Below, piece by piece: positions 1 through 64,000 of a DNA stretch of 64,000 nucleotides; the first letter of the stretch is position 1, and every line of letters starts with the position of its first letter. The DNA is from Actinomadura terrae (GTDB taxonomy: Bacteria; Actinomycetota; Actinomycetes; Streptosporangiales; Streptosporangiaceae), in contig NZ_JAICDG010000004.1 of NCBI RefSeq assembly GCF_022751215.1, forward strand, positions 558,001 to 622,000. The letters are read 5' to 3'. Both the position numbers and the translations under genes were made by a program. The notes under the pieces are model-generated. The model made no database searches and had not been told where the DNA came from. It was given only the letters and a program-made list of their open reading frames with translations.

Positions 1-372
1 AGCTAACGCGCCCGCGTGACGGCTGAGGTCGCTGGGGGACGGGCCCCAGGGCGGTCGAACTGCCTTCCGACCTCGGGGAATGCGCGAGGGGGGCCGAGTG
101 TTGTACATTGCTGGCAGCGTCTTCGGCTTTCCGCCGTATGCGGCGAGGACGTCTTCACTTCCCCGCCCGGGCCATCTGAGCGCCCGGTGATCACCGATCC
201 GAGGCGCGTCCACGCGCCAGGGTCGCGGCAGTAGGGAGCCGACGTCAGCTCTGACAGCCGGGCTGCATTTCTTCCATTCCTCTCGCGTACGCGCCGCGGG
301 TTCCGCCGCCGTACGCCGGGATCGACACCGGGCCACGCGGACTGTTCCGCGCGGGCCTGAGAAGGGACCCCC
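1..372. other. Upstream region of rho, no gene supported
   Basis: This stretch has no open frame with convincing codon use or protein character. It should carry the promoter and leader of the rho gene that follows. An AAGGGA purine run ends about five bases before the ATG and is the probable ribosome binding site. I see no clear -10/-35 pair and no recognisable RNA family. Confidence 0.4.
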
Positions 373-1602
<1,230 letters not shown>

Positions 1603-3096
1603 TCAGCCCCTCCGCTCCGGCCTGAACGACTTCAGGACGCGGTCGTAGAGGCGCTGCCCGGGGGTCCACTGGGAATCGGGCGCGAAGAAACAGAATTCGT
1701 ATCCCGCGGCACGGCCGCACAGCACATGCTTTTCCACCGTCGAGCCCTTCTCGCCCTCGCGCCAGGTGAACTCCCATTCCGCCGCGCCCGCGGCGAGTTC
1801 CGGCACCGCCGCCAGCCTTAGCCGGTGGTAGCCGGGGTAGCGGTCGCCCGCCACCGCCGCGCGCTCGGCCGCGCGCAGCCCCGTGAGGGGGTCGCCGGGC
1901 GCCGGGGCGATGCGCAGCGCCTGCCCGGAGCCGCCGTCCCACCACCGCATGATCGGACCGTCCCGCACCGACCGCCAGCCCGCCGGAACCCGCACCGAGT
2001 AGCCGCCCGCCTCCCGGTACTTCGCCGTCGTGGGAACCCCCACGGCCGGACGCAGCGCGACCGCGTCGCTCTTGCCGATCGACGTCCAGCGCGCCGCCCA
2101 CGTGCCCATCCCGGCCGCGATCGCCGCGAGCACCGTCACGCTGAGGACGGCGCCGGGACGCACCCGCGCGCCGTGCCGGCGCCCCCACGCCATCGGCAGC
2201 GACGGCGCGCGCCGCCGGGACGGGACGCGGCGCGGCGCCGCCACCAGCGTGGCGCCCGATGACTCGGGCGGCCCGGCCGCGTCGCGCAGCAGCGCCGCCG
2301 TGGCCTCGCCGGACAGCCGGTCCTCCGGGCGCTGCCGGAGCAGGCCCTCGATGACCGGCGCCAGCGCGCCCGCCCGCGCGGGCGACGGGTACTCGCCGAG
2401 CAGCACCGCGACCATCGACGCGAGCGCGTGGCAGCGCAGGAACGGCGAGAAGCCCTCGACCGCCGTGTACAGGGTCGCGCCGAGCGACCACAGGTCCGAC
2501 GCCGGGACGCTCGGGTGCCCGTTGACGCGTTCGGGCGGCAGGTAGGCGGGCGACCCCTCGATGCCCGCGACCAGCGTCTCGGCGGTCTCGCGGCCGGGGT
2601 CGGCGTGCACGGCGAGCCCGAAGTCGGTCAGCAGCACGCGGCCGTCCTGGCAGATCAGCACGTTGCTCGGCTTCACGTCGCGGTGCAGGATGCCGGCGGC
2701 GTGCGCGGCGCGCAGCACCGCCAGCACGTCCGCGCCGATCCGGGCGGCGCGCCGCACGCCGAGCGGGCCGCCGTCGGCGATGATCCGGTGCAGCGACCGC
2801 GACTCCAGGAACTCCATGACGATCCAGGGGCGGCCATCCTCGACGATCAGGTCGTGCACCGCGACGACGCCGGGATGCTTCAGCGCGGCGGTCGCCCGCG
2901 CCTCGCCGAGCAGCCGCCGGCACAGCACCTTGCGCTCCGCCTCGGTGATCCGTTCGGGAAGGTGGACCTCCTTCACCGCGACGTCGCGGTCGAGCATCTC
3001 GTCGTAGGCCCGCCAGACGGTGCCCATTCCGCCCCTGCCGACCACGGACAGCAGGCGATACCGTCGCGCGAGCGGTATCAACCGATCCCCGCTCAT
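1603..3096 (-). CDS. Membrane-anchored serine/threonine protein kinase
   Basis: Hanks-type kinase. With the chosen ATG, the glycine loop GRGGMGTVW is at residues 20-28, the ATP-binding lysine is in VAVKEV at 42, the catalytic loop is HRDVKPSN, and the Mg-binding motif is DFG. The activation segment ends in PPE rather than APE. A basic juxtamembrane stretch (PSRRRAPS) leads to one transmembrane helix (about 300-320) and an extracellular C-terminal domain of about 150 residues without PASTA repeats, so the sensed ligand is unknown. An ATG at 3150 would add 18 residues that do not resemble the family, and neither start has a strong ribosome binding site. The reading frame stays open far upstream, but that part overlaps the acyl-CoA synthetase and is not kinase-like. 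Confidence 0.92.
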   Translation of the reverse strand: MSGDRLIPLARRYRLLSVVGRGGMGTVWRAYDEMLDRDVAVKEVHLPERITEAERKVLCRRLLGEARATAALKHPGVVAVHDLIVEDGRPWIVMEFLESRSLHRIIADGGPLGVRRAARIGADVLAVLRAAHAAGILHRDVKPSNVLICQDGRVLLTDFGLAVHADPGRETAETLVAGIEGSPAYLPPERVNGHPSVPASDLWSLGATLYTAVEGFSPFLRCHALASMVAVLLGEYPSPARAGALAPVIEGLLRQRPEDRLSGEATAALLRDAAGPPESSGATLVAAPRRVPSRRRAPSLPMAWGRRHGARVRPGAVLSVTVLAAIAAGMGTWAARWTSIGKSDAVALRPAVGVPTTAKYREAGGYSVRVPAGWRSVRDGPIMRWWDGGSGQALRIAPAPGDPLTGLRAAERAAVAGDRYPGYHRLRLAAVPELAAGAAEWEFTWREGEKGSTVEKHVLCGRAAGYEFCFFAPDSQWTPGQRLYDRVLKSFRPERRG

Positions 3097-3230
3097 GAGA
3101 CGGTTATGCGCCCGGAAGTGCTCAAGCCACGCCCCGAGGGCGACAATCATTTCTTGACCGCGCCGCGCTTGCGTCCGCGCCGCGCGGACGCATCCCCCTA
3201 CGGCTGCGGGGACGGGACGGTAAAGGCGTG

Positions 3231-4841
3231 TTATGCCGTCGCGTCCGCGAACACCTTCTTGGCCCATTTGTAATCGGACTTGCCGACGGCGGTGCGCGAC
3301 ACCTCGTCCACGATCTGGATCTGGCGCGGCAGCTTGTATCCGGCGAGCCGGCCCCGGCAGTGCCCGGTGAGGCCCTCCAGCGTGACGGTCGCGCCCGGAC
3401 GCGGCGCGACGACGGCCGCGACCCGCTGCCCGAACCGCTCGTCGGGCAGGCCGACCACGACGACGTCGGCGACGTCCGGGTGGCCCTTGAGCGCGACCTC
3501 GACCTCCTCCGGGTACACCTTCTCGCCGCCCGTGTTGATCACGAGGGAGCCGCGGCCGAGCAGCACGATCGTGCCGTCCTCGGCCGGGACGGCGTAGTCG
3601 CCGGGGATCGACCAGCGGGTACCGGCCGGGTCGGTGAAGAACGTCGCTGCGGTCTTGACCGGGTCGTTGTAGTAGCCGATCGGGATGTGGCCGGACCGGG
3701 CGAGCCTGCCGATCTCCCCGGGCCGGACGGCCTTCAGGTCGTCGTCCAGGACGGCGATGCCCGGCTTCATCTGGAACCGGGCGGTCCCCTCCGGTCCGCC
3801 GTCCCCGCCGGAGGCCGCGCCGGCCACCGACGGCCCGCACGCGCCGGTCTCGGACGCGCCGTAGTTGTCGCGGAACAGCAGATCGGGCAGGTGGGCCCGC
3901 AGCTCGCGCCGCGCGACCTCGGTCAGCGGCGCGCCGCCGGAGGCGACCGCGAGCAGCGAGGACGTGTCGTGCTCGCCCTCCGCCATCGCCCGTGCCAGCG
4001 GGCGCGCCATGGCGTCCCCGATCACCATCAGCGCGTTCACCCCCTCCTGCTCGACCAGCCGGAGCACCTCGTGGGGGTCGAAGGCGTGCGGGGTGTACAG
4101 GACGACCCGGGTGCCGCCGAACAGCGCCATCAGCACGACCCACTGCCCGGCGCCGTGCATGACGGGCGGGCAGATCAGCGAGGTCAGCCCGGGCTTCTGG
4201 GTGTTCGCGGCGAGGTCCTGCGGCGCGCCGACCGGCTCGCCGAGGGGGTTCCCGCCGCCGAGCGCGCCGTAGAAGGCGTCCTCGCAGCGCCACACGACGC
4301 CCTTGGGAGTGCCGGTGGTGCCGCCCGTGTAGACGATGTAGCGGTCGTCGTTGGACCGCTCGGGGAAGGCGTGGCCCGGGTCGGCCTCGGCGAGGGCCTT
4401 CTCGTACTCGATCGCGCCGGGGACTTCTTCGTCCGCGCCGTCCTCCAGGACGACGACGTGCCGCAGCGCGGGCAGGTCGGCGCGTACCTCCTGGACCCTC
4501 GCCAGCAGCGAGCGCTCACCGATCACCGCCACCGCGCCGGAGTCGGCCAGGACGTGCCGCATCTCGGCGGCGACGTAGCGGTAGTTCACCGGGATCGGGA
4601 CGGCGCGGATCTTGAAGGCGCCGAACAGCGCCTCGATCCACTCCACCCGGTTGTAGGCGAGGATCGCGACGTGGTCGCCGGGCCGGACCCCCGCCTCCGC
4701 GAGATGGTGGCCGACCCGGCTCGCCCGCTCGTCGAGCTGCCCGTAGGTGCGCCGCTGGTCCCCGGCCACGAGCGCGGGACGTTCCGGCCCCGCCGCGGCC
4801 ATGATCTCCAGCAGGTCGGCCAGATTGTAGCTTCGCGGCAT
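3231..4841 (-). CDS. AMP-dependent acyl-CoA synthetase (FadD-like)
   Basis: Member of the ANL adenylating superfamily, 536 residues, the usual length. The phosphate-binding motif YTGGTTGTPKGVV lies near residue 175. Further on are the YGASETG motif, the GDYAVPAEDG segment that binds the ribose, and the C-terminal catalytic lysine region ending RTAVGKSDYK. It should activate a fatty or other carboxylic acid to its CoA thioester through an acyl-adenylate. The substrate cannot be read from the sequence, and no beta-oxidation gene is adjacent. It lies upstream of the kinase on the same strand with a gap of 134 bases. Confidence 0.9.
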   Translation of the reverse strand: MPRSYNLADLLEIMAAAGPERPALVAGDQRRTYGQLDERASRVGHHLAEAGVRPGDHVAILAYNRVEWIEALFGAFKIRAVPIPVNYRYVAAEMRHVLADSGAVAVIGERSLLARVQEVRADLPALRHVVVLEDGADEEVPGAIEYEKALAEADPGHAFPERSNDDRYIVYTGGTTGTPKGVVWRCEDAFYGALGGGNPLGEPVGAPQDLAANTQKPGLTSLICPPVMHGAGQWVVLMALFGGTRVVLYTPHAFDPHEVLRLVEQEGVNALMVIGDAMARPLARAMAEGEHDTSSLLAVASGGAPLTEVARRELRAHLPDLLFRDNYGASETGACGPSVAGAASGGDGGPEGTARFQMKPGIAVLDDDLKAVRPGEIGRLARSGHIPIGYYNDPVKTAATFFTDPAGTRWSIPGDYAVPAEDGTIVLLGRGSLVINTGGEKVYPEEVEVALKGHPDVADVVVVGLPDERFGQRVAAVVAPRPGATVTLEGLTGHCRGRLAGYKLPRQIQIVDEVSRTAVGKSDYKWAKKVFADATA

Positions 4842-4985
4842 GCCACGTCCTCGCGTTTCGGGGTCCGGTACGAGTCCTCCGCATCATCCCCGATCGTACA
4901 TAAGCACTCAATTACCCAAGGGTTGTTTCGTGCCGACAGAATGGGTCACCCCGAAATGGCGTTCAGGTGAGCTCGGCGAACATCC

Positions 4986-5045
4986 GGGATCGGCACGGAA
5001 CACGCCGGATCGGCGCGGTTCAGCGCGGATCGGCGCGGATCAGCG
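4986..5045. repeat. Three tandem 20-bp repeats over a stop codon
   Basis: Three consecutive 20-bp units start at 4986, 5006 and 5026. Units two and three differ at one base, and unit one is more diverged. The core is CGGATCGGCGCGG. The third unit contains the stop codon (5040-5042) of the phytase-like gene, so the array forms the 3' end of that gene and its untranslated tail. Confidence 0.75.
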
Positions 5046-6368
5046 CGGTAGCGGGACGTAGGTGATCGAGGTGCGGATTCCGCTGTCGATGAGGCGGCCG
5101 TCGGGGCCGAAGGTACCGAGCCCGAAATCGTTGTCGTTGATCACCGCGAGCGTGCGGCGGTCGGCGAGCGCGAGGCCCTCGATCTTGCCGGGGATGCCGG
5201 GGACGGCGGCGAGGTCGACGGTCAGCCGCTTGGGCAGCGCGGCGACGCCCGCGGGTACCCCGGCGGACTTCTCCAGCGACGGCGTGGTCGCCGCGTCGTC
5301 CCAGCGTGAGCCGAGGATGTCGGTGGCGCCGCGCAGATCGACGGTGTAGACGCGGGCGGTCTTGTCGGTGCGCTCGTCGACCAGGAGGCGGTGGTCGTCG
5401 AGCGCGGTCAGCCCGGAGATCTTCATCTCGTTCTGGTCGCCGCAGGAGGACGGGTCGAACGAGCAGACGTCCTCGAACCGGTAGACGTACTCGCCCGAGA
5501 CCTTGCCCTTGCGCAGGTCGAACCGCAGGATGCGGCCGTTCCTGGACGCCTTGTACGTCTTCTTGTCCGGGTTGGACAGCGGGCTCTGCACCGCCACGTA
5601 CAGGGACTTACCATCTGGTGAGATTGTTAGTCCCTCGAAGCCACGGTTGTATGTCCGCTTGTTAAGGATCGCGGGCAGCGTCGCCTTGACCGGGTAACCC
5701 GGCTTCCCCGTCCAGCCCTCGGGGACGTACCGCTCGATCACCCGTCCGCGCCGGTCGAGGTGCAGCAGCGAGGGCCCGTACTCCTCGGCGACCCAGAACT
5801 CGCCGTCCTTAGTGCGGACGAGCCCCTCGGAGTCGATGCCGTCGGCGTTGAACGGCAGCCGCGTCCTCCCGTCGAACTCCCAGGGCGCCTCCTCGCGGCC
5901 CTCCACGTTCGGCAGGCCCGTCACCGGACGGCCCGCGCGGTTCGTGATCGGCAGCGCCCGGGTGACCTTGAGCGCGCCCTTGCGGACCCGGAGCTTGACG
6001 ATGACCGGGTCGAACCCCGGAACGGGGAACGTCACGTGCTCCTCGCCGCCCACGTCCACGCTGCCGTTCGGGCCCCGGTCGGTGATCGCCCAGAACTCGT
6101 CCCGACGGTCGCCCTTCTCATGGAAGAGGTCGCTGCCGACGCCGCCGAGGGCCACGCCCCGGTCGTCGGCGACCGTCCCGGGCAGCAGCTTGTTCTGGAA
6201 CTGCGCGAGCGGGATGCGGGGCAGAACGGCCGTCCTGCTCTCCGGGCGGGCTTCCGGGCGGGCTTCCGGGCGGGCGTCCGGACGGGTGGCCGCCTGGGCC
6301 ACTCCGGGGACGAGGCTGAGCGCGATTCCCGCGGCGAGGGCGGGGCGGAGCAATGAGCGATGTGTCAC
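5040..6368 (-). CDS. Secreted esterase-like phytase family protein
   Basis: A 442-residue secreted protein with a signal peptide (cleavage probably after AQA near residue 27), a low-complexity RPEARPEARPES stretch, and one beta-propeller-type domain of the esterase-like phytase family (Pfam PF13449). Supporting motifs are WAITDRGPNG, GIDSEGLV, WVAEEYGPSL, RGFEGLTISPDG and the late KIEGLALAD. Members are thought to hydrolyse phosphate esters, but this group is poorly characterised, so phytase activity is not established. The low-complexity linker is encoded by 12-bp repeats near 6236-6290. The gene stands alone, with a divergent ECF sigma gene starting 229 bases upstream. Confidence 0.85.
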   Translation of the reverse strand: MTHRSLLRPALAAGIALSLVPGVAQAATRPDARPEARPEARPESRTAVLPRIPLAQFQNKLLPGTVADDRGVALGGVGSDLFHEKGDRRDEFWAITDRGPNGSVDVGGEEHVTFPVPGFDPVIVKLRVRKGALKVTRALPITNRAGRPVTGLPNVEGREEAPWEFDGRTRLPFNADGIDSEGLVRTKDGEFWVAEEYGPSLLHLDRRGRVIERYVPEGWTGKPGYPVKATLPAILNKRTYNRGFEGLTISPDGKSLYVAVQSPLSNPDKKTYKASRNGRILRFDLRKGKVSGEYVYRFEDVCSFDPSSCGDQNEMKISGLTALDDHRLLVDERTDKTARVYTVDLRGATDILGSRWDDAATTPSLEKSAGVPAGVAALPKRLTVDLAAVPGIPGKIEGLALADRRTLAVINDNDFGLGTFGPDGRLIDSGIRTSITYVPLPR

Positions 6369-6597
6369 ACGCGGACGTTACGGGCATCGGATGTCCGTCG
6401 GGTGAGACGCAGGTGAAGGACCCGGTTCGGGGCCTGGCCAGGGGCGGACGCCGACCCGGACCGCGCCTTGGACGCCGGGCGCGGGCGGCGGGTTCGTCCC
6501 GGCGCCGGATCCGGCCACGCGGGGCGTTCTTACACGGCTCTTATCCGGGTACCGGCATGCTTGGCCGTAACGATTTCGTATCAGACCGGGGGTAGTG

Positions 6598-7158
6598 GTG
6601 AGCGCAGGCGCGATGGCGTGGACGCCTCCGACGTGGGAGGAGATCGTCAGCGAGCACTCGACACGGGTGTTCCGGCTGGCGTACCGCCTTACCGGCAACC
6701 GGCACGACGCGGAGGACCTGACCCAGGACGTCTTCATCCGGGTCTTCCGTTCCCTGTCCTCCTACAGCCCCGGCACGTTCGAGGGCTGGCTGCACCGCAT
6801 CACGACCAACCTCTTCCTGGACCGGGCCAGGCGCAAGCAGCGCATCCGCTTCGACGCGCTGGCCGACGACGCCGCCGAGCGGCTCCAGGGCCGCGAGCCC
6901 AGCCCCGCGCAGGCCTACGACGAGCGGCACCTGGACGCCGACATCCAGCGCGCGCTGGACGGCCTGGCGCCGGAGTACCGCGCCGCCGTCGTCCTGTGCG
7001 ACATCGAGGGCCTCACCTACGAGGAGATCGCCGCGTCCCTGGGCGTCAAGCTCGGCACCGTCCGGTCCCGCATCCACCGGGGCCGCGCGCAGCTGCGCGC
7101 CGCGCTGGAGCACCGCCGTCCGATGGAGTCCGTGACCACCGCCACCGGCGACCTCTAG
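6598..7158 (+). CDS. ECF RNA polymerase sigma factor (SigE-like)
   Basis: Extracytoplasmic-function sigma factor with region 2 ([26 protein letters not shown], read in pieces: the -10 recognition helix is [10 protein letters not shown]) and region 4 ([17 protein letters not shown], then the helix-turn-helix [22 protein letters not shown]). It resembles the SigE type of mycobacteria and streptomycetes. A run of five G at 6588-6592 lies five bases before the GTG at 6598. In-frame GTG 6595 and ATG 6613 are alternatives. No anti-sigma factor gene follows, as would be usual for SigE; the next gene is a YceI protein. Family is sure, target regulon unknown. Confidence 0.92.
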
Positions 7159-7235
7159 GCTTCGCGGGCAGGCGCCTCCGGCCTCCGCGTCCGGCGACTT
7201 CGAAGAGGTTCCGCCGCCGCGGGAACACTCCGGGA

Positions 7236-7290
7236 TTGACATGTGTTTGAACCCTCAACTAACCTCACGACCAGGTCGTTGAAGTTTCAA
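7236..7290 (+). promoter_or_regulatory. Promoter with two TTGAA-N2-TTCAA operator-like repeats
   Basis: A good -35 TTGACA (7236-7241) and a weak -10 TAACCT (7260-7265) precede the YceI gene. Two 12-bp inverted repeats frame it: TTGAACCCTCAA (7247-7258, one mismatch) and TTGAAGTTTCAA (7279-7290, perfect arms). Their centres are 32 bp apart, close to three helical turns, which suits cooperative binding of a dimeric repressor. The binding protein is unknown; a MarR-type regulator is a guess. Confidence 0.6.
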
Positions 7291-7322
7291 GCATCCACCA
7301 TCGAGCAGCACCGGAGAGTCCC

Positions 7323-7871
7323 ATGAGCATCGAGACCGTCGCCCCCGGCCTGACCGCCGGCACCTGGAACATCGACCCCGCGCACTCCGAGGTCACGTTC
7401 ACGATCCGGCACCTGATGACCAAGGTGCGCGGCAGCTTCACCGAGTTCAGCGGCGTCGTCCAGATCGCCGAGGACCCCGCGAACTCCACCGCCACCGCCG
7501 AGATCAACGTGGCCTCGCTGGACACCCGCAACGCCGACCGCGACGCCCACGTCCGCACCGCCGACGTGCTGGACGTCGAGAACCACCCCACGATGACGTT
7601 CGCCACCAAGCTCGTGCGCACCGAGGGCGGCGAGCACCGCCTGGACGGCGATCTGACCATCAAGGGCGTCACCCGCCCGGTCAGCCTCGACGTCGAGTTC
7701 CACGGCATCGGCGAGGACCCCTGGGGCGGCACCCGCGCCGGGTTCTCCGCGACCACCACGATCAACCGCAAGGACTGGGGCATCGAGTTCAACGTCCCGC
7801 TGAAGGGCGACAAGGCCCTGCTCGGCGACAAGGTCGACATCCAGCTTGAGATCCAGGCCGTCCGCGCCTGA
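7323..7871 (+). CDS. YceI family protein
   Basis: 182-residue lipocalin-like beta-barrel of the YceI family, which binds isoprenoid or other amphiphilic lipids. Characteristic motifs are WNIDPAHSEVTFTIRHLM near residue 18, then GSFTEFSG, HVRTADVLDVENHPTMTF and the late GFSATTTINRKDWG. No signal peptide is present, so unlike Escherichia coli YceI it should be cytoplasmic, as is usual in actinomycetes. The ATG at 7323 follows the CACCGGAGAGTCCC ribosome binding region. It is monocistronic, with its own promoter with operator-like repeats and a strong hairpin 18 bases after the stop. Confidence 0.93.
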   Translation: MSIETVAPGLTAGTWNIDPAHSEVTFTIRHLMTKVRGSFTEFSGVVQIAEDPANSTATAEINVASLDTRNADRDAHVRTADVLDVENHPTMTFATKLVRTEGGEHRLDGDLTIKGVTRPVSLDVEFHGIGEDPWGGTRAGFSATTTINRKDWGIEFNVPLKGDKALLGDKVDIQLEIQAVRA

Positions 7872-7888
7872 CCCCCCGCAGCACCCCC

Positions 7889-7919
7889 GGAAAGGGCCGT
7901 CCTTTGGACGGCCCTTTCC
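7889..7919. terminator. Bidirectional hairpin terminator
   Basis: A perfect 14-bp stem (arms 7889-7902 and 7906-7919) closes on a TTT loop between the convergent YceI and histidine kinase genes. The A- and T-rich parts of the arms let it work in both directions. Confidence 0.85.
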
Positions 7920-7937
7920 GTGTTCATCCGTGCAGAG

Positions 7938-9281
7938 TCATCCGTGCAGAGGCAGGCGCAGCGCGAAGCGGGTGCCGTGGTCGCGGTCCTCGATGCGCAG
8001 CGTGCCGCCGTGCGCGTGGGCGATCTCGCGGGCGATGGCGAGGCCGAGCCCGGTGCCGCCGGCGCCGCGGCTGCGGGCGGTGTCGAGCCTGGTGAAGCGC
8101 TCGAAGACGCGCTCGCGGTCGGCCACCGGAATGCCCGCGCCGTCGTCGGTGACGGTCAGCAGCGCGTGCCCGTCGCGGCTCGCCACCTCGACCGAGATGA
8201 CCTCGTCGGCGTACCGCTCGGCGTTGTCGAGCAGGTTCCCGAGCAGCCGGACGAGCTGCATCCGCACCCCACGCACGACGACGCCCGCGGCGAGGTCCGT
8301 GCCGATCTTCAGCGCGAAGTTCCGCCGCGCGATCTCGGCGGCGGTCATCTCGGCCAGGTCGATGGACTCCTCGGCGGAGGCGCCCGTGCCGATCCGGGCC
8401 AGCAGCAGCAGGTCGGTGACGATCGACTCCAGCCGGTCGGTGTCGCGCAGCGCCGAGTCGACGACGGCCCGCAGGTCGTTGTCCTCGGGGTGCATCGAGG
8501 CGTCCTCCAGGTTGGCGCGCAGCCCGGCGATCGGCGTCCGCAGCTCGTGGGAGGCGTCGGAGGCGAACTGCCGCTGCCGCCCGACCGCGCGCTCCAGCCG
8601 GTCGAGGGTCGCGTTGGCGGTGCGGGCGAGCAGGGCGATCTCGTCCTCCCCCGACGGCTGCGGGACGCGGCGGCTCAGGTCGCTGGCGCTGATCTCGGCG
8701 AGCTGGGCGCGGATGGCCTCGACCGGGCCGAGCGTCCGTCCGACGACATGCCAGGTGATCCAGGCGGCGAGCGCGGCCAGCAGCAGCACGCCGGTGCCGA
8801 GCAGCACCTCCAGCAGCCCGTTCACCAGGTAGGACGGCAGCGGCTCCCACGCGTACACGACGACCGAGTCGGGCGCGGTCGTCGCGCGGATCGCCTCGAC
8901 GACCACGCACTCGCGGCCCGGCCAGGCGCCCCGGCACTCGACGAAGTCGCGGACGCGCATCGCCGCCGGCGGCCACACCCGGCTCGCCGGCGGCCTGCCG
9001 GTCGCGGCGGGCGTGGCGTCCAGGACGTGCCCGCCCGGCCCGACGACCTGCACGAGGATGCGCCCGCCGGTGTCGTCGGGGATCGGGGTGACGAGGCTGC
9101 CGTCGCGCACGCCGCCGCTGGAGCGCCGCGCCGCGACCTGGATCTCCTGGAGGAGGTCGGCCTGCGTGGTGGCCCGGACGGCGAGATCGACGCCGACGGC
9201 GGTGATCCCCAGCACCAGGACGGCGAGCACCGCGGCGATCAGCGTGTCCCGCGTCCTGATGGACCGTGGGAGTATCCGCAT
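7938..9281 (-). CDS. Sensor histidine kinase, orphan
   Basis: 447-residue membrane kinase: transmembrane helix at about 13-33, extracellular sensor of about 130 residues with three cysteines, second helix at about 155-178, HAMP, H-box SDASHELRTPIAGLR, N-box NLLDNAERYA, G1 DDGAGIP and G2 GGTGLGLAIA. The phospho-accepting histidine is in ASHELRTP. No response regulator is adjacent: on one side lies YceI, on the other a divergent ligase gene. Its partner must be elsewhere or could be the regulator at 11176. Family is sure, signal unknown. Confidence 0.93.
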   Translation of the reverse strand: MRILPRSIRTRDTLIAAVLAVLVLGITAVGVDLAVRATTQADLLQEIQVAARRSSGGVRDGSLVTPIPDDTGGRILVQVVGPGGHVLDATPAATGRPPASRVWPPAAMRVRDFVECRGAWPGRECVVVEAIRATTAPDSVVVYAWEPLPSYLVNGLLEVLLGTGVLLLAALAAWITWHVVGRTLGPVEAIRAQLAEISASDLSRRVPQPSGEDEIALLARTANATLDRLERAVGRQRQFASDASHELRTPIAGLRANLEDASMHPEDNDLRAVVDSALRDTDRLESIVTDLLLLARIGTGASAEESIDLAEMTAAEIARRNFALKIGTDLAAGVVVRGVRMQLVRLLGNLLDNAERYADEVISVEVASRDGHALLTVTDDGAGIPVADRERVFERFTRLDTARSRGAGGTGLGLAIAREIAHAHGGTLRIEDRDHGTRFALRLPLHG

Positions 9282-9603
9282 CGACCCTCCCGTTCCGCCG
9301 CGCCGTCACGTCCTGCGGCGCCGCCCGGGGGTGGGCCGCCAGGAGGGAACGCCTGGCGGCGGCGGTGGGCCTCGCCGTCCAATCACAGAGTGTCACGTTT
9401 CGCAGTACGCGCACCCAGAAGTCCACCAACGCTACCCAGCGGTCACAAAACGGGGGTCCAAAAAGAAGCGCGGTGTTTTTACCTGCCCGTACCGGGACAT
9501 CCCGTTTGATGACGTTTCCTTCAAAACAGCATCCCCCAGGCACCGCCTCCCAGCGGGTACTGCCCGCCGGTAGGCACCATCTCCTAAGTACAGGGACGGA
9601 CAC
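9282..9603. other. Divergent intergenic region, kinase / glutamate-cysteine ligase
   Basis: This 322-bp gap between divergent genes must hold both promoters. It is less GC-rich than its surroundings around 9420-9530, with runs of A and T. I see no convincing small gene and no clear -10/-35 pair. A short GCGGG...CCCGC repeat lies near 9555-9570. Confidence 0.4.
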
Positions 9604-11085
9604 ATGGGCAGGGACGTGGCCTCGGCCACCATCAGGGGCGAGGACAGGCGGCGGTACAGGAACAAGGTCCGCGCCTGCCTCGACGTGCTGGCCCGCATGC
9701 TGGGCGAGTCTCAGTTCGACTTCGAGCGACCCCACATCGGCCTGGAGATCGAGCTCAACCTGATCGACGCCCTCGGCGACCCGCTGATGCGCAACGAGGA
9801 CGTGCTCAAGGCCATCGCCGATCCGGCCTGGGCGACCGAGCTGGGCCAGTTCAACCTGGAGATCAACATCCCGCCCCGCGAGCTGGGCGGGGAGGGCACC
9901 GGCGAGCTGGAGGCCGAGGTCCGCGACCAGCTCGACCACGCCGAGACGCGCGCCCGCGAGGTCGGCGGGCGGCTGGTCATGATCGGCATCCTGCCGACGC
10001 TCCGCCGCTCCGACATCGGCGAGGAGATCCTCTCCGCCAACGCGCGCTACAAGATGCTGAACGACCAGATCTTCGCGGCGCGCGGCGAGGAGCTGCACAT
10101 CGCGATCGACGGTCCCGAGCCGCTGCGCATGCACGCCGACAACATCACCCCGGAGGCCGCGTGCACGAGCGTCCAGTACCACCTCCAGGTCAGCCCCGAG
10201 CAGTTCGGCGCGTACTGGAACGCCGCCCAGGCCCTCGCGGGCGCGCAGGTCGCGATGGGCTGCAACTCGCCGTACCTGTTCGGCCACCAGCTCTGGCACG
10301 AGACCCGCATCACGTTGTTCGAGCAGGCCACCGACACGCGGCCGGACGAGCTGAAGACGCAGGGCGTCCGCCCCCGGGTCTGGTTCGGGGAGCGCTGGGT
10401 CACCTCCGTCTTCGACCTGTTCGAGGAGAACACCCGCTACTTCCCCGCGCTGCTGCCGCTCTGCGACGAGGAGGACCCGGGCGCCGTCCTGGACGAGGGC
10501 GGCATCCCCGAGCTCGGTGAGCTGACCCTGCACAACGGAACCGTCTACCGCTGGAACCGTCCCATCTACGCGGTCGTCAAGGGCCGCCCCCACCTGCGCG
10601 TCGAGAACCGTGTGCTCCCCGCGGGCCCCACGGCCGCCGACGTCATCGCCAACGGCGCGTTCTACTACGGCGTCACGCGGATGCTCGCCGAGGAGGAACG
10701 CCCCGTCTGGACGCGCATGTCGTTCAGCAGCGCCGAGGTGAACCTGCACCGCGCCGCCCGCGACGGCCTCGAATCCAGCCTCTACTGGCCCGGCATGGGC
10801 GAGGTGCCCGCCGCCGAGCTGATCCTGCGCAAGCTCCTCCCCCTCGCCCACGAGGGCCTGGAGCGCTGGGGCGTGGACGCGTCGCGCCGCGACCGGCTCC
10901 TCGGCATCGTCGAACGCCGCTGCCTCACCGGCCAGACCGGGTCCGCATGGCAGATCGACACCGTCCACGCCCTGGAGAACTCCTACGGAGCCAGCCGCCA
11001 CGACGCCCTGCGCACCATGACGCGCGCGTACGCGGAGCACATCCGCGACAACGACCCCGTCCACACCTGGGAGGTCGGCCCCTAG
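9604..11085 (+). CDS. Glutamate-cysteine ligase family 2 (GCS2) protein
   Basis: 493-residue ATP-grasp-like carboxylate-amine ligase of the GCS2 family. Motifs: the Mg/glutamate-binding GLEIELNL near residue 42, QFNLEINIPPRELGG, and HIAIDGPEPL in the first half, then ENRVLPAGPTAADV in the C-terminal half. GCS2 proteins join an amino acid to the gamma-carboxyl of glutamate. In actinomycetes they are candidates for gamma-glutamylcysteine formation in ergothioneine synthesis (EgtA) or for other gamma-glutamyl transfers. No ergothioneine gene (egtB/egtD) is nearby, so the substrate is open. The start ATG has only a weak GGGA ribosome binding site. Confidence 0.85.
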   Translation: MGRDVASATIRGEDRRRYRNKVRACLDVLARMLGESQFDFERPHIGLEIELNLIDALGDPLMRNEDVLKAIADPAWATELGQFNLEINIPPRELGGEGTGELEAEVRDQLDHAETRAREVGGRLVMIGILPTLRRSDIGEEILSANARYKMLNDQIFAARGEELHIAIDGPEPLRMHADNITPEAACTSVQYHLQVSPEQFGAYWNAAQALAGAQVAMGCNSPYLFGHQLWHETRITLFEQATDTRPDELKTQGVRPRVWFGERWVTSVFDLFEENTRYFPALLPLCDEEDPGAVLDEGGIPELGELTLHNGTVYRWNRPIYAVVKGRPHLRVENRVLPAGPTAADVIANGAFYYGVTRMLAEEERPVWTRMSFSSAEVNLHRAARDGLESSLYWPGMGEVPAAELILRKLLPLAHEGLERWGVDASRRDRLLGIVERRCLTGQTGSAWQIDTVHALENSYGASRHDALRTMTRAYAEHIRDNDPVHTWEVGP

Positions 11086-11099
11086 GCGGTCTTCACGAT

Positions 11100-11202
11100 T
11101 CCTCCACAACTCGCACGCGGATCCTCCACAACTCGCACGCGGAGCACACATCTCGGGCTTCTAGAGTCTGGGCTTGTGACAGCGTCCGGGCTTGTGACAG
11201 CG
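11100..11202 (+). repeat. Two consecutive direct-repeat pairs before a response regulator
   Basis: A perfect 22-bp tandem duplication (11100-11121 and 11122-11143, beginning TCCTCCACAACTCGC) is followed by a 15-bp direct repeat with an 18-bp period (11170-11184 and 11188-11202, GGGCTTGTGACAGCG). The second pair contains both in-frame GTG start codons, 11176 and 11194. A -10-like TAGAGT lies at 11162-11167. The first pair could be tandem binding sites of the downstream OmpR-type regulator, which usually binds direct repeats; that is inference. Confidence 0.65.
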
Positions 11203-11889
11203 ACAGCGCCCCGCGTCCTCCTCGTCGAGGACGAGCCGACGATCGCGCGGGCCGTGGTGGACCGGCTCGTGGCCGAGGGATTCGCGGTGGACGTCGCCGC
11301 CGACGGCCCGGCCGCGGTCGACATGGCCCGCGCGTGCGAACCCGACCTCATCGTCCTGGACGTGATGCTGCCCGGGTTCGACGGGCTGGAAGTCTGCCGC
11401 CGCGTGCAGGCCGAGCGCTCGGTGCCGGTGCTCATGCTGACCGCCCGCGACGACGAGACGGACCTGCTCGTCGGCCTCGCCGTCGGCGCCGACGACTACG
11501 TGACCAAGCCGTTCAGCATGCGCGAGCTGGTCGCCCGCATCCGCGCGCTGCTGCGCCGCGTCCAGCGTCCCGCGCCGGACGCGGCGTCCGCGCCGCATCC
11601 GCCGGTGCTGCGGATCGGCCCGCTGGAGGTGGACGCGCGGGCGCGCCGCGTCCGCCGGGACGGCCGCGAGGTGCACCTGACGCCGACCGAGTTCGACCTG
11701 CTCGCCTGCCTCGCCCGGAACCGGGGGGCGGTGCTGACCCGCGCCGTCCTGCTCGAACAGGTGTGGGACTGGGCGGACGCGTCCGGGACCCGCGTGGTCG
11801 ACAGCCACGTCAAGGCGCTGCGCCGCAAGCTCGGCCCCGACCTCATCCGCACCGTGCACGGCGTCGGCTACAGCCTGGACTCCGCGTGA
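11176..11889 (+). CDS. OmpR-family two-component response regulator
   Basis: 237 residues: receiver domain (acidic pair in LLVEDEPTI, phospho-acceptor Asp in LIVLDVMLPGFDG, conserved Lys in DDYVTKPF) and a C-terminal winged helix (LTPTEFDLLACLARNRG, then VDSHVKALRRKLG). It pairs with the histidine kinase that follows and overlaps it by four bases (GTGA). Two in-frame GTG codons created by a direct repeat compete as starts. The -10-like TAGAGT ending at 11167 would place the transcription start at the first, which favours a leaderless message; the second would shorten the protein by six residues. Confidence 0.93.
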   Translation: MTASGLVTATAPRVLLVEDEPTIARAVVDRLVAEGFAVDVAADGPAAVDMARACEPDLIVLDVMLPGFDGLEVCRRVQAERSVPVLMLTARDDETDLLVGLAVGADDYVTKPFSMRELVARIRALLRRVQRPAPDAASAPHPPVLRIGPLEVDARARRVRRDGREVHLTPTEFDLLACLARNRGAVLTRAVLLEQVWDWADASGTRVVDSHVKALRRKLGPDLIRTVHGVGYSLDSA

Positions 11890-12947
11890 GGGTTATCCAC
11901 AGGTTGTGGGCGAGCTTGCCGCGCCCGCTGGACCCGCTACGCTCGATCAAGGTGAAGTTCGGCGTCGTGGTGGTGGTCACGGCGTGCGTGGCGGTGCTGA
12001 TCGTCCTGTGGGGCTACCCGCTGGGCTTCCGCGCGCGGCAGACGATGCCGGTCGGCGTGCTGATCTCGCTCGTCGTCATCCAACTGCTCGCGCACGGCAT
12101 GACGGCCCCGCTGCGCGAGATGACGGCCGCCGCGCGGGCGATGGCGCGCGGCGACTACAGCCGCCGCGTCCGCGCCACCTCCCGCGACGAGGTCGGCGAG
12201 CTCGCGCACGCGTTCAACCGGATGGCCGCCGACCTCGCCGAGGTCGACCGGCAGCGCCGCGAGTTCGTCGCGAACGTCTCGCACGAGCTGCGCACCCCGA
12301 TCAGTGCGCTGCGGGCCGTCCTGGAGAACGTCGCCGACGGCGTCACCCTGGCGACGCCCGACGTCCTCGACTCGGCGCTCGACCAGACCGAGCGGCTCGG
12401 CCGCCTGGTGACGCAGCTCCTCGACCTGTCCCGCGCCGACGCGGGCGCCGCGTCCCTGGACCTGTCCCGCCTGGACGTCGCCGCGTTCGTCGCCGACGTG
12501 ACCGCCGAGGCCGCCGCGAGCCACCCCGGCGCCCGCTTCGTCTCCGACGTCACGCCCGGCCTGCACGCCACCGCCGACCGCGACCGCCTCCACCAGGTCA
12601 TCGCCAACCTGCTGGACAACGCCGCCCGGCACGGCCCGCCCGGCACCCCGGTCACCGTCACCGCGCGCCCCGGCGCCGCCCCGGGCGGCCTGGTCCTGGA
12701 GGTCGCCGACGAGGGCCCCGGCATCCCGCCCGCCGAACGCACCCGCGTCTTCGAACGCTTCTCCCGAGGCGCCCCCAGCACCCCCGCGACGCCCCGGGCC
12801 GCCCAGGGCACCCCCGGCGGCGGCACCGGCCTCGGCCTCGCCATCGCACGCTGGGCGACCGACCTGCACGGCGGCGACATCACCGTCCTGGACACCCCCG
12901 AAGGCTGCCGAATCCGCGTCCGCCTCCCCGCCGCCCCCCTCCCCTGA
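11886..12947 (+). CDS. Sensor histidine kinase, partner of the preceding regulator
   Basis: 353-residue kinase starting at a GTG that overlaps the regulator's stop codon, so the two are translationally coupled. Two transmembrane helices (about 25-45 and 53-72) are joined by only about seven residues, so there is almost no extracellular sensor. It may sense the membrane itself or a partner. HAMP, H-box NVSHELRTPISALR, N-box NLLDNAARHG, G1 DEGPGIP and G2 GGGTGLGLAIA follow, with a Pro/Ala-rich insertion just before G2. The frame is open far upstream, but that part overlaps the regulator in another frame. Confidence 0.93.
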   Translation: MRVIHRLWASLPRPLDPLRSIKVKFGVVVVVTACVAVLIVLWGYPLGFRARQTMPVGVLISLVVIQLLAHGMTAPLREMTAAARAMARGDYSRRVRATSRDEVGELAHAFNRMAADLAEVDRQRREFVANVSHELRTPISALRAVLENVADGVTLATPDVLDSALDQTERLGRLVTQLLDLSRADAGAASLDLSRLDVAAFVADVTAEAAASHPGARFVSDVTPGLHATADRDRLHQVIANLLDNAARHGPPGTPVTVTARPGAAPGGLVLEVADEGPGIPPAERTRVFERFSRGAPSTPATPRAAQGTPGGGTGLGLAIARWATDLHGGDITVLDTPEGCRIRVRLPAAPLP

Positions 12948-12970
12948 CCGGCGGGGGGCCGGGTCAGGGG
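12941..12970. terminator. Hairpin spanning two convergent stop codons
   Basis: Arms CCCCTGACC (12941-12949) and GGTCAGGGG (12962-12970) pair perfectly around a G/C-rich loop. The stem contains the stop codons of both the histidine kinase (12945-12947) and the Nudix gene (12964-12966), a compact shared terminator. Confidence 0.7.
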
Positions 12971-13545
12971 TTCTCGTGGAGGGTCAGCAGGGCGTAGGCG
13001 GCGACGGAGGAGTCGTCGGTGATGCGGCCGTCGCGGATCATGGTCTTGACCTCGGCGCGGCTGAACCAGCGCTGGCGCATGTCCTGCTCCTCCGGCTCGC
13101 GGTCGGTCTCGCCCGGGCTGAGGTCGGCGGCGACGAAGACGTTGAAGCCCTGGCCGGTCGTCCCGTGCGAGCAGTTCAGGTAGCCGAGGTGCGTCAGGGA
13201 CGCGGCGCGCAGGCCCGTCTCCTGCGCGAGTTCGAGGCGGGCGAGCTCCTCCGGGTCGGCCTCCTGGCGGCCCGGGAGCGTGCCCTGGGGAAAACTCCAG
13301 GTGCGGCGCCGGATCGGGTAGCGGTACTCCTCGACGAGGTGGAACCCGCCGTCCTCCATCGGGATCACCAGGACGAAGTCGGGCTTGTCGACGACGCCGT
13401 AGATGCCGCGCGAGCCGTCCAGCCGCTCGACCTCGTCCTCGCGGACGAGCATCCACGGGTTCTCGTACACCACCCGCGTGGCGACCCGCCGGACCGCGTG
13501 CTCCCCGCCGTCGTGCTCCCTACCCTGCTCCCCGCCGTCGTGCAT
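12964..13545 (-). CDS. Nudix hydrolase with degenerate Nudix box
   Basis: 193-residue protein of the ADP-ribose-pyrophosphatase-like Nudix group seen in actinomycetes (YGVVDKPDFVLVIP, YRYPIRRRTWSFPQG). The Nudix box reads EELARLELAQETGL. In the consensus REUXEEXGU the Arg is replaced by Leu and the first Glu of the EE pair by Gln, so metal binding and hydrolysis may be weakened or shifted. The N-terminus is a hydrophilic DGGEQ/DGGEH repeat of about 18 residues. Its ATG follows the GntR stop codon directly (TGA-ATG), so the two form an operon with coupled translation. Confidence 0.88.
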   Translation of the reverse strand: MHDGGEQGREHDGGEHAVRRVATRVVYENPWMLVREDEVERLDGSRGIYGVVDKPDFVLVIPMEDGGFHLVEEYRYPIRRRTWSFPQGTLPGRQEADPEELARLELAQETGLRAASLTHLGYLNCSHGTTGQGFNVFVAADLSPGETDREPEEQDMRQRWFSRAEVKTMIRDGRITDDSSVAAYALLTLHENP

Positions 13546-14295
13546 TCAGGCTCCCGACCCGTATCGGTAGACGAGTTCGTGCCGGTCGCCCACCACCACC
13601 CGGTGGGTGACCTCGACCACCCGGTCGTCCTGGTCGTGGGCGCGCCGCCACACGGTCAGGACGGGCTGCTCGGCGCCGATCGACAGCGTCCGCTGCTCGT
13701 CCACGAGCGGCATCCGGCAGGTGACCGACTCCTCGAACGTGATGCGGTGACCGGCCTCCTCCAGCCGCGAGTAGATCCCGCCCGGGCCCGTGTCGATCTC
13801 GCGCAGCACCGGGAGCCGCGCGACGATGTCCATGATCACCCACGTGGTCGCGGTCTGCACGGGCGGCTCCCCCTCGACGCCCTGGACGCGCGCCCGCTCC
13901 AGCACCCGCGTCCCGGCGGGCACCGCGAGCCGGCGGGCGACCTGCGCGTCGGCGTCGGTCTCGCGGACCGTGGTGCGGGTGAACGGCCGCCGCCCGTCCG
14001 CGCGCACCGACACGTGGAAGCCGCGCCAGCCGCCGACCTGCCGGGTGACGTCGGACGCGGCGCGCCGCACCGGCCGCTCCGGCCGCACCTGCACGCCCGC
14101 GCCGCGCGTGGCCTGCACGAGGCCCTGTTCGGCGAGCATCCGCAGCGCCCGCCGGACGGTCGAGCGGTCGGCGTCGAACTCGCGCGCCAGCTCCCGCTCG
14201 GACGGCAGCCAGGCGCCCGCCGCCAGCTCGCCCTCGACGATCCGGGCGGCGAGCGCGCTCGTGATCGCCTGGGCCTTGGCGGGGGGACGCGGCAT
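13546..14295 (-). CDS. GntR-family regulator with UTRA domain (HutC type)
   Basis: 249 residues: N-terminal winged helix (WLPSERELAREFDADRST then VRRALRMLAEQGLV, residues about 28-65) and a C-terminal UTRA ligand-binding domain (from about 90) of the HutC subfamily. It should repress by binding DNA as a dimer and release on binding a small metabolite. It is transcribed with the Nudix gene, which suggests a nucleotide- or sugar-linked ligand, but that is inference. An inverted repeat GGTAG-AC-CTACC lies 220 bases upstream, closer to the small gene at 14550. Confidence 0.92.
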   Translation of the reverse strand: MPRPPAKAQAITSALAARIVEGELAAGAWLPSERELAREFDADRSTVRRALRMLAEQGLVQATRGAGVQVRPERPVRRAASDVTRQVGGWRGFHVSVRADGRRPFTRTTVRETDADAQVARRLAVPAGTRVLERARVQGVEGEPPVQTATTWVIMDIVARLPVLREIDTGPGGIYSRLEEAGHRITFEESVTCRMPLVDEQRTLSIGAEQPVLTVWRRAHDQDDRVVEVTHRVVVGDRHELVYRYGSGA

Positions 14296-14514
14296 AGCTG
14301 ATCTGCTCCGAACTGCGTGCTTTGGTCGTCCAACCTACAGCGTGGCCCGGTCGTGCCGAGGCCCCGACCTGGGGATCGGGGTCCCGTGGGCCCGCCGGAC
14401 GCGGGGGGGCGGCGGCGCGGTGCCCGGCGGTGACCGGTTCCGGCCGTGCCGCGCTCGGCGTCGCGGATGGGGTCTTCGTCCATAGGCCCTCCCGCGTCGC
14501 GGTCGCCGACCTAG

Positions 14515-14526
14515 GGTAGACCTACC
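14515..14526. promoter_or_regulatory. Inverted repeat GGTAG-N2-CTACC
   Basis: A perfect 12-bp inverted repeat sits 24 bases before the GTG of the small gene at 14550, where a repressor would block transcription. Binding by the divergent GntR regulator is possible but unproven. Confidence 0.4.
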
Positions 14527-14549
14527 ATGACGCGACCAAGGAGTCCGCG

Positions 14550-14777
14550 GTGTCCTTAATGAGGTGCATGCCGGGTTGGCACGCCGAGCGCTCGGCGAGG
14601 GGGCTCCGGGCGACCCGGGTGACCTCCCTGACGAACTACCAGATCAGGAACGGTTGCCTGAGGGAACTCGTCGCGGGGGACGAGGGCGAGCTGTGGCTGC
14701 TGTGCGACGCGCAGACCCGGCTCGCCGAACGCGTCGCGACCGCCGAGAGGCTGCGCGTGAACCGGAGCGACGCCTGA
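14550..14777 (+). CDS. Small protein of unknown function
   Basis: A 75-residue frame that I do not recognise. Support is an exact AAGGAG ribosome binding site six bases before the GTG, and an inverted repeat just upstream. The product starts with a Cys/Trp-containing segment (RCMPGWHAER), then NYQIRNGCLRELV and an acidic GDEGELWLLCD, ending basic. It has three cysteines and no signal peptide or membrane segment, so it is probably cytosolic. The WLLCDAQTRLAERVATAERLR tail, read as WLLCD then AQTRLAERVATAERL, is likely helical. Internal ATGs exist at 14559 and 14568. Confidence 0.55.
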   Translation: MSLMRCMPGWHAERSARGLRATRVTSLTNYQIRNGCLRELVAGDEGELWLLCDAQTRLAERVATAERLRVNRSDA

Positions 14778-14956
14778 CGTTCGCGTGGCCCGTGCGGGTC
14801 GAACCGCGAGCTGGCGGCCGCCGGGGCGCGAAGTCCAGGTCGAGAAACGCCCAATTCGCGCCCTTTATGTGAATAAATAATACAAACAGGACACTCTGGT
14901 TCATCTTGCTACTCGGTGCGACAGTGAGGACACGACCGACCGATGCGTGAGGTGCC

Positions 14957-16537
14957 ATGTCCGGCGACGGCGAACGTCCGAGCGCGTTAGCGGCGACCGG
15001 ACGCGCCCTGGACGACCGTTTCGGCGGAACCGCATTTCTGCGCAAGGCGATCCGCAAGGCGTTCCCCGACCACTGGAGCTTCCTGCTCGGCGAGATCGCG
15101 ATGTACTCGTTCGCGATCATTGTGCTGACCGGGGTCTTCCTCACCCTGTTCTTCCGGCCGAGCATGCACGAGGTCGTCTACGACGGCTCCTACGAGCCGC
15201 TGCGCGGCGTCCGAATGAGCGAGGCGTACGCGTCCACGCTGGACATCAGCTTCGACGTGCGCGGCGGGCTGCTCGTTCGGCAGCTGCACCACTGGGCGAC
15301 GATCATCTTCATGGCGGCGATCGTCGTCCACCTCCTGCGCAACTTCTTCACCGGAGCGTTCCGCAGGCCGCGCGAGCTCAACTGGCTGATCGGCGTCACC
15401 CTGTTCCTGCTGGTGATGCTGAACGGACTGTTCGGCTACTCGCTGCCGGACGACCTGCTGTCGGGCACCGGCATCCGCATCCTCGAAGGCGTCATCGCCT
15501 CGCTCCCGCTCGTCGGCTCCTACCTGCTGATGTTCCTGTTCGACGGCGAGTTCCCCGGCGAGATGATCGTCCCGCGCCTGTACGTCGTGCACATTCTGCT
15601 GATCCCGGGCATCCTGCTCGCGCTCATTCCGCTGCACGCCGTCGTGCTGACCTGGCGGCAGACGCACACGCAGTTCCCGGGCAAGGGCAGCACCAACCGC
15701 ACCGTGCGCGGCTACCCGTTCTTCCCGGTGTTCGTCGCGAAGACGACCGCGTTCTTCCTCTGGGTCCTCGGCGTGACGGCCCTGCTCGCGACGTTCTTCC
15801 AGATCAACCCGATCTGGCTGTTCGGCCCCTACGACCCGGGCGCGATCAGCTCCGGCTCCCAGCCCGACTGGTACATGGGTTGGCTGGAGGGCGCCCTGCG
15901 CATGATGCCCGCCTGGGAGATCAACGCGTGGGGGCACACGCTTCCGCTGAGCGTCCTCGTCCCCGCGCTGGGCGTGCCCGGGCTCCTGTTCACCGGCCTC
16001 GCCGCCTACCCGTTCCTCGAACGGTGGGTGACCGGCGACGACCGCGTGCACCACCTGCTCGACCGGCCCCGGGACGTCCCCGCGCGGACCGGCCTCGGCA
16101 CCGGAGGCGTCGTCTTCTACGGCGTCCTCTGGGCGGCGGGCGGCAACGACGTGATCGCCGACCGCTTCTCCGTCCCGTTGTTCTGGACGACCTGGTTCTT
16201 CCGCGGCGCCATCGTCCTCGGGCCCGTGCTGGCCTACGTGATCGCGTACCGCGTCTGCCTCGGCCTCCAGCGCCGCGACCTCGCCCTCGCCGCGCACGGC
16301 CTGGAGACCGGCGTCATCCGCCGGTCGCCGTCCGGCGCGTACACCGAGGTCGAACGTCCGCTGGACGGGGAACGCCTGGCCCCGATCGTGGACGACCGTC
16401 CGCCCGCCGCCATGCCACTGCCCGAGGACGCCCCCGCCCGGCTCGGCCGCCTGCGCCGCAGCCTCAACCGCCATTTCACGCGCGACCTACGCGTTCCCCC
16501 AGCACGCGAATCCTTGGAAGCCTCCACCTCGGACTAA
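14957..16537 (+). CDS. qcrB: Cytochrome b subunit of cytochrome bc1 (QcrB), orphan
   Basis: 526-residue actinobacterial cytochrome b with N-terminal b6-type core and about eight to nine membrane helices. Haem-ligating histidines are in RQLHHWATIIF / VVHLLRNFF and YVVHILLIPG / LIPLHAVVLT. The quinol-site PEWY motif appears as QPDWYMGW, the usual actinobacterial form. It should carry electrons from menaquinol towards the cytochrome c branch. The normal partners qcrC and qcrA are absent on both sides, so this is a stand-alone paralogue, perhaps a spare or low-oxygen copy. The start follows a GAGG ribosome binding site and an AT-rich leader (14840-14890). Confidence 0.92.
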   Translation: MSGDGERPSALAATGRALDDRFGGTAFLRKAIRKAFPDHWSFLLGEIAMYSFAIIVLTGVFLTLFFRPSMHEVVYDGSYEPLRGVRMSEAYASTLDISFDVRGGLLVRQLHHWATIIFMAAIVVHLLRNFFTGAFRRPRELNWLIGVTLFLLVMLNGLFGYSLPDDLLSGTGIRILEGVIASLPLVGSYLLMFLFDGEFPGEMIVPRLYVVHILLIPGILLALIPLHAVVLTWRQTHTQFPGKGSTNRTVRGYPFFPVFVAKTTAFFLWVLGVTALLATFFQINPIWLFGPYDPGAISSGSQPDWYMGWLEGALRMMPAWEINAWGHTLPLSVLVPALGVPGLLFTGLAAYPFLERWVTGDDRVHHLLDRPRDVPARTGLGTGGVVFYGVLWAAGGNDVIADRFSVPLFWTTWFFRGAIVLGPVLAYVIAYRVCLGLQRRDLALAAHGLETGVIRRSPSGAYTEVERPLDGERLAPIVDDRPPAAMPLPEDAPARLGRLRRSLNRHFTRDLRVPPARESLEASTSD

Positions 16538-16682
16538 CCGGCCTTTCCAGGGCATCGGTAACCACGAAACTCAATGTCCGATTCTCCCCGGCACGCCGCA
16601 CACCAGGGATATCCGCCGCCACCCGGGAAAAAATACTTCGACCGCGATGCAATCAAGGCCGCACCGGTTGAAAAAGGGACCG

Positions 16683-16711
16683 TTGACCGCTTCTGCGGCG
16701 CGGCTTACCGT
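16683..16711 (+). promoter_or_regulatory. Promoter of the DUF4360 operon
   Basis: TTGACC (16683-16688), a 17-bp spacer and TACCGT (16706-16711) form a plausible housekeeping promoter. It would start transcription about 42 bases before the first DUF4360 gene, and no other strong promoter was seen within the array. Confidence 0.5.
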
Positions 16712-16759
16712 CGCGGTGAACTCGCCGGTGAGATATCGCTGCGAAATGGAGACACGGCC

Positions 16760-17377
16760 ATGGAGAAGACCGGAAAGGCGGCGTTCGCCGCGGTCGGCGC
16801 CACCGCCCTCCCCCTGCTGACGGCGCTCCCCGCGTCCGCCGACCCGGCACCGCCCGCCGTCATCCAGGTCGAGTCCACCCCGACGTCCTGCCCGGTCGAG
16901 ACGATGGTCGTCGCCTCCTCCCCGAAGGACGGCAGGATCAGCCTCCACCCGTCGTCGTTCAGGGCGTCCGTCGGGAAGGACGTGCCGGCCGAAGCAGCCC
17001 AGAAGTCCTGCAAGCTCGCACTGCGGCTCATCATGCCGGTGAGCTCCACCTGGGCACTCGAAAGCATCGGCACCAACGGCACGGCGAACCTGGACCGCGG
17101 GGTCACCGGCAAAGTGACGCAACGCTACCGCCTCCAGGGAAGCGCCCGGCACCACGAGATCTCGCACACGCTCAAGGGCCCCGACGCCACCTTGCAGTTC
17201 GACGACGAGACGCCACTGGAATTCGCCCCCTGCGCGGAGCAGCGCACCCTTGAACTTGAAACTCACCTCCAGGTGAAGTCGCCCGACGAGACCCGCTCCG
17301 GCTCGATCGCAACGGAGTTCCCCGGCGGCGGCACGACGTACAACTTCGTCTACAAATCCTGCACGCCGGAGGAATGA
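16760..17377 (+). CDS. Secreted DUF4360 protein, copy 1
   Basis: 205-residue secreted protein: signal peptide with cleavage after ALPASA (residue 27), then one DUF4360 domain. The four conserved cysteines are at 44 (TSCP), 84 (QKSC), 158 (APC) and 201 (YKSC), enough for two disulphides. Other family marks are SSTWALESI, GTANLDRGVTG and the FDDETPLE stretch. DUF4360 proteins are small exported proteins of bacteria and fungi without known function. The ATG at 16760 has GGAG eight bases upstream. The frame is open from 16574, but the added residues hide the signal peptide. It heads an array of four paralogues and is followed six bases later by copy 2. Confidence 0.88.
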   Translation: MEKTGKAAFAAVGATALPLLTALPASADPAPPAVIQVESTPTSCPVETMVVASSPKDGRISLHPSSFRASVGKDVPAEAAQKSCKLALRLIMPVSSTWALESIGTNGTANLDRGVTGKVTQRYRLQGSARHHEISHTLKGPDATLQFDDETPLEFAPCAEQRTLELETHLQVKSPDETRSGSIATEFPGGGTTYNFVYKSCTPEE

Positions 17378-17383
17378 TCCCCC

Positions 17384-18007
17384 ATGAGGAACACCAGAAA
17401 AGCAGCGCTCGCCGCACTCGGCGCGACCGCCCTACCCCTGCTGACGGCAACCCCCGCGTCCGCCGACCCGCCACCACGGGTCACCGTCAAAGTGGTCTCC
17501 CTTTGGGGGTGCGGGGGCACTAATTCGGCGGTCGCCACCGTTACTCCCCCTTCACCTGACGGATTTGGAGTCAGCGTCTACACTGCGGCCTTCAAAGCGT
17601 CCGCTGGGAAGGATGTACCCGCCGAGGAGGCCCGGATTACCTGCAATTTGACCCTGATCATCAACCTCCCACTGGAATACACCTGGGTGCTCAAGAGCAC
17701 CAAGCTCCGCGGCACGGCGGACCTCGCCCCTGAGGCAACTGGCGAGGTGGCGACCAGGAACTGGATCCAAGGAAAAGATCCGGGCCGCGAGATCTCACGC
17801 ACGATCAAGGCTCCGACACAATCCTGGCGGCTCGAAGACCAAACGCCACTGGAAAATCCCTGTGGAGAAGCCCGCTTTTTCACCATTTCTACGCGACTCC
17901 AGGTGACGGCGGCCGACACAGTCAGGGCGAGCTCGATATCGATGAATGAACCACCCGACGGCAGAGCAGATTTCACCTTCGGCTACAAGTCCTGTAAGCC
18001 ATCATGA
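17384..18007 (+). CDS. Secreted DUF4360 protein, copy 2
   Basis: 207 residues, signal peptide ending ATPASA and the four DUF4360 cysteines (LWGCGG, RITC, NPCGE, YKSC). The N-terminal sequence RKAALAALGATALPLLTA is nearly the same as in the neighbouring copies, while the mature parts are strongly diverged. That pattern suggests old duplication with conservation or conversion of the export signal. Its stop codon overlaps the start of copy 3 (ATGA), so the two are translationally coupled. The function of the family is unknown. Confidence 0.88.
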   Translation: MRNTRKAALAALGATALPLLTATPASADPPPRVTVKVVSLWGCGGTNSAVATVTPPSPDGFGVSVYTAAFKASAGKDVPAEEARITCNLTLIINLPLEYTWVLKSTKLRGTADLAPEATGEVATRNWIQGKDPGREISRTIKAPTQSWRLEDQTPLENPCGEARFFTISTRLQVTAADTVRASSISMNEPPDGRADFTFGYKSCKPS

Positions 18008-18618
18008 AGGCGACAAGGGAGGCGGCGCTCGCCGCGATCGGCGCCACCGTACTGCCCCTGCTGACGGCACTCCCCGCGTCCGCCGGCCCGAAATTACCGG
18101 TCAGCTTCGAGATAGCGACGGTTTCCTGCCCGCTCGGGGCGGTGAACATCTCTATCGCCACGGCACCAGAGGAGGCAAAGCTTCGCCTCAACGGGGCGGA
18201 CTTCACGGCGTCCGTCGGAAGGGACGTGCCTCTTAAGGACGCCCGGAAGCTCTGCCAGCTCATCCTGATCCCCCACTTTGCGGTTCCCTCGACCTGGGCA
18301 CTCAAGAGAATCGAGTCTCGCGGTACCGCAAACCTGGAGCCAGGTGTCACCGGCGAGGTAGCGAACAGGTACTGGATCCAGGGAAACGCTCCGGCCCGAG
18401 AGATCTCGCACACGATCGAGGCTCCGACGCGGTCCTGGTACTTCGACGACGAAACACCGCTGGAATTCGCTCCATGTGGACAAAGCCGAAGTCTCAGCCT
18501 TGGAACGCGGCTTCAGGTAGAGTCGTCCGACGTGAAGGGGGCCGGCTCGGTATCGCTGAATTCTCCGGACGGCGGAATAACGTACACCCTCGTCTACAAG
18601 CCCTGTCAGCGGTCATGA
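18004..18618 (+). CDS. Secreted DUF4360 protein, copy 3
   Basis: 204 residues, signal peptide ending ALPASA, then DUF4360 with cysteines in VSCPLG, RKLC, APCGQ and YKPC. It is closest to copy 1 (STWALKRI, GTANLEPGVTGEV, ISHTIEAPTRSW, FDDETPLEFAPC). Start and stop both overlap the neighbours by four bases (ATGA at 18004 and at 18615), so copies 2, 3 and 4 should be made in fixed proportion from one message. Confidence 0.88.
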   Translation: MKATREAALAAIGATVLPLLTALPASAGPKLPVSFEIATVSCPLGAVNISIATAPEEAKLRLNGADFTASVGRDVPLKDARKLCQLILIPHFAVPSTWALKRIESRGTANLEPGVTGEVANRYWIQGNAPAREISHTIEAPTRSWYFDDETPLEFAPCGQSRSLSLGTRLQVESSDVKGAGSVSLNSPDGGITYTLVYKPCQRS

Positions 18619-19211
18619 AGACAAGAAATACGACGCTCGTCGCAATCGGCGCCATCACCCTGCCCCTGCTGACGGCGGTTCCCGCGTCCGCCGCGCCAAA
18701 ACCGGCCGCCAAAGTCCAGGTCATCCGGTCCATCTGCCCGGGGGAGGTCTCCGTCTCCGAAGACGGGGGCAGGGTCAACGTCACAATCAAGAACTTCAAG
18801 GCGTCCGTCGGGCCGGATGTGAATCCCGCGGAGGGTCAAAAATCGTGCGGTTTCCTCGTAAACATCCACATACCGCAGGGTTTTACCTGGGCGATCGCGA
18901 ACACCGACACCCGCGCCACGGCGGACCTGGACCCCGAAGTCGTCGGCGAAATCATGCAGAGCGCTCGGATGTGGGGAAGCCCAGGGGCCGACGTGAGCAC
19001 GCACCAGTTCACCGGTCATAAGGGCAACCTTCTGTTCACCGATAAAGTACCAGTTTCACAACTGAAGTATGCCCGCTGCGGCGCGCCGGACCTTCTCGAT
19101 CTTGAGACGCGCATCCGCGTGACCTCATCCGACCCGTCCGGGGAGGGCTGGGTCTCATTGGACTTCCCCGAGGGCGGGATAACGTACTCCATCGCCTACA
19201 AGAAGTGTTAG
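18615..19211 (+). CDS. Secreted DUF4360 protein, copy 4
   Basis: 198 residues and the most diverged copy. The signal peptide ends AVPASA, then come cysteines in RSICPG, QKSC, YARCG and the C-terminal YKKC. It keeps IPQGFTWAIAN, close to the general DUF4360 consensus. The DETPLE segment of copies 1 and 3 is replaced by TDKVPVSQ. The ATG overlaps the copy 3 stop. A longer frame from 18474 would run through copy 3 in another frame and is rejected. The next gene, for the triple Cys/His repeat protein, starts 70 bases on. Confidence 0.88.
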   Translation: MKTRNTTLVAIGAITLPLLTAVPASAAPKPAAKVQVIRSICPGEVSVSEDGGRVNVTIKNFKASVGPDVNPAEGQKSCGFLVNIHIPQGFTWAIANTDTRATADLDPEVVGEIMQSARMWGSPGADVSTHQFTGHKGNLLFTDKVPVSQLKYARCGAPDLLDLETRIRVTSSDPSGEGWVSLDFPEGGITYSIAYKKC

Positions 19212-19281
19212 CGGTAGCACTGGGACCCCTCCCGCCAGGAGCGGGCTACCGTCCGAACCTGTCCCAAGACAGGAGGCGGAC

Positions 19282-19947
19282 GTGGGAGCTGCGGCACTGG
19301 TCACCGGCATACTGGTCGTGCTGGCGGCGGTAGGCGGAGCGATCGCCGCACAAAGGCTTCGCGCCAGGGCTCGGCGTCCGAGCGTCCCGGATCTGGCGCG
19401 GGGCAAGGTCTGTCTGTTCTGCCTCACGCGCGTGTCGGTCGAGGGACGCTTCGCCACCGTGGACGAGCCCACGGCGCGAAAGGCGCTCGGTGCGACGCCG
19501 CCCGAACAGTCCGGGTTCACGAACCACAAGGGCGAGCGGCATTTCCTCACCCACATAGATTGCCTGCGCGACGCGCAGGACGAAGTGTGCATGTTCTGCC
19601 GCCAGGGAATCCTTCCCGGCGAGACGATCGCGTTCCTCGATCCGCCGTACGCGCGGGCGCAGCTCGGCGAGGAGCCGATCGAAAGGTCCGCGGGTGTGAG
19701 CCCCCAGGGCGCCCCCGGCTTCTTCTCCCACGCGGACTGTGCGCACGAGGCGGTGAAGACCGTCTGCATGTTCTGCCTGAAGGAGATGGAGGTCGGCGAC
19801 GTCACCATCGCCTACGAGACGCACCGCGCACGCGAGCTGCTCGGTGCGGAGCCGTCCATACTCTCCGATTTCACGGACCGGAAGGGACGGGAATGCCATG
19901 TCGCCCACGCGGAATGCGCACGCGCCGCCGGAGAGGGCACCGGCTGA
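19282..19947 (+). CDS. Membrane-anchored protein with three 59-residue CxxC/HxxC repeats
   Basis: 221 residues that I do not recognise as a named family. Residues 5-23 form one transmembrane helix, followed by a basic stretch (RLRARARR). The rest consists of three repeats of exactly 59 residues, each with a CxFC motif (C44/C47, C103/C106, C162/C165) and an HxxC motif 44 residues later (H91/C94, H150/C153, H209/C212). Each unit thus offers three Cys and one His, a plausible tetrahedral zinc site. Between them lies a shared pattern A-R-x-x-L-G-x-x-P. The orientation suggests a cytoplasmic C-terminal domain. The GTG start has AGGAGG five bases upstream. A structural zinc or redox role is inference. 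Confidence 0.85.
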   Translation: MGAAALVTGILVVLAAVGGAIAAQRLRARARRPSVPDLARGKVCLFCLTRVSVEGRFATVDEPTARKALGATPPEQSGFTNHKGERHFLTHIDCLRDAQDEVCMFCRQGILPGETIAFLDPPYARAQLGEEPIERSAGVSPQGAPGFFSHADCAHEAVKTVCMFCLKEMEVGDVTIAYETHRARELLGAEPSILSDFTDRKGRECHVAHAECARAAGEGTG

Positions 19948-19950
19948 AGT

Positions 19951-19991
19951 GGATGTGGGGCCCCCGGCGGGGGTTCGGGAGCCCCACATCC
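19951..19991. terminator. Convergent hairpin terminator
   Basis: GGATGTGGGGC (19951-19961) pairs perfectly with GCCCCACATCC (19981-19991). The loop itself contains CCCCC/GGGGG that can stack as a second helix. It separates the repeat protein from the convergent protease gene. Confidence 0.75.
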
Positions 19992-20000
19992 GCGGGATGG

Positions 20001-21062
20001 CTACCGCTTGAAGGTGAGTCCCTGGGACTGGAGCGCCTCGTCCAGCGGCTGGAAGTAGGACTGGAAGCCGCTGCGGCAGCTGCCGGTCGTGCCGCCGGAG
20101 GTGATGCCGATGGCCGTGCTGCCCGCCTGGAGCGAGCCGCCGCTGTCGCCCGGCTGGACGCACGCGGTGGTCTCGATCAGGCCGCTGACCGAGCCCTCCT
20201 GGTAGTTGACCGTGCGGTCATAGCCGCGGATGGTCCCGGACGTCGTGCCGGTCGTCGAGCCCTTCTTCTGGATCTGGCTCCCGGTCTGCGGGCGTCCGAC
20301 CTGCGTGAGGTTGGCGTTGGTGAGGGAGACCGAGCCCGTCTTGCGGATCGTCCCGTAGTCGTTGCCCGGGAAGCTGCTCGCCTGGCGCGTGCCAACGGTC
20401 TGGCCGCCGGACGTCGTCCACGTCGAGCCGATGTTGGTGCAGTGCCCGGCGGTGACGACGTACTCCGTCCCGCCCTTGGTGCCGATCGCCGACACCGAGC
20501 AGCGCGAGCCGCCGGTGAGGATCGCCTCGCCGGGGCCGAGCGTCAGCCGCGGCGCGGCCGCGACCCGCTTGATCTGGACGGTGTCGCCGAGCGCCCGGGC
20601 GCGCTTCACGAACGCCGTGGTCGCGGCGTCGTTGTCGCCCTGCGGGACGCTGACGACGACCGCGTTGGAGATGACGTCGACGCCCCAGGCCAGGCCGGTC
20701 GTCCCGTCGGTTCCGGCGAGCCGGTCGAGCGTGGTCTTGGACGCGGTGAGCGGGGCGAGGCCGTGCTTGACGACGCGGGCCTTGGCGCCCGACGCCCTGA
20801 CCTGCTGCGCGGCCGCCGCGCTGGTCACGTTGACGACGAGGTCGCCCGCGCCGTCGACATAGGTGCCGGCCTGCTGGCCGCCGAGACGGCTGGTGAGCTG
20901 GTCGGCGAGCGCGTTGTGGGGAAGCTGGGCGAGCCGAACCGTACCCGCGTCCTGCGGCTGCCGCGCCGAGGCCGGAGCGATCCCGGACACCGACACCGCG
21001 ATCAACGCGGCGGCGCCGAGCAGTGGGGGGACCACGCCTTTGAGGTGCTCTCCACGGTTCAC
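20001..21062 (-). CDS. Secreted S1-family serine protease (streptogrisin-like)
   Basis: 353-residue pre-pro-protease of the alpha-lytic/streptogrisin group (MEROPS S1E type). It has a signal peptide (about 1-33), a pro-region of about 140 residues acting as a folding chaperone, and a mature chymotrypsin-fold domain. The catalytic triad is in TAGHC (His), GNDYGTI (Asp) and PGDSGGS (Ser). Cysteines in SRC/GHC and TTAC/GSC fit the two family disulphides. The GTG at 21062 follows AAGGCGGA and gives a proper signal peptide. A longer frame to 21176 adds a Pro/Arg-rich stretch without export character. The gene is single, with an extracellular protein-degrading role. Confidence 0.92.
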   Translation of the reverse strand: MNRGEHLKGVVPPLLGAAALIAVSVSGIAPASARQPQDAGTVRLAQLPHNALADQLTSRLGGQQAGTYVDGAGDLVVNVTSAAAAQQVRASGAKARVVKHGLAPLTASKTTLDRLAGTDGTTGLAWGVDVISNAVVVSVPQGDNDAATTAFVKRARALGDTVQIKRVAAAPRLTLGPGEAILTGGSRCSVSAIGTKGGTEYVVTAGHCTNIGSTWTTSGGQTVGTRQASSFPGNDYGTIRKTGSVSLTNANLTQVGRPQTGSQIQKKGSTTGTTSGTIRGYDRTVNYQEGSVSGLIETTACVQPGDSGGSLQAGSTAIGITSGGTTGSCRSGFQSYFQPLDEALQSQGLTFKR

Positions 21063-21430
21063 TTCTGTCCGCCTTTCGCCACCGACCACTGGGGAGCGTC
21101 GGCGGCAACTCGGGGGTTGCGGGGCACGTTCCCGGCCACCGAATCCGCTGGGTGCGGGCCCGGTCGATAAAGGCAACGTGTGGGAGCAAAGTACTTCGCC
21201 ATGATGCCGCTGAACCAGATTTCAAGGCACAACTGGAATTTCAACGCCCGGCGCGGGCGCCCCCGCGCGGCGCCCGCACTCGGGGGGCGGCGAAATGAGC
21301 TTCGACCAGGCGATTCGCCGGGGCGCCGCGTCCACTCGCGCCAATTTCTAGCCTGGAATGCCGAACGGCGTTGTCGCCGGTCACAGCGCGTTTTCACAGC
21401 ACGACGCCGCGTGCGCTCTAACGCCGTGAA

Positions 21431-21459
21431 GAGGCGCGCCCCGGCGTGGGACGCGCCTC
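21431..21459. terminator. Hairpin after the alpha/beta hydrolase gene
   Basis: GAGGCGCG (21431-21438) and CGCGCCTC (21452-21459) form an eight-base stem 17 bases beyond the stop codon of the minus-strand hydrolase gene. There is no long T run, as is common in high-GC genomes. Confidence 0.5.
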
Positions 21460-21475
21460 CTCGGGCCGTGTGCGG

Positions 21476-23008
21476 TTACTTGTCGGGCGGGCAGGTGAGG
21501 TCGCGGGCCGGGAGCCGACCGGTCAGCAGGTAGTAGTTGACCCGGTCGCGGACGCAGGTGTTCGGGTATCCGCGCTGGTAGGGCGCGTGCACGTTGGCGT
21601 CCAGCGTGATCATCCGACTGCCCCGCACCAGCCCGTGGACGATCTGGTTGCGTTCGTAGGTGGTGCGGGTGTCGCCGGTCGCGGCGACCATCAGCGCGGG
21701 CAGGTCCGCGCCGACCTTCGTCGGGGCCTCCGCCGGACGCGTCGGCCAGAACGCGCACGGGCCGATGTTGTGCGCGAGCGCCCCGAAGACCGGCGCGCCG
21801 CCGCGGTGCGCCTGGACGTCGCGCCAGTAGAACGCGGGGTCGCGCGGCGCGGCCGCGTCGCCGCAGATGATCGCGGCCTGACCGCTGCCCTCCCGCGAAG
21901 CGGCGCCGGTCAGCAGGTAGGCCAGCTCGTCGTCCAGGTCCTGGGTCGGCTTGGCGGGACGTCCGGCCGCCGCGTCCCGCAACACCTGCACGGACTCGGC
22001 GAAGCTCGTCCGGGCCGGTTCGTCGTCGGTCCCCAGGTTGTCGACCAGCACGACCGGCAGCATCGACGCGTCCAGCTTGTACTGCCCGATCGCGAGCGGC
22101 GTGCGGGCGGACGTCGCGAGAATGCGGTGCACCAGCCCGACGACCTCGTCCTTGGTCTTGCCGAGGCCGTACTTGTCATCGCGCTCGGCCGCCCATCCGG
22201 CCCAGTCCGCGAGCGCCTTCTCGTTGGCGTCCTCGGTGCCCGCGATCAGGCGCGGCCCCCAGCTGTAGGGGTCCTGCGAACTGTCCAGGACGACGCGGTC
22301 GAGCCGTCCGGGAAACATCGTCGCGTAGACGGAACCGAGGTAGGTGCCGTACGAAGCGCCGTTGTAGGACATCTTCTTCTCACGGAGCGCGCCCCGGATG
22401 ACGTCCATGTCGCGGGCGATGTTGCGGGTGCTGATGTACGGGAGCACGCCCGCGTTGGTCTTCGCGCACCGGTCCGCGAGGTCCTTGGCGTAGCGCACCG
22501 ACGTGTCGAAGGAGGCCCTGGTCGCGCCCGGTCCCTTGATCCAGGTGGCGCTCGGCCAGCCGCAGTCGATACCGGCGCTGCGTCCGAGCGACCGCGGGTC
22601 CATGCCGACCAGGTCGTAGCGCGGGCCGGCCTTCCCCATCAGCTCCCGCATGTAGGGCGGCAGGTCGATGGACGCGCCGGGCCCGCCGCCGTTGAGCAGC
22701 ATCGTGCCGAGCCGAGGCCCACCGCCGGACGCCTTCAGCCGCGAGATCCCGACGGTGATCGTCCGGCCGCCCGGGTTCGCGTAGTCCAAGGGGACGGTGA
22801 CGTCCGCGCACTGCGCACCGGCCTTGTCGAGCTCCTTGCCGACCTCGTCGTCCGGGCCCAGCGTGCACGCCTTCCAGTCGAGATGCTGCTGGTAGAACCG
22901 GCTGAGGTCGCCCTTGGCGTGGGCGTCCGCGGACGGCGCCGACACCGCCGCGGTCGCCGCGGCCGCGGCGCCGACCACCAGCACCGCCGTCCTTCGCGCG
23001 TTGATCAT
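21476..23008 (-). CDS. Secreted alpha/beta hydrolase, tripeptidyl-aminopeptidase-like
   Basis: 510-residue exported hydrolase of the SlpD/Tap group, which removes peptides from protein N-termini outside the cell. It has a signal peptide (about 1-30), oxyanion region LLNGGGPGAS, nucleophile elbow GASYG, and a C-terminal TAP-like domain with probable Asp in VAATGDTRTTYE and His in VHAPYQRG. Six or more cysteines suggest disulphides. ATG 23008 has GGAG five bases upstream; an ATG at 23026 overlaps the stop of the preceding serine hydrolase gene (ATGA). Either way the two are cotranscribed. With the nearby S1 protease it makes a small extracellular proteolysis group. Confidence 0.88.
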   Translation of the reverse strand: MINARRTAVLVVGAAAAATAAVSAPSADAHAKGDLSRFYQQHLDWKACTLGPDDEVGKELDKAGAQCADVTVPLDYANPGGRTITVGISRLKASGGGPRLGTMLLNGGGPGASIDLPPYMRELMGKAGPRYDLVGMDPRSLGRSAGIDCGWPSATWIKGPGATRASFDTSVRYAKDLADRCAKTNAGVLPYISTRNIARDMDVIRGALREKKMSYNGASYGTYLGSVYATMFPGRLDRVVLDSSQDPYSWGPRLIAGTEDANEKALADWAGWAAERDDKYGLGKTKDEVVGLVHRILATSARTPLAIGQYKLDASMLPVVLVDNLGTDDEPARTSFAESVQVLRDAAAGRPAKPTQDLDDELAYLLTGAASREGSGQAAIICGDAAAPRDPAFYWRDVQAHRGGAPVFGALAHNIGPCAFWPTRPAEAPTKVGADLPALMVAATGDTRTTYERNQIVHGLVRGSRMITLDANVHAPYQRGYPNTCVRDRVNYYLLTGRLPARDLTCPPDK

Positions 23009-23022
23009 GCTCGCTCCGTTCC

Positions 23023-24213
23023 TCATTCGCACAGGGCGGACTGGACGAGGTTCAGCTCGTCGTCGAACGCCTCCTGGGACGACGGGTTCTCGTTGAAGGC
23101 GAGGGACACGCGGCGCCCGGACGGCGCGACGCCCGCCATCGCGGTGAAGCCGTCGATGTCACCGGCGTGCCCGAGCCACGTCCCGCCGCAGCGCAGCGGC
23201 GTGCCGATCAGCCCGAGCCCGTACCGCGCGTCCGTCCAGACCTGGTCCGGGTCCAGCTCGACGGTCCGCTTCATCTCCGCCAGCAGTCCCGGCGGCAGCA
23301 GGCGCCCGCCGAGCAGCGCGCCGTAGAACGCGTTCACGTCCCGGAGGCTGGAGATCAGCGCGCCTCCGGTCCAGGCCACGGTCGTGTTCATCTCCGTGTA
23401 GTCGGCCCACCGGGTGGTTCCGCCCTCGTCCTGCCGGACGTATCCGCGCAGGTGAGAACCCCTGATCCGGACGTCGTCACCCGGCCAGTACGTCTCGTGC
23501 AGCCCGAGCGGGACGATGATCCGGCGCCGGATCTCATCCGTCGCGCGGTGCCCGGTGACCTTCTCGATGATGAGCCCCGCGACGACGTAGTTGGTGGTGG
23601 AGTAGGACCACTTCTCCTTCGGCGCGGGCATCGACAGCGACCGCTCGACCAGCTCCTCGGGCTCGAAGTGCCGGAACCGCCACTCCTCGGTGGACGCGAA
23701 GCCGTCCATGTGGTCGGGCAGCCCACTGGTGTGCTGCAACAGGCTCCGCACCGTGATCTTGCGCCCGTCGTAGCCGTTCTTGGCGATCAGGCCGGGCAGG
23801 TAGCGGTCGACGGGCGCGTCCAGCGAGATCCGCCCCTCGCCCGCGAGGTCGAGCACGGTCGTCGCGGTGAACGTCTTGGTGATGCTGCCGACCCGGGTCC
23901 GCGTGTCGGCGGTCATCGGACGCCCGGTCCGCCGGTCGGCGACGCCGTTCGCGGCCGTCCACGTTCCGCAGCGCGGATCGTCCACCCGCACGGCCGCCCC
24001 GGTCAGCTTATGGACGCCGGTGAGGCGGTCCAGCACCCGCCGGGTGGCCGAGTGGTCACCGCAGCCCCGGGCCTCCCCCGCCCGCGCGGGGACCGCCGCG
24101 AGTCCCCCGATCGCGGCGCCCGCGGCGACCACCGCGACCGTCCGCCGGACGCCGCGCCCCCGCTGCGTCCGGCGGGCGCCGCGCCCCCGCTTCACTTCAT
24201 TTGTTGAGGTCAT
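23023..24213 (-). CDS. Secreted serine hydrolase, beta-lactamase / DD-peptidase family
   Basis: 396-residue member of the class C beta-lactamase/S12 group. A basic N-terminus (RGRGARRTQRGRG) leads to a signal peptide ending PARA near residue 45. The active-site SITK motif (SxxK) is near 112, YSTTNY provides the YxN, and HAGDIDG supplies the third HxG motif. Such proteins act as D-alanyl-D-alanine carboxypeptidases or esterases; resistance to antibiotics is not implied. It is the first gene of a two-gene unit with the aminopeptidase-like hydrolase. Confidence 0.9.
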   Translation of the reverse strand: MTSTNEVKRGRGARRTQRGRGVRRTVAVVAAGAAIGGLAAVPARAGEARGCGDHSATRRVLDRLTGVHKLTGAAVRVDDPRCGTWTAANGVADRRTGRPMTADTRTRVGSITKTFTATTVLDLAGEGRISLDAPVDRYLPGLIAKNGYDGRKITVRSLLQHTSGLPDHMDGFASTEEWRFRHFEPEELVERSLSMPAPKEKWSYSTTNYVVAGLIIEKVTGHRATDEIRRRIIVPLGLHETYWPGDDVRIRGSHLRGYVRQDEGGTTRWADYTEMNTTVAWTGGALISSLRDVNAFYGALLGGRLLPPGLLAEMKRTVELDPDQVWTDARYGLGLIGTPLRCGGTWLGHAGDIDGFTAMAGVAPSGRRVSLAFNENPSSQEAFDDELNLVQSALCE

Positions 24214-24326
24214 TGCCGCGAGATTAGGAGCCGCCCCGGCCCCGGCACACTGCGGCGCTCACCCCGAAATCCTTTCGGGATGCCCGCATGGCACCCCTGG
24301 GGATAGCCCCACCTCCCCGGGCTTGG

Positions 24327-24524
24327 TCAGAACCAGAACTCGGCAGGCGCGAAGTTATGGATGCCCCCGTAGCAGACCAGCCCGGTCATGCTCGGCCCCG
24401 GTGCGACGACACCGCCGCCCCTCTCGCACTCGACGCGCGGTAAAGGCGACGAGGCCCCCGCGGGTATCAGCGACGCCCCGATGACGAGCATCACCACTGT
24501 GATGACGACCAGGAATCGCCTCAT
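24327..24524 (-). CDS. Small secreted protein
   Basis: 65 residues: signal peptide (RRFLVVITVVMLVIGASL, cleavage near PAGASS at about 25) and a mature part of only 40 residues with two cysteines (33 and 51), which could form one disulphide. It ends with an aromatic FAPAEFWF tail. I do not recognise the family. The ATG at 24524 is preceded by a modest AGCGGA site. A longer frame to 24593 lacks export character at its start. Confidence 0.65.
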   Translation of the reverse strand: MRRFLVVITVVMLVIGASLIPAGASSPLPRVECERGGGVVAPGPSMTGLVCYGGIHNFAPAEFWF

Positions 24525-24637
24525 CGTCCGCTGCTTTCTGCCGTGTGTTTCGGACCGTCCCCCTATAGCTACCCTTGGTAATAGTCGTCGCACATATCGT
24601 CACGGATGCCTTTGTGTCGCCGCCCCGAGCACATACC

Positions 24638-25783
24638 TCACCGCGTTGGACGTGCGCCGAGCACATAGCGGAAAGGCAGCGCGACGACCAGCGCCACCGC
24701 GACGAGCACCCCGCTCGCCCAGAACGGCCGGGCGGCCCCGCCGTCCAGAACCACGGCTCCGACCAGCGGCCCGACCACGGCCCCGAGGTTGAGCGCCGCC
24801 GTCGCGTACGATCCGGCCATACGAGGCGCCCCCGCCGCCTCGTACAGGACGCGCGCGATCAGCGTGCTCCCCAACGCGAACGACAGCGCGCCCAACGCGA
24901 ACACGAGCGCGAGCAGGACCGCACGCTGCTCGGCCAACAAAGCCAATGCGGGCCACCCCACGAGCAGCGGTCCCCCGCCGACCGCGACGACCAGCCCGGG
25001 GCGCCGATCGGACAGCCGTCCGGCGACACTGACCCCCGCGAACGAACCGGCACCGAAAAGCACCAGCGCAACGGGAACCCACCGCTCGCCGTCCACGATG
25101 AGCGCGAGAAAGGTGAAGCCGCAGAAAGTCCCCGCGTTGACCAGCGCGCCGAGCACCATGACCAGGATCAACCGCGGGCTCTTCAACCGCGCCAACTCAG
25201 CCCGCAGGCCCCGCCCACCTGTTTCTTCCTCCTGGACGGAACGCCGGGGAATCCCCCTGACGATGCCGATGAATGCGGGCAGGCAGAGCGCGGCGACGGC
25301 CCAGAATGCGGCCCGCCATCCGAACAGCGCGCCGAACACCGTCCCGCCCGGGACCCCGGCGATCGTCGCGACCGTCGTCCCGGACAGCAGCACGGCGAGC
25401 GCGCGTCCCTTCCGCTCGGGCCCGACCAGCGCGGACGCGGTCGTCAACGCCACCGCGAGAAACCCCGCGTTGGCGAACGCCGCGACGACCCGCGTCGCGA
25501 ACAGCACCGCGAAACTCGTGGTGACGGCCCCCGCGACATGGGCCGCCGCGAACACCAGGACGAAACCCGCGAGGCTCGTCCGGCCCGGCCGGTCGCGGAT
25601 GAGCCCGGCCATGAGCGGCGCGCCGACGAACATCCCGATCGCGAACGCGGACGTGAGCGTGCCCGCCGTCCCTTCGGACACATCGAGCGATTCGGCGATG
25701 TCCGGGACGAGACCGGCGAGCATGAATTCCGAGGTGCCCATGGCGAACACGGCCAGGGCGAGCAGGTACAGCGACAGAGGCAT
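24638..25783 (-). CDS. MFS drug-efflux transporter (Cmx/CmrA-like)
   Basis: 381-residue, 12-helix major facilitator of the DHA1 group. The start LYLLALAVFAMGTSEFMLAG is the hallmark of the Cmx/CmrA chloramphenicol exporters and AraJ relatives, followed by motif A-like GLIRDRPGRTSL and the antiporter-type stretch SGTTVATIAGVPGGT. It probably exports a drug or metabolite in exchange for protons. Actual substrate and any resistance phenotype are unknown. There is no adjacent regulator, and two strong hairpins upstream shield it from read-through of the next gene. Confidence 0.88.
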   Translation of the reverse strand: MPLSLYLLALAVFAMGTSEFMLAGLVPDIAESLDVSEGTAGTLTSAFAIGMFVGAPLMAGLIRDRPGRTSLAGFVLVFAAAHVAGAVTTSFAVLFATRVVAAFANAGFLAVALTTASALVGPERKGRALAVLLSGTTVATIAGVPGGTVFGALFGWRAAFWAVAALCLPAFIGIVRGIPRRSVQEEETGGRGLRAELARLKSPRLILVMVLGALVNAGTFCGFTFLALIVDGERWVPVALVLFGAGSFAGVSVAGRLSDRRPGLVVAVGGGPLLVGWPALALLAEQRAVLLALVFALGALSFALGSTLIARVLYEAAGAPRMAGSYATAALNLGAVVGPLVGAVVLDGGAARPFWASGVLVAVALVVALPFRYVLGARPTR

Positions 25784-26114
25784 CGAGTGAGCTCCGAGGT
25801 GAGGAGAGGCGAGGACGTCTCGTCACCGCGGCCAGCACCCCGAAGGCGCGCCGAACCCGTCCGGCCGCGCTGGACGCGGCGGAACGGCGATCTCAGTGGT
25901 GCAGGGGGCTGACGGCGTGACCGAAAGCCCCCACCTTGGATGCCTCGGGGCTCACCATGCCCCGCAACCTACCCGCCCCCACCCACCACAGCACCTCGTT
26001 TTCCTCCGGCGTCCGTCCGGCGGGGCTCTGACGTCCTGCTTCGATCCCGCCTGGTCGGCGGCCCTGGTCTCCGCACGCCTCGTCCCGCTCATCGCCTGCG
26101 CAAGGCGTCCTGAA

Positions 26115-26139
26115 AGCACCGTGCCCACGGCACGGTGCT
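26115..26139. terminator. Hairpin 1, 11-bp stem
   Basis: AGCACCGTGCC (26115-26125) pairs perfectly with GGCACGGTGCT (26129-26139) over a CAC loop. It shares the CCGTGCC core with the larger hairpin 48 bases away. Confidence 0.6.
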
Positions 26140-26186
26140 CACTTCGGCTCGGACGCGACCTATCTGCGTCCAGGCGAATACCCGTA

Positions 26187-26221
26187 CCGTGCCGTGGCGC
26201 CGAGCTGGCGCCACGGCACGG
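26187..26221 (-). terminator. Hairpin 2, 15-bp stem
   Basis: Two perfect 15-base arms (26187-26201, 26207-26221; core CCGTGCCGTGG) flank the loop GAGCT, 18 bases beyond the stop of the secreted-protein gene at 26240. It is a strong terminator for that gene, with hairpin 1 as a possible back-up. Confidence 0.75.
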
Positions 26222-26239
26222 CGCCGACCGCTGTTCGGG

Positions 26240-26692
26240 TCAGCAGGTGAAAGCGCGAGAGGGGGCCGTCGTCCGCCGCCCGGCGTACTCGAAGGTGAAC
26301 AGCCCCCGGTAGACCTTGCCGCGTACGCAGCGGCGCCAGCCGGTTTCGCTGACGGCGTGCTCCCACCTCACGACGCGGGGTCCGGTGTAGACCGTGGTCC
26401 AGCGACGCCCGTCCTTACGCTGGATGCGGGCCTGGACCCCCACCCGGACCCTCCTTGGAGAGGTGTCCTTGATCTCGCCCCGTGCGCGTGCGCGGTGGGT
26501 CCGGGAGTTCACCCAGAATTTGCCGGTTGCCCGAGCGTTGTCCAGGGCGGGCGCCGTCGCGGCCGTCCCGGCGCCGGCGGTGGCGGCCGTGTCGGCGTTC
26601 GCGCTGGGCCCGGCCACGAGGATTCCCGCGGCGAGAGTCGCGCCCACTCCGGCCACGACGACTCGGCGGCCAGGGATCGTCGGCATGGTCAT
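26240..26692 (-). CDS. Secreted protein of unknown family
   Basis: 150 residues with a signal peptide (cleavage near PSANA, about 33), an Ala/Thr-rich linker, and a basic, Trp-containing domain (KFWVNSRTHRARAR, GRRWTTVYTGPRVVRWEH). It has two cysteines, WRRC at about 121 and the last residue. One disulphide to the C-terminal cysteine is likely. I do not recognise the family. GGGAGG lies five bases before ATG 26692. The hairpin pair follows the gene, and a divergent HTH gene starts 306 bases upstream. Confidence 0.75.
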   Translation of the reverse strand: MTMPTIPGRRVVVAGVGATLAAGILVAGPSANADTAATAGAGTAATAPALDNARATGKFWVNSRTHRARARGEIKDTSPRRVRVGVQARIQRKDGRRWTTVYTGPRVVRWEHAVSETGWRRCVRGKVYRGLFTFEYAGRRTTAPSRAFTC

Positions 26693-26998
26693 GTAAACCT
26701 CCCGTGACGACGCGACGTGATCGGTCGCGCCTTCGTGGATTCGCCGCTTCGGATCGGCGGCTCACGCATCACCGTGACCGATCGGGAAGCCTTTCGAAAG
26801 GGGTTCACCCCAAGCCCGCCGAATTGCTGGACGAGAACGCGCGAATCCACGCGAACTCACGCGATCTCGCGCGTTAGCACAGGCCCGGCGGAACCCGTCC
26901 CGCCTTGGCGAGATCATTTGGCACGGATAGTGTTTGCGAGCCGTCCAACGGCTGGGGCACACTTCTGGCACGGGCCAGTCACAGGGGGAGTGATCGAC
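26693..26998. other. Divergent intergenic region with short ACGCGA repeats
   Basis: 306 bases between divergent genes hold two promoters that I cannot place with confidence. Around 26838-26875 the motif ACGCGA recurs three to four times at about 10-12-bp spacing, possibly a binding array. No gene is supported; the plus-strand frame that runs through it is the upstream extension of the HTH protein. Confidence 0.35.
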
Positions 26999-27985
26999 GT
27001 GAGCAGCGATCCAATCAACGCCTTCTACGGTCGACTCGCGACAGTTTTCGGTCGGTGCGGCCGCGGCACCTATGGGAAGTTAGAAACCTACGGGGAGCAA
27101 CTTGACATACCGGTCAGATTGCCAAAGGCGACCGTCCGGGGGTGGATCACTCAGCGCAAGGCGCTGCCCGACGCGGTGCAGTTCGCCGCCATGCTGCGCT
27201 ACTTCGAATCGACGCCGAGGGCTCTCCAGGACGACGACCGGGACCTTCTACCGAAGCTCTACCAGGCCGCCCTCCAGCACAAGAACGGGAGCTGCTACTC
27301 CCCCAAGCCCCCCGCCGAAGACCCGGACGCCCCGGACGACCCGCCACCGGTAACGAGCCCCCGCACGGTCACCTTGCAGGTCGAGGCCCACGCCCACGCG
27401 CACGCCCTGTCCGACGGCGGCTCCCGCGTCGCACGCACGGCGATCTGGGCCGGGGCCGCATTCGGCCTCGGCGTCGTCTTATCGACGGCCACCGTCATGT
27501 CGGGCACGTCGAACGCCCGGAGGGTCGACCAGTCGATCTCCACCCCGCCACCGGCCGCGCCCCAGGTGGTCGCCGCCACACCCGATGTCCCGAACACCGA
27601 AGCCCCAGAGCCGAAACCGGAGCCGAAGCGCTCCACCCCCCGGCCTGAGCCGACGCCGCTGCCGGCACGCCCCGTCCCTCGCAAAGTGCGGCCCACACGT
27701 CCAAAACCCAGCAAGCCCCCGGTCGCCGCCCCCTCAACCCCCGAGAAATGGCAGTGCACCAGCGTCACCGCCGAAACCGCCACCGTCTACGAATTCTCAG
27801 ACACGAGCAGCCGCGTAATCAAAGAAAAGGCACGCGGGCAGGGCATCCAGGTAGTCCGCTGGACGGATACCCCACACGGCTGGGTCATGGTAGCCATCTG
27901 GAAACCACACCAGTCCCACTACTGGATGCAACGAGCGACCCTGGGCCCATTCCGCCCGTCCTCGTCCCCCTGCGAAGACAAATAA
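26999..27985 (+). CDS. Membrane-spanning HTH protein with extracellular SH3-like domain
   Basis: 328 residues. The N-terminal 90 residues look like an atypical HTH (LPKATVRGWITQRKALPDA resembles the recognition part of actinobacterial XRE-type proteins). One transmembrane helix follows (about 148-166), then a 75-residue Pro-rich spacer (PEPKPEPKRSTPRPEP) and a C-terminal domain of about 75 residues like a bacterial SH3 (QCTSVTAETATVYEF, GWVMVAIW). The layout is that of a one-component sensor linking cell wall or extracellular ligand to DNA or a cytoplasmic partner. GTG 26999 follows GGGGGAG at good spacing. Domain names are inference from residue patterns. Confidence 0.75.
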   Translation: MSSDPINAFYGRLATVFGRCGRGTYGKLETYGEQLDIPVRLPKATVRGWITQRKALPDAVQFAAMLRYFESTPRALQDDDRDLLPKLYQAALQHKNGSCYSPKPPAEDPDAPDDPPPVTSPRTVTLQVEAHAHAHALSDGGSRVARTAIWAGAAFGLGVVLSTATVMSGTSNARRVDQSISTPPPAAPQVVAATPDVPNTEAPEPKPEPKRSTPRPEPTPLPARPVPRKVRPTRPKPSKPPVAAPSTPEKWQCTSVTAETATVYEFSDTSSRVIKEKARGQGIQVVRWTDTPHGWVMVAIWKPHQSHYWMQRATLGPFRPSSSPCEDK

Positions 27986-27994
27986 CCCCCGGCC

Positions 27995-28246
27995 TCAGTC
28001 GAACAACTCCTCAGCCCTCTCGACCAACAGGGCACGATCGAGCCAGCGGTCGAGCTGGTCATGATCCGTGCACGCACTGATCCGCTCACGAACCTCATCA
28101 GACACCGACACCTCTCGCTGCCCCAGCACGCTCAGAACCCCCTTGACCATGCCCTTCGCAAAGCCTTCACGCCAGCCCTCTGCACGGTATTCCTGCGCGT
28201 AGTCCTCCAGCGTCGGGAGGCCGGTCTTCCGCATAGACCACTCCAA
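27995..28246 (-). pseudogene. C-terminal remnant of an Rpn-like family gene
   Basis: 83 codons from a TTG that match only the C-terminal third of the neighbouring gene (MRKTGLPTLEDYA, then VRERISACTDHDQLDRWLDRA). The same frame continues upstream to about 28282 without a start and then hits a stop. About 200 N-terminal residues are missing. DNA of the two copies is almost identical across the GTAGTCCTCCAGCGT...GGTCTTCCGCAT stretch (28199-28234 against 28502-28537), which shows a tandem duplication. Probably not functional. Confidence 0.7.
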
Positions 28247-28309
28247 GAACTCACGGGCGAGGTCCGCCTGCCACTCGCACAGGCGGACCTACATCGGGCC
28301 ACGCTTCGG

Positions 28310-29166
28310 TCAGATGAACAGTTCCTCGGCGGCCTCGACCGACGTGGCACGCTTGACCCAGCGCTCAAGCTGGTCAAGGTCCATGCATGCGCTGATCCGC
28401 TCACGAACCCCGTCAGACACCGGGACGCCCCGCGCCTCCAGCACAAGCAGAACCGACTTGGCCTCACCTCTGGCCTCACCTCTGGCCTCGTGCTCGTTTG
28501 CGTAGTCCTCCAGCGTTGGGAGGCCGGTCTTCCGCATGGACTCCTCCAAGAGCTTGCGAGCGACGTCGGAGAGTTGTGGCGCTACGTGTTGATGGTATAG
28601 CTGCCGGGTGTCCTCGGGCAGGACCCCAGTGCGGTGACCAGGCTGGTCAGGACGGCTTCGCCGGAGGGTCCCTCGTGGTGGGCGACGGCGCTGAGCACGG
28701 CGAGCTCGGGGAGGCGGCGCGCTGTGGCCTCGTCGGTTACGGGGGGTACTCCTTCGGGGGACATCGTCAGGGGTTCCAGTACCCAGCCGGGATGACCCAT
28801 TTCGATCGGGACGGCGCAGCCGCGTGCGGTGGCCTGGTCGGGGCAGATCACCAGCAGTAAGACCGGGCACTTGCGGCGCAGGCGCAGCGAGGCCAGGTAG
28901 GCGGGCCAGCTGTAGGACTTGGCCTCCTTGACCCGCAGCTGCGACTCCACCACGACACCGAGGGTCGGGGCGTCCGGCTCGCCGAGCAGGACGGTGGCGT
29001 CGCAGCGGAGTTCGGCGGGGTTGGTGTCGGCATAGGACTCCGACGTCAACGTGACCGCACTCTGGTCCGGCACGTCGATATGGAAGACGGTCCGCAGTAG
29101 TTCGGGGACGAGTGCCGGCTGGTTACGGACCATCTCCAGCGGGAGCTCGTGCAGGTTCGTGGGCAC
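28310..29166 (-). pseudogene. Rpn-like family gene with a single frameshift
   Basis: The N-terminal part (29166 to about 28625, start PTNLHELPLEMVRNQPAL) and the C-terminal part (to 28310, ending SVEAAEELFI) belong to one common actinobacterial family of about 285 residues that resembles Rpn/PD-(D/E)XK-type nucleases. They lie in different frames. The break is at a run of four G on the minus strand (28624-28627): one more G would restore ALGVLPEDTRQLYHQHVAP. The tail contains 12-bp repeats (EARGEARGEA, 28467-28490). A true mutation, a sequencing error or slippage at the G run are all possible. Confidence 0.8.
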
Positions 29167-29249
29167 GGAGATAAACTAACAGTAGTCAAATGACTACGCA
29201 AAGTTTTCGTCACTGTTCGTGAGAGTTCGATCTCCGCAGTTCGCGGCCG

Positions 29250-30491
29250 CTACTCGGCGGTGCCGGGGTCCGGGAAGCGCCTGAGCACCAGCCGCCGTCT
29301 CCACAGCCCGACGCACGCGGCCCCCCACAGCAGCCCGATCTCGGCGATGAGGACGATCCCGAGCACCACGGCCCAGTCCGTCCCGTCGCCCTTGTCGTCC
29401 GTCGCGGTGGGAGAGACCAGCGTCATCTGACCGTTCGCGTTCGTCCGCGGCGACTGCTGGTGCGGCACGGTCACCGGCGGCAGCACCACCGAATCCGACG
29501 GCCGGGGCGCTACCGACATCTGGGGCACGCTCCCCTGCGGGGCCTCGGGCGCCGTCTGCGAGTACGGAAGGCCTGCGGCGTCGTCCTCAAGAGGCTCCCC
29601 CTTGGCCGAGGGGTTCTTATAGGACGGCTTGCCGCTGAACCCCTTGCCGTGACTCGCCTTCGGCTTCTTGCTCAGGAACACCTCGGGCTTGTCGCTCACG
29701 AACGGCATGCCGTTCCCCTTGGGCTTCCCGCCAGCGGACGGTTTGCCATGCGGAGTTGCCGGTTTCCCGTGCGAAGTCGGCTTTCCCCCGGGCTTTGACG
29801 GCCCGCTGGACGTCGGTGGCCCACTCGATGCTGTTGGTGTTTCGTTGGACGTCCGTGGTTTGGGTGGGGTGGTCGGTGCTGCGTTGGGACTCGGCTCAGC
29901 GGGCGGCGGTGGCGCGGCGGCGCTGGCAGACGGCGCGGGCTTGTCCGTAGGGCAGGAATGGGCGTCATGGGCCGTCTTGCCATGCGTGGTCGGACGGGGA
30001 CCGCCCGGCTTCCCAGGCGGCTTGGCGCCCGAAAGGTTGATGATCGCGCGAATGGTCTGGGTGGGGGCATTCCTCGCGGACGCGACAAGGGAGACGTTCA
30101 TCGCCTTGGACGTCAGCGCCGACGTGGGCACCCGCACCGTCGCGACACGCTTTTTGGCCGCCTTCCCCACGGTCCCCAGGGCACAGTTGAGAGCCTGCCC
30201 GTGCTTGGCGCAGCCCGGCGGGTGCTCCGCCCACTTCATCGGACGGTCAGCGGAGAGACGGATGACGGTGCCGCGCGCGGTCCCGCCGGTCGCGTGGACG
30301 CTGGCGATGTAGGTCATCGCGTAGTCCGGCCCGCTGCTGGAAGCGGGGTTGGCGGTGAGGTCGGCAACCAGGCGGACGCCCGCCTGGGACCGCGCGGCCG
30401 CCGGCGGACCGGCCACCGTCATCGGCGCGACGACCAGTGCCCCACCTGCGGCGATCGCGCGCCAGCGCCTTTTCCGTGCCCCCGTGTACAC
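29250..30491 (-). CDS. Pro/Ser-rich surface protein with C-terminal membrane anchor
   Basis: 413 residues: signal peptide (about 1-38), a beta-sandwich-like N-terminal domain of about 130 residues (VADLTANPASSSGPDYAMTY in pieces; one CAKHGQALNC pair of cysteines), then about 200 residues of low-complexity Pro/Gly/Ser/Lys with repeated HGKP motifs. A C-terminal helix (VVLGIVLIAEIGLLWGAACV) and an RRRLVLRR stop-transfer signal follow. The first domain recalls DUF11-type adhesin repeats. It should span the cell wall from a membrane anchor. The GTG at 30491 has AAGGGG five bases upstream; a longer frame to 30584 has no support. Confidence 0.75.
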   Translation of the reverse strand: MYTGARKRRWRAIAAGGALVVAPMTVAGPPAAARSQAGVRLVADLTANPASSSGPDYAMTYIASVHATGGTARGTVIRLSADRPMKWAEHPPGCAKHGQALNCALGTVGKAAKKRVATVRVPTSALTSKAMNVSLVASARNAPTQTIRAIINLSGAKPPGKPGGPRPTTHGKTAHDAHSCPTDKPAPSASAAAPPPPAEPSPNAAPTTPPKPRTSNETPTASSGPPTSSGPSKPGGKPTSHGKPATPHGKPSAGGKPKGNGMPFVSDKPEVFLSKKPKASHGKGFSGKPSYKNPSAKGEPLEDDAAGLPYSQTAPEAPQGSVPQMSVAPRPSDSVVLPPVTVPHQQSPRTNANGQMTLVSPTATDDKGDGTDWAVVLGIVLIAEIGLLWGAACVGLWRRRLVLRRFPDPGTAE

Positions 30492-30589
30492 CCGGTCCCC
30501 TTTCGCGGTCGTACGTTGCCAGGGGGGCGGCTCTCGCCGGGCGTAGACAGTTCTGCCCGATGATGACCATGAGTAACGTGGCACTCGCC

Positions 30590-30604
30590 TTTCGTATACC
30601 GAAA
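30590..30604. promoter_or_regulatory. Operator-like repeat TTTCG-N5-CGAAA
   Basis: A perfect inverted repeat with centre TATAC lies 46 bases before the IclR gene. IclR-type regulators commonly control their own promoter through such short palindromes. It could equally serve the divergent surface-protein gene. Confidence 0.5.
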
Positions 30605-30649
30605 TCAGTTCTCCGTAGAATCGGGTGACCGAAAGAAGGGGAGGCGCAG

Positions 30650-31393
30650 GTGGCGGAGGCCGTACGGTCGCTGGAGCGCGCGTTCGAGCTGCTGGAGCAT
30701 CTGGCGGACGCGGGCGGCGAGATGGCGCTCTCGGAGCTGACGGAGGTCTCGGGCCTGCCGATGCCGACGATCTACCGGCTGATGCGGACGCTGGTCAACC
30801 ACGGATACGTCCGGCAGGAACCGTCCAAGCGCTACGCCCTCGGCCCCCGGCTGATCAGGCTCGGCGAGGGGGCGAACCGGCTGCTCGGGACGTGGGCGCG
30901 CCCCGTCCTGGCCAAGCTGGTGGACGAGACCGGCGAGACCGCCAACATGGCCGTCCTGGACGGCGACGAGGTCGTCTATGTCGCGCAGGTGCCGTCCAAG
31001 CACTCCATGCGCATGTTCACCGAGGTCGGACGGCGCGTCCAGCCGCACTGCACCGGTGTCGGCAAGGCGTTGCTGTCACGCCTGCCGGAGCGCAGGGTCC
31101 GGGAGATCCTCGCCCGGACGGGCATGGACGCCCACACCCCCAACACCTTCACCGACCCCGACGTCCTCATGGCGGAACTGGAGCGCATCCGCGAACAGGG
31201 CTATGCGCTGGACGACGAGGAGCAGGAAATCGGCGTGCGCTGCATAGCGGTCGCGCTGAGCGCCGGACCCGCGCTGACCGCGCTCTCCGTCTCCGGCCCG
31301 TCCGCGCGAATGACCCGCGAGACCGTCAACGACGTCGCCCCCGTCATGCTGGCCGCCGCCGAACGCTTCACCAACGAACTCCGCCCCGCCTAA
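30650..31393 (+). CDS. IclR-family transcriptional regulator
   Basis: 247 residues: N-terminal winged helix (MALSELTEVSGLPMPTIYRL, then MRTLVNHGYVRQE, residues about 24-60) and a C-terminal effector domain of the IclR type (MAVLDGDEVVYVAQV, PHCTGVGKALLS, DDEEQEIGVRCIAV). GTG 30650 follows AGGGGAGG. No catabolic gene is linked, so the effector and targets are unknown. It probably regulates itself through the inverted repeat at 30590-30604. Confidence 0.93.
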   Translation: MAEAVRSLERAFELLEHLADAGGEMALSELTEVSGLPMPTIYRLMRTLVNHGYVRQEPSKRYALGPRLIRLGEGANRLLGTWARPVLAKLVDETGETANMAVLDGDEVVYVAQVPSKHSMRMFTEVGRRVQPHCTGVGKALLSRLPERRVREILARTGMDAHTPNTFTDPDVLMAELERIREQGYALDDEEQEIGVRCIAVALSAGPALTALSVSGPSARMTRETVNDVAPVMLAAAERFTNELRPA

Positions 31394-31450
31394 GGCAGGT
31401 CCAAGCGTCCGGGCCAACACAGCCGACAGTCGACGGACGTGCAGCTGAAC

Positions 31451-31510
31451 GGTGGGACCGACGCCGGAGGCGAAGCCCCACCGGGAAGACCTCGAAGCGG
31501 TGCCGCGCCC
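31451..31510. repeat. Dispersed repeat, copy A
   Basis: About 60 bases after the IclR gene resemble 57546-57605: both carry GACGCCGG-N-GGCGA, then CGGGAAGA and CGAAGCGG in the same order with small gaps. Both copies are extragenic. Function is unknown. Confidence 0.45.
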
Positions 31511-31568
31511 CCAGAAGAGGGTGCGGGCCGCGGGGCGTAGATGGCGATGAAACAGCCGCGCCCACGGT

Positions 31569-31597
31569 CACGTCCCGGGCAGCCAGCCCGGGACGTG
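31569..31597. terminator. Convergent hairpin terminator
   Basis: CACGTCCCGGGC (31569-31580) pairs perfectly with GCCCGGGACGTG (31586-31597) over loop AGCCA, between the IclR gene and the convergent DUF1232 gene, whose stop lies ten bases away. Confidence 0.75.
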
Positions 31598-31606
31598 GGT
31601 CCAGCC

Positions 31607-31969
31607 TTAGTCGACCGGTTCGCCTACCAGGACGGTGGGGCGGCCGCCGCGTTCCCAGGTGACGAAGTCGCCCGCGGCCCTCACGAGGGCGGCGGCGAGC
31701 CACAGCGCCATGCCCGTGTCGTCGACGATGCCGACGATGGGGAAGACGTCCGGGATGGCGTCGATCGGGGACACGATGTAGATGAGGCCGAGCGCGAGCA
31801 GTCCGAGCGTTCCGAACGACATGCCCTTGTACCGTCCGCGCAGGACGGCCTTCAGCATCCGCGGGACGGCGCGCATGCGCTCCCACAGGCCCGGTGCGTC
31901 GGGTTGGAGGGTCTCGCTGTAGATCTGCCAAGCCTGCCCGGCGGCGGCCGCGCTGCGCTTCCTGTCCAC
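31607..31969 (-). CDS. DUF1232 (YkvA-like) membrane protein
   Basis: 120 residues with the DUF1232 signature YIVSPIDAIPDVFPIVGIVDD, here split as YIVSPIDAIPDVFP and IVGIVDD, in a membrane hairpin at about 65-100. The function of the family is unknown; members are small inner-membrane proteins. GTG 31969 has GAGGAGG four bases upstream, and a longer frame to 32017 adds only Gly/Arg/Pro. Alone on its strand, it is divergent from the hydrolase at 32291. Confidence 0.88.
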   Translation of the reverse strand: MDRKRSAAAAGQAWQIYSETLQPDAPGLWERMRAVPRMLKAVLRGRYKGMSFGTLGLLALGLIYIVSPIDAIPDVFPIVGIVDDTGMALWLAAALVRAAGDFVTWERGGRPTVLVGEPVD

Positions 31970-32290
31970 GGGTCCTCCTCGGCTAGGGGGCGCGCCCCCG
32001 CGGCGCCCACGACTCACTACGACGCGACAGACGCCCGAATTGTTCCAATAAGAGGTACATGAGGTCGGCCACAGCTCAGCGCGCGCTCAGGTTGGCCATG
32101 CTTTTCGCAGCGGTTTTCAGTTACCCGAAGTGAGTTCTACGTCACTCCGGTGACGATCCAGCCACGGTTCCCGCAGTCGGCTGCGAGTATGGGACGCGGG
32201 AACCTCGCTTGGTTCGCGGGATTCGCGCGATTCGCGGGAGGAGCGCCGCCTCCCTGGCCCGGCCGTCCAGCATCGTGGGAGCTGACCGAC
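31970..32290. other. Divergent intergenic region
   Basis: 321 bases, locally AT-richer at 32030-32120, which should hold the promoters of both flanking genes. Around 32214-32240 ATTCGCG recurs three times in tandem. No gene is supported; the plus-strand frame from 32150 has no homology-like content before ATG 32291. Confidence 0.4.
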
Positions 32291-33274
32291 ATGAGCGGCG
32301 ACCATCCGCACGACCTGTCCCTGCCCCTGTACGGCACCGCGGCGGGCGTCGCCTATGTGGCGCTGCCGCCGACCGCCGTCGACGTGGTCGCCTCGGGGCC
32401 GACCCGGCTGATCGTCGCGTGGCCGGGGTTCGACCCGCCGCGGACGGCCGGTGCGCTGGCGGCCGCGGTGCCGATGACCGGCGTGCCCGCGTGGCGGGTC
32501 TTCCTCGACCTGCCCGGCGGCCCGTCCGGCGGCCTGGGCTCCGGCGCGATCCTGGAGAGCGAGGCGATCGAGGGCTACGGCGCGGCTGTGGAACGTGCCG
32601 TCGAGTCGCTGCCCGCCGTCGTCGCCGAACTCCGCGACGCCCTTGGCCTCCCGGACGGCGCGGACGGGCCAGGGAGCCCGGGCGGGCCGCTCGGGCTCGC
32701 CGGGTTCAGCGCGGGCGCCGCCGTCGCGCTGCTCGCGCTGGCGCGGAACGTCGTCCCGGTGACCACCGCCGCGCTCGTCGCGCCCGTCATCGCCCCCTCG
32801 CGCGTCGCGCGCGCGGTGGAGAAGCGCGCCGCGCGCGAGCGGACGTGGAGCGAGCAGGCCCGCGCGCTCGCCGACCGGCTCGACCTCGGCGCCCTGGCCC
32901 CCGACATCGCCGCGCGCGAGACCGCGCTGCTGCTCGTCGCGGGCGCCAAGGACCGGGTCGTCCCGCCCGGCGAGGTGACCGCGCTGTGCGACCGGCTGCG
33001 CGAGGCGGGCGCGCCCGCCGCGGAGTCTGTGACGCTGCGGATGGGGCACGCGCTGACGCCCGAGCCGGGCACCGAGGCGCTGCCCCCGATCACCGAGGCC
33101 GTACGGGTGGACGGCGTCCTCACCGACTGGTTCCGCGACCGGCTGGCCGAGCCCCGGCCGCGGCCGCCCGCCGACGTCCCGCCGATCAGGCTCCGCCTTC
33201 CCGAGCCGCCGGCCTCCGCGCCGGTGCCCGGTGACGAGCCGAAGCCGCGGGCGACGGCCGTCCACCCGAACTGA
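32291..33274 (+). CDS. Alpha/beta hydrolase fold protein
   Basis: 327 residues, cytoplasmic. The nucleophile elbow GFSAG is near residue 138, LLLVAGAKDRVVPPGE carries the candidate acid, and MGHAL the candidate histidine. The C-terminal 50 residues are Pro/Arg-rich and disordered. The first 30 residues lack the usual lid features. Substrate unknown. The chosen ATG has a GGGAG ten bases upstream; an in-frame ATG at 32150 would add 47 residues of low quality. It is convergent with the RlpA-like gene, with only three bases between the stops. Confidence 0.75.
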   Translation: MSGDHPHDLSLPLYGTAAGVAYVALPPTAVDVVASGPTRLIVAWPGFDPPRTAGALAAAVPMTGVPAWRVFLDLPGGPSGGLGSGAILESEAIEGYGAAVERAVESLPAVVAELRDALGLPDGADGPGSPGGPLGLAGFSAGAAVALLALARNVVPVTTAALVAPVIAPSRVARAVEKRAARERTWSEQARALADRLDLGALAPDIAARETALLLVAGAKDRVVPPGEVTALCDRLREAGAPAAESVTLRMGHALTPEPGTEALPPITEAVRVDGVLTDWFRDRLAEPRPRPPADVPPIRLRLPEPPASAPVPGDEPKPRATAVHPN

Positions 33275-33277
33275 CCG

Positions 33278-33889
33278 TCAGTCGCGGGCCAGCACCTGGT
33301 AGCGGACGGGGATCACGCCCGCGCCCGTCCCGCCGACCTGCTGCATCGCGGCCTTGGACAGGTCCAGGCAGCGGCCGCCCGCGTAGGGGCCCCGGTCGTT
33401 GATGCGGACGATGACCGACCGGCCGTTGTTGGTGTTGGTCACGCGCACCTTCGAGCCCATCGGCAGCGTCTTGTGCGCCGCCGTCAACTCGTTCGGGTTG
33501 AAGTGCTCGCCGCTCGCGGTCATCTGCCCCTCCCAGTAGTAGGAGGCCGTGCACGTGCCCGACTTCAGCACCTTGTAGGTCTTCTTCGCCGGCTTCTTCG
33601 CCTTCTTGCGCACCTTGGGCTTCGGCTTGACGCTCTCCTTCGGAGCGGGCGCCTCCGAGGGCTTGGCCGACGGCTCGGGAGAGCGCGTCCCGCCCCGGCT
33701 CGCCCGGGTCGGGGTGCTGCGCGGCGGGTCGGCGACTGGCGCGTTCACCTGCGGTGATGTCTGTGCGGCGCGGGCCGAGTCGGCGGAGCCGTCGCCGCTG
33801 AAGAGGACGAACGCGCCGGCCGCGAGAACGGCCACGGCGACGCCGGAAGCGATCAGGATCGTGCGAAAGCGAAATCGAGGGCTACCCAC
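33278..33889 (-). CDS. RlpA-like double-psi beta-barrel cell-wall protein
   Basis: 203 residues: N-terminal membrane helix (about 10-30, probably an uncleaved anchor or signal), a Pro/Lys-rich linker (KPKPKVRKKAKKPAKK), and a C-terminal double-psi barrel. The RlpA signature residues are TASYYWEGQMTASGEHFN, in pieces ASYYW and TASGE, then LTAAHKTLPMGSKVRV and the catalytic-type INDRGPY. RlpA proteins cleave glycan strands in some Gram-negatives; in actinomycetes relatives act on or bind peptidoglycan. GTG start with AGGA upstream. A long, structured leader precedes it. Confidence 0.88.
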   Translation of the reverse strand: MGSPRFRFRTILIASGVAVAVLAAGAFVLFSGDGSADSARAAQTSPQVNAPVADPPRSTPTRASRGGTRSPEPSAKPSEAPAPKESVKPKPKVRKKAKKPAKKTYKVLKSGTCTASYYWEGQMTASGEHFNPNELTAAHKTLPMGSKVRVTNTNNGRSVIVRINDRGPYAGGRCLDLSKAAMQQVGGTGAGVIPVRYQVLARD

Positions 33890-34085
33890 GAAGGAGTCCT
33901 TTGATCGGGGACAGGGCCCCGGACGCCCGGCGTTTGGTCACCGCCGTGTCGCGGTGGGCACGGGTGACCTCTCGTCCCCGTTTCCCTTACCGCTGGCCTG
34001 CTCATCAGGCGTGTCCGCGTCATCGCGGAACCGGCGTCCGGCAGGTGCGGCGGGAACGCTTTTTCACTTTTGGTCACCGTAGGCG
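33890..34085 (-). promoter_or_regulatory. Structured 5' leader of the RlpA-like gene
   Basis: On the minus strand the leader carries GGTGACC (34078-34072), GGTCACC (33969-33963) and GGTGACC again (33942-33936), so the middle element can pair with either flank. CCGGACGCC (34041-34033) is complementary to GGCGTCCGG (33927-33919), and a small GGGG/CCCC hairpin sits next to the AGGA ribosome binding site. Mutually exclusive pairings are typical of an attenuator or riboswitch. The conserved CAGCTAAC segment of the c-di-AMP riboswitch, often found before such genes, is absent, so I assign no known class. Confidence 0.5.
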
Positions 34086-34278
34086 CCGCACAAGTCCCAG
34101 ACCGTACGTCGTGTCCGGCCTAGATCACGACACTGGGCCCTACTTTGTGGGGTTTATCACCCTCTTCTTTGCCCTCCGAAGCTGATCAACTCCATTGAGT
34201 CATCGGATTTGAAGATCGACTTTACTCGCCATGGAAGGCATGATCACAGCCCGATAACACGCACTCTGGGAGAAGCGA
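34086..34278. other. AT-richer intergenic stretch
   Basis: This part of the gap is the least GC-rich in the area and probably holds the promoter of the RlpA-like leader on the minus strand. No gene and no clear -10/-35 pair could be defended. Confidence 0.35.
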
Positions 34279-34313
34279 AACGGGGCGTTCCACGCAATGT
34301 GGAACGCCCCGTT
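34279..34313 (-). terminator. Strong hairpin after the His-rich secreted protein gene
   Basis: AACGGGGCGTTCCAC (34279-34293) pairs perfectly with GTGGAACGCCCCGTT (34299-34313) over loop GCAAT, 56 bases past the stop codon at 34370. No long T run follows. Confidence 0.8.
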
Positions 34314-34369
34314 CGGCGTTTTCCAGGGGCCCCGGGACCGGTTCGGCCCGGCCCGCGGCCCCTCGGGCT

Positions 34370-35080
34370 CTAGCCCACGTTGAGCACCTTGACCACCTGT
34401 CCGATGGTCTGCTGGACGCCGCCGACGCCGCTGGTCGCGGAGTTCGCGGTCTGGCTGAGCTGGCCGACCAGGTCGCCGCCCGGCGTCGGGCCGCGCATCG
34501 CGCGCCGTCCCGCGGGCGGGAACAGCATGGACGAGCTGACCGGGAGCCCGGCGGTGTCGGCGGAGCGGACCAGGCCCGGGACCTCCGGCACGCCGAGGAT
34601 TCCGTCGCCCTGGGCGAGCGTCCCGTTCACGAACCGCCCGCCGGGGAGCGTGCTGGGCAGCGCGGGCGTGCCGCCGACCTGCGCTTTCCTCGCGTTCGCG
34701 GACCTGCCCGCGGGGTTGACGCCGGCCACGCCCAGCCGGTTGGTGACCTTGCTCGCCGTGGTGGCGACCTTCCCGGTCGTCTGGACGAGCTTCCCGGCGG
34801 GGTCGAGGGGCAAGGGCGCGGGCGTGTCCGCGTGCCGCTCGGCGCGCGGCTCGGCGTGGCGCCCGGCATGCCGGTCGGCATGTCGGTCGGCGTGCAGGCA
34901 GTCGCCCGGCTTCTTGTCCAGGGCGCCGAGCGGGAGGTCGGCGGCGCCGTCCAGCGTGCAGCCGACCGGCCCGTCACCTGGAGCGGAGGCGAGGCCCGCC
35001 GCGTACGCGGGCACGGTCGAGAGGACGAGCGCGCCGGTGAGGACGGAGACGCTGAGCATGCTTCTGGCGGATCGCTTCAT
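34370..35080 (-). CDS. Secreted protein with His/Arg/Ala repeats
   Basis: 236 residues: signal peptide ending AYA (about 27), two cysteines (VGCTLDG, GDCLHAD), then a short repeat region HADRHADRHAGRHAEPRAERHAD (given in units of HADR/HAGR/HAER), and a Gly/Thr/Val-rich C-terminal part (TTGKVATTASKVTNRLG, QTANSATSG). The histidines at four-residue spacing would line one side of a helix and could bind metal; that is inference. I do not recognise the family. The C-terminal part has the sliding hydrophobic character of small actinomycete surface proteins. Confidence 0.75.
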   Translation of the reverse strand: MKRSARSMLSVSVLTGALVLSTVPAYAAGLASAPGDGPVGCTLDGAADLPLGALDKKPGDCLHADRHADRHAGRHAEPRAERHADTPAPLPLDPAGKLVQTTGKVATTASKVTNRLGVAGVNPAGRSANARKAQVGGTPALPSTLPGGRFVNGTLAQGDGILGVPEVPGLVRSADTAGLPVSSSMLFPPAGRRAMRGPTPGGDLVGQLSQTANSATSGVGGVQQTIGQVVKVLNVG

Positions 35081-35390
35081 TGTTTTCCCCGGTTGTCGGA
35101 TAGACCCTGCGCGATGTGTGCGCCCGCGATTTCCCGGCGCACCGTCATCGGGGGACGTTAGTACACAAGAGCACCGCGCACAGGCGATGAGGGAATCCGT
35201 TGGGGGAGAAATAAAGATCTACGAGAATGAACCGTTGACATTGCGCTGGGTGTTACGTGCCGATAATTCCCGGCAAGCCGGAAATATTTAGCGGGAGAAA
35301 AGGCGCCACCCGGACCAAACGACGAGCGCGCCCCCGCGACATGCGGCGGAGCCCGGACATGCGAAGTGGACGGCCCCGGACGTGCCACGG
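35081..35390. other. Intergenic region, AT-rich patch, no gene
   Basis: 310 bases between a minus-strand start (35080) and the terminator of the di-iron gene. A patch at 35200-35300 is clearly AT-richer than the surroundings and contains TTGACA at 35234 on the plus strand, but no matching -10 at normal spacing and no gene to drive. A small CCGGCAAGCCGG hairpin lies at 35268-35282. Confidence 0.4.
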
Positions 35391-35421
35391 GGGTGCCCCG
35401 GAGCCAGGCTCCGGGGCACCC
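35391..35421 (-). terminator. Terminator of the di-iron gene
   Basis: GGGTGCCCCGGAGC and its exact complement (35391-35404 and 35408-35421) form a 14-bp stem over a three-base loop, 25 bases after the stop codon of the ferritin-like gene. Confidence 0.8.
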
Positions 35422-35446
35422 CCGCCCTGTCCCGCGCGGCGCGCCG

Positions 35447-36553
35447 CTAGCTCGTGCCCCCGACCGCGATCGCCTCGTCGATCTCCTCCTTGCGGGCGGC
35501 CACCTCGGCCGCGTACCGCTCCTCGTCGATCTTCTCGGCGATCTCCTCGTCCTGGTGCATCAGCTCGTCCAGGCTCGCCTTGGCGTGGTCGAGCACGCCC
35601 ATGTCGGTGTAGGCGGCCTGCACCTTCTCGCCCCACAGCCCGATATCGCGGACACAGGGCACGATCCGGGTGAACAGCAGCGACTGGTAAAGCTGGTACA
35701 TCGGCGCGTTGTTCGTGTATTCCAGGCACCGCTCGACCGGCATGTCGAGCTGCTCGAAGATCTCGCGTCCCTGGAATCGGTCGCGCATCAGGTAGCAGCC
35801 CTCAACGATGAACTCCTCGCGTTCGGCGCGCTCCTTCTCGGTCAGTTCGGCGTAGTAGTCCTTGAGCGCGAGCCGACCGAACGCGACATGCCGCGCCTCG
35901 TCCTGCATGACGTACGCGAGCAGCTGCTTGACCAGCGGGTTCGTCGACAGGTCGCGGTAGACGCCGAACGCGGCGAGCGCGAGGCCCTCGATCATCACCT
36001 GCATGCCGAGGTAGGGCAGGTCCCAGCGGCTGTCCTCCAGCGACTCCGCGAGCAGCTTCGCGAGGTCCTGGTTGATCGGGTAGTACATCCCGATCTTCTC
36101 CTGGACGAACCGCCCGTACAGCTCGACGTGCCGCGCCTCGTCCATGACCTGGGTGGCGGCGTAGAACTTGGAGTCGAGGTCCGGGACGGACTGGACGATG
36201 CGCGCCGACACGTTCAGCGCGCCCTGCTCGCCGTGCAGGAACTGGCTGAACAGCCACGAACCCTGGTGGCGCCCGAACTCGTCACGTTCCTTTTGGGACA
36301 TCTTTTCCCAGATGTCCGAGCCAAGCAGCGGGTTGAACTCGTCGGGGAGCCCGGCGACGTTCAGGGGATCGACCTCGATGTCCCAGTCGATGCGCTTCTG
36401 CGCGTCCCACTGCTTGTCCTTGCCCTTCTGGTACAGGCCGAGCAGCCGGTCGCGGCCGTCGTCGTACTCCCAGGAGAAGCGGGCCTGGCCCGCCATCTGG
36501 ACGTTCCACGTGTCGGTCGTGACCGGCGTGGTGTAAAGGTCATGGGAACTCAC
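35447..36553 (-). CDS. Ferritin-like di-iron protein
   Basis: 368 residues, all-helical, with two ExxH-type iron-binding motifs: VMDEARHVELY near residue 132 and VMQDEARHVAFG near 220. Extra glutamates lie in HGEQGALN and MIEGLALAAFG. This is the four-helix-bundle carboxylate di-iron fold shared by ribonucleotide reductase R2, acyl-ACP desaturases and AurF-type N-oxygenases. Closest by pattern are the uncharacterised actinobacterial ferritin-like oxygenases. Substrate unknown. GTG 36553 has GGAGGAGG eight bases upstream; a frame to 36628 is not supported. A perfect 11-bp inverted repeat overlaps its promoter. LURP-one and TetR genes precede it on the same strand. Confidence 0.85.
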   Translation of the reverse strand: MSSHDLYTTPVTTDTWNVQMAGQARFSWEYDDGRDRLLGLYQKGKDKQWDAQKRIDWDIEVDPLNVAGLPDEFNPLLGSDIWEKMSQKERDEFGRHQGSWLFSQFLHGEQGALNVSARIVQSVPDLDSKFYAATQVMDEARHVELYGRFVQEKIGMYYPINQDLAKLLAESLEDSRWDLPYLGMQVMIEGLALAAFGVYRDLSTNPLVKQLLAYVMQDEARHVAFGRLALKDYYAELTEKERAEREEFIVEGCYLMRDRFQGREIFEQLDMPVERCLEYTNNAPMYQLYQSLLFTRIVPCVRDIGLWGEKVQAAYTDMGVLDHAKASLDELMHQDEEIAEKIDEERYAAEVAARKEEIDEAIAVGGTS

Positions 36554-36635
36554 GGGGGAAGCCTCCTCCGGGCGTGACGCCGCGCGGTCGCGACGCCGGG
36601 GGACGCGGGGTTGCGGGCTGTATTCCACCCTAGAT

Positions 36636-36664
36636 GCTTTACATGTCTTCGTAACATGTAAAGC
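36636..36664. promoter_or_regulatory. Perfect inverted repeat in the di-iron gene promoter
   Basis: GCTTTACATGT (36636-36646), a seven-base spacer and ACATGTAAAGC (36654-36664). On the minus strand a promoter TTACGA-N16-TAGGGT can be read with its -35 in the spacer, so a dimeric protein here would block transcription. The nearby TetR regulator is the obvious candidate. Confidence 0.65.
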
Positions 36665-36738
36665 TCCGGCAAACCAGACCTATGCGAGGCCGTTTCACCT
36701 TCCGCGCCGCTCCCGCGCCGGCTTCCCCTGCCGCCCGC

Positions 36739-37347
36739 TCACCGTGCCTGAAGGGCGTCCAGCGCGACGGCCTGGGCGATCACCAGGCGGCGGTCGAGGC
36801 GCGGGTCCCGGATCTCGACGGCGTAGCGGTCGCGGAACCCGAACTTCTTCTCCACCGAGAACACGACTTGGTCGCCCGCGTAGAAGTCGAAGTGGTACGG
36901 CCAGGCGAACGGCAGTACGTCCACATAAGGGATGAACTGCCAGACCCGCCGCAGGAGCGCGACGGCCTTGTTGCGCTCGCTGCCGGTCGTCACGCCGAGC
37001 CCGGGCTGCTCCAGGTGCCAGGTGGAGGCGAGCAGCGACTTCTTGAAGTCCTTGCGGAAGACGCCGATCGGCTGCCCGGCGGCGTCGGTGACGTCGTAGG
37101 CGGAGGCGAGGTCGATGCGCTTGCGCGCCTTGAACCCGAGGAGCGGACGCGTCTTGCTGTCGTCGGCGTACAGGGTGACCTGCTCCTTGAACGCCATCCG
37201 CTTCTGCTGCGCGAAGGCGAGCATCTCGCCCTCGGAGCCGTCGGGGTTCTCGGCGTGCACCTCGTACTGGTTCACCATGAACCGCAGCCGCTGCCGCACC
37301 AGCAGGCGGTGCTGCGTCTGGAGCCGCTCGTCGTCCAGTGAACTCAC
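36739..37347 (-). CDS. LURP-one-related (tubby-like) protein
   Basis: 202-residue LURP-one/phospholipid-scramblase-like beta-barrel protein. Marks are the start LLVRQRLRFMVNQYEVH, MLAFAQQKRMAFKEQVTLY, DVTDAAGQPIGVFRKDF and the late DRYAVEIRDP. Such proteins may bind lipid, but no function is proven in bacteria. It lies between TetR and the di-iron gene, all on one strand, with gaps of 120 and 185 bases, so cotranscription is possible but not compelling. The GTG start has a weak ribosome binding site. Confidence 0.8.
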   Translation of the reverse strand: MSSLDDERLQTQHRLLVRQRLRFMVNQYEVHAENPDGSEGEMLAFAQQKRMAFKEQVTLYADDSKTRPLLGFKARKRIDLASAYDVTDAAGQPIGVFRKDFKKSLLASTWHLEQPGLGVTTGSERNKAVALLRRVWQFIPYVDVLPFAWPYHFDFYAGDQVVFSVEKKFGFRDRYAVEIRDPRLDRRLVIAQAVALDALQAR

Positions 37348-37467
37348 CCATCCTGATCGTGATTTTGGGAATCAAAGGCGGAGTCTGCCACAAAACATCC
37401 GTTTAAGGTGACAATTCGTCCCAGGTGGGACAGAGGTACTCCGCCTCGCCTTCGGGAGCGGCGCGGG

Positions 37468-38091
37468 TCAGGACTCGCGGATATGGGAGGCCAGGTAGCC
37501 GTGGATCAGGCGCTCGGCCTCGGCGACGATCTCGGGGTCGCCGTCCGGGTCGCGGCGGAACGCCATCTTCAGGACGGCGTCGCCGGCCTCCACCGCTATG
37601 GCGAGCGCGGTCGCGAGGCCCGGGGTGTCCTGGACGCCGAACGTCTCGGTGATCATCATGCGCAGCCGTCCGGCGACGACGGCGTTGTTGTCGGCGTCGG
37701 AGTCGAGCAGGTTGACGTCCGCGACGTCGCCGAACCGCAGGACGCGGAAACCCGGGAGGGTCCGGTGCATCTCCACGAAGATGTCGATGATCGCGCCGAC
37801 CGTGTCGGACCAGTCCTCGAAGGTGCCCTCGGCGAGCGTCCTGGAGATCCGTTCGCCGAAGACCTCCAGGTTGCGCAGCGCGAGCGCCTGGGCGACCGCG
37901 CGCTTGTCGGGGAAGAACTGGTAGACCGAGCCGATCGCGACCTCGGCACGCTGCGCGATGCGCGTGGTGGTGAGGCCGTCGTAACCGTCCTCGTCGAGGA
38001 TGTCCGCGCACGCGTCGAGCATCCGTTGGACGCGTTCGGCACTGCGGCGCTGGGCGGGGAGGCGGCGGAGCGGGGTCCGGATTTCGGTCAC
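37468..38091 (-). CDS. TetR-family regulator
   Basis: 207 residues. N-terminal HTH (GLTTTRIAQRAEVAIGSVYQ, then FFPDKRAVAQAL, residues about 37-70) and a C-terminal ligand-binding domain. GTG 38091 is the first start that keeps the basic N-terminal arm. A longer frame to 38142 adds non-typical residues. It is divergent from chorismate mutase (181-base gap). Candidate target: the inverted repeat at 36636-36664 before the di-iron gene. Confidence 0.9.
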   Translation of the reverse strand: MTEIRTPLRRLPAQRRSAERVQRMLDACADILDEDGYDGLTTTRIAQRAEVAIGSVYQFFPDKRAVAQALALRNLEVFGERISRTLAEGTFEDWSDTVGAIIDIFVEMHRTLPGFRVLRFGDVADVNLLDSDADNNAVVAGRLRMMITETFGVQDTPGLATALAIAVEAGDAVLKMAFRRDPDGDPEIVAEAERLIHGYLASHIRES

Positions 38092-38272
38092 CCGACCATT
38101 GTCACCCGAGCCGGACACGCCATGGCAGGCCACGACCACCATCCCGTCCTCGCGGACACCGGACTCTTCCGGTCAGAACACCACAAGACCCAAAATCCCG
38201 AGTGATGTTCGCATTCGGTGGGGATAGGGGACAGGCCGCCGGGCGGGGACGGGAGGGTGCGAGGATGGCGCC

Positions 38273-38557
38273 ATGGAGTCGTTGGACGAGGTCCGCGCAC
38301 GGATCGACGCGCTCGACGGCGAGCTGGTGCGCCTGCTCGCCGAGCGGCAGGAACTGGTGCGCGCGGCCGCCGCGTTCAAGCGGGACGAGCAGGCCGTCCG
38401 CGCCCCCGGCCGGGTGGAGGCCGTCGTCGCGCTGGCACGTGAGCGGGCGGAGGCGGGCGGGCTGGCCCCGGACGTCGCCGAGGCGGTGTGGCGGGCGATG
38501 ATCGGCGCCTTCATCGAGCTTGAGCTGGACGAGCACACCGCCCGCTCCGACCGGTAA
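38273..38557 (+). CDS. Chorismate mutase (AroQ class)
   Basis: 94-residue, all-helical chorismate mutase of the AroQ fold, which turns chorismate into prephenate for phenylalanine and tyrosine. Key residues: Arg in VRARIDALDGELVRLLAER (in pieces RARIDALD, LVRLLAER), Lys in AAFKRDEQAVR, and Arg/Glu near VEAVVALARERAEAGGL. It lacks a signal peptide. Actinobacteria normally have an AroQ-delta form activated by DAHP synthase, so this may be a second copy, for example for a secondary pathway. It converges with the ECF gene, 15 bases apart. Confidence 0.88.
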   Translation: MESLDEVRARIDALDGELVRLLAERQELVRAAAAFKRDEQAVRAPGRVEAVVALARERAEAGGLAPDVAEAVWRAMIGAFIELELDEHTARSDR

Positions 38558-38572
38558 ACGCCGCGCCCGGCG

Positions 38573-39427
38573 TTAGGCGTCCAGGACGGCCAGTTCGACG
38601 CGGGCGAGCGCGTCAGGGTCTTTGACCACGGTGAACGCGGCGACCCGTCCGTCCTGGACCTCGATCCGCAGGACGAGCAGCAGCCGCCCGCGCGGCGCGA
38701 CGACGAGCCCGACCGCGCCGTCCACGAGCGCGGGACGGGCCACCCGCGCCAGCCCGCCGTTGGTGAGCGTCTCGCGCGCGACGTGTTCGGCGCCGCGCAT
38801 CACGGCCGCGCCGTCCCGCCTGACCACGTCGGGTGCCAGCACGGCGAGGAGGCCGTCGAGGTCCCCGGCGCGGGACGCGGCGAGGAAGGCCTCCACCACC
38901 TCCCGCTGCCGGGCGAGATCGCCCGCCGGGACCGTCGCGGCGCCCTGGACGCGGGCGCGGGCCCGGCTCGCCAGCTTCTTCGCGGCGACCGGTGACCGTC
39001 CGACGATCTCGGCGATCTCCGCGAACGGCACAGCGAACAGGTCATGCAGGACGAACGCGACACGCTCGGCGGGCCCGAGCCTGTCCAGGACGACCAGCAG
39101 CGCGAGCCCGACCGAGTCGGCGAGCACCGCCGCGTCCTCGGGGTCGGCCGCGCCGTCCGGGACCGTGACGAGTTCGGCCAGGTCGCAGGGGTCCTCGGGA
39201 CGGCGCTTGCGCGAGCGCAGCACGTCGAGGCAGACCCGGCCGACGATCGTGGTCAGCCAGCCGGTCAGGTTCGCGACGTCGCCGGACCCGGCCCGGTCGG
39301 CGCGCAGCCACGCCTCCTGGAGCGCGTCGTCGGCCTCGTCCGCCGAACCGAGCATGCGGAACGCGACCGCCCGCAGATGCCCGCGCGCCCGGTCGAAATG
39401 GTCGGCCAGTTCGGCCCGCTCGTCCAT
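38573..39427 (-). CDS. ECF41-type sigma factor with SnoaL-like tail
   Basis: 284 residues. Sigma region 2 (AFRMLGSADEADDALQEAWL), region 4 (LGPAERVAFVLHDLFAVPFA, then EIVGRSPVAAKKLASRARAR), and a C-terminal SnoaL/NTF2-like domain of about 110 residues (EVVEAFLAASRAGDLDGLLAVL). The fused tail is the mark of the ECF41/SigJ group, in which it modulates activity in place of an anti-sigma factor. The usual linked oxidoreductase or COE partner is not directly next to it; an azoreductase is divergent and an SDR gene lies 0.9 kb on. Confidence 0.92.
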   Translation of the reverse strand: MDERAELADHFDRARGHLRAVAFRMLGSADEADDALQEAWLRADRAGSGDVANLTGWLTTIVGRVCLDVLRSRKRRPEDPCDLAELVTVPDGAADPEDAAVLADSVGLALLVVLDRLGPAERVAFVLHDLFAVPFAEIAEIVGRSPVAAKKLASRARARVQGAATVPAGDLARQREVVEAFLAASRAGDLDGLLAVLAPDVVRRDGAAVMRGAEHVARETLTNGGLARVARPALVDGAVGLVVAPRGRLLLVLRIEVQDGRVAAFTVVKDPDALARVELAVLDA

Positions 39428-39567
39428 CGGTCACCTTCCCTCGCCACCTGCCGTCATATCAGTGAGGAGAACGACGAACGAACGAGGAAGCCGACCCGCC
39501 CCCATGCTAGCGGCGCCCGCCGCCGGGCCGGGCGCGCGGATCGGCCCGGCCATTCTGCGAGGACGAC

Positions 39568-40227
39568 GTGACCCTGCTCCACCTTGATTCAAGCCATTCC
39601 AGCGACTCGGTCACCCGAAGGCTGACCAGGATTTTCGCCGACGCCTGGACGGCGTCGAACGGCCATGCCGGATACCGCCGCCGGAACCTCGCCGCCGACC
39701 CGGTCGCGCCGATCACCGCGGCCTACTGCACGCTCGGACGCCGCGTGGAGAGCCACGGGCTCGTCCCGCCGGAGAAGGTCGCCGCCCTGGTCGAGGGGCC
39801 GGCCGAGCAACGCGAATGGGACCTGACCCTCCCGCTGATAAAGGAGGTGCACGCCGCCGACACCCTTCTGCTCGGCGTCCCGATGTACAACTTCTCGGTG
39901 CCCGCGTCGCTGAAGGCGTGGATCGACCGGATCACCTTCCCCGGCGCCTACATGGAGGACCGGCTGCGCGGCACCCGCGCCGTCGTCGTCACCGCGCGCG
40001 GCGGCGCCTACGGCCCCGGGACTCCCAACGAGGCCCTCGATTTCCAGGAGCCCTACCTGCGCGCCTATTTCGGGAGGCTCGGGCTCAACGAGGACGGCAT
40101 CCATTTCGTCCACGCGGAGATGACGCTGACCGACATCGTCCCGCACCTGGCCCGCTTCAAGAAGCTGACGGCCGACTCCCTAGCAGCGGCCCAGGAAAAG
40201 GCGAAGACCCTGGGCGCCACGCTCTGA
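39568..40227 (+). CDS. azoR: FMN-dependent NADH-azoreductase
   Basis: 219-residue flavodoxin-fold oxidoreductase of the AzoR group, reducing azo bonds or quinones with NADH and FMN. Motifs: HLDSSHSSDSVTRRL at the N-terminal FMN phosphate site, LGVPMYNFSVPASLKAWIDR and VVVTARGGAYG at the flavin ring. A common role in bacteria is detoxification of quinones. GTG start at 39568. It is divergent from the ECF41-like sigma gene, a possible regulator. Confidence 0.92.
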   Translation: MTLLHLDSSHSSDSVTRRLTRIFADAWTASNGHAGYRRRNLAADPVAPITAAYCTLGRRVESHGLVPPEKVAALVEGPAEQREWDLTLPLIKEVHAADTLLLGVPMYNFSVPASLKAWIDRITFPGAYMEDRLRGTRAVVVTARGGAYGPGTPNEALDFQEPYLRAYFGRLGLNEDGIHFVHAEMTLTDIVPHLARFKKLTADSLAAAQEKAKTLGATL

Positions 40228-40339
40228 GCCATTGCCCCGGGCGCTGCCTCCGCGCCGCATCCGCTCGGGTCCTCGTCCCCGCTCAAGGTCGCAGGCGACC
40301 GTTCCGAGGACCCGAGCCTGACCGCGGCCGGCCCGCCGG

Positions 40340-41095
40340 TCAGATCAGCGAACCGCCGGTCGCGTCGATCACCTGCCCGGTGATCCAGCGCGCGTCGTCG
40401 GACGCGAGGAACGCGACGACGTCGGCGATGTCGCGCGGCTCCCCTACGCGTCCGAGCGCCGAGATCGCGGCCGACTGCGCCCACGCCTCCTCGTTGCCGC
40501 GCAACCAGTCGGCGTTCATGTCGGTGTCGACGAAGCCGGGCGCCACCGAGTTGGCGGTGATCCCGCGCGGGCCGAGCAGTTTGGCCAGGTGGAGCGTGAC
40601 ATTGTCCATCGCGCTCTTGGTGGGCGCGTAGGCGATGATGTTCGGCATCGCCAGCCGGGCCGCCCCGCTGGAGATGTTGATGATCCGGCCGCCGTCCCGC
40701 ATCCGCTTGACCGCCTCCTGGATGATGAAGAACGGCGTCCGGACGTTCACCGCGAAGACCTCGTCGAACTCCTCCTCGGTGACCGAGGCGAGGTCCTGGT
40801 TGCTTCCCTTGGCCGCGTTGTTGACGACGATGTCCACACCCGCGCGCGGCGTCTGCGCGTCGAACGCCTCCCAGAGCCGTGCCGCGTCGCCGCGCCGCCC
40901 GAACTCGGCCTGGATCGCGAACGCCTCGCCGCCGCCCTCGCGGATCCGGCCGACGACCTCGTCGGCCTCCTTGCTCGCCTGGGCGTAGGTGAGCGCGACC
41001 AGCGCGCCGTCACGTCCGAGCCGCTCGGCGATGGCCCGTCCGATGCCCCGGCTACCCCCGGTGACCAGCGCGACCTTGCCGTCCAGTGCTCCCAT
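40340..41095 (-). CDS. Short-chain dehydrogenase/reductase
   Basis: 251-residue classical SDR: cofactor motif TGGSRGIG near residue 14, NNAA, catalytic Ser in NISSGAA, and the YxxxK pair as YAPTK. An acidic residue after the second strand is missing (LTYAQASKEA), which favours NADPH. ATG 41095 has GGAGG six bases upstream; the frame is open to 41125. It is divergent from a TetR gene with two matching operator-like sites between them, so it is the likely target of that regulator. Confidence 0.92.
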   Translation of the reverse strand: MGALDGKVALVTGGSRGIGRAIAERLGRDGALVALTYAQASKEADEVVGRIREGGGEAFAIQAEFGRRGDAARLWEAFDAQTPRAGVDIVVNNAAKGSNQDLASVTEEEFDEVFAVNVRTPFFIIQEAVKRMRDGGRIINISSGAARLAMPNIIAYAPTKSAMDNVTLHLAKLLGPRGITANSVAPGFVDTDMNADWLRGNEEAWAQSAAISALGRVGEPRDIADVVAFLASDDARWITGQVIDATGGSLI

Positions 41096-41113
41096 CACGG
41101 GCCTCCCTTTTTC

Positions 41114-41170
41114 TTGAACGATCACTCAAGAAGTACCGTAGCACACTTTTTTGAGCGAACGCTCTACAAT
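41114..41170. promoter_or_regulatory. Twin operators and promoter between SDR and TetR genes
   Basis: TTGAACGATCACTCAA (41114-41129) and TTGAGCGAACGCTCTA (41151-41166) agree at 12 of 16 positions and are each near-palindromic, with centres 37 bp apart. TACAAT (41165-41170) is a near-consensus -10 that places the start of transcription at the TetR ATG (41177), so the regulator message may be leaderless. Confidence 0.7.
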
Positions 41171-41176
41171 GGGTTC

Positions 41177-41785
41177 ATGAGCAGAACAGGCGCCACCCGG
41201 GGCCGCCCCCGCGGCTTCGACCGCGACGCCGCGCTCGCCCAGGCCACCCGGTTGTTCTGGGAGCGCGGCTACGAGGCCACGTCCGTGGGCGAGCTGACCG
41301 CGGCGATGGGGATCAGGCCGGGCAGCCTCTACGCGGCCTTCGGCGACAAGAAGTCGCTGTTCAAGGAGGTCGTCCTCGCCTACGGCGAGTGCCCCAGCGG
41401 GGCCTTCATGGGCGCCGCGCTCCAGGAGGAGCCCACCGCCCGCCAGGCGATCGCCCGCCTCCTGCGCGAGGCCGCCGAGATCTACACCGACCCGTCCCAC
41501 CCAGCGGGCTGCCTGACGATCAGCGCGGCCACCAACGTCAGCCCCCAGGACGACGAGGTCGCCACGTTCCTCCGCGACCTGCGCGCCGCCTCACTCCAGA
41601 AATTCGAGGACCGCTTCCGCGCGGCCCAGAAAGACGGCGAACTACCCCCGGACGTCGACCCCCGCGCTCTGGCCCGCTTCTACGCGACGGTCGTCCTCGG
41701 CATCTCCCAACGCGCCCGCGACGGAGCCGACGCCGCCGAACTGGCCCAGACCGCCGAGTTCGCCCTGGCGGCCTGGCCCAGCTGA
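41177..41785 (+). CDS. TetR-family regulator of the divergent SDR gene
   Basis: 202 residues. HTH at about 22-55 (ATSVGELTAAMGIRPGSLYA, then AFGDKKSLF) and a C-terminal domain of the YxaF/AcrR-like group with CLTISAATN. These regulators respond to small hydrophobic compounds and often control an adjacent oxidoreductase. The operator pair and -10 sequence in the 81-bp gap support control of itself and of the SDR gene. Confidence 0.93.
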   Translation: MSRTGATRGRPRGFDRDAALAQATRLFWERGYEATSVGELTAAMGIRPGSLYAAFGDKKSLFKEVVLAYGECPSGAFMGAALQEEPTARQAIARLLREAAEIYTDPSHPAGCLTISAATNVSPQDDEVATFLRDLRAASLQKFEDRFRAAQKDGELPPDVDPRALARFYATVVLGISQRARDGADAAELAQTAEFALAAWPS

Positions 41786-41788
41786 GAC

Positions 41789-42172
41789 TCAGCCGGCGAC
41801 GCCGAACGGATTGTCGACGACGTACCGCCAGTACCCATCGTCCCCACGCCGCGCGACGTCGGTGGCGGTCCCCTCGATATGGACGGGCCTCCCGTCCGTC
41901 GCGGTGCCCTCGATGATCCAGTCCACGATCAACAACGCGACATCGCCCGCCGTGTAGACATGCCGCGGGTTCACCTTGATCGGTACCCCCATCCCCACGA
42001 ACTGGGCATTGGCGTCATGCGCCAGCTGCCCGGTCACGGGCGCCCCCGGTCCGGGAACGAACACCGCCCCCTCCTCATAGACCTCCGCCACCGCCTCGGG
42101 ATCGCCGCTGTTGAACCGCTCGGCGAACACCGCGGGCACATCCTCGGGACGAACGGCCAGCCTCCGCGCCAT
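41789..42172 (-). CDS. SnoaL-like (NTF2 fold) protein
   Basis: 127-residue single-domain NTF2-fold protein (FAERFNSGDPEAVAEVYEEG near residue 17, VFVPGPGAPVTG, and C-terminal WRYVVDNPFG). Members are small-molecule isomerases, hydrolases or binding proteins. The activity cannot be read from the sequence. It is convergent with TetR (three bases apart) and divergent from HxlR (64-bp gap), which may regulate it. Confidence 0.87.
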   Translation of the reverse strand: MARRLAVRPEDVPAVFAERFNSGDPEAVAEVYEEGAVFVPGPGAPVTGQLAHDANAQFVGMGVPIKVNPRHVYTAGDVALLIVDWIIEGTATDGRPVHIEGTATDVARRGDDGYWRYVVDNPFGVAG

Positions 42173-42236
42173 CAGCGCACACGTCCTCTCACCAGGTAGA
42201 AATCACTGAGCCACGGCAACGCTAGGAGGCCCCCTC

Positions 42237-42635
42237 GTGACTCACCAAACGGTTCGCCGCCCCCGTCCGGGCCTGCCCGACGACCCGCACGGGCACACCC
42301 CCGAACCGTCCCCGTCCTGCCCCGTGGAAGTCGCCCTCACCGCCCTGAAAGGCCGCTGGACGACGCTGGTGATCCGCGAACTGCTCCGCGGCGAGCACAC
42401 CTTCACCGAACTCCGCGAAGCGCTGCCCGCGCTCTCCGACAAGGTCCTCTCCGACCGCCTGGCCCACCTCACCGAAACCGGCGTGGTCACCCGCCGCCGC
42501 GAACCCGCCTGGCCGTCCCGCACCCACTACGAACTAACCCCCAGCGGCAAGCGCCTCGGCCCCGTCCTCCAATCCCTATGGAACTGGGGCACCGCCCACC
42601 CTCACCAAGAGCCGAGCACCGCCGCCGCCCACTGA
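42237..42635 (+). CDS. HxlR-family regulator
   Basis: 132 residues: winged helix of the HxlR type (CPVEVALTALKGRWTTLVIR, then ELLRGEHTFTELREALPALSDKVLSDRL). The single cysteine near residue 28 is where redox- or aldehyde-sensing HxlR proteins carry theirs. A Pro-rich N-terminal tail precedes it. GTG 42237 follows AGGAGG. Its 3' end overlaps the convergent lipoprotein gene by 34 bases. Confidence 0.92.
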   Translation: MTHQTVRRPRPGLPDDPHGHTPEPSPSCPVEVALTALKGRWTTLVIRELLRGEHTFTELREALPALSDKVLSDRLAHLTETGVVTRRREPAWPSRTHYELTPSGKRLGPVLQSLWNWGTAHPHQEPSTAAAH

Positions 42636-43315
42636 CCCGCCTCGTCGACCAGGGCAAGCTCGTCTTCAGTCAATGAGCGCATGGCGTCCGGACTGAGCCG
42701 GAGAAGGACCACATGGCCCTTCACGCGAATCCTGGCTTCGACCACCGTCCTGTACCCGGCGGCGCCAGTGAACGAGTAGGTGGTGACCTTTTCGGGCCTA
42801 CCGTGGTTGTTGCGCACGATTTCGTCCTCGACCCGCAACCGCAGCGTCCCATAGGGCGGCAGCTGAACGTAGCTGTCTCGGCACTTCCGTACGACCTTGG
42901 TCGACATGAGCTTCGCGGCCCCGGCGTCCGGCAGGTTCACGACGACCTCCTGCACGATGAGCGAACGCTTCTGATCCATCCACAGGGCGATGGACGCCCG
43001 CCTGCCGAGAGGTCCGACCGCTGCTTTGACCAGAGCGGAGGGCGTCATACCCCACAGACACACGTCCGGCTTCTCTGCCCCCTGCAAGAAGTTGGCCATC
43101 AGCCCATCGAAGTAGCCCGCCTTCGGGCCGTACTGCGGCACGTTCGGCTTTACGGGCCTAGGCGGCACAGGCAACAGCGCCTCCGCCACCGGCTCCAATG
43201 GGGTGCCGGAAACCGACGACGGCGCAGGCCGCCCAGCCTTCTCACCCCCGCCCCCGCAGCCAGAAACGACGAGCGTTACACCAACAACACCGAACGCAAC
43301 AACCCGCACCAACAT
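42602..43315 (-). CDS. Lipoprotein of unknown function
   Basis: 237 residues with lipobox LVVSGC (Cys20), so it is lipidated and held on the outer face of the membrane. A Gly/Pro-rich linker precedes a domain of about 170 residues (from about 65) with two cysteines (DVCLWG, VRKCRDS), reminiscent of PknH-sensor-like or DUF3558-type actinobacterial lipoproteins. I cannot name it more precisely. Overlap of 34 bases with the convergent HxlR gene. Confidence 0.8.
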   Translation of the reverse strand: MLVRVVAFGVVGVTLVVSGCGGGGEKAGRPAPSSVSGTPLEPVAEALLPVPPRPVKPNVPQYGPKAGYFDGLMANFLQGAEKPDVCLWGMTPSALVKAAVGPLGRRASIALWMDQKRSLIVQEVVVNLPDAGAAKLMSTKVVRKCRDSYVQLPPYGTLRLRVEDEIVRNNHGRPEKVTTYSFTGAAGYRTVVEARIRVKGHVVLLRLSPDAMRSLTEDELALVDEAGQWAAAVLGSW

Positions 43316-43382
43316 GCGTCAACCCTAGCGATCTACACCTCCAGGCCAGCGAGAATCGGAACATCCACAGTCCCGCACGGAT

Positions 43383-43883
43383 TCAAAGCTGATAAACGAC
43401 CGGAGGTACAGGCCCGTCCTTGGTGACGAGCCGCACGTCATGCGGGGGGAATGTCGGCAGGCTGGCACCGTGTCCGACGAAGCCCCTCTGACGTTGTGTG
43501 GTGAAGCTCAGCGGGAGTACGGCGCCCATCCCCACGGCGGAAACACCGATCAGGAAGGAGGCCATATCATCCGTTACGTCAATCAGAACTAGGGCGAGAA
43601 CCATAGAGACCACCGAGATGCCGAAGGCGACGCACCCACCGACAAGTCCAACAACCACCCTGCGACGAGTGGCGGCGACGCTTTGCACGGTGTAGTTCAG
43701 CGCCCTGCCGCACACCGGACACCGGACCGACCAGCGACGCGCAGGAGCACCGTCCGCAGGCCTTTCGACCAGGTAGCGCCTGCCTTCGTACCTCTGGTAC
43801 CCCATCCTCCAGGAGTAGCGCATGCGATGGGAAACGAGCGTCCACTGCTTCTGCTCCAGCGGCTGCTCGAAGACTATGGCCAT
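43383..43883 (-). CDS. Membrane protein with CPxC motif
   Basis: 166 residues. An N-terminal cytosolic part with Trp/Tyr-rich segments and a CPVCGRAL knuckle (about 55-60) is followed by two transmembrane helices (about 76-100 and 106-126) and a basic, Pro-rich tail. The single CxxC would need a partner for zinc. Family unknown to me. The adjacent lipoprotein gene is on the same strand 67 bases downstream. Confidence 0.7.
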   Translation of the reverse strand: MAIVFEQPLEQKQWTLVSHRMRYSWRMGYQRYEGRRYLVERPADGAPARRWSVRCPVCGRALNYTVQSVAATRRRVVVGLVGGCVAFGISVVSMVLALVLIDVTDDMASFLIGVSAVGMGAVLPLSFTTQRQRGFVGHGASLPTFPPHDVRLVTKDGPVPPVVYQL

Positions 43884-44039
43884 CAGAGCGCTCCCTAAAG
43901 CCGGCGATCGCGACGAAAGTGTTTATCGCTGCGAGGGAGATCAACGTCCATTATCCGAGTTGCCGTCGGGACCCCTCCCGCGCCACCCCGGGGCGGAGTC
44001 GGCAACCTGCTTCTGACCAGCGGGGGTACGGTTCTGATC

Positions 44040-44372
44040 ATGACGGTGGTGCGGTCGCTGGTGCTGTTCGCGTTGGCGGCGGTCGCGGAGATCGGCGGGG
44101 CCTGGCTGGTCTGGCAGGGGGTGCGCGAGCACCAGGGCGCCTGGTGGATCGGCGCCGGGATCGTCGCGCTGGGAGTGTACGGATTCGTGGCCACATTGCA
44201 GCCCGAGGCGAATTTCGGCCGGATTCTGGCCGCGTATGGCGGCGTTTTCGTCGCCGGGTCGCTGGCGTGGGGCATGGTGATGGACGGTTTCCGCCCCGAC
44301 CGCTGGGACGTCATCGGCGCCGCCGTCTGCCTGGCCGGAGTTCTCCTCATCATGTACGCCCCGCGCGGCTAG
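44040..44372 (+). CDS. YnfA/UPF0060 small membrane protein
   Basis: 110 residues, four helices, of the YnfA (UPF0060) family: [38 protein letters not shown] (start: GIVAL), [18 protein letters not shown] and a final hydrophobic helix. The family is structurally related to small multidrug resistance proteins, and a transport role has been proposed for it. Single gene; the next gene starts 96 bases on. Confidence 0.9.
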
Positions 44373-44467
44373 CGGAAACGCAGGCCGTGGGCGGGGCGGA
44401 TAGAGTCCCCGCAGGGCGGGGGCGGCGCGCGGCGGCCGTCCGTGCTCGACGATGGGAGGGGTGGCCT

Positions 44468-44956
44468 GTGGCCGGGACGGACGGGCATTGGGTCGTGCGG
44501 ATCGTCGAGGCCGACCAGGGGTTCCCCGAGGTGGTGTTGCAGAGTTGGCGCTGGTACGCGCGGTCCGCCACCCGGGCGCGCTTCAGCTATTACGGGCTCG
44601 AACTGTCGAGCCTGCTGGTCGCGGCGACGATTCCCGTGTCGGCCGTCGTGTGGAAGAGCTCGACGGTCGCGGCGGTTCTCGGGGCTGTTCTGGTCCTCGT
44701 CACCGGTATCCGTCAGGTTGTGGGGTGGCACGAGAACTGGATGAGCTTCTCGCAGACGCGGCACCAGATCGAGAAGGAGATCGCGCTCTACGACATGAAG
44801 CACGGCCCCTACGGGCAGGCGGAGGACCCGCGGGCGCTCCTTTGCGCGACGGTGCTGGAGATCGCCGAGGGCGAGGGGCAGCGGTGGACGGCGCGGCGGG
44901 CGCAGGCCTCCGCCGCGCCGCCGGTGCTGCCGCCCGCGCCGAATCAGCCCCAGTAG
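44468..44956 (+). CDS. DUF4231-like membrane protein
   Basis: 162 residues: GHWVVRIVEADQGF, then two helices (about 35-75: LLVAATIPVSAVVWKSS, AAVLGAVLVLVTGIRQVVGW) and the conserved soluble part WHENWMSFSQTRHQIEKEI, written here as WHENWMSFS and TRHQIEKEI. This matches the SLATT/DUF4231 layout: paired membrane helices with a conserved helix after them. SLATT domains occur in systems thought to act on membranes in conflict or stress, but this copy stands alone. GTG 44468 follows GGGAGG. The 3' end overlaps the decayed monooxygenase by 13 bases. Confidence 0.72.
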   Translation: MAGTDGHWVVRIVEADQGFPEVVLQSWRWYARSATRARFSYYGLELSSLLVAATIPVSAVVWKSSTVAAVLGAVLVLVTGIRQVVGWHENWMSFSQTRHQIEKEIALYDMKHGPYGQAEDPRALLCATVLEIAEGEGQRWTARRAQASAAPPVLPPAPNQPQ

Positions 44957-45837
44957 GAGGCGCGGAGGGAGTCCTCCGTCGTGCCCTGCCAGGCCACGAA
45001 GCCGTCGGGACGCACGAGCACCACGCCGTCGGTGTCGAGGGTGTGGACGTGCGGGTTCAGGTGGGCGGCCGCCCGCCAGTCGGAGATGTTCCGGCCGCTG
45101 AACAGGGTCCAGTGGGAGCCGATCAGGTCGAGGGTGGAGACGGAGTCGTCCACCCAGCGGTGCGGGAAGCGGTGGCCTGGGCGGACGGCGTCGTCCAGGA
45201 CGTCCGGCGCGGGGTCGTGGGGGGTAGGTGTAGCACATCATCGCGCGCAGGTAGTCGACGGCGATCGTCGCCGATCGTGGCCCGGAGCAGCGCGACGGCC
45301 TCGGATTCCGAGGTCGGCGCGGAAGAACGCGGTGTCGAGGTGTGCGATGGCCTCCCGATCGGGGACGGTGATGCCGAGGTGCCCGCGGACGTCGCTGTTC
45401 GCCCCATCGGCGCCGACGACGTATTCGGCCCTGATCTGCCATTCCTCGCCCGAGGCGTCGACGGCGTGTGCGCGCACGTGGTCGGGGCCGGGGACGAGAT
45501 CCACCAGCCGGACGCCGAATCGCGCCTCGCCGCCACGGCGGCGCAGTTCCCGCAGCGCCAGACCCCTGGATCTGGTCATGCGTCAGGATCAGGCGGGAAT
45601 TCACCGGGCTACAGGTCTCCAGCATCGCGGCGTAACGCGCCGGTGGGCCCGACCGGTGAAGGGTGACGCCCAGGCCGCTGGTCTTGAACACCGTCCGCAT
45701 CGGGGGGCCGCCCTCGAATCCGAGTTCGTCCAGCGCCGGGCCGAGGCCGATGGAGCGGAACACCTCCAGCGTGCGGAGTGACGTGCTCGCCCGCGGCACC
45801 GGCCCACCACTAGCACCGGCGCATCGTCAGTTCGCAT
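44944..45837 (-). pseudogene. Decayed FAD-dependent aromatic monooxygenase
   Basis: Pieces of one p-hydroxybenzoate-hydroxylase-like gene lie in order in different frames: the start RTDDAPVLVVG, joined directly to PRASTSLRTLEVFR (about 35 codons of the FAD-binding region deleted), MILT-like RLILTHDQIQ, the YVVGADGANSDVRG motif with FRADLG, and the C-terminal PHRWVDDSVSTLDL to LRASYWG. At least three frame changes and loss of the central substrate domain make an active enzyme impossible. Its presumed regulator, a MerR gene, is intact and divergent. Confidence 0.85.
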
Positions 45838-45874
45838 CTGCCCACCCCTTTCTGATCGGTGTCCACCCTGCGCG

Positions 45875-45890
45875 CTCAAGTTCACTTGAG
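45875..45890. promoter_or_regulatory. MerR-type operator CTCAAG-N4-CTTGAG
   Basis: A perfect inverted repeat (arms CTCAAG and CTTGAG, spacer TTCA) in the gap between the MerR gene and the decayed monooxygenase, 15 bases before the MerR ATG. Position and symmetry fit a MerR-family site controlling both directions. Confidence 0.6.
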
Positions 45891-45904
45891 TGCAAGATGG
45901 GACC

Positions 45905-46336
45905 ATGGAGAAGGACCGTTACTCGATCAGTGAGGTCTCGCGCTGTTTCGGCGTGCCGATTTCGACCCTGCGGTACTACGACGACCTGGGCCTGCTCCCG
46001 TCCCCCGGACGCAAGGGGAATGTCCGCCACTACGGCCACGCGGAACTGCGGCGGCTCGCGCTCATCCAGCGGCTGCACCATCGCGGGCTGGTCAGCCTGG
46101 CCGACACCGCCGCGCTGATCTCCGAGCGTCCGGCGGCGGACGAGCCGTCGGGCCGCGCCGTGCTGACCGCCTCGATCGAGACGATCAGGGCCCGGATCGA
46201 GGATCTGCGGACCGCGCAGGAGCTGCTGGAACACCTGCTGACCTGCCCCCGAACCGACCCGGTGCGCGACTGCGCCGAGCTGCGCGTCGAGCTCGACAAG
46301 GCCGTCGAGGAGGGCCTCGGCGAGCTCGACGAGTGA
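45905..46336 (+). CDS. MerR-family regulator
   Basis: 143 residues. MerR winged helix (YSISEVSRCFGVPISTLRYY, DDLGLLPSPGRKG, residues about 6-40), a dimerisation helix, and a short Cys-containing C-terminus (LTCPRTDPVRDC), which in this group can sense thiol-reactive compounds or metals. ATG 45905 is chosen; a GTG at 45890 would add five residues. It sits back-to-back with a dead monooxygenase gene, its likely former target. Confidence 0.92.
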   Translation: MEKDRYSISEVSRCFGVPISTLRYYDDLGLLPSPGRKGNVRHYGHAELRRLALIQRLHHRGLVSLADTAALISERPAADEPSGRAVLTASIETIRARIEDLRTAQELLEHLLTCPRTDPVRDCAELRVELDKAVEEGLGELDE

Positions 46337-46405
46337 ACCACCGGACGCGGCGCATCGACCTTGGTCGCTATCGGGGGCGGGACGGCCGACCCTACGTTGG
46401 CCCGC

Positions 46406-46639
46406 ATGAACAGTCCGAAGTCCTATGACGGGTTGTCGGCGGTGGTCTTCCTCGTCGGGCTGCACGAGGGCGTGATGCCGTTCGTCGCGAAACTGTGGGA
46501 CGGCAAGCCGAAACTGTCGCTTCCGACGCGGCTGCCGAGCCCCGCGTGGTGGCTGGTGTCGGCGTCGGTCATCGTCGTCGGATTTCTGCTGCTGTGGTGG
46601 ATCGACTCGGCGAAGAAGCGCCGTTTCCCCGACACCTGA
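46406..46639 (+). CDS. Small membrane protein
   Basis: 77 residues with a hydrophobic segment near the start (LSAVVFLVGLHEGVMPFV) and a clear transmembrane helix at about 48-67 (WWLVSASVIVVGFLLLWW), ending in KKRR. Not recognised. Coding is supported by the membrane pattern and the positive-inside tail. It converges with the gene at 46648, eight bases apart. Confidence 0.6.
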   Translation: MNSPKSYDGLSAVVFLVGLHEGVMPFVAKLWDGKPKLSLPTRLPSPAWWLVSASVIVVGFLLLWWIDSAKKRRFPDT

Positions 46640-46647
46640 TGGCCGGA

Positions 46648-47157
46648 TCACATCCCCGGCGGCCTCGGAGCCCGGACTTTGAGCGTGTGGTCGGCGGCGT
46701 CCCACAGAAAACGAACCGTATGGACGGGATCGACGCCGAACGTTCCGCCCGCCATGAAGACGAGGTTGCAGTAATGGCAGTAGTCGAGCAGCGGCCATAA
46801 CCGCCGGACGGTCTGGTACACCCATCCGGCCGTCCGCCATTGCCTGCGCACCTCCCCCGAGGACGCCAGCAGGACGAGCCCGACGATGAGCACGAGCAGC
46901 CCGAGCGTCGACATCGCCGCCCCGACCTGGGCCGCCGCCGCGTCCCGCCGGTTCTCGGGGTCGGACGTGGAGCCGAGGCCCGCGATGAACAGGATGAGCC
47001 CGACGACGATGCAGGCCCGGTACGCCTTGATCTGGCCCGGCATGGGCGGAGGGGCGGGCAGGCACAGGAGGCCGGACAGCGGTCGCATCCCGCGTCCCAC
47101 GATCGCGTGGGCCCGCTCGACCCGGTCGGCCGACCGGCAACGCGGACAGATGTCCAT
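46648..47157 (-). CDS. Zinc-ribbon-like membrane protein
   Basis: 169 residues: N-terminal CPRC (residues 4-7) and YCHYC near 127, together a possible four-cysteine zinc site. Between them are a Pro-rich loop and two transmembrane helices (about 48-66 and 85-103). The C-terminal part (RFLWDAADHTLKV) is soluble. Unrecognised family. It resembles the protein at 43383 in layout (CxxC plus two helices), but sequence similarity is not evident. Confidence 0.65.
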   Translation of the reverse strand: MDICPRCRSADRVERAHAIVGRGMRPLSGLLCLPAPPPMPGQIKAYRACIVVGLILFIAGLGSTSDPENRRDAAAAQVGAAMSTLGLLVLIVGLVLLASSGEVRRQWRTAGWVYQTVRRLWPLLDYCHYCNLVFMAGGTFGVDPVHTVRFLWDAADHTLKVRAPRPPGM

Positions 47158-47244
47158 CTCGGCCCCATTCCTGCCGGTGCCCGGCGTCGGGATGCGGGAC
47201 GAGCAGCCTCACATGGACGGCTCGGGACCCGTCCCGCCCGCATG

Positions 47245-47283
47245 CGAGAAGGCCGGGTGCGCCCTTTTCACCCGGCCTTCTCG
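47245..47283 (-). terminator. Hairpin after the hydrolase-SDR fusion gene
   Basis: A 15-bp stem (47245-47259 with 47269-47283, core GAGAAGGCCGGGTG) with a nine-base loop containing TTTT lies 14 bases beyond the stop codon at 47297. Confidence 0.8.
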
Positions 47284-47296
47284 CCCGTGACGTTCG

Positions 47297-49063
47297 CTAG
47301 CGGGGTTGGAGTCCGGCGCGGAGGCGGTCGCCGGCGCGACGTCCCCTGCGGGCCAGGGCGCGCGTCGCCGACGGGGACACGCGTGCCAGCACACCGGCCG
47401 CACGCGCCTCGACGCCGACGGGCACGACCGGCGCGTCCCGCCGGACGGCGCGCAGGATCGCGTTAGCGACCTTCTCCGGGGGGTGGCCCCGGCGCTCGAA
47501 CGTCCCGGCCACGCGGTCGCGGAGCGCGGCGACGGCCGCCGGGGGCAGGCTGACGAAGTCCGTCCGGCCGACCATGCCGGTGTCGATCACGCCGGGGCAG
47601 ATCGTGGTCACGCCGATGCCGTGCCGTTCCAGGTCGGCGCGCAGGCACGCGCCGAGGTGCAGGACGGCGGCCTTTGTCGCGCCATAGGCGGGCATGTCCG
47701 CACTCGGCCCGAACGCCGCCATCGACGCCACGTTGACCAGGTGGCCGCCCTCGCCGCGCTCGACCATCTGCCGCCCGAACAGGCGGCAGCCTCGGTAGAC
47801 GCCGTCCAGGTTGATGGATCGGACGCGGGCCCAGTCGTCCTCGGACGTCTCCAGCAGCGAGCCCGCCATCGCGATACCCGCGTTGTTCACGACCACGTCG
47901 GGGACGCCGTAGGCGTCGCGGACGTATGCGGCGAAAGCCTCCATGTCCGAAGCGTTCGCCACGTCCACCCGGTGCGGGTGGGCCTGCTCGCCGATCTCGG
48001 ACGCCGTGCGGCGCGCGGCGGCCTCGTCGATGTCGGCGACGATGACGCGGGCGCCCTCGGCGGCGAACGCGCGGGCGGTCGCGCGGCCGATGCCGTTGCC
48101 CGCGCCGGTGACGACGACGAGCTCGCCGCCGAAGTCGCGGTCCGGTTCCCCGGCGGCGCGGGCGGCGGCGAGCGCCGGGGTCTCCGGGGCGCCCCCGATG
48201 TGCTCGGCGAACTCGGCGACCCAGCGGGCGACCAGGTCGGGGTGGCTGCGCGCCACCCAGTGCCCGGCGGGCGCGCGCCGCACGTAGAGGCGGGCGACCG
48301 GGCCGCGCGCCGACAGCAGCAGCGGCTGCGAGCCGTACCGGTCCTTGATCGGGACGATCAGCTGGACGGGCACGTCCGTGCTCCCGTCCCCCTCCGCCTT
48401 GGCGTCGCGGCCCAGGTTCGCGCGGTACAGGCCGAGGCCGTTGACCGCGTCCTGCGGAAGCGTGTCGGCCGGGTGGCCGGGACGCGGATCGGCGCCCTCG
48501 CGCATCCGCATCCCGCGCGCGAACGCCGCCGCGAGCCCGCGCGCCATCAGCTCGCCGACGCGCGGCGCCCGCAGCACCGGCATGTAGACGCTGCGCCGCG
48601 CCTGCTCGATGACGTCCGCGACGCCGCGCGGCCCCGACCGGAGCGACCGCCGCACCCACTGCGCCATGTGCCGCCGATCGGGCCCCGAGATCGAGGTGTA
48701 GGACGCGATACGGCCGCGCAACCGGTCGCCGATCACGGCCTCCCAGCCGAGCACCGAGCCCCAGTCGTGGCCGACCAGGTGCACGGGCTCGTCCGCGCCG
48801 ACCCCGTCCAGGACGGCGCCGAGGTCGCCGACGAGCGCGTCCAGCCCGTAGTCGAGCGGGTCCCGGGGCGCGGTCGAGGCGCCCGCGCCGCGCAGGTCGT
48901 AGGTGACCACGCGAAACCGGCCCGTCAGCCGGTCCGCGACCTCGTCCCATACCGCGCCGGTATCGGGATACCCGTGGACGAGGACCACCGTCGGCCGGTC
49001 GCCCCCGCCCCGCTCGCGCACCGCCAGCTCGATCTCTCCCGACTTCACCCGGAACTCCCGCAC
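47297..49063 (-). CDS. Alpha/beta hydrolase - SDR fusion (EphD-like)
   Basis: 588 residues with two enzymes in one chain. Residues 1-290: epoxide-hydrolase-type alpha/beta hydrolase with HGYPDTGAVWDEV, oxyanion DLRGAG, nucleophile elbow GHDWGS (Asp nucleophile) and late His in APAGHWV. Residues about 310-588: SDR with TGAGNGIG, NNAG, catalytic Ser in NVASMAA and YGATK. The same order occurs in EphD of Mycobacterium tuberculosis, linked there to oxygenated mycolic acids. No mycolate genes are seen here, so the substrate is probably another epoxide or lipid. GTG start. Strong hairpin follows. Confidence 0.9.
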   Translation of the reverse strand: MREFRVKSGEIELAVRERGGGDRPTVVLVHGYPDTGAVWDEVADRLTGRFRVVTYDLRGAGASTAPRDPLDYGLDALVGDLGAVLDGVGADEPVHLVGHDWGSVLGWEAVIGDRLRGRIASYTSISGPDRRHMAQWVRRSLRSGPRGVADVIEQARRSVYMPVLRAPRVGELMARGLAAAFARGMRMREGADPRPGHPADTLPQDAVNGLGLYRANLGRDAKAEGDGSTDVPVQLIVPIKDRYGSQPLLLSARGPVARLYVRRAPAGHWVARSHPDLVARWVAEFAEHIGGAPETPALAAARAAGEPDRDFGGELVVVTGAGNGIGRATARAFAAEGARVIVADIDEAAARRTASEIGEQAHPHRVDVANASDMEAFAAYVRDAYGVPDVVVNNAGIAMAGSLLETSEDDWARVRSINLDGVYRGCRLFGRQMVERGEGGHLVNVASMAAFGPSADMPAYGATKAAVLHLGACLRADLERHGIGVTTICPGVIDTGMVGRTDFVSLPPAAVAALRDRVAGTFERRGHPPEKVANAILRAVRRDAPVVPVGVEARAAGVLARVSPSATRALARRGRRAGDRLRAGLQPR

Positions 49064-49150
49064 AGCCCTCTCCCACTCCAGAAGGTGCCGCCCAGGAGAA
49101 ACCTACGCCTGTCCGGTCCAATGCGTGTTATCCGCACGGAACAATCGATG

Positions 49151-49687
49151 TCACCGGACGGGCTGCCGCAGGATCACGCGGATCTTCTCCGGGTCCTCCT
49201 CGCGCGGATCGGTCAGGTAGACCTCGTGGTGCAGCCCGTTCGGGACGAGACCCTCGTCTTTCATCAGCTTGTCCATGCGGGCGAGGCTCGCGGGCTCGTC
49301 CGAGTACGGTCCGCTATGCAGGATCTGCACGCAGCGCCCATCCGTGAACGTCACCTGCTGGACGCGCGCCGCGGACGGCACTCCAGGTCGCACCGCCTCC
49401 CGCGCCCGCTCCACCGCCCCCGGCGCGACGTCCCCGGTGAGGCGCAGGAACAGGTGCCACCGCCATTCCTCGCGCGGGACGTCGAACGGCGACCGCTCGT
49501 CCTCCACCCACCAGCGCCCCTCCAGCGGAACCATCGGTGCGTCGAGCGCGCCCATCACCGCGTACAGGGCCGCGACGCTCGCGGAGTAGGCGGCGCCGCC
49601 CGGCTCGCCCTGGCCGGAGACGGCCAGGCCCGAGGCCGGACCGAACTCCGCGATCTCCGGCGCTTCGGCCGCTTCGTACACGTTCAT
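49151..49687 (-). CDS. GyrI-like small-molecule-binding protein
   Basis: 178 residues of the GyrI-like/SHOCT effector-binding fold (MDKLMKDEGLVPNGLHHEVYL near the end; GRWWVEDERSPFDVPREEW, in pieces, in the middle). Such proteins bind or hydrolyse hydrophobic ligands. The ATG shares one base with the stop of the upstream MerR gene (TGATG), so it is translated in tandem with a regulator that itself ends in a related domain (LDDPATTEPERLRTRVLIRL against LTDPREEDPEKIRVILRQ, in pieces). The pair probably arose by domain duplication and senses the same class of molecule. Confidence 0.8.
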   Translation of the reverse strand: MNVYEAAEAPEIAEFGPASGLAVSGQGEPGGAAYSASVAALYAVMGALDAPMVPLEGRWWVEDERSPFDVPREEWRWHLFLRLTGDVAPGAVERAREAVRPGVPSAARVQQVTFTDGRCVQILHSGPYSDEPASLARMDKLMKDEGLVPNGLHHEVYLTDPREEDPEKIRVILRQPVR

Positions 49688-50448
49688 CACGCATCCTCCA
49701 GTCGGATCAACACCCGGGTTCGCAGGCGCTCGGGCTCGGTGGTCGCGGGATCGTCCAGATAGACCTCCCGCACCGGACCGCCGGGCGCGTGCCCGTGGTC
49801 GCCGATCCACGCCAGCACCCCGTAGACCGTGAGCTGGATCTCCTCGTAGGGGCCGACGTGCGTCGCACCGGCGAACAGGCCGCCGGGCAGCAGGTCGCCG
49901 CCGTCCGCCGCCTCCATCGCCACGCGGACGTCGAACTCGTCGGCCAGGTCCAGGGGGAACAGCCCGACCAGCGCCCCTTCCAGCGTCCCGCCGGCCAGAA
50001 GCCGCGCCACGCACGCCGAGGTCGCCCTCGCGATCGTGGTCGGCGTCGCCGCCTCGACCGCGAACCGCACCCGCCGCGCGGGCTCCCGGACCGTCGCCAC
50101 CCGCGCCTCCGGCAGCCCCTCGGCCAGCACGCGGTCGAGGAGCGCCAGCGCGCGACGGCGCTGGACCAGGTCGTCCTCCATCCGGTCGCGTGCCTCGCGC
50201 AGGGCGTCCGCCGCGTCCCCGGACAGGACGCGCGCCACGGCCGGTAGCGGCACGTCGAGCGTCCGGAGCAGCCCGATCGACAGCGCGTCACGCGCCTGGT
50301 CGGCGCGGTAGTAGCGGTAACCGGACGCGGGGTCGATCCAGGCCGGTGCGAGTAGCCCGAGGTCGTCGTAGTTGCGCAGCTGCTTGACGCTCAGCCTGCA
50401 CAGCCGCGCGAACCGTCCGATGGGCAGGAGATCTTCGCTCACACCCAC
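49687..50448 (-). CDS. MerR-family regulator with GyrI-like effector domain
   Basis: 253 residues. Winged helix (LPIGRFARLCRLSVKQLRNY, then DDLGLLAPAWID, residues about 8-40), a dimerisation coil (ALREARDRMEDDLVQRRRAL), and a C-terminal GyrI-like domain of about 150 residues, the BmrR/TipA-type plan for multidrug sensing. Possible starts are GTG 50448 and 50442. The promoter has the long 19-bp spacer that MerR proteins untwist, centred on a perfect palindrome, so it should activate its own transcription and that of the following gene. Confidence 0.9.
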   Translation of the reverse strand: MGVSEDLLPIGRFARLCRLSVKQLRNYDDLGLLAPAWIDPASGYRYYRADQARDALSIGLLRTLDVPLPAVARVLSGDAADALREARDRMEDDLVQRRRALALLDRVLAEGLPEARVATVREPARRVRFAVEAATPTTIARATSACVARLLAGGTLEGALVGLFPLDLADEFDVRVAMEAADGGDLLPGGLFAGATHVGPYEEIQLTVYGVLAWIGDHGHAPGGPVREVYLDDPATTEPERLRTRVLIRLEDA

Positions 50449-50458
50449 AGCCTTGCCC

Positions 50459-50480
50459 CTCCCCTAAGGGGAGAGTCCAA
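50459..50480 (-). promoter_or_regulatory. MerR-type promoter with 19-bp spacer
   Basis: Minus strand: -35 TTGGAC (50480-50475), then 19 bases filled by the perfect palindrome CTCCCCTTAGGGGAG (50473-50459) and a -10-like AAGGCT next to the GTG start. The over-long spacer with a palindrome inside is the classic MerR arrangement. The message would be leaderless or nearly so. Confidence 0.7.
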
Positions 50481-51578
50481 TCAGGGGCGCGCTTGCAGGC
50501 CGGTGCATCCGCGCAGGCCGTTCCAGCGCTTGGCCTCGGCCGTCGCGGCGGCGCCCTTCAGCGGGATCGGGAGGCCGCCGGAGATGCGGGCGGGCTTCCA
50601 CTTGTCGGCCGTGATCTTGCCGTTCTGGACGCGCAGCAGCAGCACGCCCGAGTTGGCCGTCTGCCCCGACGCGGACGAGAACACGAAGTTGCCCATGCCG
50701 TAGTGGACGTACTTGCCGTTCAGGTAACCGCCGCCCAGCGGGACGTGCGCGTGGCCGCCGACGACGATGTCCGCGCCCGCCGCGACGAGCTCGCGGGCGA
50801 GTTCCTGCTGGCGCGGCAGCGGGCACGCCTTCAGCTCCTGCCCCCAGTGCAGGTGGACGATCACGACGTCGGACCCCTTGCGGGCCTCCTTCACCGCCTG
50901 CACCATCCGGGGCACGTTCTTCGCGGACGCGAGGCCGCCCTTGGCATCGGTCGCCGTCCACGCCTCGACCAGGTTGTCGTCCAGCACCTGCGTCGCGCCG
51001 ACGATCGCGATCCGGTTGCCCTTCACCGTCGTCCGGTACGGCCGGTACGCCTCGTCCGCGTTCCTGCCGATGCCGACGACCGGGAACCCGGTGCGCCTGA
51101 TCGCGGCGAGCGTGTCGCGGAGGCCGCCCTCCATGTAGTCCATGCCGTGGTTGTTGGCCATGGACGTCACGTCCACCCCCGCGCCCTTGAGCGCCGCGAA
51201 CGCCGACGGCGGGGCGCGGAAGGTGAACTCCTTGCCGGGCGCGGGCGACCCGCCGGTGGTGATCGCCGTCTCCAGGTTGACCATCGCGAGGTCCGCGCTG
51301 CGCAGCTGCGCCGCGACCGGGCCGAGCGCCGTCCTCGGGCTGGCGAGACGCGAGCGGAGCTGCCCCTCGAAGTGGGTGTCGCCGCCGAACGCGATGATGA
51401 TCGGCTTCTTGGCGGGCGCCGCCTCCGGGCTCACCGACTTCTCCGCCGGACGGGACGCGGCGCGCGGCGTCGCCCCCTGCGCCTCCTTGTCCCCGGACCC
51501 GCCGGAGCCGCCGCACGCGGCCGCGACCAGCACCGTCACCCCGGCGACGGCGGTGACCGCGAGCGTGTTCCCCCGCAT
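50481..51578 (-). CDS. CapA-family lipoprotein, copy 1
   Basis: 365 residues. Lipobox VAAAC (Cys22), a Ser/Gly/Glu linker, then the CapA/PgsA metallophosphatase-like domain (DUF/Pfam PGA_cap): AFGGDTHFEG near residue 60, MVNLETAIT, SMANNHGMDY, HLHWGQE and VGGHAHVPLGG. His and Asp residues in these motifs match the calcineurin-like metal site. CapA proteins take part in poly-gamma-glutamate capsule formation, but capBC genes are absent, so this is probably a surface phosphoesterase of unknown substrate. ATG 51578 has GGAGG upstream. A close paralogue lies upstream on the same strand. Confidence 0.9.
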   Translation of the reverse strand: MRGNTLAVTAVAGVTVLVAAACGGSGGSGDKEAQGATPRAASRPAEKSVSPEAAPAKKPIIIAFGGDTHFEGQLRSRLASPRTALGPVAAQLRSADLAMVNLETAITTGGSPAPGKEFTFRAPPSAFAALKGAGVDVTSMANNHGMDYMEGGLRDTLAAIRRTGFPVVGIGRNADEAYRPYRTTVKGNRIAIVGATQVLDDNLVEAWTATDAKGGLASAKNVPRMVQAVKEARKGSDVVIVHLHWGQELKACPLPRQQELARELVAAGADIVVGGHAHVPLGGGYLNGKYVHYGMGNFVFSSASGQTANSGVLLLRVQNGKITADKWKPARISGGLPIPLKGAAATAEAKRWNGLRGCTGLQARP

Positions 51579-51759
51579 CGGACCTCCCTGTTCGACTCGG
51601 GCCCAGCATGACAGAAACCGCCCGTAGCACCCAGAGGCGCCCGCATGTAACAACCGTCCGATGATTCACATGAAACCCACGCTTAGCGGGAGGACGCCCG
51701 CGCCCGCCCACCAGCGGGAATGATCATGGCAATGCCTTGACGAGACACGGCCCGCCACA

Positions 51760-51800
51760 TCAGGGACTCGCCTTGACATCGGTACAGCGGGCGGCACCCG
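51760..51800 (-). other. Degenerate copy of a CapA gene tail
   Basis: On the minus strand, bases ending with a stop at 51760 read CTDVKASP. The real CapA copy 2 ends CADVKAAP 47 bases upstream. About 19 of 27 bases agree. It looks like the remnant of a further tandem copy or of a slipped duplication. Confidence 0.5.
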
Positions 51801-51806
51801 GGGGCG

Positions 51807-52892
51807 TCAGGGGGCGGCTTTGACGTCGGCGCAGCGGCGCAGGCCCTCCCACTGCGCGCGGGCCTCCTGCGCGGCGGCGCCCGACAGCGGCTGCGGGACG
51901 CCGCCGGAGATCTCGGCCGGGGCCCAGTCGGCCCGCGTGACCCGCCTCTCCTTCGCGGACGGGTCGAACGTCAACGTCAGCACGCCGCTCTGCGCCGTCC
52001 GCCCGGAGGAGTTGTAGAAGACGAAGTTGCCGAGCCCGTAGTGGACGTACTTGCCCTTCAGGTAACCGCCCGCGAGCAGGACGTGCGCGTGGCTGCCGAC
52101 GATCGCGTCCGCCCCGGCGTCGGCGAGCTGTGAGGCGAGCTGCCGCTGGACGGGTGTCGCGCACGAGTTCAGCTCCTGCCCCCAGTGCAGGTCGACGATC
52201 ACCACGTCGGCGTCCTCGCGCGCCTCCTTCACGGCCTGGACGAGGCGCGGCGCGTCCTTCGCGGACGCGAGGCCCGGCTTGGCGTCCGTCGCCGTCCACG
52301 CCTGGACGAGGTTGTCGTCCAGCACCTGGGTCGCGCCGATCACCGCGACCTTCGCGCCGTTGACCGTGGTCCGGTAGGGACGGAACGCCTCGGCGGCGGT
52401 GCGTCCGATGCCGACGACCGGGAACCCGGCCTGCTTTCCAGCGGCGAGGGAGTCCTGAAGGCCTGTGTCGCCGTAGTCCATGCCGTGGTTGTTGGCCATC
52501 GTCGCCACGTCCACCCCGGCGGACCGGAGCGCGCGGAACGCCGACGGCGGCGCCCGGAACGTGAACTGCTTCGGCGCCGGGGTGCCGCCCCCGGTGACCG
52601 CCGTCTCCAGATTGACCATGGCGAGGTCGGCGCGCTTCAGGTTGCCCGCGACCGGGCCGAGCGCGGTGTCGGGGGACGCGTCGAGCCGGGCCCGCAGCTC
52701 GCCCTCGAAGTGCACGTCACCGCCGAAAGCGACGGTGAACGGTTTGCCCGCGGGCCGCTTGCCCTCCCCCGATCCGGCGGCGTCGGCGAGCGCGCCGCAC
52801 CCGGCCGTGGCCAGCGTTACCGCCGTTACCAGCGCCAGCAGTGGCGACCCCGGCAGGGCGAACGCCCGTCTCGTCCCACGTCCGGTCCCCAT
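51807..52892 (-). CDS. CapA-family lipoprotein, copy 2
   Basis: 361 residues, paralogue of the gene at 50481 with long identical stretches (RADLAMVNLETA, FTFRAPPSAF, VIGATQVLDDNLV, AWTATDAK, KYVHYG-GNFVF). Lipobox LATAGC (Cys32) after a longer basic N-terminus. Metal-site motifs AFGGDVHFEG, TMANNHGMDYG, DLHWGQE and VGSHAHVLLAG are complete. ATG 52892 has GGGAGG five bases upstream. Probable recent tandem duplication. Function as for copy 1 unknown. Confidence 0.9.
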   Translation of the reverse strand: MGTGRGTRRAFALPGSPLLALVTAVTLATAGCGALADAAGSGEGKRPAGKPFTVAFGGDVHFEGELRARLDASPDTALGPVAGNLKRADLAMVNLETAVTGGGTPAPKQFTFRAPPSAFRALRSAGVDVATMANNHGMDYGDTGLQDSLAAGKQAGFPVVGIGRTAAEAFRPYRTTVNGAKVAVIGATQVLDDNLVQAWTATDAKPGLASAKDAPRLVQAVKEAREDADVVIVDLHWGQELNSCATPVQRQLASQLADAGADAIVGSHAHVLLAGGYLKGKYVHYGLGNFVFYNSSGRTAQSGVLTLTFDPSAKERRVTRADWAPAEISGGVPQPLSGAAAQEARAQWEGLRRCADVKAAP

Positions 52893-52999
52893 GTCCGCCT
52901 CCCGCGTGTTTGTGCCTGCTTGGACTCGGGTGATCAAGCGAAGGTTCGCGCTCGGTCCCGCGACCAGGGCCGGAGGAGATCAAACCGGCAGAGTTCCAA

Positions 53000-53031
53000 A
53001 ACTTGAGTCACTCAAGTTAAGCGGATAGGTT
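53000..53031 (+). promoter_or_regulatory. Catalase promoter with 19-bp palindrome
   Basis: AACTTGAGT-C-ACTCAAGTT (53000-53018) is a perfect palindrome. It contains the -35 TTGAGT (53003-53008), followed by a 17-bp spacer and TAGGTT (53026-53031). A repressor bound here would exclude polymerase. CatR/FurA-type regulators act on catalase genes in actinomycetes, but the binding protein is not identified. Confidence 0.65.
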
Positions 53032-53113
53032 GGGTTCACCCCGAACAAACCATCCAGACGACCCGAACGGCTCAGACGCCCCACAGCGCCGACGGAGCGA
53101 GGAGAACCGCGCC

Positions 53114-54568
53114 ATGTCCGACAGGCCCACCACCACGAACGACTCCGGAAACCCCGCGCCGAGCGACGAGCACTCGCAGTCCGTGGGGCCGAACGGCCCG
53201 CTGCTGATGCAGGACCACTACCTCATCCAGAAGATGGCGCACTTCAACCGCGAGCGCGTGCCCGAGCGGGTCGTCCACGCCAAGGGCGGCGGCGCGTACG
53301 GGGTCCTGGAGATCACCGAGGACGTCAGCCAGTTCACCAAGGCCAAGCTGTTCCAGAAGGGCGCGCGGACCGAGTCGATCGTGCGCTTCAGCACGGTCGC
53401 GGGCGAACTCGGCAGCGCCGACACCGCGCGCGACCCGCGCGGCTTCGCGATCAAGTTCTACACCGAGGACGGCAACTACGACCTCGTCGGCAACAACACG
53501 CCGGTCTTCTTCATCCGCGACCCGCAGAAGTTCTCCGACTTCATCCACTCGCAGAAGCGCCGCGCCGACAACCACCTGCACGACCACAACATGCAGTGGG
53601 ACTTCTGGACGCTCTCGCCCGAGACCGCGCACCAGGTGTCGCTGCTGATGACCGACCGGGGCACCCCGTACTCCTGGCGCCACATGAACGGGCACGGCTC
53701 GCACACGTTCCTCTGGTACAACGCGGCAGGGGAGAAGTTCTGGGTCAAGTACCACTTCAAGACCGAGCAGGGGATCAAGAACTACACCGCCGACGAGGCC
53801 GCCGCGCTCCAGGCCGTCGACCCCGACATTCACATCCGCGACCTGTTCGAGGCGATCCGGCGCGGCGACCACCCGTCCTGGACGGTGCAGGTGCAGGTCA
53901 TGCCGTTCGAGGACGCGGCGGGCTACCGGTTCAACCCGTTCGACCTCACCAAGGTCTGGCCGCACGCCGACTACCCGCCGATCACGATCGGCCGGTGGAC
54001 GCTCACCCGGAATCCCGAGAACTACTTCGCCGAGATCGAGCAGGCGGCGTTCGAGCCGTCGAACTTCGTCCCCGGGATCGGCGCGTCCCCGGACAAGATG
54101 CTCCAGGGACGGCTGTTCTCCTACCCCGACGCCCACCGGTACCGCGTCGGGCCGAACTACCTCCAGCTGCCGGTCAACCGTCCGAAGAGCCCCGTCCACT
54201 CCTACAGCAAGGACGGCGCGATGGCCTACACCAACTCCGCCGACCCGGTCTACGCGCCGAACAGCGCGGGCGGGCCGGTCGCCGACCCGGCGCTCTGGGA
54301 CGGCGAGGGCTACGAGGTGGCGGGCGAGATCATCCGGAGCGCCTACACGCTCCACGCCGAGGACGACGACTACGGCCAGCCCCGCACGCTGTGGGAGAAG
54401 GTGCTGTCGGACACCGACCGCGCCCACATGGTCTCCAACATCGTGGGCCACGCCTCGGCCCCCGAGGTGTCCGCCGACATGAGGAAGCGCGTCGTCCAGT
54501 ACTGGCGCAACGTGCACAAGGACCTCGGCGACCGCGTCGCCACGGGCCTCGGAATCAACGGCTCCTGA
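53114..54568 (+). CDS. Catalase (monofunctional, small-subunit haem type)
   Basis: 484-residue haem catalase, converting hydrogen peroxide to water and oxygen. The catalytic His is in RVVHAKGGGAYG near residue 53, the Asn in YDLVGNNTPVFF, and the proximal haem Tyr in RLFSYPDAHRYRVG near 340. It has the NADPH-binding type length of clade 3 and no C-terminal flavodoxin-like domain. The ATG lies 12 bases after a GGAGA site. Monocistronic, between a palindromic promoter and a textbook terminator. Cytoplasmic. Confidence 0.96.
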   Translation: MSDRPTTTNDSGNPAPSDEHSQSVGPNGPLLMQDHYLIQKMAHFNRERVPERVVHAKGGGAYGVLEITEDVSQFTKAKLFQKGARTESIVRFSTVAGELGSADTARDPRGFAIKFYTEDGNYDLVGNNTPVFFIRDPQKFSDFIHSQKRRADNHLHDHNMQWDFWTLSPETAHQVSLLMTDRGTPYSWRHMNGHGSHTFLWYNAAGEKFWVKYHFKTEQGIKNYTADEAAALQAVDPDIHIRDLFEAIRRGDHPSWTVQVQVMPFEDAAGYRFNPFDLTKVWPHADYPPITIGRWTLTRNPENYFAEIEQAAFEPSNFVPGIGASPDKMLQGRLFSYPDAHRYRVGPNYLQLPVNRPKSPVHSYSKDGAMAYTNSADPVYAPNSAGGPVADPALWDGEGYEVAGEIIRSAYTLHAEDDDYGQPRTLWEKVLSDTDRAHMVSNIVGHASAPEVSADMRKRVVQYWRNVHKDLGDRVATGLGINGS

Positions 54569-54580
54569 CCTTCTGCGCAG

Positions 54581-54612
54581 AAGGGGCGGCCTCATTCGGG
54601 CCGCCCCTTTTT
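54581..54612 (+). terminator. Intrinsic terminator of catalase
   Basis: AAGGGGCGGCC (54581-54591) and GGCCGCCCCTT (54599-54609) form an 11-bp stem followed by T residues to 54612, 12 bases after the catalase stop codon. Confidence 0.9.
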
Positions 54613-54748
54613 GCTGCCCGGACGCACACAATAACCGGTACCCCGTAGCAGCGGCCTGTCAACCCGGGGATCGCGAACGAAATACCGAGCACCGCAATAC
54701 AGCCGACCGAGCAATCATAAAGTCGCTGGTGAGACGTTTAAGCGATCG

Positions 54749-54840
54749 TTGACGTTCCCTAACAAGCATCCTTACGATCTGAGTCATCAAAGCAGTGGAA
54801 AGTGTCTGACTTTCCACGCGGGCGAAACCCTGAGTTTCGC
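54749..54840 (+). promoter_or_regulatory. Promoter and double-hairpin leader of the I36-type genes
   Basis: TTGACG (54749-54754), an 18-bp spacer and TACGAT (54773-54778) form a good promoter. The leader then holds two perfect hairpins back to back: GTGGAAAGT/ACTTTCCAC (54795-54817, loop GTCTG) and GCGAAAC/GTTTCGC (54822-54840, loop CCTGA), both before the start codon at 54880. They may stabilise the message or regulate it. Confidence 0.6.
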
Positions 54841-54879
54841 TTTCCGGACACGATGACCGACCGGAAGAAGGTGGCGAGA

Positions 54880-55296
54880 ATGAAGGCCAGAAGGATGCTG
54901 CTGGGCGGCGCGATCGCGGCGGCGTGCACGGCGGGGACGATGGTCTCCACGGGCATCGCGCAGGCGAGCGCGCCGCCCGCCCCGTCCACCGGCGGCAAGA
55001 CGGGCACGGTCCGCATCGCCAACCCCAACGACTGCCCCAATGGCTATGTCTGCGTGTGGGGCGACATCAACTACGAAGGCCGCTTCCTCTTCGCTCCCGG
55101 CCCGGAGCGCCAGAACGTCGGCGACTTCATGAACGACCTGACGAGCTCGGTCTGGAACCGCACCGGCTCGCAGGTCTGCTTCTACCAGCACGCCGACTGG
55201 CGCGGCGGAACCCTGCTGATCGTCGGTGCCGGCGACTGGCGCGCCAACGTCGGACGGGACGCCAACGACGCGATCTCGTCCTGGCGCGCCTGCTGA
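54880..55296 (+). CDS. Secreted peptidase-inhibitor I36-like protein, copy 1
   Basis: 138 residues: signal peptide ending GIAQASA (about 31) and one small beta/gamma-crystallin-like domain of the I36 group, the family of the metalloprotease inhibitor SMPI of Streptomyces. Four cysteines (NDCPNGYVCVW, QVCFYQ and the last residue) fit two disulphides. Other marks are GDINYEGRFL and DFMNDLTSSVWNRTG. Inhibition of a protease is possible but untested; other members are calcium-binding or antifungal crystallin-like proteins. ATG 54880 is chosen for its AAGG site; an ATG at 54853 would add nine residues. Confidence 0.85.
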   Translation: MKARRMLLGGAIAAACTAGTMVSTGIAQASAPPAPSTGGKTGTVRIANPNDCPNGYVCVWGDINYEGRFLFAPGPERQNVGDFMNDLTSSVWNRTGSQVCFYQHADWRGGTLLIVGAGDWRANVGRDANDAISSWRAC

Positions 55297-55356
55297 CATT
55301 CGACGGCACCAAACAATTCACAAAATCCACGGGGGATCAGCGGAAAGGCAACGGCA

Positions 55357-55773
55357 ATGAACATCAAGAGGACGATGACCATCGGCGCGCTCGCCGGCGC
55401 CTGCGCGGCGGCGACCATGACCACCACGGGCATCGCGCAGGCGAGCGCGCCGCCCGCCCCGGCCGGCAGCGGGAAGACGGGCACGGTCCGCGTCGCCAAT
55501 CCCAACGACTGCCCCAACAACTACGTCTGCGTGTGGGGCGACATCAACTACGAGGGCCGTTTCCTCTTCGTCCCCGGAACCAGCCGCGCCAATGTCGGCG
55601 ACTTCATGAACGACCTGACCAGCTCCCTCTGGAACCGCACCGGCTCCCGGGTCTGCTTCTACCAGGACTCGGACTACCGAGGCAGCCTTCTGGCAATCGT
55701 GGACGGCGGCGGCTACCGTGCCAATGTCGGCGCCACGGCCAACGACAGGATCTCGTCGTGGCGGGCCTGCTAG
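55357..55773 (+). CDS. Secreted peptidase-inhibitor I36-like protein, copy 2
   Basis: 138 residues, about 80% identical to the preceding gene in the mature part. The signal peptide end (TTTGIAQASAPPAP) and core (VCVWGDINYEGRFLF) are conserved, while the surface loops differ (PGTSRANV for PGPERQNV, DSDYRGSLLAIV for HADWRGGTLLIV). Same four cysteines. It lies 60 bases downstream on the same message and ends at a strong hairpin. A recent tandem duplication with change at surface loops suggests divergence of binding partner. Confidence 0.85.
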   Translation: MNIKRTMTIGALAGACAAATMTTTGIAQASAPPAPAGSGKTGTVRVANPNDCPNNYVCVWGDINYEGRFLFVPGTSRANVGDFMNDLTSSLWNRTGSRVCFYQDSDYRGSLLAIVDGGGYRANVGATANDRISSWRAC

Positions 55774-55809
55774 GTCGCTGATCGGCGGTCCACGACATTC
55801 GCGCCCTCC

Positions 55810-55842
55810 GGGGGCACAGGGAACTCGGGTCCCTGTGCCCCC
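55810..55842. terminator. Convergent hairpin terminator
   Basis: GGGGGCACAGGGA (55810-55822) pairs perfectly with TCCCTGTGCCCCC (55830-55842) over a seven-base loop, between the I36-like pair and the convergent SPFH gene. Confidence 0.85.
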
Positions 55843-55867
55843 TCAGGCGTCCGCGCCCCTCAGGCGG

Positions 55868-56905
55868 CTACCGGGCCTTCCTGCTCGCGACGTCGTGGGG
55901 CTCGCCGGGCGCCACCTCGTAGGGCGCCACGTCGTCGCTGGACGACAGCTCCCGCGACTCCGCCTGCGCCGGAACGTCGGGGGCGGGACGCGCGGCGCGG
56001 GTGATCGACGACGCGACCTCGTCCAGCGACCCCTCGAACGCCTTCGAGATCGCCTGGAGCGCCGTGGTGACCTCGCTGGGGATGACCCAGAACGTGCTGC
56101 CCTGGCCCTCGGCGAGCTTCGGCAGCGTCTGGAGGTACTGGTAGGCGAGCAGCTTCGGGTCCGGGTCGGCGGCGTGGACGGCCTCGAAGACCTGCTCGAT
56201 CGCCGCCGACTGCCCCTCCGCCTCCAGGATCGCCGCGCGCTTGCCGCCCTCCGCCTTCAGGATCGCCGACTGCTTGTCGCCCTCGGCGGTGAGGATCTTG
56301 GCCTGGCGGGCGCCCTCGGCGGTCAGGATCGCGGCGCGCTTCTCCCGCTCGGCGCGCATCTGCTTCTCCATCGCGTCCTTGATCGAGGTCGGCGGCTCGA
56401 TCGCCTTGATCTCGACCCGGGTCACGCGGATGCCCCATTTGCCGGACGCGTCGTCCAGCACGCCGCGCAGCGCCGTGTTGATCCGGTCGCGGGAGGTCAG
56501 GGTGGCCTCCAGGTCCAGCGTCCCGATCACGTTGCGCAGCGTCGTCGCGGTGAGCTGCTCGATCGCCTTGATGTAGTTCACGATCTCGTAGTCCGCCGCG
56601 CGCGGGTCGGTGACCTGGAAGAACAGGACGGTGTCGATGTGCACGACGACGTTGTCCTCGGTGATCACCGGCTGCGCCTTGAACGAGACCACCTGCTCGC
56701 GCAGGTCGATCAGGGACTTCACGCGGTCGACGAACGGGACGACGAAGCTGATCCCCGGTTCGAGCGTGCGGTGGTAGCGGCCGAGCCGCTCCACGTTGCG
56801 GGCCCGCGCCTGCGGGATGATCCACACCGCCCGCAGCACGGCGGTGGCCAGCACGACCACCCCGGCCACCAGGACGACGAGCACGGCTATCGCGATGTCG
56901 GTCAT
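55868..56905 (-). CDS. SPFH/band-7 domain protein (paraslipin type)
   Basis: 345 residues. N-terminal membrane helix (about 4-26), SPFH domain (IIPQARARNVERLGRYHRTL, then GISFVVPFVDRV, REQVVSFKAQPVITEDNV) and a coiled-coil region with four near-identical 11-residue blocks of the form A-x-I-L-x-A-E-G (about 195-245). It is a stomatin/paraslipin that should form oligomers at membrane microdomains. It overlaps the NfeD gene by four bases (ATGA), the usual NfeD-SPFH pair. A Ser/Asp/Glu-rich tail of about 45 residues ends it. Confidence 0.93.
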   Translation of the reverse strand: MTDIAIAVLVVLVAGVVVLATAVLRAVWIIPQARARNVERLGRYHRTLEPGISFVVPFVDRVKSLIDLREQVVSFKAQPVITEDNVVVHIDTVLFFQVTDPRAADYEIVNYIKAIEQLTATTLRNVIGTLDLEATLTSRDRINTALRGVLDDASGKWGIRVTRVEIKAIEPPTSIKDAMEKQMRAEREKRAAILTAEGARQAKILTAEGDKQSAILKAEGGKRAAILEAEGQSAAIEQVFEAVHAADPDPKLLAYQYLQTLPKLAEGQGSTFWVIPSEVTTALQAISKAFEGSLDEVASSITRAARPAPDVPAQAESRELSSSDDVAPYEVAPGEPHDVASRKAR

Positions 56906-57342
56906 GACGGCTCCCCGAGCGGATACAGCAGGGCCGTGGCCCCTTCGATGGCGAGGACGTCGGCGGGCGTGCCCGCGGGAATCACGAGGTCGGGGTCGTA
57001 GGGGCGGGCCGTCCACTCCTCGCCGCCGATCCTGGCCCGGCCGCCCGCGCGGCTGACCTCGGTGAGCGTGAGCGCCTCCCGTCCGACCAGCGCGGCGGTG
57101 CCGCTGCGCAGCGCGGGCGGCTGCCTGATGTGCCGCCGCGCGATCGGCCGCACCACGACCAGGCCCGCGACGGCCCCGGCCGCGAACACCGCGGCCTGCG
57201 CGCCGACCGGCAGGCCCAGCGCGCCCACCAGCCCGGCGGCCAGCGCGGCGGCGGCGAGCAGCCCGAGCGCCAGGGTCAGCGTCAGCAGTTCGGCGATCCC
57301 GAGCAGCGCCGCCAGCAGCAGCCAGGCGATCCACGCCTCCAT
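56902..57342 (-). CDS. NfeD-like membrane protein
   Basis: 146 residues. Two to three membrane helices in the first 75 residues (WIAWLLLAALLGIAELLTL; AVFAAGAVAGLVVVRPIARR) and a C-terminal OB-fold (about 80-143: GTAALVGREALTL, IGGEEWTARPYD, ALLYPLG). This is the short NfeD1b form without the ClpP-like protease domain. It partners the SPFH protein encoded by the overlapping downstream gene in membrane organisation or quality control. Confidence 0.9.
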   Translation of the reverse strand: MEAWIAWLLLAALLGIAELLTLTLALGLLAAAALAAGLVGALGLPVGAQAAVFAAGAVAGLVVVRPIARRHIRQPPALRSGTAALVGREALTLTEVSRAGGRARIGGEEWTARPYDPDLVIPAGTPADVLAIEGATALLYPLGEPS

Positions 57343-57718
57343 AGCGGCTCCCTGAGGCGGCCGAAGTCCTCACTTTCACGGTAACCCCGGAACGAACGAG
57401 GCGACAGCCCCCGGCGACCGCCAGGGATTTCGACCGGTTTAGGCCTTCTACCTGTAGGTAAGCTCCCCAGCACGGCCGCCGGAGAACGCGGAGGCTAGGG
57501 TGTGTCGTGAAATGGCCTGAGCGTCACGCGAGCGCGTCGACCGCCCTGTGGGGCGACGCCGGCGGCGAGCCGCACGGGGAAGATCGCGAAGCGGGACCGC
57601 ACCCGCACGGGGCACGGTCGCGACCCGAGCCGTCGGGCGCGGGCCGGGCCTCCGGCGCGGGCCGGGCTCGATGACACCGCCGTGACTTCGTGAATACTGC
57701 ACGCACCCGAGGAGGGAC
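57343..57718. other. Divergent intergenic region with short inverted repeat
   Basis: 376 bases between NfeD and the Rieske gene. TACCT-GT-AGGTA (57449-57460) is a perfect inverted repeat and may be an operator. 57546-57605 carries the second copy of a dispersed repeat. GAGGAGG directly before 57719 is the ribosome binding site of the Rieske gene. No gene is supported. Confidence 0.45.
57546..57605. repeat. Dispersed repeat, copy B
   Basis: Counterpart of 31451-31510: GACGCCGGCGGCGAG, CGGGGAAGA and GCGAAGCGGG in the same order. Extragenic in both places. The alignment is by eye and has several gaps. Confidence 0.45.
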
Positions 57719-58636
57719 ATGAACCGACGGGCGAGCAACATCTTCCGGAGGCCGGGGCCGCAGGCGTCGCAGCGGCTGGTGGACGCGGCCGAGGGCCTGG
57801 AGCACGCGCGGGGGCTCGACCACACGATCCGGCTGCTCTCCTCGGCCGTCCGGCGGACGCTGCGTCCCGGACCGGTCAAGGACACGCTGCACGGCGTCCC
57901 GTTCGGGCATCCCGCCCACCCCCCGCTGACGGACGTGCCGATGGGCTGCTGGGTCTCGGCCGCCGTCCTCGACCTGCTGCCGGGCACCGGCCGCGCCGCG
58001 AAGGCCCTCGTCGCCACGGGCCTGGCGGCCGCGGTCCCGACCACGCTCGCCGGGCTCTCCGACTGGGCGGACCTGCACCGCGAGCAGCAGCGCGTCGGGC
58101 TCGTCCACGCCTGCGGGATGCTCACGGCGAGCACGCTGTACTCGGCGTCGCTCGTGGCACGCTCCCGGGGCCAGGAGGGCACCGGACGCGCGTTCGGGTT
58201 CGCGGGGCTGGCCGCGCTGCTGGCGGGCGGCTACCTCGGCGGGCACCTGGCGTTCCGGCTGGCCGCGGGCGCCAACCACGCCGACCAGGTCGCGCACCTG
58301 GTCTCGCTCGGCTGGCACGACCTGTGCCCCGCCGACGACCTCCCCGACGGCTGGCCCGTGCACCGGCGCCTCGGCTACATCAGCCTGTTCGTCCTGCGGA
58401 CCGGCGACGAGATCCACGTCCTCGCCGACCGGTGCAGCCACCTCGCGGGCCCGCTGCACCAGGGGCGCATCGTCACCGACGACGACGCCGTCCTCTGCGT
58501 CGTCTGCCCCTGGCACGGCAGCACGTTCCGCGTCGTGGACGGCTCGGTCGTGCACGGCCCCGCGACCGCCCGGCAGCCGTCCTTCGAGACCCGCGTCACC
58601 GAGGAGGGCCTCGTCCAGGTGCGCCCCCTCGGCTGA
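57719..58636 (+). CDS. DUF2231 membrane domain fused to a Rieske [2Fe-2S] domain
   Basis: 305 residues. Residues about 55-195 are a four-helix DUF2231 membrane domain (GHPAHPPLTDVPMGCW; LSDWADLHREQQRVGLVH). Residues about 210-303 are a Rieske domain with both cluster motifs, CSHLAGPLH and CPWHGSTF (C-x-H and C-x2-H). It should pass electrons at the membrane, with histidines in DUF2231 as possible haem or metal ligands. Electron donor and acceptor are unknown. GAGGAGG lies just before the ATG. Such fusions are common in actinomycetes but uncharacterised. Confidence 0.9.
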   Translation: MNRRASNIFRRPGPQASQRLVDAAEGLEHARGLDHTIRLLSSAVRRTLRPGPVKDTLHGVPFGHPAHPPLTDVPMGCWVSAAVLDLLPGTGRAAKALVATGLAAAVPTTLAGLSDWADLHREQQRVGLVHACGMLTASTLYSASLVARSRGQEGTGRAFGFAGLAALLAGGYLGGHLAFRLAAGANHADQVAHLVSLGWHDLCPADDLPDGWPVHRRLGYISLFVLRTGDEIHVLADRCSHLAGPLHQGRIVTDDDAVLCVVCPWHGSTFRVVDGSVVHGPATARQPSFETRVTEEGLVQVRPLG

Positions 58637-58643
58637 ATGGGCG

Positions 58644-58886
58644 TCACTCCGCCTCGTCGGGGTCGGCGGCGTCGGCGCTCGGGTACTCGACCAGGGCCAG
58701 GACGCGGCTCGCCATGAACCGCGCCGTGCGGACGGCGTTGCCCGTGCGGGTGACCTCGCTGACCTCCACGACGCCGCGCCTGGTCGCGACCTCCACCCGG
58801 CGTCCCGCCCGGCTGGCGAGGACCTCGTAGGTCCGGGTGCCCTCGCCGCCGGCGTCGATCATGATCTCGACCCTGTCGCCCTTCAT
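58644..58886 (-). CDS. Small protein behind a LexA-like box
   Basis: 80 residues, soluble, with beta-strand-rich sequence (KGDRVEIMIDAGGEGTRTYE in part, VLASRAGRRVEVATRRGVVEVSEV in part) and an acidic tail (ADAADPDEAE). No cysteine, no export signal, family unknown to me. ATG 58886 has GGAGG six bases upstream. A 16-bp sequence matching the actinobacterial SOS box at 11 of 12 fixed positions lies 19 bases upstream, so it is probably induced by DNA damage. It is convergent with the Rieske gene, seven bases apart. Confidence 0.75.
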   Translation of the reverse strand: MKGDRVEIMIDAGGEGTRTYEVLASRAGRRVEVATRRGVVEVSEVTRTGNAVRTARFMASRVLALVEYPSADAADPDEAE

Positions 58887-58904
58887 CGGCGCATCCTCCA
58901 GTAG

Positions 58905-58920
58905 TCGAACGTATATTCGA
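58905..58920. promoter_or_regulatory. LexA (SOS) box-like operator
   Basis: TCGAAC-GTAT-ATTCGA against the actinobacterial LexA consensus TCGAAC-N4-GTTCGA, with one mismatch. The symmetric arms extend to AGTCGAA and TTCGACT. It lies just upstream of the small gene at 58644-58886 in promoter position. Confidence 0.7.
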
Positions 58921-58985
58921 CTTATACCCGCCGACGGTCTCCGGCAACCCTTCCCAGCCCGCACAGGACGGCGCGAAACCGCAGG

Positions 58986-59771
58986 TCAGAGCAGCAGATT
59001 GGCGATCGCGACCAGGCCCACCGCGACGATGACACCGCGCAGGACGAGCGGCGGGATCCGGCGCCCGACCCGGGCGCCGACCAGGCCGCCGACGATGGAC
59101 CCGGCGGCGATCAGCAGCACCGCGAGCCAGTCGATCCGGGTGTCGGAGAAGATCCACATGCCGATGAACACGATCGCGGCCGAGCCGTTCACCACGGCCG
59201 ACAGCACGTTCTTGGCCGCGTTGACGCGCTGGAGGTCGTCGTCCAGCGCGATACCGAGCAGCGCGATCAGCACGATGCCCTGCGCGGCGCCGAAATAGCC
59301 GCCGTACACGCCCGCGAGCAGGACGCCCAGCCACAGCCAGGGCCCGCCGTGGGCGCGGCCCTCGTCCTCACGGCGGCTCAACGTCCAGGCCTGGAGCTTG
59401 GGCTGCACCACCACCAGCACCAGCGCGACCACGATCAGCGCCGGGACGATCACCTGGAACGCGCCCGCCGGCAGCCCGAGCAGCAGCACCGCGCCGATCA
59501 GCGCCCCGACCAGCGAAGCGCTCCCGAGCCGGACCAGCCGCGCCCGCTGCCCCTTCAACTCCTCGCGGTAGCCGTAGGCGCCGGTCACGCTGCCCATGAC
59601 GAGCCCGATGTTGTTCGAGACGTTCGCGACCACCGGCACGTAACCGAGCGCCAGCATGGTCGGGAACGTGATCAGGGACCCCGATCCGACGATCGTGTTG
59701 ATGCCGCCGGCGGCGACCCCGGCCGCGAACACCGCGAGCGCGTCGAGCACGTTCAAGGGCGTCCCATCCAA
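58986..59771 (-). CDS. TSUP-family membrane transporter (TauE/SafE)
   Basis: 261 residues, seven to eight helices, with the TSUP duplicated layout: GINTIVGSGSLITFPTMLAL in the first half and YGGYFGAAQGIVLIALLG in the second, plus NVSNNIGLVMGSVTGAYGYR (in pieces). Members export or import sulphite, sulphoacetate or other organosulphur anions. No sulphur gene is near, so the substrate is open. Divergent neighbours are not linked in function. Confidence 0.9.
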   Translation of the reverse strand: MDGTPLNVLDALAVFAAGVAAGGINTIVGSGSLITFPTMLALGYVPVVANVSNNIGLVMGSVTGAYGYREELKGQRARLVRLGSASLVGALIGAVLLLGLPAGAFQVIVPALIVVALVLVVVQPKLQAWTLSRREDEGRAHGGPWLWLGVLLAGVYGGYFGAAQGIVLIALLGIALDDDLQRVNAAKNVLSAVVNGSAAIVFIGMWIFSDTRIDWLAVLLIAAGSIVGGLVGARVGRRIPPLVLRGVIVAVGLVAIANLLL

Positions 59772-59873
59772 GCGCTAGCGGTTTCTCAACTGCGCTCACG
59801 ATGGTAGAGACCGCGCGCCACGCGATGTGAACAGGGGGTCACTCCCACCCGCTCACGGCCGGCCGGCGCGGGG

Positions 59874-60662
59874 TCAGCGGGCGGCGCGGGCGTACCAGCG
59901 GCCGTTCTGGCGGTCGATGGTCAGCGGCAGCCCGAAGCACGATGTGAGGTGCTCCGCGGTGAACACCTCGTCGACCTTGCCCTGCGCGACGACCTCGCCC
60001 TTGCGCAGCAGCAGCGCGTGCGTGAACCCGTCCGGGACCTCCTCGACGTGATGGGTGACCATCACCATCGTGGGCGCGGCCGGGTCGTCGGCGAGCCGGG
60101 CGAGGCGGGCGACGAGGTCCTCGCGGCCGCCGAGGTCGAGCCCGGCGGCGGGCTCGTCCAGCAGCAGCAGCTCGGGGTCGGGCATCAGCGCGCGGGCGAT
60201 CTGTACCCGTTTGCGCTCGCCTTCCGACAACGTGCTGAACGTGCGTTGGACGAGGTCGGTGCAGCCGAGGGCGTCCAGCAGCGCGAGCGCGCGGGTCAGG
60301 TCGGTGGACTCGTACTCCTCCTGCCAGCGGCCGAGGATCGCGTACGAGGCGGTCAGCACCAGGTCGATGACCTTCTCCGACGTCGGCACCCGCTCGGCCA
60401 CCGCCGAGCTCGCCAGCCCGATCCGGGGGCGCAGCTCGAAGACGTCCGTCTTGCCGATCTCCTCCTCAAGGATCTCGACCGACCCCCGCGTCGGATGCAG
60501 CATCGCCGCCGCGATCTGGAGCAGGGTCGTCTTGCCCGCGCCGTTCGGGCCGACGATCACCCAGCGCTCGTTCTCGTTCACCGTCCACGTGACATCGCGC
60601 AGGAGGTCGGCGCCGCCGCGCGTCACCCCGACTCCGTGGAGCTCCAGTACCTCGCCGGTCAT
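59874..60662 (-). CDS. ABC transporter ATP-binding protein
   Basis: 262 residues: Walker A GPNGAGKTT near residue 38, signature LSEGERKRVQIARAL, Walker B LLLLDEPAAGLDL, H-loop THHVEE. It resembles stand-alone ABC ATPases of the ModF/YlmA group of actinomycetes and has no permease gene next to it, so it may act on translation or with a distant permease. ATG 60662 starts a normal N-terminus (LELHGVGVTRGG); the frame stays open to 61094, but that part overlaps the divergent gene. Confidence 0.9.
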   Translation of the reverse strand: MTGEVLELHGVGVTRGGADLLRDVTWTVNENERWVIVGPNGAGKTTLLQIAAAMLHPTRGSVEILEEEIGKTDVFELRPRIGLASSAVAERVPTSEKVIDLVLTASYAILGRWQEEYESTDLTRALALLDALGCTDLVQRTFSTLSEGERKRVQIARALMPDPELLLLDEPAAGLDLGGREDLVARLARLADDPAAPTMVMVTHHVEEVPDGFTHALLLRKGEVVAQGKVDEVFTAEHLTSCFGLPLTIDRQNGRWYARAAR

Positions 60663-60768
60663 CGCGCGCACTCGACCTCGATCCCGCAATCCAGGTGGCC
60701 TGTTCTCAGGAAAGAACCTATGTGATTGGCGACGCGCGTGGCCCGCCGGGCTCCCCGGACGGGAGACC

Positions 60769-61602
60769 ATGAGCACGTGTGCGGTGGCGCCCGCGATGGG
60801 AACGCTTATCGTGGATCGCATGCCCACTGGGGATTTTCGGGGATGGATGAGCAAGGACGTCGCGACCGCGCTGGTCGCGTGGGGAAACGCGTGGCTGACG
60901 GGGCACGTCGGGCTGGACGAGGCCGTCGACGCGGTCGAGAAGTCGGCGGGCCCGCAGATCCTCGGCGGCGCGCCCGCCGAGGTCACGCTCCGGCGGGGAC
61001 TCGGCGACCTGCGGGTCGGGGGCATGAGCGCGTTCCGGCTGGCGCTGCCCGCGCCGGGCGACCCGCTCGGGCTGACCGGGCCGCCCGACCTCAACAGCGC
61101 GGCGATCGACGCGGGCTCGGCCGTCGTCGTCCGGCTCGGCGAGCGGGCGATGGGGCTCGTCCCGTCCGAGGACCGGCGCGGTTCGTCCTACGTCGGCGTC
61201 CGCTGGACGACCTGGGGCGCGGCGCCGGGGCTGCCCGACGTCCCGTCCCTCGCCGACGCCGACCGGCAGCTCACGCTCGCCATGCGCGACGCGACCGAGG
61301 CGCTGCTCACGGTGGACGGCGTGTCCGGCGTCCCGCCGGAGATCACCGACGCGCTCGCCGACCTGCGCGACCCGCACCGCGGCGACCACCCGCTCGCGCC
61401 CGGCTACCCGCCCCGCGCACACCGGCTCGCCGCGCTCGCGGGACGGCTCTCCCTCGTCGTCGACCTTGCCCGGCGGCTGGACGACCATGGCCTCACCGCG
61501 GACCAGATGTTGCGCCGAGGTGAGGCGCTGCGGCTGCTCGACCGGGCCGTCCGGCGGGCGCAGGTCGCCGCGTGCAACAGCGCCTTCGACCCGGTTCCCT
61601 AG
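60769..61602 (+). CDS. Conserved actinobacterial protein of unknown function
   Basis: 277 residues, soluble, no export signal. Motifs are MSKDVATALVAWGNAWLTGHV, in part, near the start, DDRRGSSYVGVRW-like EDRRGSSYVGVRWTTWG, and a helical, Arg-rich C-terminus (LDRAVRRAQVAACN). The pattern is that of a family common in streptomycetes, but I cannot assign a function. ATG 60769 is taken; 60796 and 60820 are alternatives, and the first lacks a well-spaced ribosome binding site. It is divergent from the ABC gene with a gap of 106 bases. Confidence 0.72.
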   Translation: MSTCAVAPAMGTLIVDRMPTGDFRGWMSKDVATALVAWGNAWLTGHVGLDEAVDAVEKSAGPQILGGAPAEVTLRRGLGDLRVGGMSAFRLALPAPGDPLGLTGPPDLNSAAIDAGSAVVVRLGERAMGLVPSEDRRGSSYVGVRWTTWGAAPGLPDVPSLADADRQLTLAMRDATEALLTVDGVSGVPPEITDALADLRDPHRGDHPLAPGYPPRAHRLAALAGRLSLVVDLARRLDDHGLTADQMLRRGEALRLLDRAVRRAQVAACNSAFDPVP

Positions 61603-61611
61603 CAAGACGAA

Positions 61612-61642
61612 AGCGGGGCGCCCCCGATGGGGACGCCCCGCT
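61612..61642. terminator. Convergent hairpin terminator
   Basis: AGCGGGGCG (61612-61620) pairs with CGCCCCGCT (61634-61642), and the inner CCCC/GGGG extends the helix. It lies between the gene ending at 61602 and the convergent RDD gene. Confidence 0.8.
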
Positions 61643-61656
61643 CGTACCGCCGTCGG

Positions 61657-62367
61657 TCAGGCGCGCACGACGATGGTGTTCACGATCTTGTCGGCGAACG
61701 TCTGCTTGCGGTCGTCCCACAGCGGCCAGAAGAAGCCGAGGTAGCACAGGAACTGGTCGGCGATGTGCGCGAGCTTGCGCACGAACGCCATGCCGAAGCC
61801 GATCGGCTGCCCGGTCTGCGCGCTGACGAGGCGGATGCCCATCTGCCGCTTTCCGATCGACTGCCCGGTCGTGCCCTCCTGGTAGCAGATCCAGAGGCCG
61901 CCGGCGAACGAGATAAGACCGCCGACCATGAGGAGCAGCAGGCCGACGACCGCCGCGCCGCCGCCGCTGGAGGCGAGGAGGAAGAAGAGGAAGTACAGCA
62001 CGGTCATCGGAGCACCGAAGATCAGGGCGTCGATGATGTAGCCGCCCGCGCGCGAGCCCCACTCGGCGAGCTGGCCGGTCGAGCCGTAGTGGTGGTGGTG
62101 CACCTCCTGGTAGGACTGCCCGGGAGGCGCCGCCGGAGGCTGGCCGTACCCGGGCTGGGCCGCGGGCGGGTACCCGGGCTGCGCCGCGGGCTGGCCGTAA
62201 CCGGGCTGCGCCGGAGGCGGGCCGTACCCCGGCTGGGCGGGAGGCTGACCGTAGCCCGGCTGCGCCGGGGGCTGACCGTAACCGGGCTGGGCGGGGGGCT
62301 GGCCGTACCCGGGCTGCTGTTGCCCGTAGCCCGGCTGCTGACCGTAGGGGTCGTAGGGGTTACCCAC
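61657..62367 (-). CDS. RDD-family membrane protein with PGYGQPPAQ repeats
   Basis: 236 residues. The first 90 are a cytoplasmic low-complexity region with about eight repeats of PGYGQPPAQ type, then HHHHY. Residues about 105-236 are the RDD domain with three to four helices (WGSRAGGYIIDALIFG, GTTGQSIGKRQMGIRLV). RDD proteins are membrane proteins of poorly known role, some linked to ion exchange. The Tyr/Gly/Pro-rich tail resembles those of many actinobacterial membrane proteins and may drive phase separation or protein binding; that is inference. Confidence 0.9.
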   Translation of the reverse strand: MGNPYDPYGQQPGYGQQQPGYGQPPAQPGYGQPPAQPGYGQPPAQPGYGPPPAQPGYGQPAAQPGYPPAAQPGYGQPPAAPPGQSYQEVHHHHYGSTGQLAEWGSRAGGYIIDALIFGAPMTVLYFLFFLLASSGGGAAVVGLLLLMVGGLISFAGGLWICYQEGTTGQSIGKRQMGIRLVSAQTGQPIGFGMAFVRKLAHIADQFLCYLGFFWPLWDDRKQTFADKIVNTIVVRA

Positions 62368-62455
62368 ACTTGCTCCTTATTGATTGACCCTGTGGATATG
62401 TGACGCCCGCCGGACCCGGAGGGCTCCGCAAGTCTGACCGACGACGGACATCGGC

Positions 62456-62905
62456 TCAAACTCGAAGAACACCGAGCCGGACGAGCTGCCACAACTCCGA
62501 CCCCACGAGGGCGGAGCCGAGCAACCAGGCACGGGTCCTTGGCTGGAGTGCCCACCACCGTCCACCCGGTCCCAGCGGCGCTAGGGCCACGCCGACCGCG
62601 GCGGTGAGCGCCACCGGGTTCGCGAGCACGGCTTCGGCCGGACGGCCCGCCCCGAACTCGATGAACACGGTGGTACCGCCGCAGACGGGACAGGGAATGC
62701 CGGTGAGCGCCCGGAGGGGGCACAGCACGCCGGGGTCGTTGACACGGTGGATCCATGACGCGCCGACGGCCGCGATGGCCATCGCCGTGACGCGCAGAAG
62801 GACCCCCACGGGGCCGTGCCGCGCCGCGGTGAGGGTCCGGCTGACGATCCCTCCGAGCGCACCTTCCGGTACGCCCGTGGCCGCCGCCCCGGGCACTCCC
62901 CCCAA
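62456..62905 (-). CDS. DUF2752 membrane protein
   Basis: 149 residues with the DUF2752 signature CPLRALTGIPCPVCGGTT near residue 62 (three cysteines), between a first helix (about 37-53) and later helices (about 85-105, 125-142). The family is made of small membrane proteins of unknown function, often next to RDD or TM2 proteins; here the RDD gene follows on the same strand 88 bases later, so they may be cotranscribed. Confidence 0.87.
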   Translation of the reverse strand: MGGVPGAAATGVPEGALGGIVSRTLTAARHGPVGVLLRVTAMAIAAVGASWIHRVNDPGVLCPLRALTGIPCPVCGGTTVFIEFGAGRPAEAVLANPVALTAAVGVALAPLGPGGRWWALQPRTRAWLLGSALVGSELWQLVRLGVLRV

Positions 62906-63347
62906 GGATTCCTCCGCCTCGATGACATTCGTCCGAGTGACCCATATACCGGGTTCACCCCGAGGTGGGTCAAGTCTCCGCGACCATCCGCGATGGGACC
63001 GTTACCAAGAGCGTGCGGACACCACCTCATGGCAAGAGTAGGACAAAGCGCCAGCTACATGGGCACCTTTCCTGCCCCATGTACGAGCAAAACGTTCAGA
63101 TCAACCCGCCCCGCCCCTCCAGGACGAGCGCGAGAAGCAGAGCAGACGACGCCGCGCTGTGGAAGGTGCGCAACTCGCGAGGCGAGAACGGCGCGGAGCG
63201 GAAGGCTCACAAGTACGCGAAGCGAGGACGGCGCGGTCATACAGAGGACGGCGCAGAGCGGTTGCCCGGTGTGCGGCGCGGGGCGTGTGCAGGTGGGGAC
63301 GGCGCGCGGCGGGGGCGGGGCCGGGACGCGCGCCGGTTCGGGAAGCG
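62906..63347. other. Intergenic region with hairpin and degenerate repeats
   Basis: 442 bases between two minus-strand genes. TACATGGG...CCCATGTA (63056-63083) is an inverted repeat that could end the phosphatase message. From about 63176 to 63320 the motif GA(G/A)(G/A)ACGGCGC recurs four times (near 63187, 63222, 63243, 63295) in an irregular array. The frames here look like GC-rich noise, and no gene is supported. Confidence 0.45.
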
Positions 63348-64000
63348 TCAGGCGTTCGCGGCGGCGCCTACCACGCGGGGCGCTTCGGGCTCGCCGATGT
63401 GGTCGGACTCGACGACGTCCGCGACGACGGCGGTGATGTTGTCGGGGCCGCCGTTCTCGCGGGCCAGTTCGATGAGCCGGTCCACGGCGCGCTGCGGGTC
63501 GGCCTCCGCCGAGAGGATCTCGTAGATCCGCTGGGCGTCGACCGGGCCGCTGAGGCCGTCCGAGCACAGCAGGTAGCGGTCGCCGAGGCGGCCCTCGCGC
63601 AGCCGGAGGTCGGGTTCGCGGTCCTCGCGCCCGTCCAGCACCCGGTACAGCACGTGGGACAGCCGGGACGTCTCGGCCGGGTCGGCGCTCTGGCCCGCCT
63701 GCTCGGCCTCGGCCTTGAGCAGCTCGTCCATCGTGTGGTCCTGGGTCATCTGGAACAGCTCGCCGTCGCGCAGCAGGTAGCCGCGCGAGTCGCCGATGTG
63801 CGCGAGCGCGACGGACTCGCCCGACCACAGCATGGCGGTGAGCGTGGTGCCCATCCGGCTGAGGTCGGGGCGCTCCTCGCGGACGATGCGCAACTTCTCG
63901 TTGGCCTCGGCGACGGCGCGTCCCATGATCTCGACAAGGTCGTCACTGTGGGCGGCGGTGTCCAGCGAGCGCAGGGAACCGATGACGGTCGAGCTCGCGA
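63348..64000 (-). CDS. PP2C-family serine/threonine phosphatase (5' part outside window)
   Basis: C-terminal 216 or so residues of a PPM-type phosphatase. Metal- and phosphate-site motifs visible are ALAHIGDSRGYLLRDG, QDHTMDELL, DRYLLCSDGLSGPV and GGPDNITAVVADV. The N-terminal RGxVR/DG motif lies beyond position 64000. The family reverses Hanks-type kinases such as the one at 1603. A PstP-like position in a cell-division cluster cannot be judged from here. A short acidic C-terminus (SDHIGEPEAPRVVG) and no transmembrane helix in the visible part suggest a soluble form. Confidence 0.92.
   Translation of the reverse strand, partial: ASSTVIGSLRSLDTAAHSDDLVEIMGRAVAEANEKLRIVREERPDLSRMGTTLTAMLWSGESVALAHIGDSRGYLLRDGELFQMTQDHTMDELLKAEAEQAGQSADPAETSRLSHVLYRVLDGREDREPDLRLREGRLGDRYLLCSDGLSGPVDAQRIYEILSAEADPQRAVDRLIELARENGGPDNITAVVADVVESDHIGEPEAPRVVGAAANA

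Follow-up and report, generated by a model that had tools for sequence, protein, structure and literature searches.

What kind of protein is encoded by a 221-codon reading frame that stands directly behind four DUF4360 genes in Actinomadura terrae, and what might it do? We addressed this question in a stretch of 64,000 nucleotides (the window), in which the gene occupies positions 19282 to 19947 of the plus strand. A preliminary description had noted three CxFC/HxxC repeats behind one transmembrane helix, had known of no described family with this layout, and had suggested a possible membrane partner of the DUF4360 operon. The frame, which starts with GTG, looks like a genuine coding sequence. 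The GC fractions at its three codon positions (0.71, 0.52 and 0.83) have the profile of a high-GC gene, and a ribosome-binding site, AGGAGG (19271 to 19276, plus strand), can be read directly 5 bases upstream of the GTG and is present in A. litoris too. Relatives of the same length occur in Actinomadura sp. NEAU-AAG7 (P0003) and A. litoris (locus L014), and comparison with an equal-length relative gave a dN/dS of 0.59. Such a ratio, together with a patchy distribution, would suit a gene that is specific to its lineage, evolves fast and now has little function. However, all 12 predicted ligands and the reading frame are intact despite 76 of 221 residues differing from the A. litoris protein, and distant members retain the C-C-H-C zinc unit; we therefore strongly doubt this explanation. 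A 6-bp hairpin (CCTGTC-CCAA-GACAGG, positions 19258 to 19273) lies shortly ahead of the GTG and overlaps the first half of AGGAGG, and a similar hairpin lies 5' of the gene in A. litoris; it might tune translation. RNA folding of the whole gap 5' of the gene yielded z scores of -1.21 (window) and -2.23 (A. litoris), which are not significant, and no element is claimed there.

The three repeat units follow one another on the plus strand: unit 1 at 19405 to 19581 (residues 42-100; predicted ligands C44/C47 and H91/C94), unit 2 at 19582 to 19758 (residues 101-159; C103/C106 and H150/C153), and unit 3 at 19759 to 19935 (residues 160-218; C162/C165 and H209/C212). All coordinates and residue numbers of the CxFC and HxxC pairs and their period of 59 were verified. 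The repeats had been called exact, which holds for the spacing, but the sequences have diverged: pairwise, 20, 21 and 19 of 59 residues are identical, and 14 of 59 are shared by all three. When the protein was matched to itself at a lag of 59, 39 of 118 residues agreed. None of 20,000 shuffles equalled this (the shuffle maximum was 20), and across lags 5 to 119 the fraction 39/118 was never attained in any of 2,000 shuffles. The periodicity is thus far beyond chance.

We searched 5.8 billion proteins with the window protein (P0001), which returned its own copy (P0002), P0003 and P0004. Alignment queries added P0005, P0006 and P0007, and then P0008. P0003 is of equal length and 65% identical, with a near-copy in A. 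litoris, while P0004 to P0008, which are probably environmental in origin, have two units apiece. The N-terminal helix is present in P0005, P0006 and P0008; P0004 and P0007 start just ahead of the first CxxC, perhaps reflecting a late start call. Whole-genome searches contributed three divergent proteins with one unit each. One of them (G377) is encoded on a 222,614-base linear plasmid of Streptomyces sp. NBC_00299 (NZ_CP108040.1). The second (G174, from the window's genus) consists of a membrane helix, one unit and an additional Cys-rich tail, and the third (G1054, from the window's order) has 121 amino acids with a membrane helix and one unit, its only four Cys and His residues being the ligands. 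Relatives bearing the membrane helix hence have one, two or three units. At each of the three distant loci that were accepted (L008, L016 and L035), the matched frame holds a CxxC...HxxC unit within 70 residues. Ten weak loci lacked such a unit in that frame and range and were set aside as chance (L002 to L005, L009/G247, L017/G395, L018/G616, L024/G324, L025/G431 and L036/G227). On NZ_CP108040.1, the annotated start of WP_328884672.1 (71215-71733; L033:8001-8519) is about 35 residues late and misses the CxxC of the zinc unit. G174 and G377 (L008:1195-1749 and L016:1192-1941, minus strand) also have in common, towards the C-terminus, a stretch containing paired Cys, a Trp and a late HxxC; this is perhaps a second zinc module.

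The family is rare. With the P0001 query at E 0.01, 5 of 298 genomes of the window's family matched, namely its own and four judged to be chance. Unit profiles matched 4 of 65 genomes of the genus (own, G304, which is A. litoris, G174, and G247, judged chance), 4 of 394 of the class (own, G377 and two judged chance) and 6 of 345 of the order (own, G304, G174, G1054 and two judged chance). A two-unit profile matched 2 of 396 genomes of the phylum (own and G377), and the G377 protein as query matched 3 of 246 genomes, itself and two judged chance. The genome sets overlap, and the counts are lower bounds, because the profile searches scored, per genome, no more than a portion of the first-look candidates (in the rows listed, 98 for the genus, 16 for the class, 18 for the order and 9 for the phylum). 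Scans of contigs gave no match with P0001 and A. litoris only with query A1. No relative was found in phages (P0006 query), plasmids (P0001 and P0005) or viral contigs (A3), and a plasmid search with the G377 protein returned nothing beyond its own record. In a tree of the units, in which 13 of the 15 inner branches are not starred, first and second units form separate groups, and the two third units lie within the second-unit clade; on the simplest account, a second unit would have been duplicated in the Actinomadura lineage to give the third.

The ten homologous proteins contain 19 units, and the C, C, H, C ligands are invariant in 19 of 19; no homologue loses the set, although the CxxC/HxxC pattern also served as the acceptance test for weak matches, which makes this argument partly circular where the three distant homologues are concerned. 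Beyond the ligands, the units conserve ARxxLG, P and G. They are neutral to acidic in charge, and no further column of His, Asp, Asn or Glu is common to at least 15 of the 19 units. A fifth cysteine, four residues ahead of the ligand His, occurs in 7 of 19 units, every one a second or third unit; in the window protein it is C205, its sole cysteine beyond the CxFC/HxxC motifs. One zinc site per unit, as first proposed, is supported as a prediction by the invariant ligands and by the treble-clef-like model described below.

Libraries of described families gave no clear match to a characterized domain. Nothing exceeded the Pfam cut-offs for P0001, its three separate units, P0003 to P0008 or the three one-unit proteins, and the same was true of NCBIfam (P0001) and PADLOC (P0001 and P0005). 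The best E value in PHROGs, a library without a curated cut-off, was 0.13 (P0001 and P0005), and the rows returned by a sequence search of the PDB were weak and seemingly unrelated, the best being isochorismate synthase (E 0.016). The titles and abstract openings searched in the literature did not describe the family. The claim that the layout matches no described family was thus borne out in Pfam, NCBIfam, PADLOC, PHROGs and the PDB sequence search.

We then considered the fold. AlphaFold2 with seven sequences gave a mean pLDDT of 87 and modeled each unit as a treble clef into which an ARxxLG helix is inserted. In unit 1, short strands at residues 43 and 50 flank the knuckle, strands 78-80 and 86-91 form the hairpin, and helix 92-98 carries H91 and C94 at its start; the same hairpin and ligand-bearing helix are predicted in units 2 and 3. 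This corresponds to the treble-clef layout outlined in PMC4999995, a CxxC zinc knuckle and a beta-hairpin followed by a helix with the second ligand pair at its start. The knuckle, with its two ligands, is found in 19 of 19 units. From a single sequence the prediction failed (mean pLDDT 36) and did not reproduce the treble clef with confidence, and because of this failed control we lowered our confidence slightly. We still consider it quite likely that each unit is a zinc-binding treble clef. Many structural neighbors of the model belong to the treble-clef group, including HNH, Endonuclease VII and PARP-1 fingers, and in a Foldseek search against the PDB the top four rows were LIM pairs, with a best E of only 0.023. 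A search of a viral fold library brought up phage HNH models, none with E below 0.001. We conclude that the protein represents a rare new family with a new layout within the well-known treble-clef fold group. HNH nucleases and the PARP fingers that bind DNA are treble clefs, so these neighbors could hint at a nucleic-acid binder or nuclease. A role of this kind seems most unlikely to us, given the lack of a conserved His or acidic column outside the ligands, the neutral-to-acidic units and the membrane anchor. A membrane-sited zinc buffer or storage protein would be compatible with three predicted sites per protein and a unit number that varies among relatives. Treble clefs with four ligands are normally structural, however, and storage would not need the conserved ARxxLG, P and G, which makes this alternative very improbable.

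The single transmembrane helix ahead of the repeats is likewise supported. It was placed at residues 5-23 (19294 to 19350, plus strand), the best 19-residue segment (Kyte-Doolittle mean 2.43), and spans residues 2-31 in the AlphaFold2 model and 2-30 in the single-sequence model. Five Arg residues lie within the 15 residues after the hydrophobic helix, and in each of the six N-termini measured, 0-1 Lys/Arg precede the helix and 3-5 follow it. By the positive-inside rule, these flank charges place the N-terminus outside and the C-terminus inside, so the zinc units very probably lie on the cytosolic side, a normal setting for free thiols and zinc. Cys-rich units predicted to be cytosolic on a membrane anchor, with an extra cysteine ahead of the ligand His in some of them, would also suit a membrane-tethered zinc or thiol sensor, in which oxidation or a change of metal frees or recruits a cytosolic partner, as in zinc anti-sigma factors. 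The motif of those factors is HxxxCxxC, though, and differs from CxxC...HxxC; no sigma factor was present among the six neighboring genes scanned with Pfam, and the extra cysteine is not conserved. We regard a sensor as unlikely.

Does the neighborhood reveal a partner? The four tandem DUF4360 genes (Pfam PF14273; 83-98 bits, cut-off 27) occupy positions 16574 to 19211 of the plus strand (16574-17377, 17384-18007, 18004-18618 and 18474-19211, the last with a likely start near 18615). They are probably context rather than part of the function. The stop codon of the last gene ends at 19211, confirming that the zinc gene follows after 70 bases. No terminator-like or promoter-like site was found in this gap, and with both on the same strand, co-transcription is possible. 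In A. litoris, the gap is 64 bases, and the genes are arranged as in the window: Nudix - GntR - cytochrome b - DUF4360 array - zinc gene - S1 protease. Between the window (16574-19947) and A. litoris (L014:4567-8666), the zinc gene and two of the four DUF4360 genes show 66-75% amino acid identity and dS values of 0.33-0.39, against 90-96% and 0.08-0.20 for six flanking genes. The raised dS common to both gene types suggests that the block may have recombined or been exchanged together. Linkage in these two species is real, and it could be taken to mean that the zinc protein is an operon partner of the array, for example one that aids expression or export of the secreted DUF4360 proteins.

Four further relatives (G306, G310, G299 and G303), inspected via their best cytochrome b match, do not extend this linkage. 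The cytochrome b of G306 (82%) precedes six DUF4360 regions, which share 25-36% identity with those of the window, and then come a 309-aa frame and others; no zinc-gene match was found behind the orthologous cytochrome b and DUF4360 array. That this is the corresponding place is judged from the Nudix - GntR - cytochrome b side; an S1 protease further on is 67% identical, has the opposite orientation to that in the window and may be a paralogue. G310 has a protease (65%) behind cytochrome b, oriented unlike that of the window, and neither a DUF4360 nor a zinc-gene match, and both genes were also absent from the fetched 16 kb of G299 and G303. Of the five relatives whose loci were compared, A. 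litoris is thus the only one in which the adjacency is seen again. DUF4360 matches were found in 27 of the 65 genomes of the genus, with at least 13 copies in 13, of which only two (own and G304) match the zinc gene and 11 do not. The DUF4360 family is strongly expanded in some species of the genus (up to 27 matches per genome), and 38 of the 65 genomes have no match. No DUF4360 match lies within the fetched 14-19 kb around the three distant members, nor, for G174, in the whole genome. The N-termini of the four DUF4360 proteins resemble, by eye, a Sec signal peptide ending in ASA, and Bd1399, a relative with a solved structure, is described in PMC10792529 as a secreted disulfide beta-sandwich. 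Given the predicted cytosolic position of the zinc units, the two proteins would lie on opposite sides of the membrane. The evidence for a functional partnership is therefore weak, the proposed membrane partner of DUF4360 was not upheld, and we consider an operon-partner role improbable.

We propose instead that the protein is a membrane-tethered cytosolic treble-clef array with structural zinc that binds cytosolic partners, a reading to which we give a probability of roughly 0.5. The reading frame, the repeats, the conserved ligands and the existence of a family are established by the sequences; fold, zinc binding and topology are predictions that are mutually consistent. In each 59-residue unit, one Zn2+ would be held jointly by the CxFC knuckle and by the HxxC with which the last helix begins, with the short ARxxLGxxP helix between knuckle and beta-hairpin, and the zinc would be structural. 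As a working guess, the three units, strung like beads in the cytosol behind a single-pass helix with its N-terminus outside, would grip one or more partner proteins. The helix would retain the complex at the membrane, and the number of units (1, 2 or 3 in relatives) would dictate the number of binding sites. Protein binding is inferred because mononuclear treble clefs without catalytic residues often bind proteins, and because the units are neutral to acidic and modular in number. The family adds to the bacterial zinc fingers a membrane helix combined with a variable number of C2HC treble clefs at near-constant spacing, a layout absent from the family libraries and literature searched. If the units do bind proteins, they would offer a small, testable model of how modular zinc adaptors arise through unit duplication, and a handle on membrane-proximal organization in actinomycetes; if the function is trivial, the value is a new family entry only.

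Finally, we compared the protein with known systems. DUF4360 is a gene neighbor in the window and in A. litoris but an unrelated protein, with a secreted disulfide beta-sandwich relative. Membership of the HNH/His-Me nucleases was rejected for want of a conserved catalytic His or metal-binding residues outside the zinc site, and that of the zinc anti-sigma factors by ligand order. RING and Prok-RING families (PF13639, PF13920, PF14445 and PF14446) matched weakly by HMM (E 0.035 to 4.6), with every score below the gathering cut-off (zf-RING_2, 14.8 versus 27.3 bits for unit 3; Prok-RING_1, 12.3 versus 29.1 for P0008; Prok-RING_2, 13.1 versus 22.4 for G377), and their structural matches were small. 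These families have eight ligands and two cross-braced zinc ions, whereas the units described here have four conserved ligands and no second, cross-braced site, and G1054 has only these four. LIM domains share the ligand order of their first site, CxxC then HxxC, and the tandem arrangement of zinc modules. In LIM, a second site follows directly (HxxC-x2-CxxC) and 16-23 residues separate CxxC from HxxC; here the separation is 43 residues, and the next CxxC begins 9 residues past the HxxC cysteine, belongs to the next unit and is missing from one-unit G1054, so that membership was rejected. With treble clefs in general (RING, PHD, LIM, HNH, PARP Zn1/Zn2 and L24e), the units share the CxxC knuckle, the hairpin and the helix start with the second ligand pair. 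They differ in having an ARxxLG helix inserted between knuckle and hairpin, in their tandem, membrane-anchored arrangement, and in the lack of any sequence match above cut-off. Tentatively, and with considerable doubt, one may see in them a counterpart in bacteria, anchored in the membrane, of the LIM-type adaptor arrays, in which tandem mononuclear treble clefs with an ARxxLG helix peculiar to the family would serve as modular protein-binding beads beneath the cytoplasmic membrane, their number having grown from one to three by duplication in actinobacteria.
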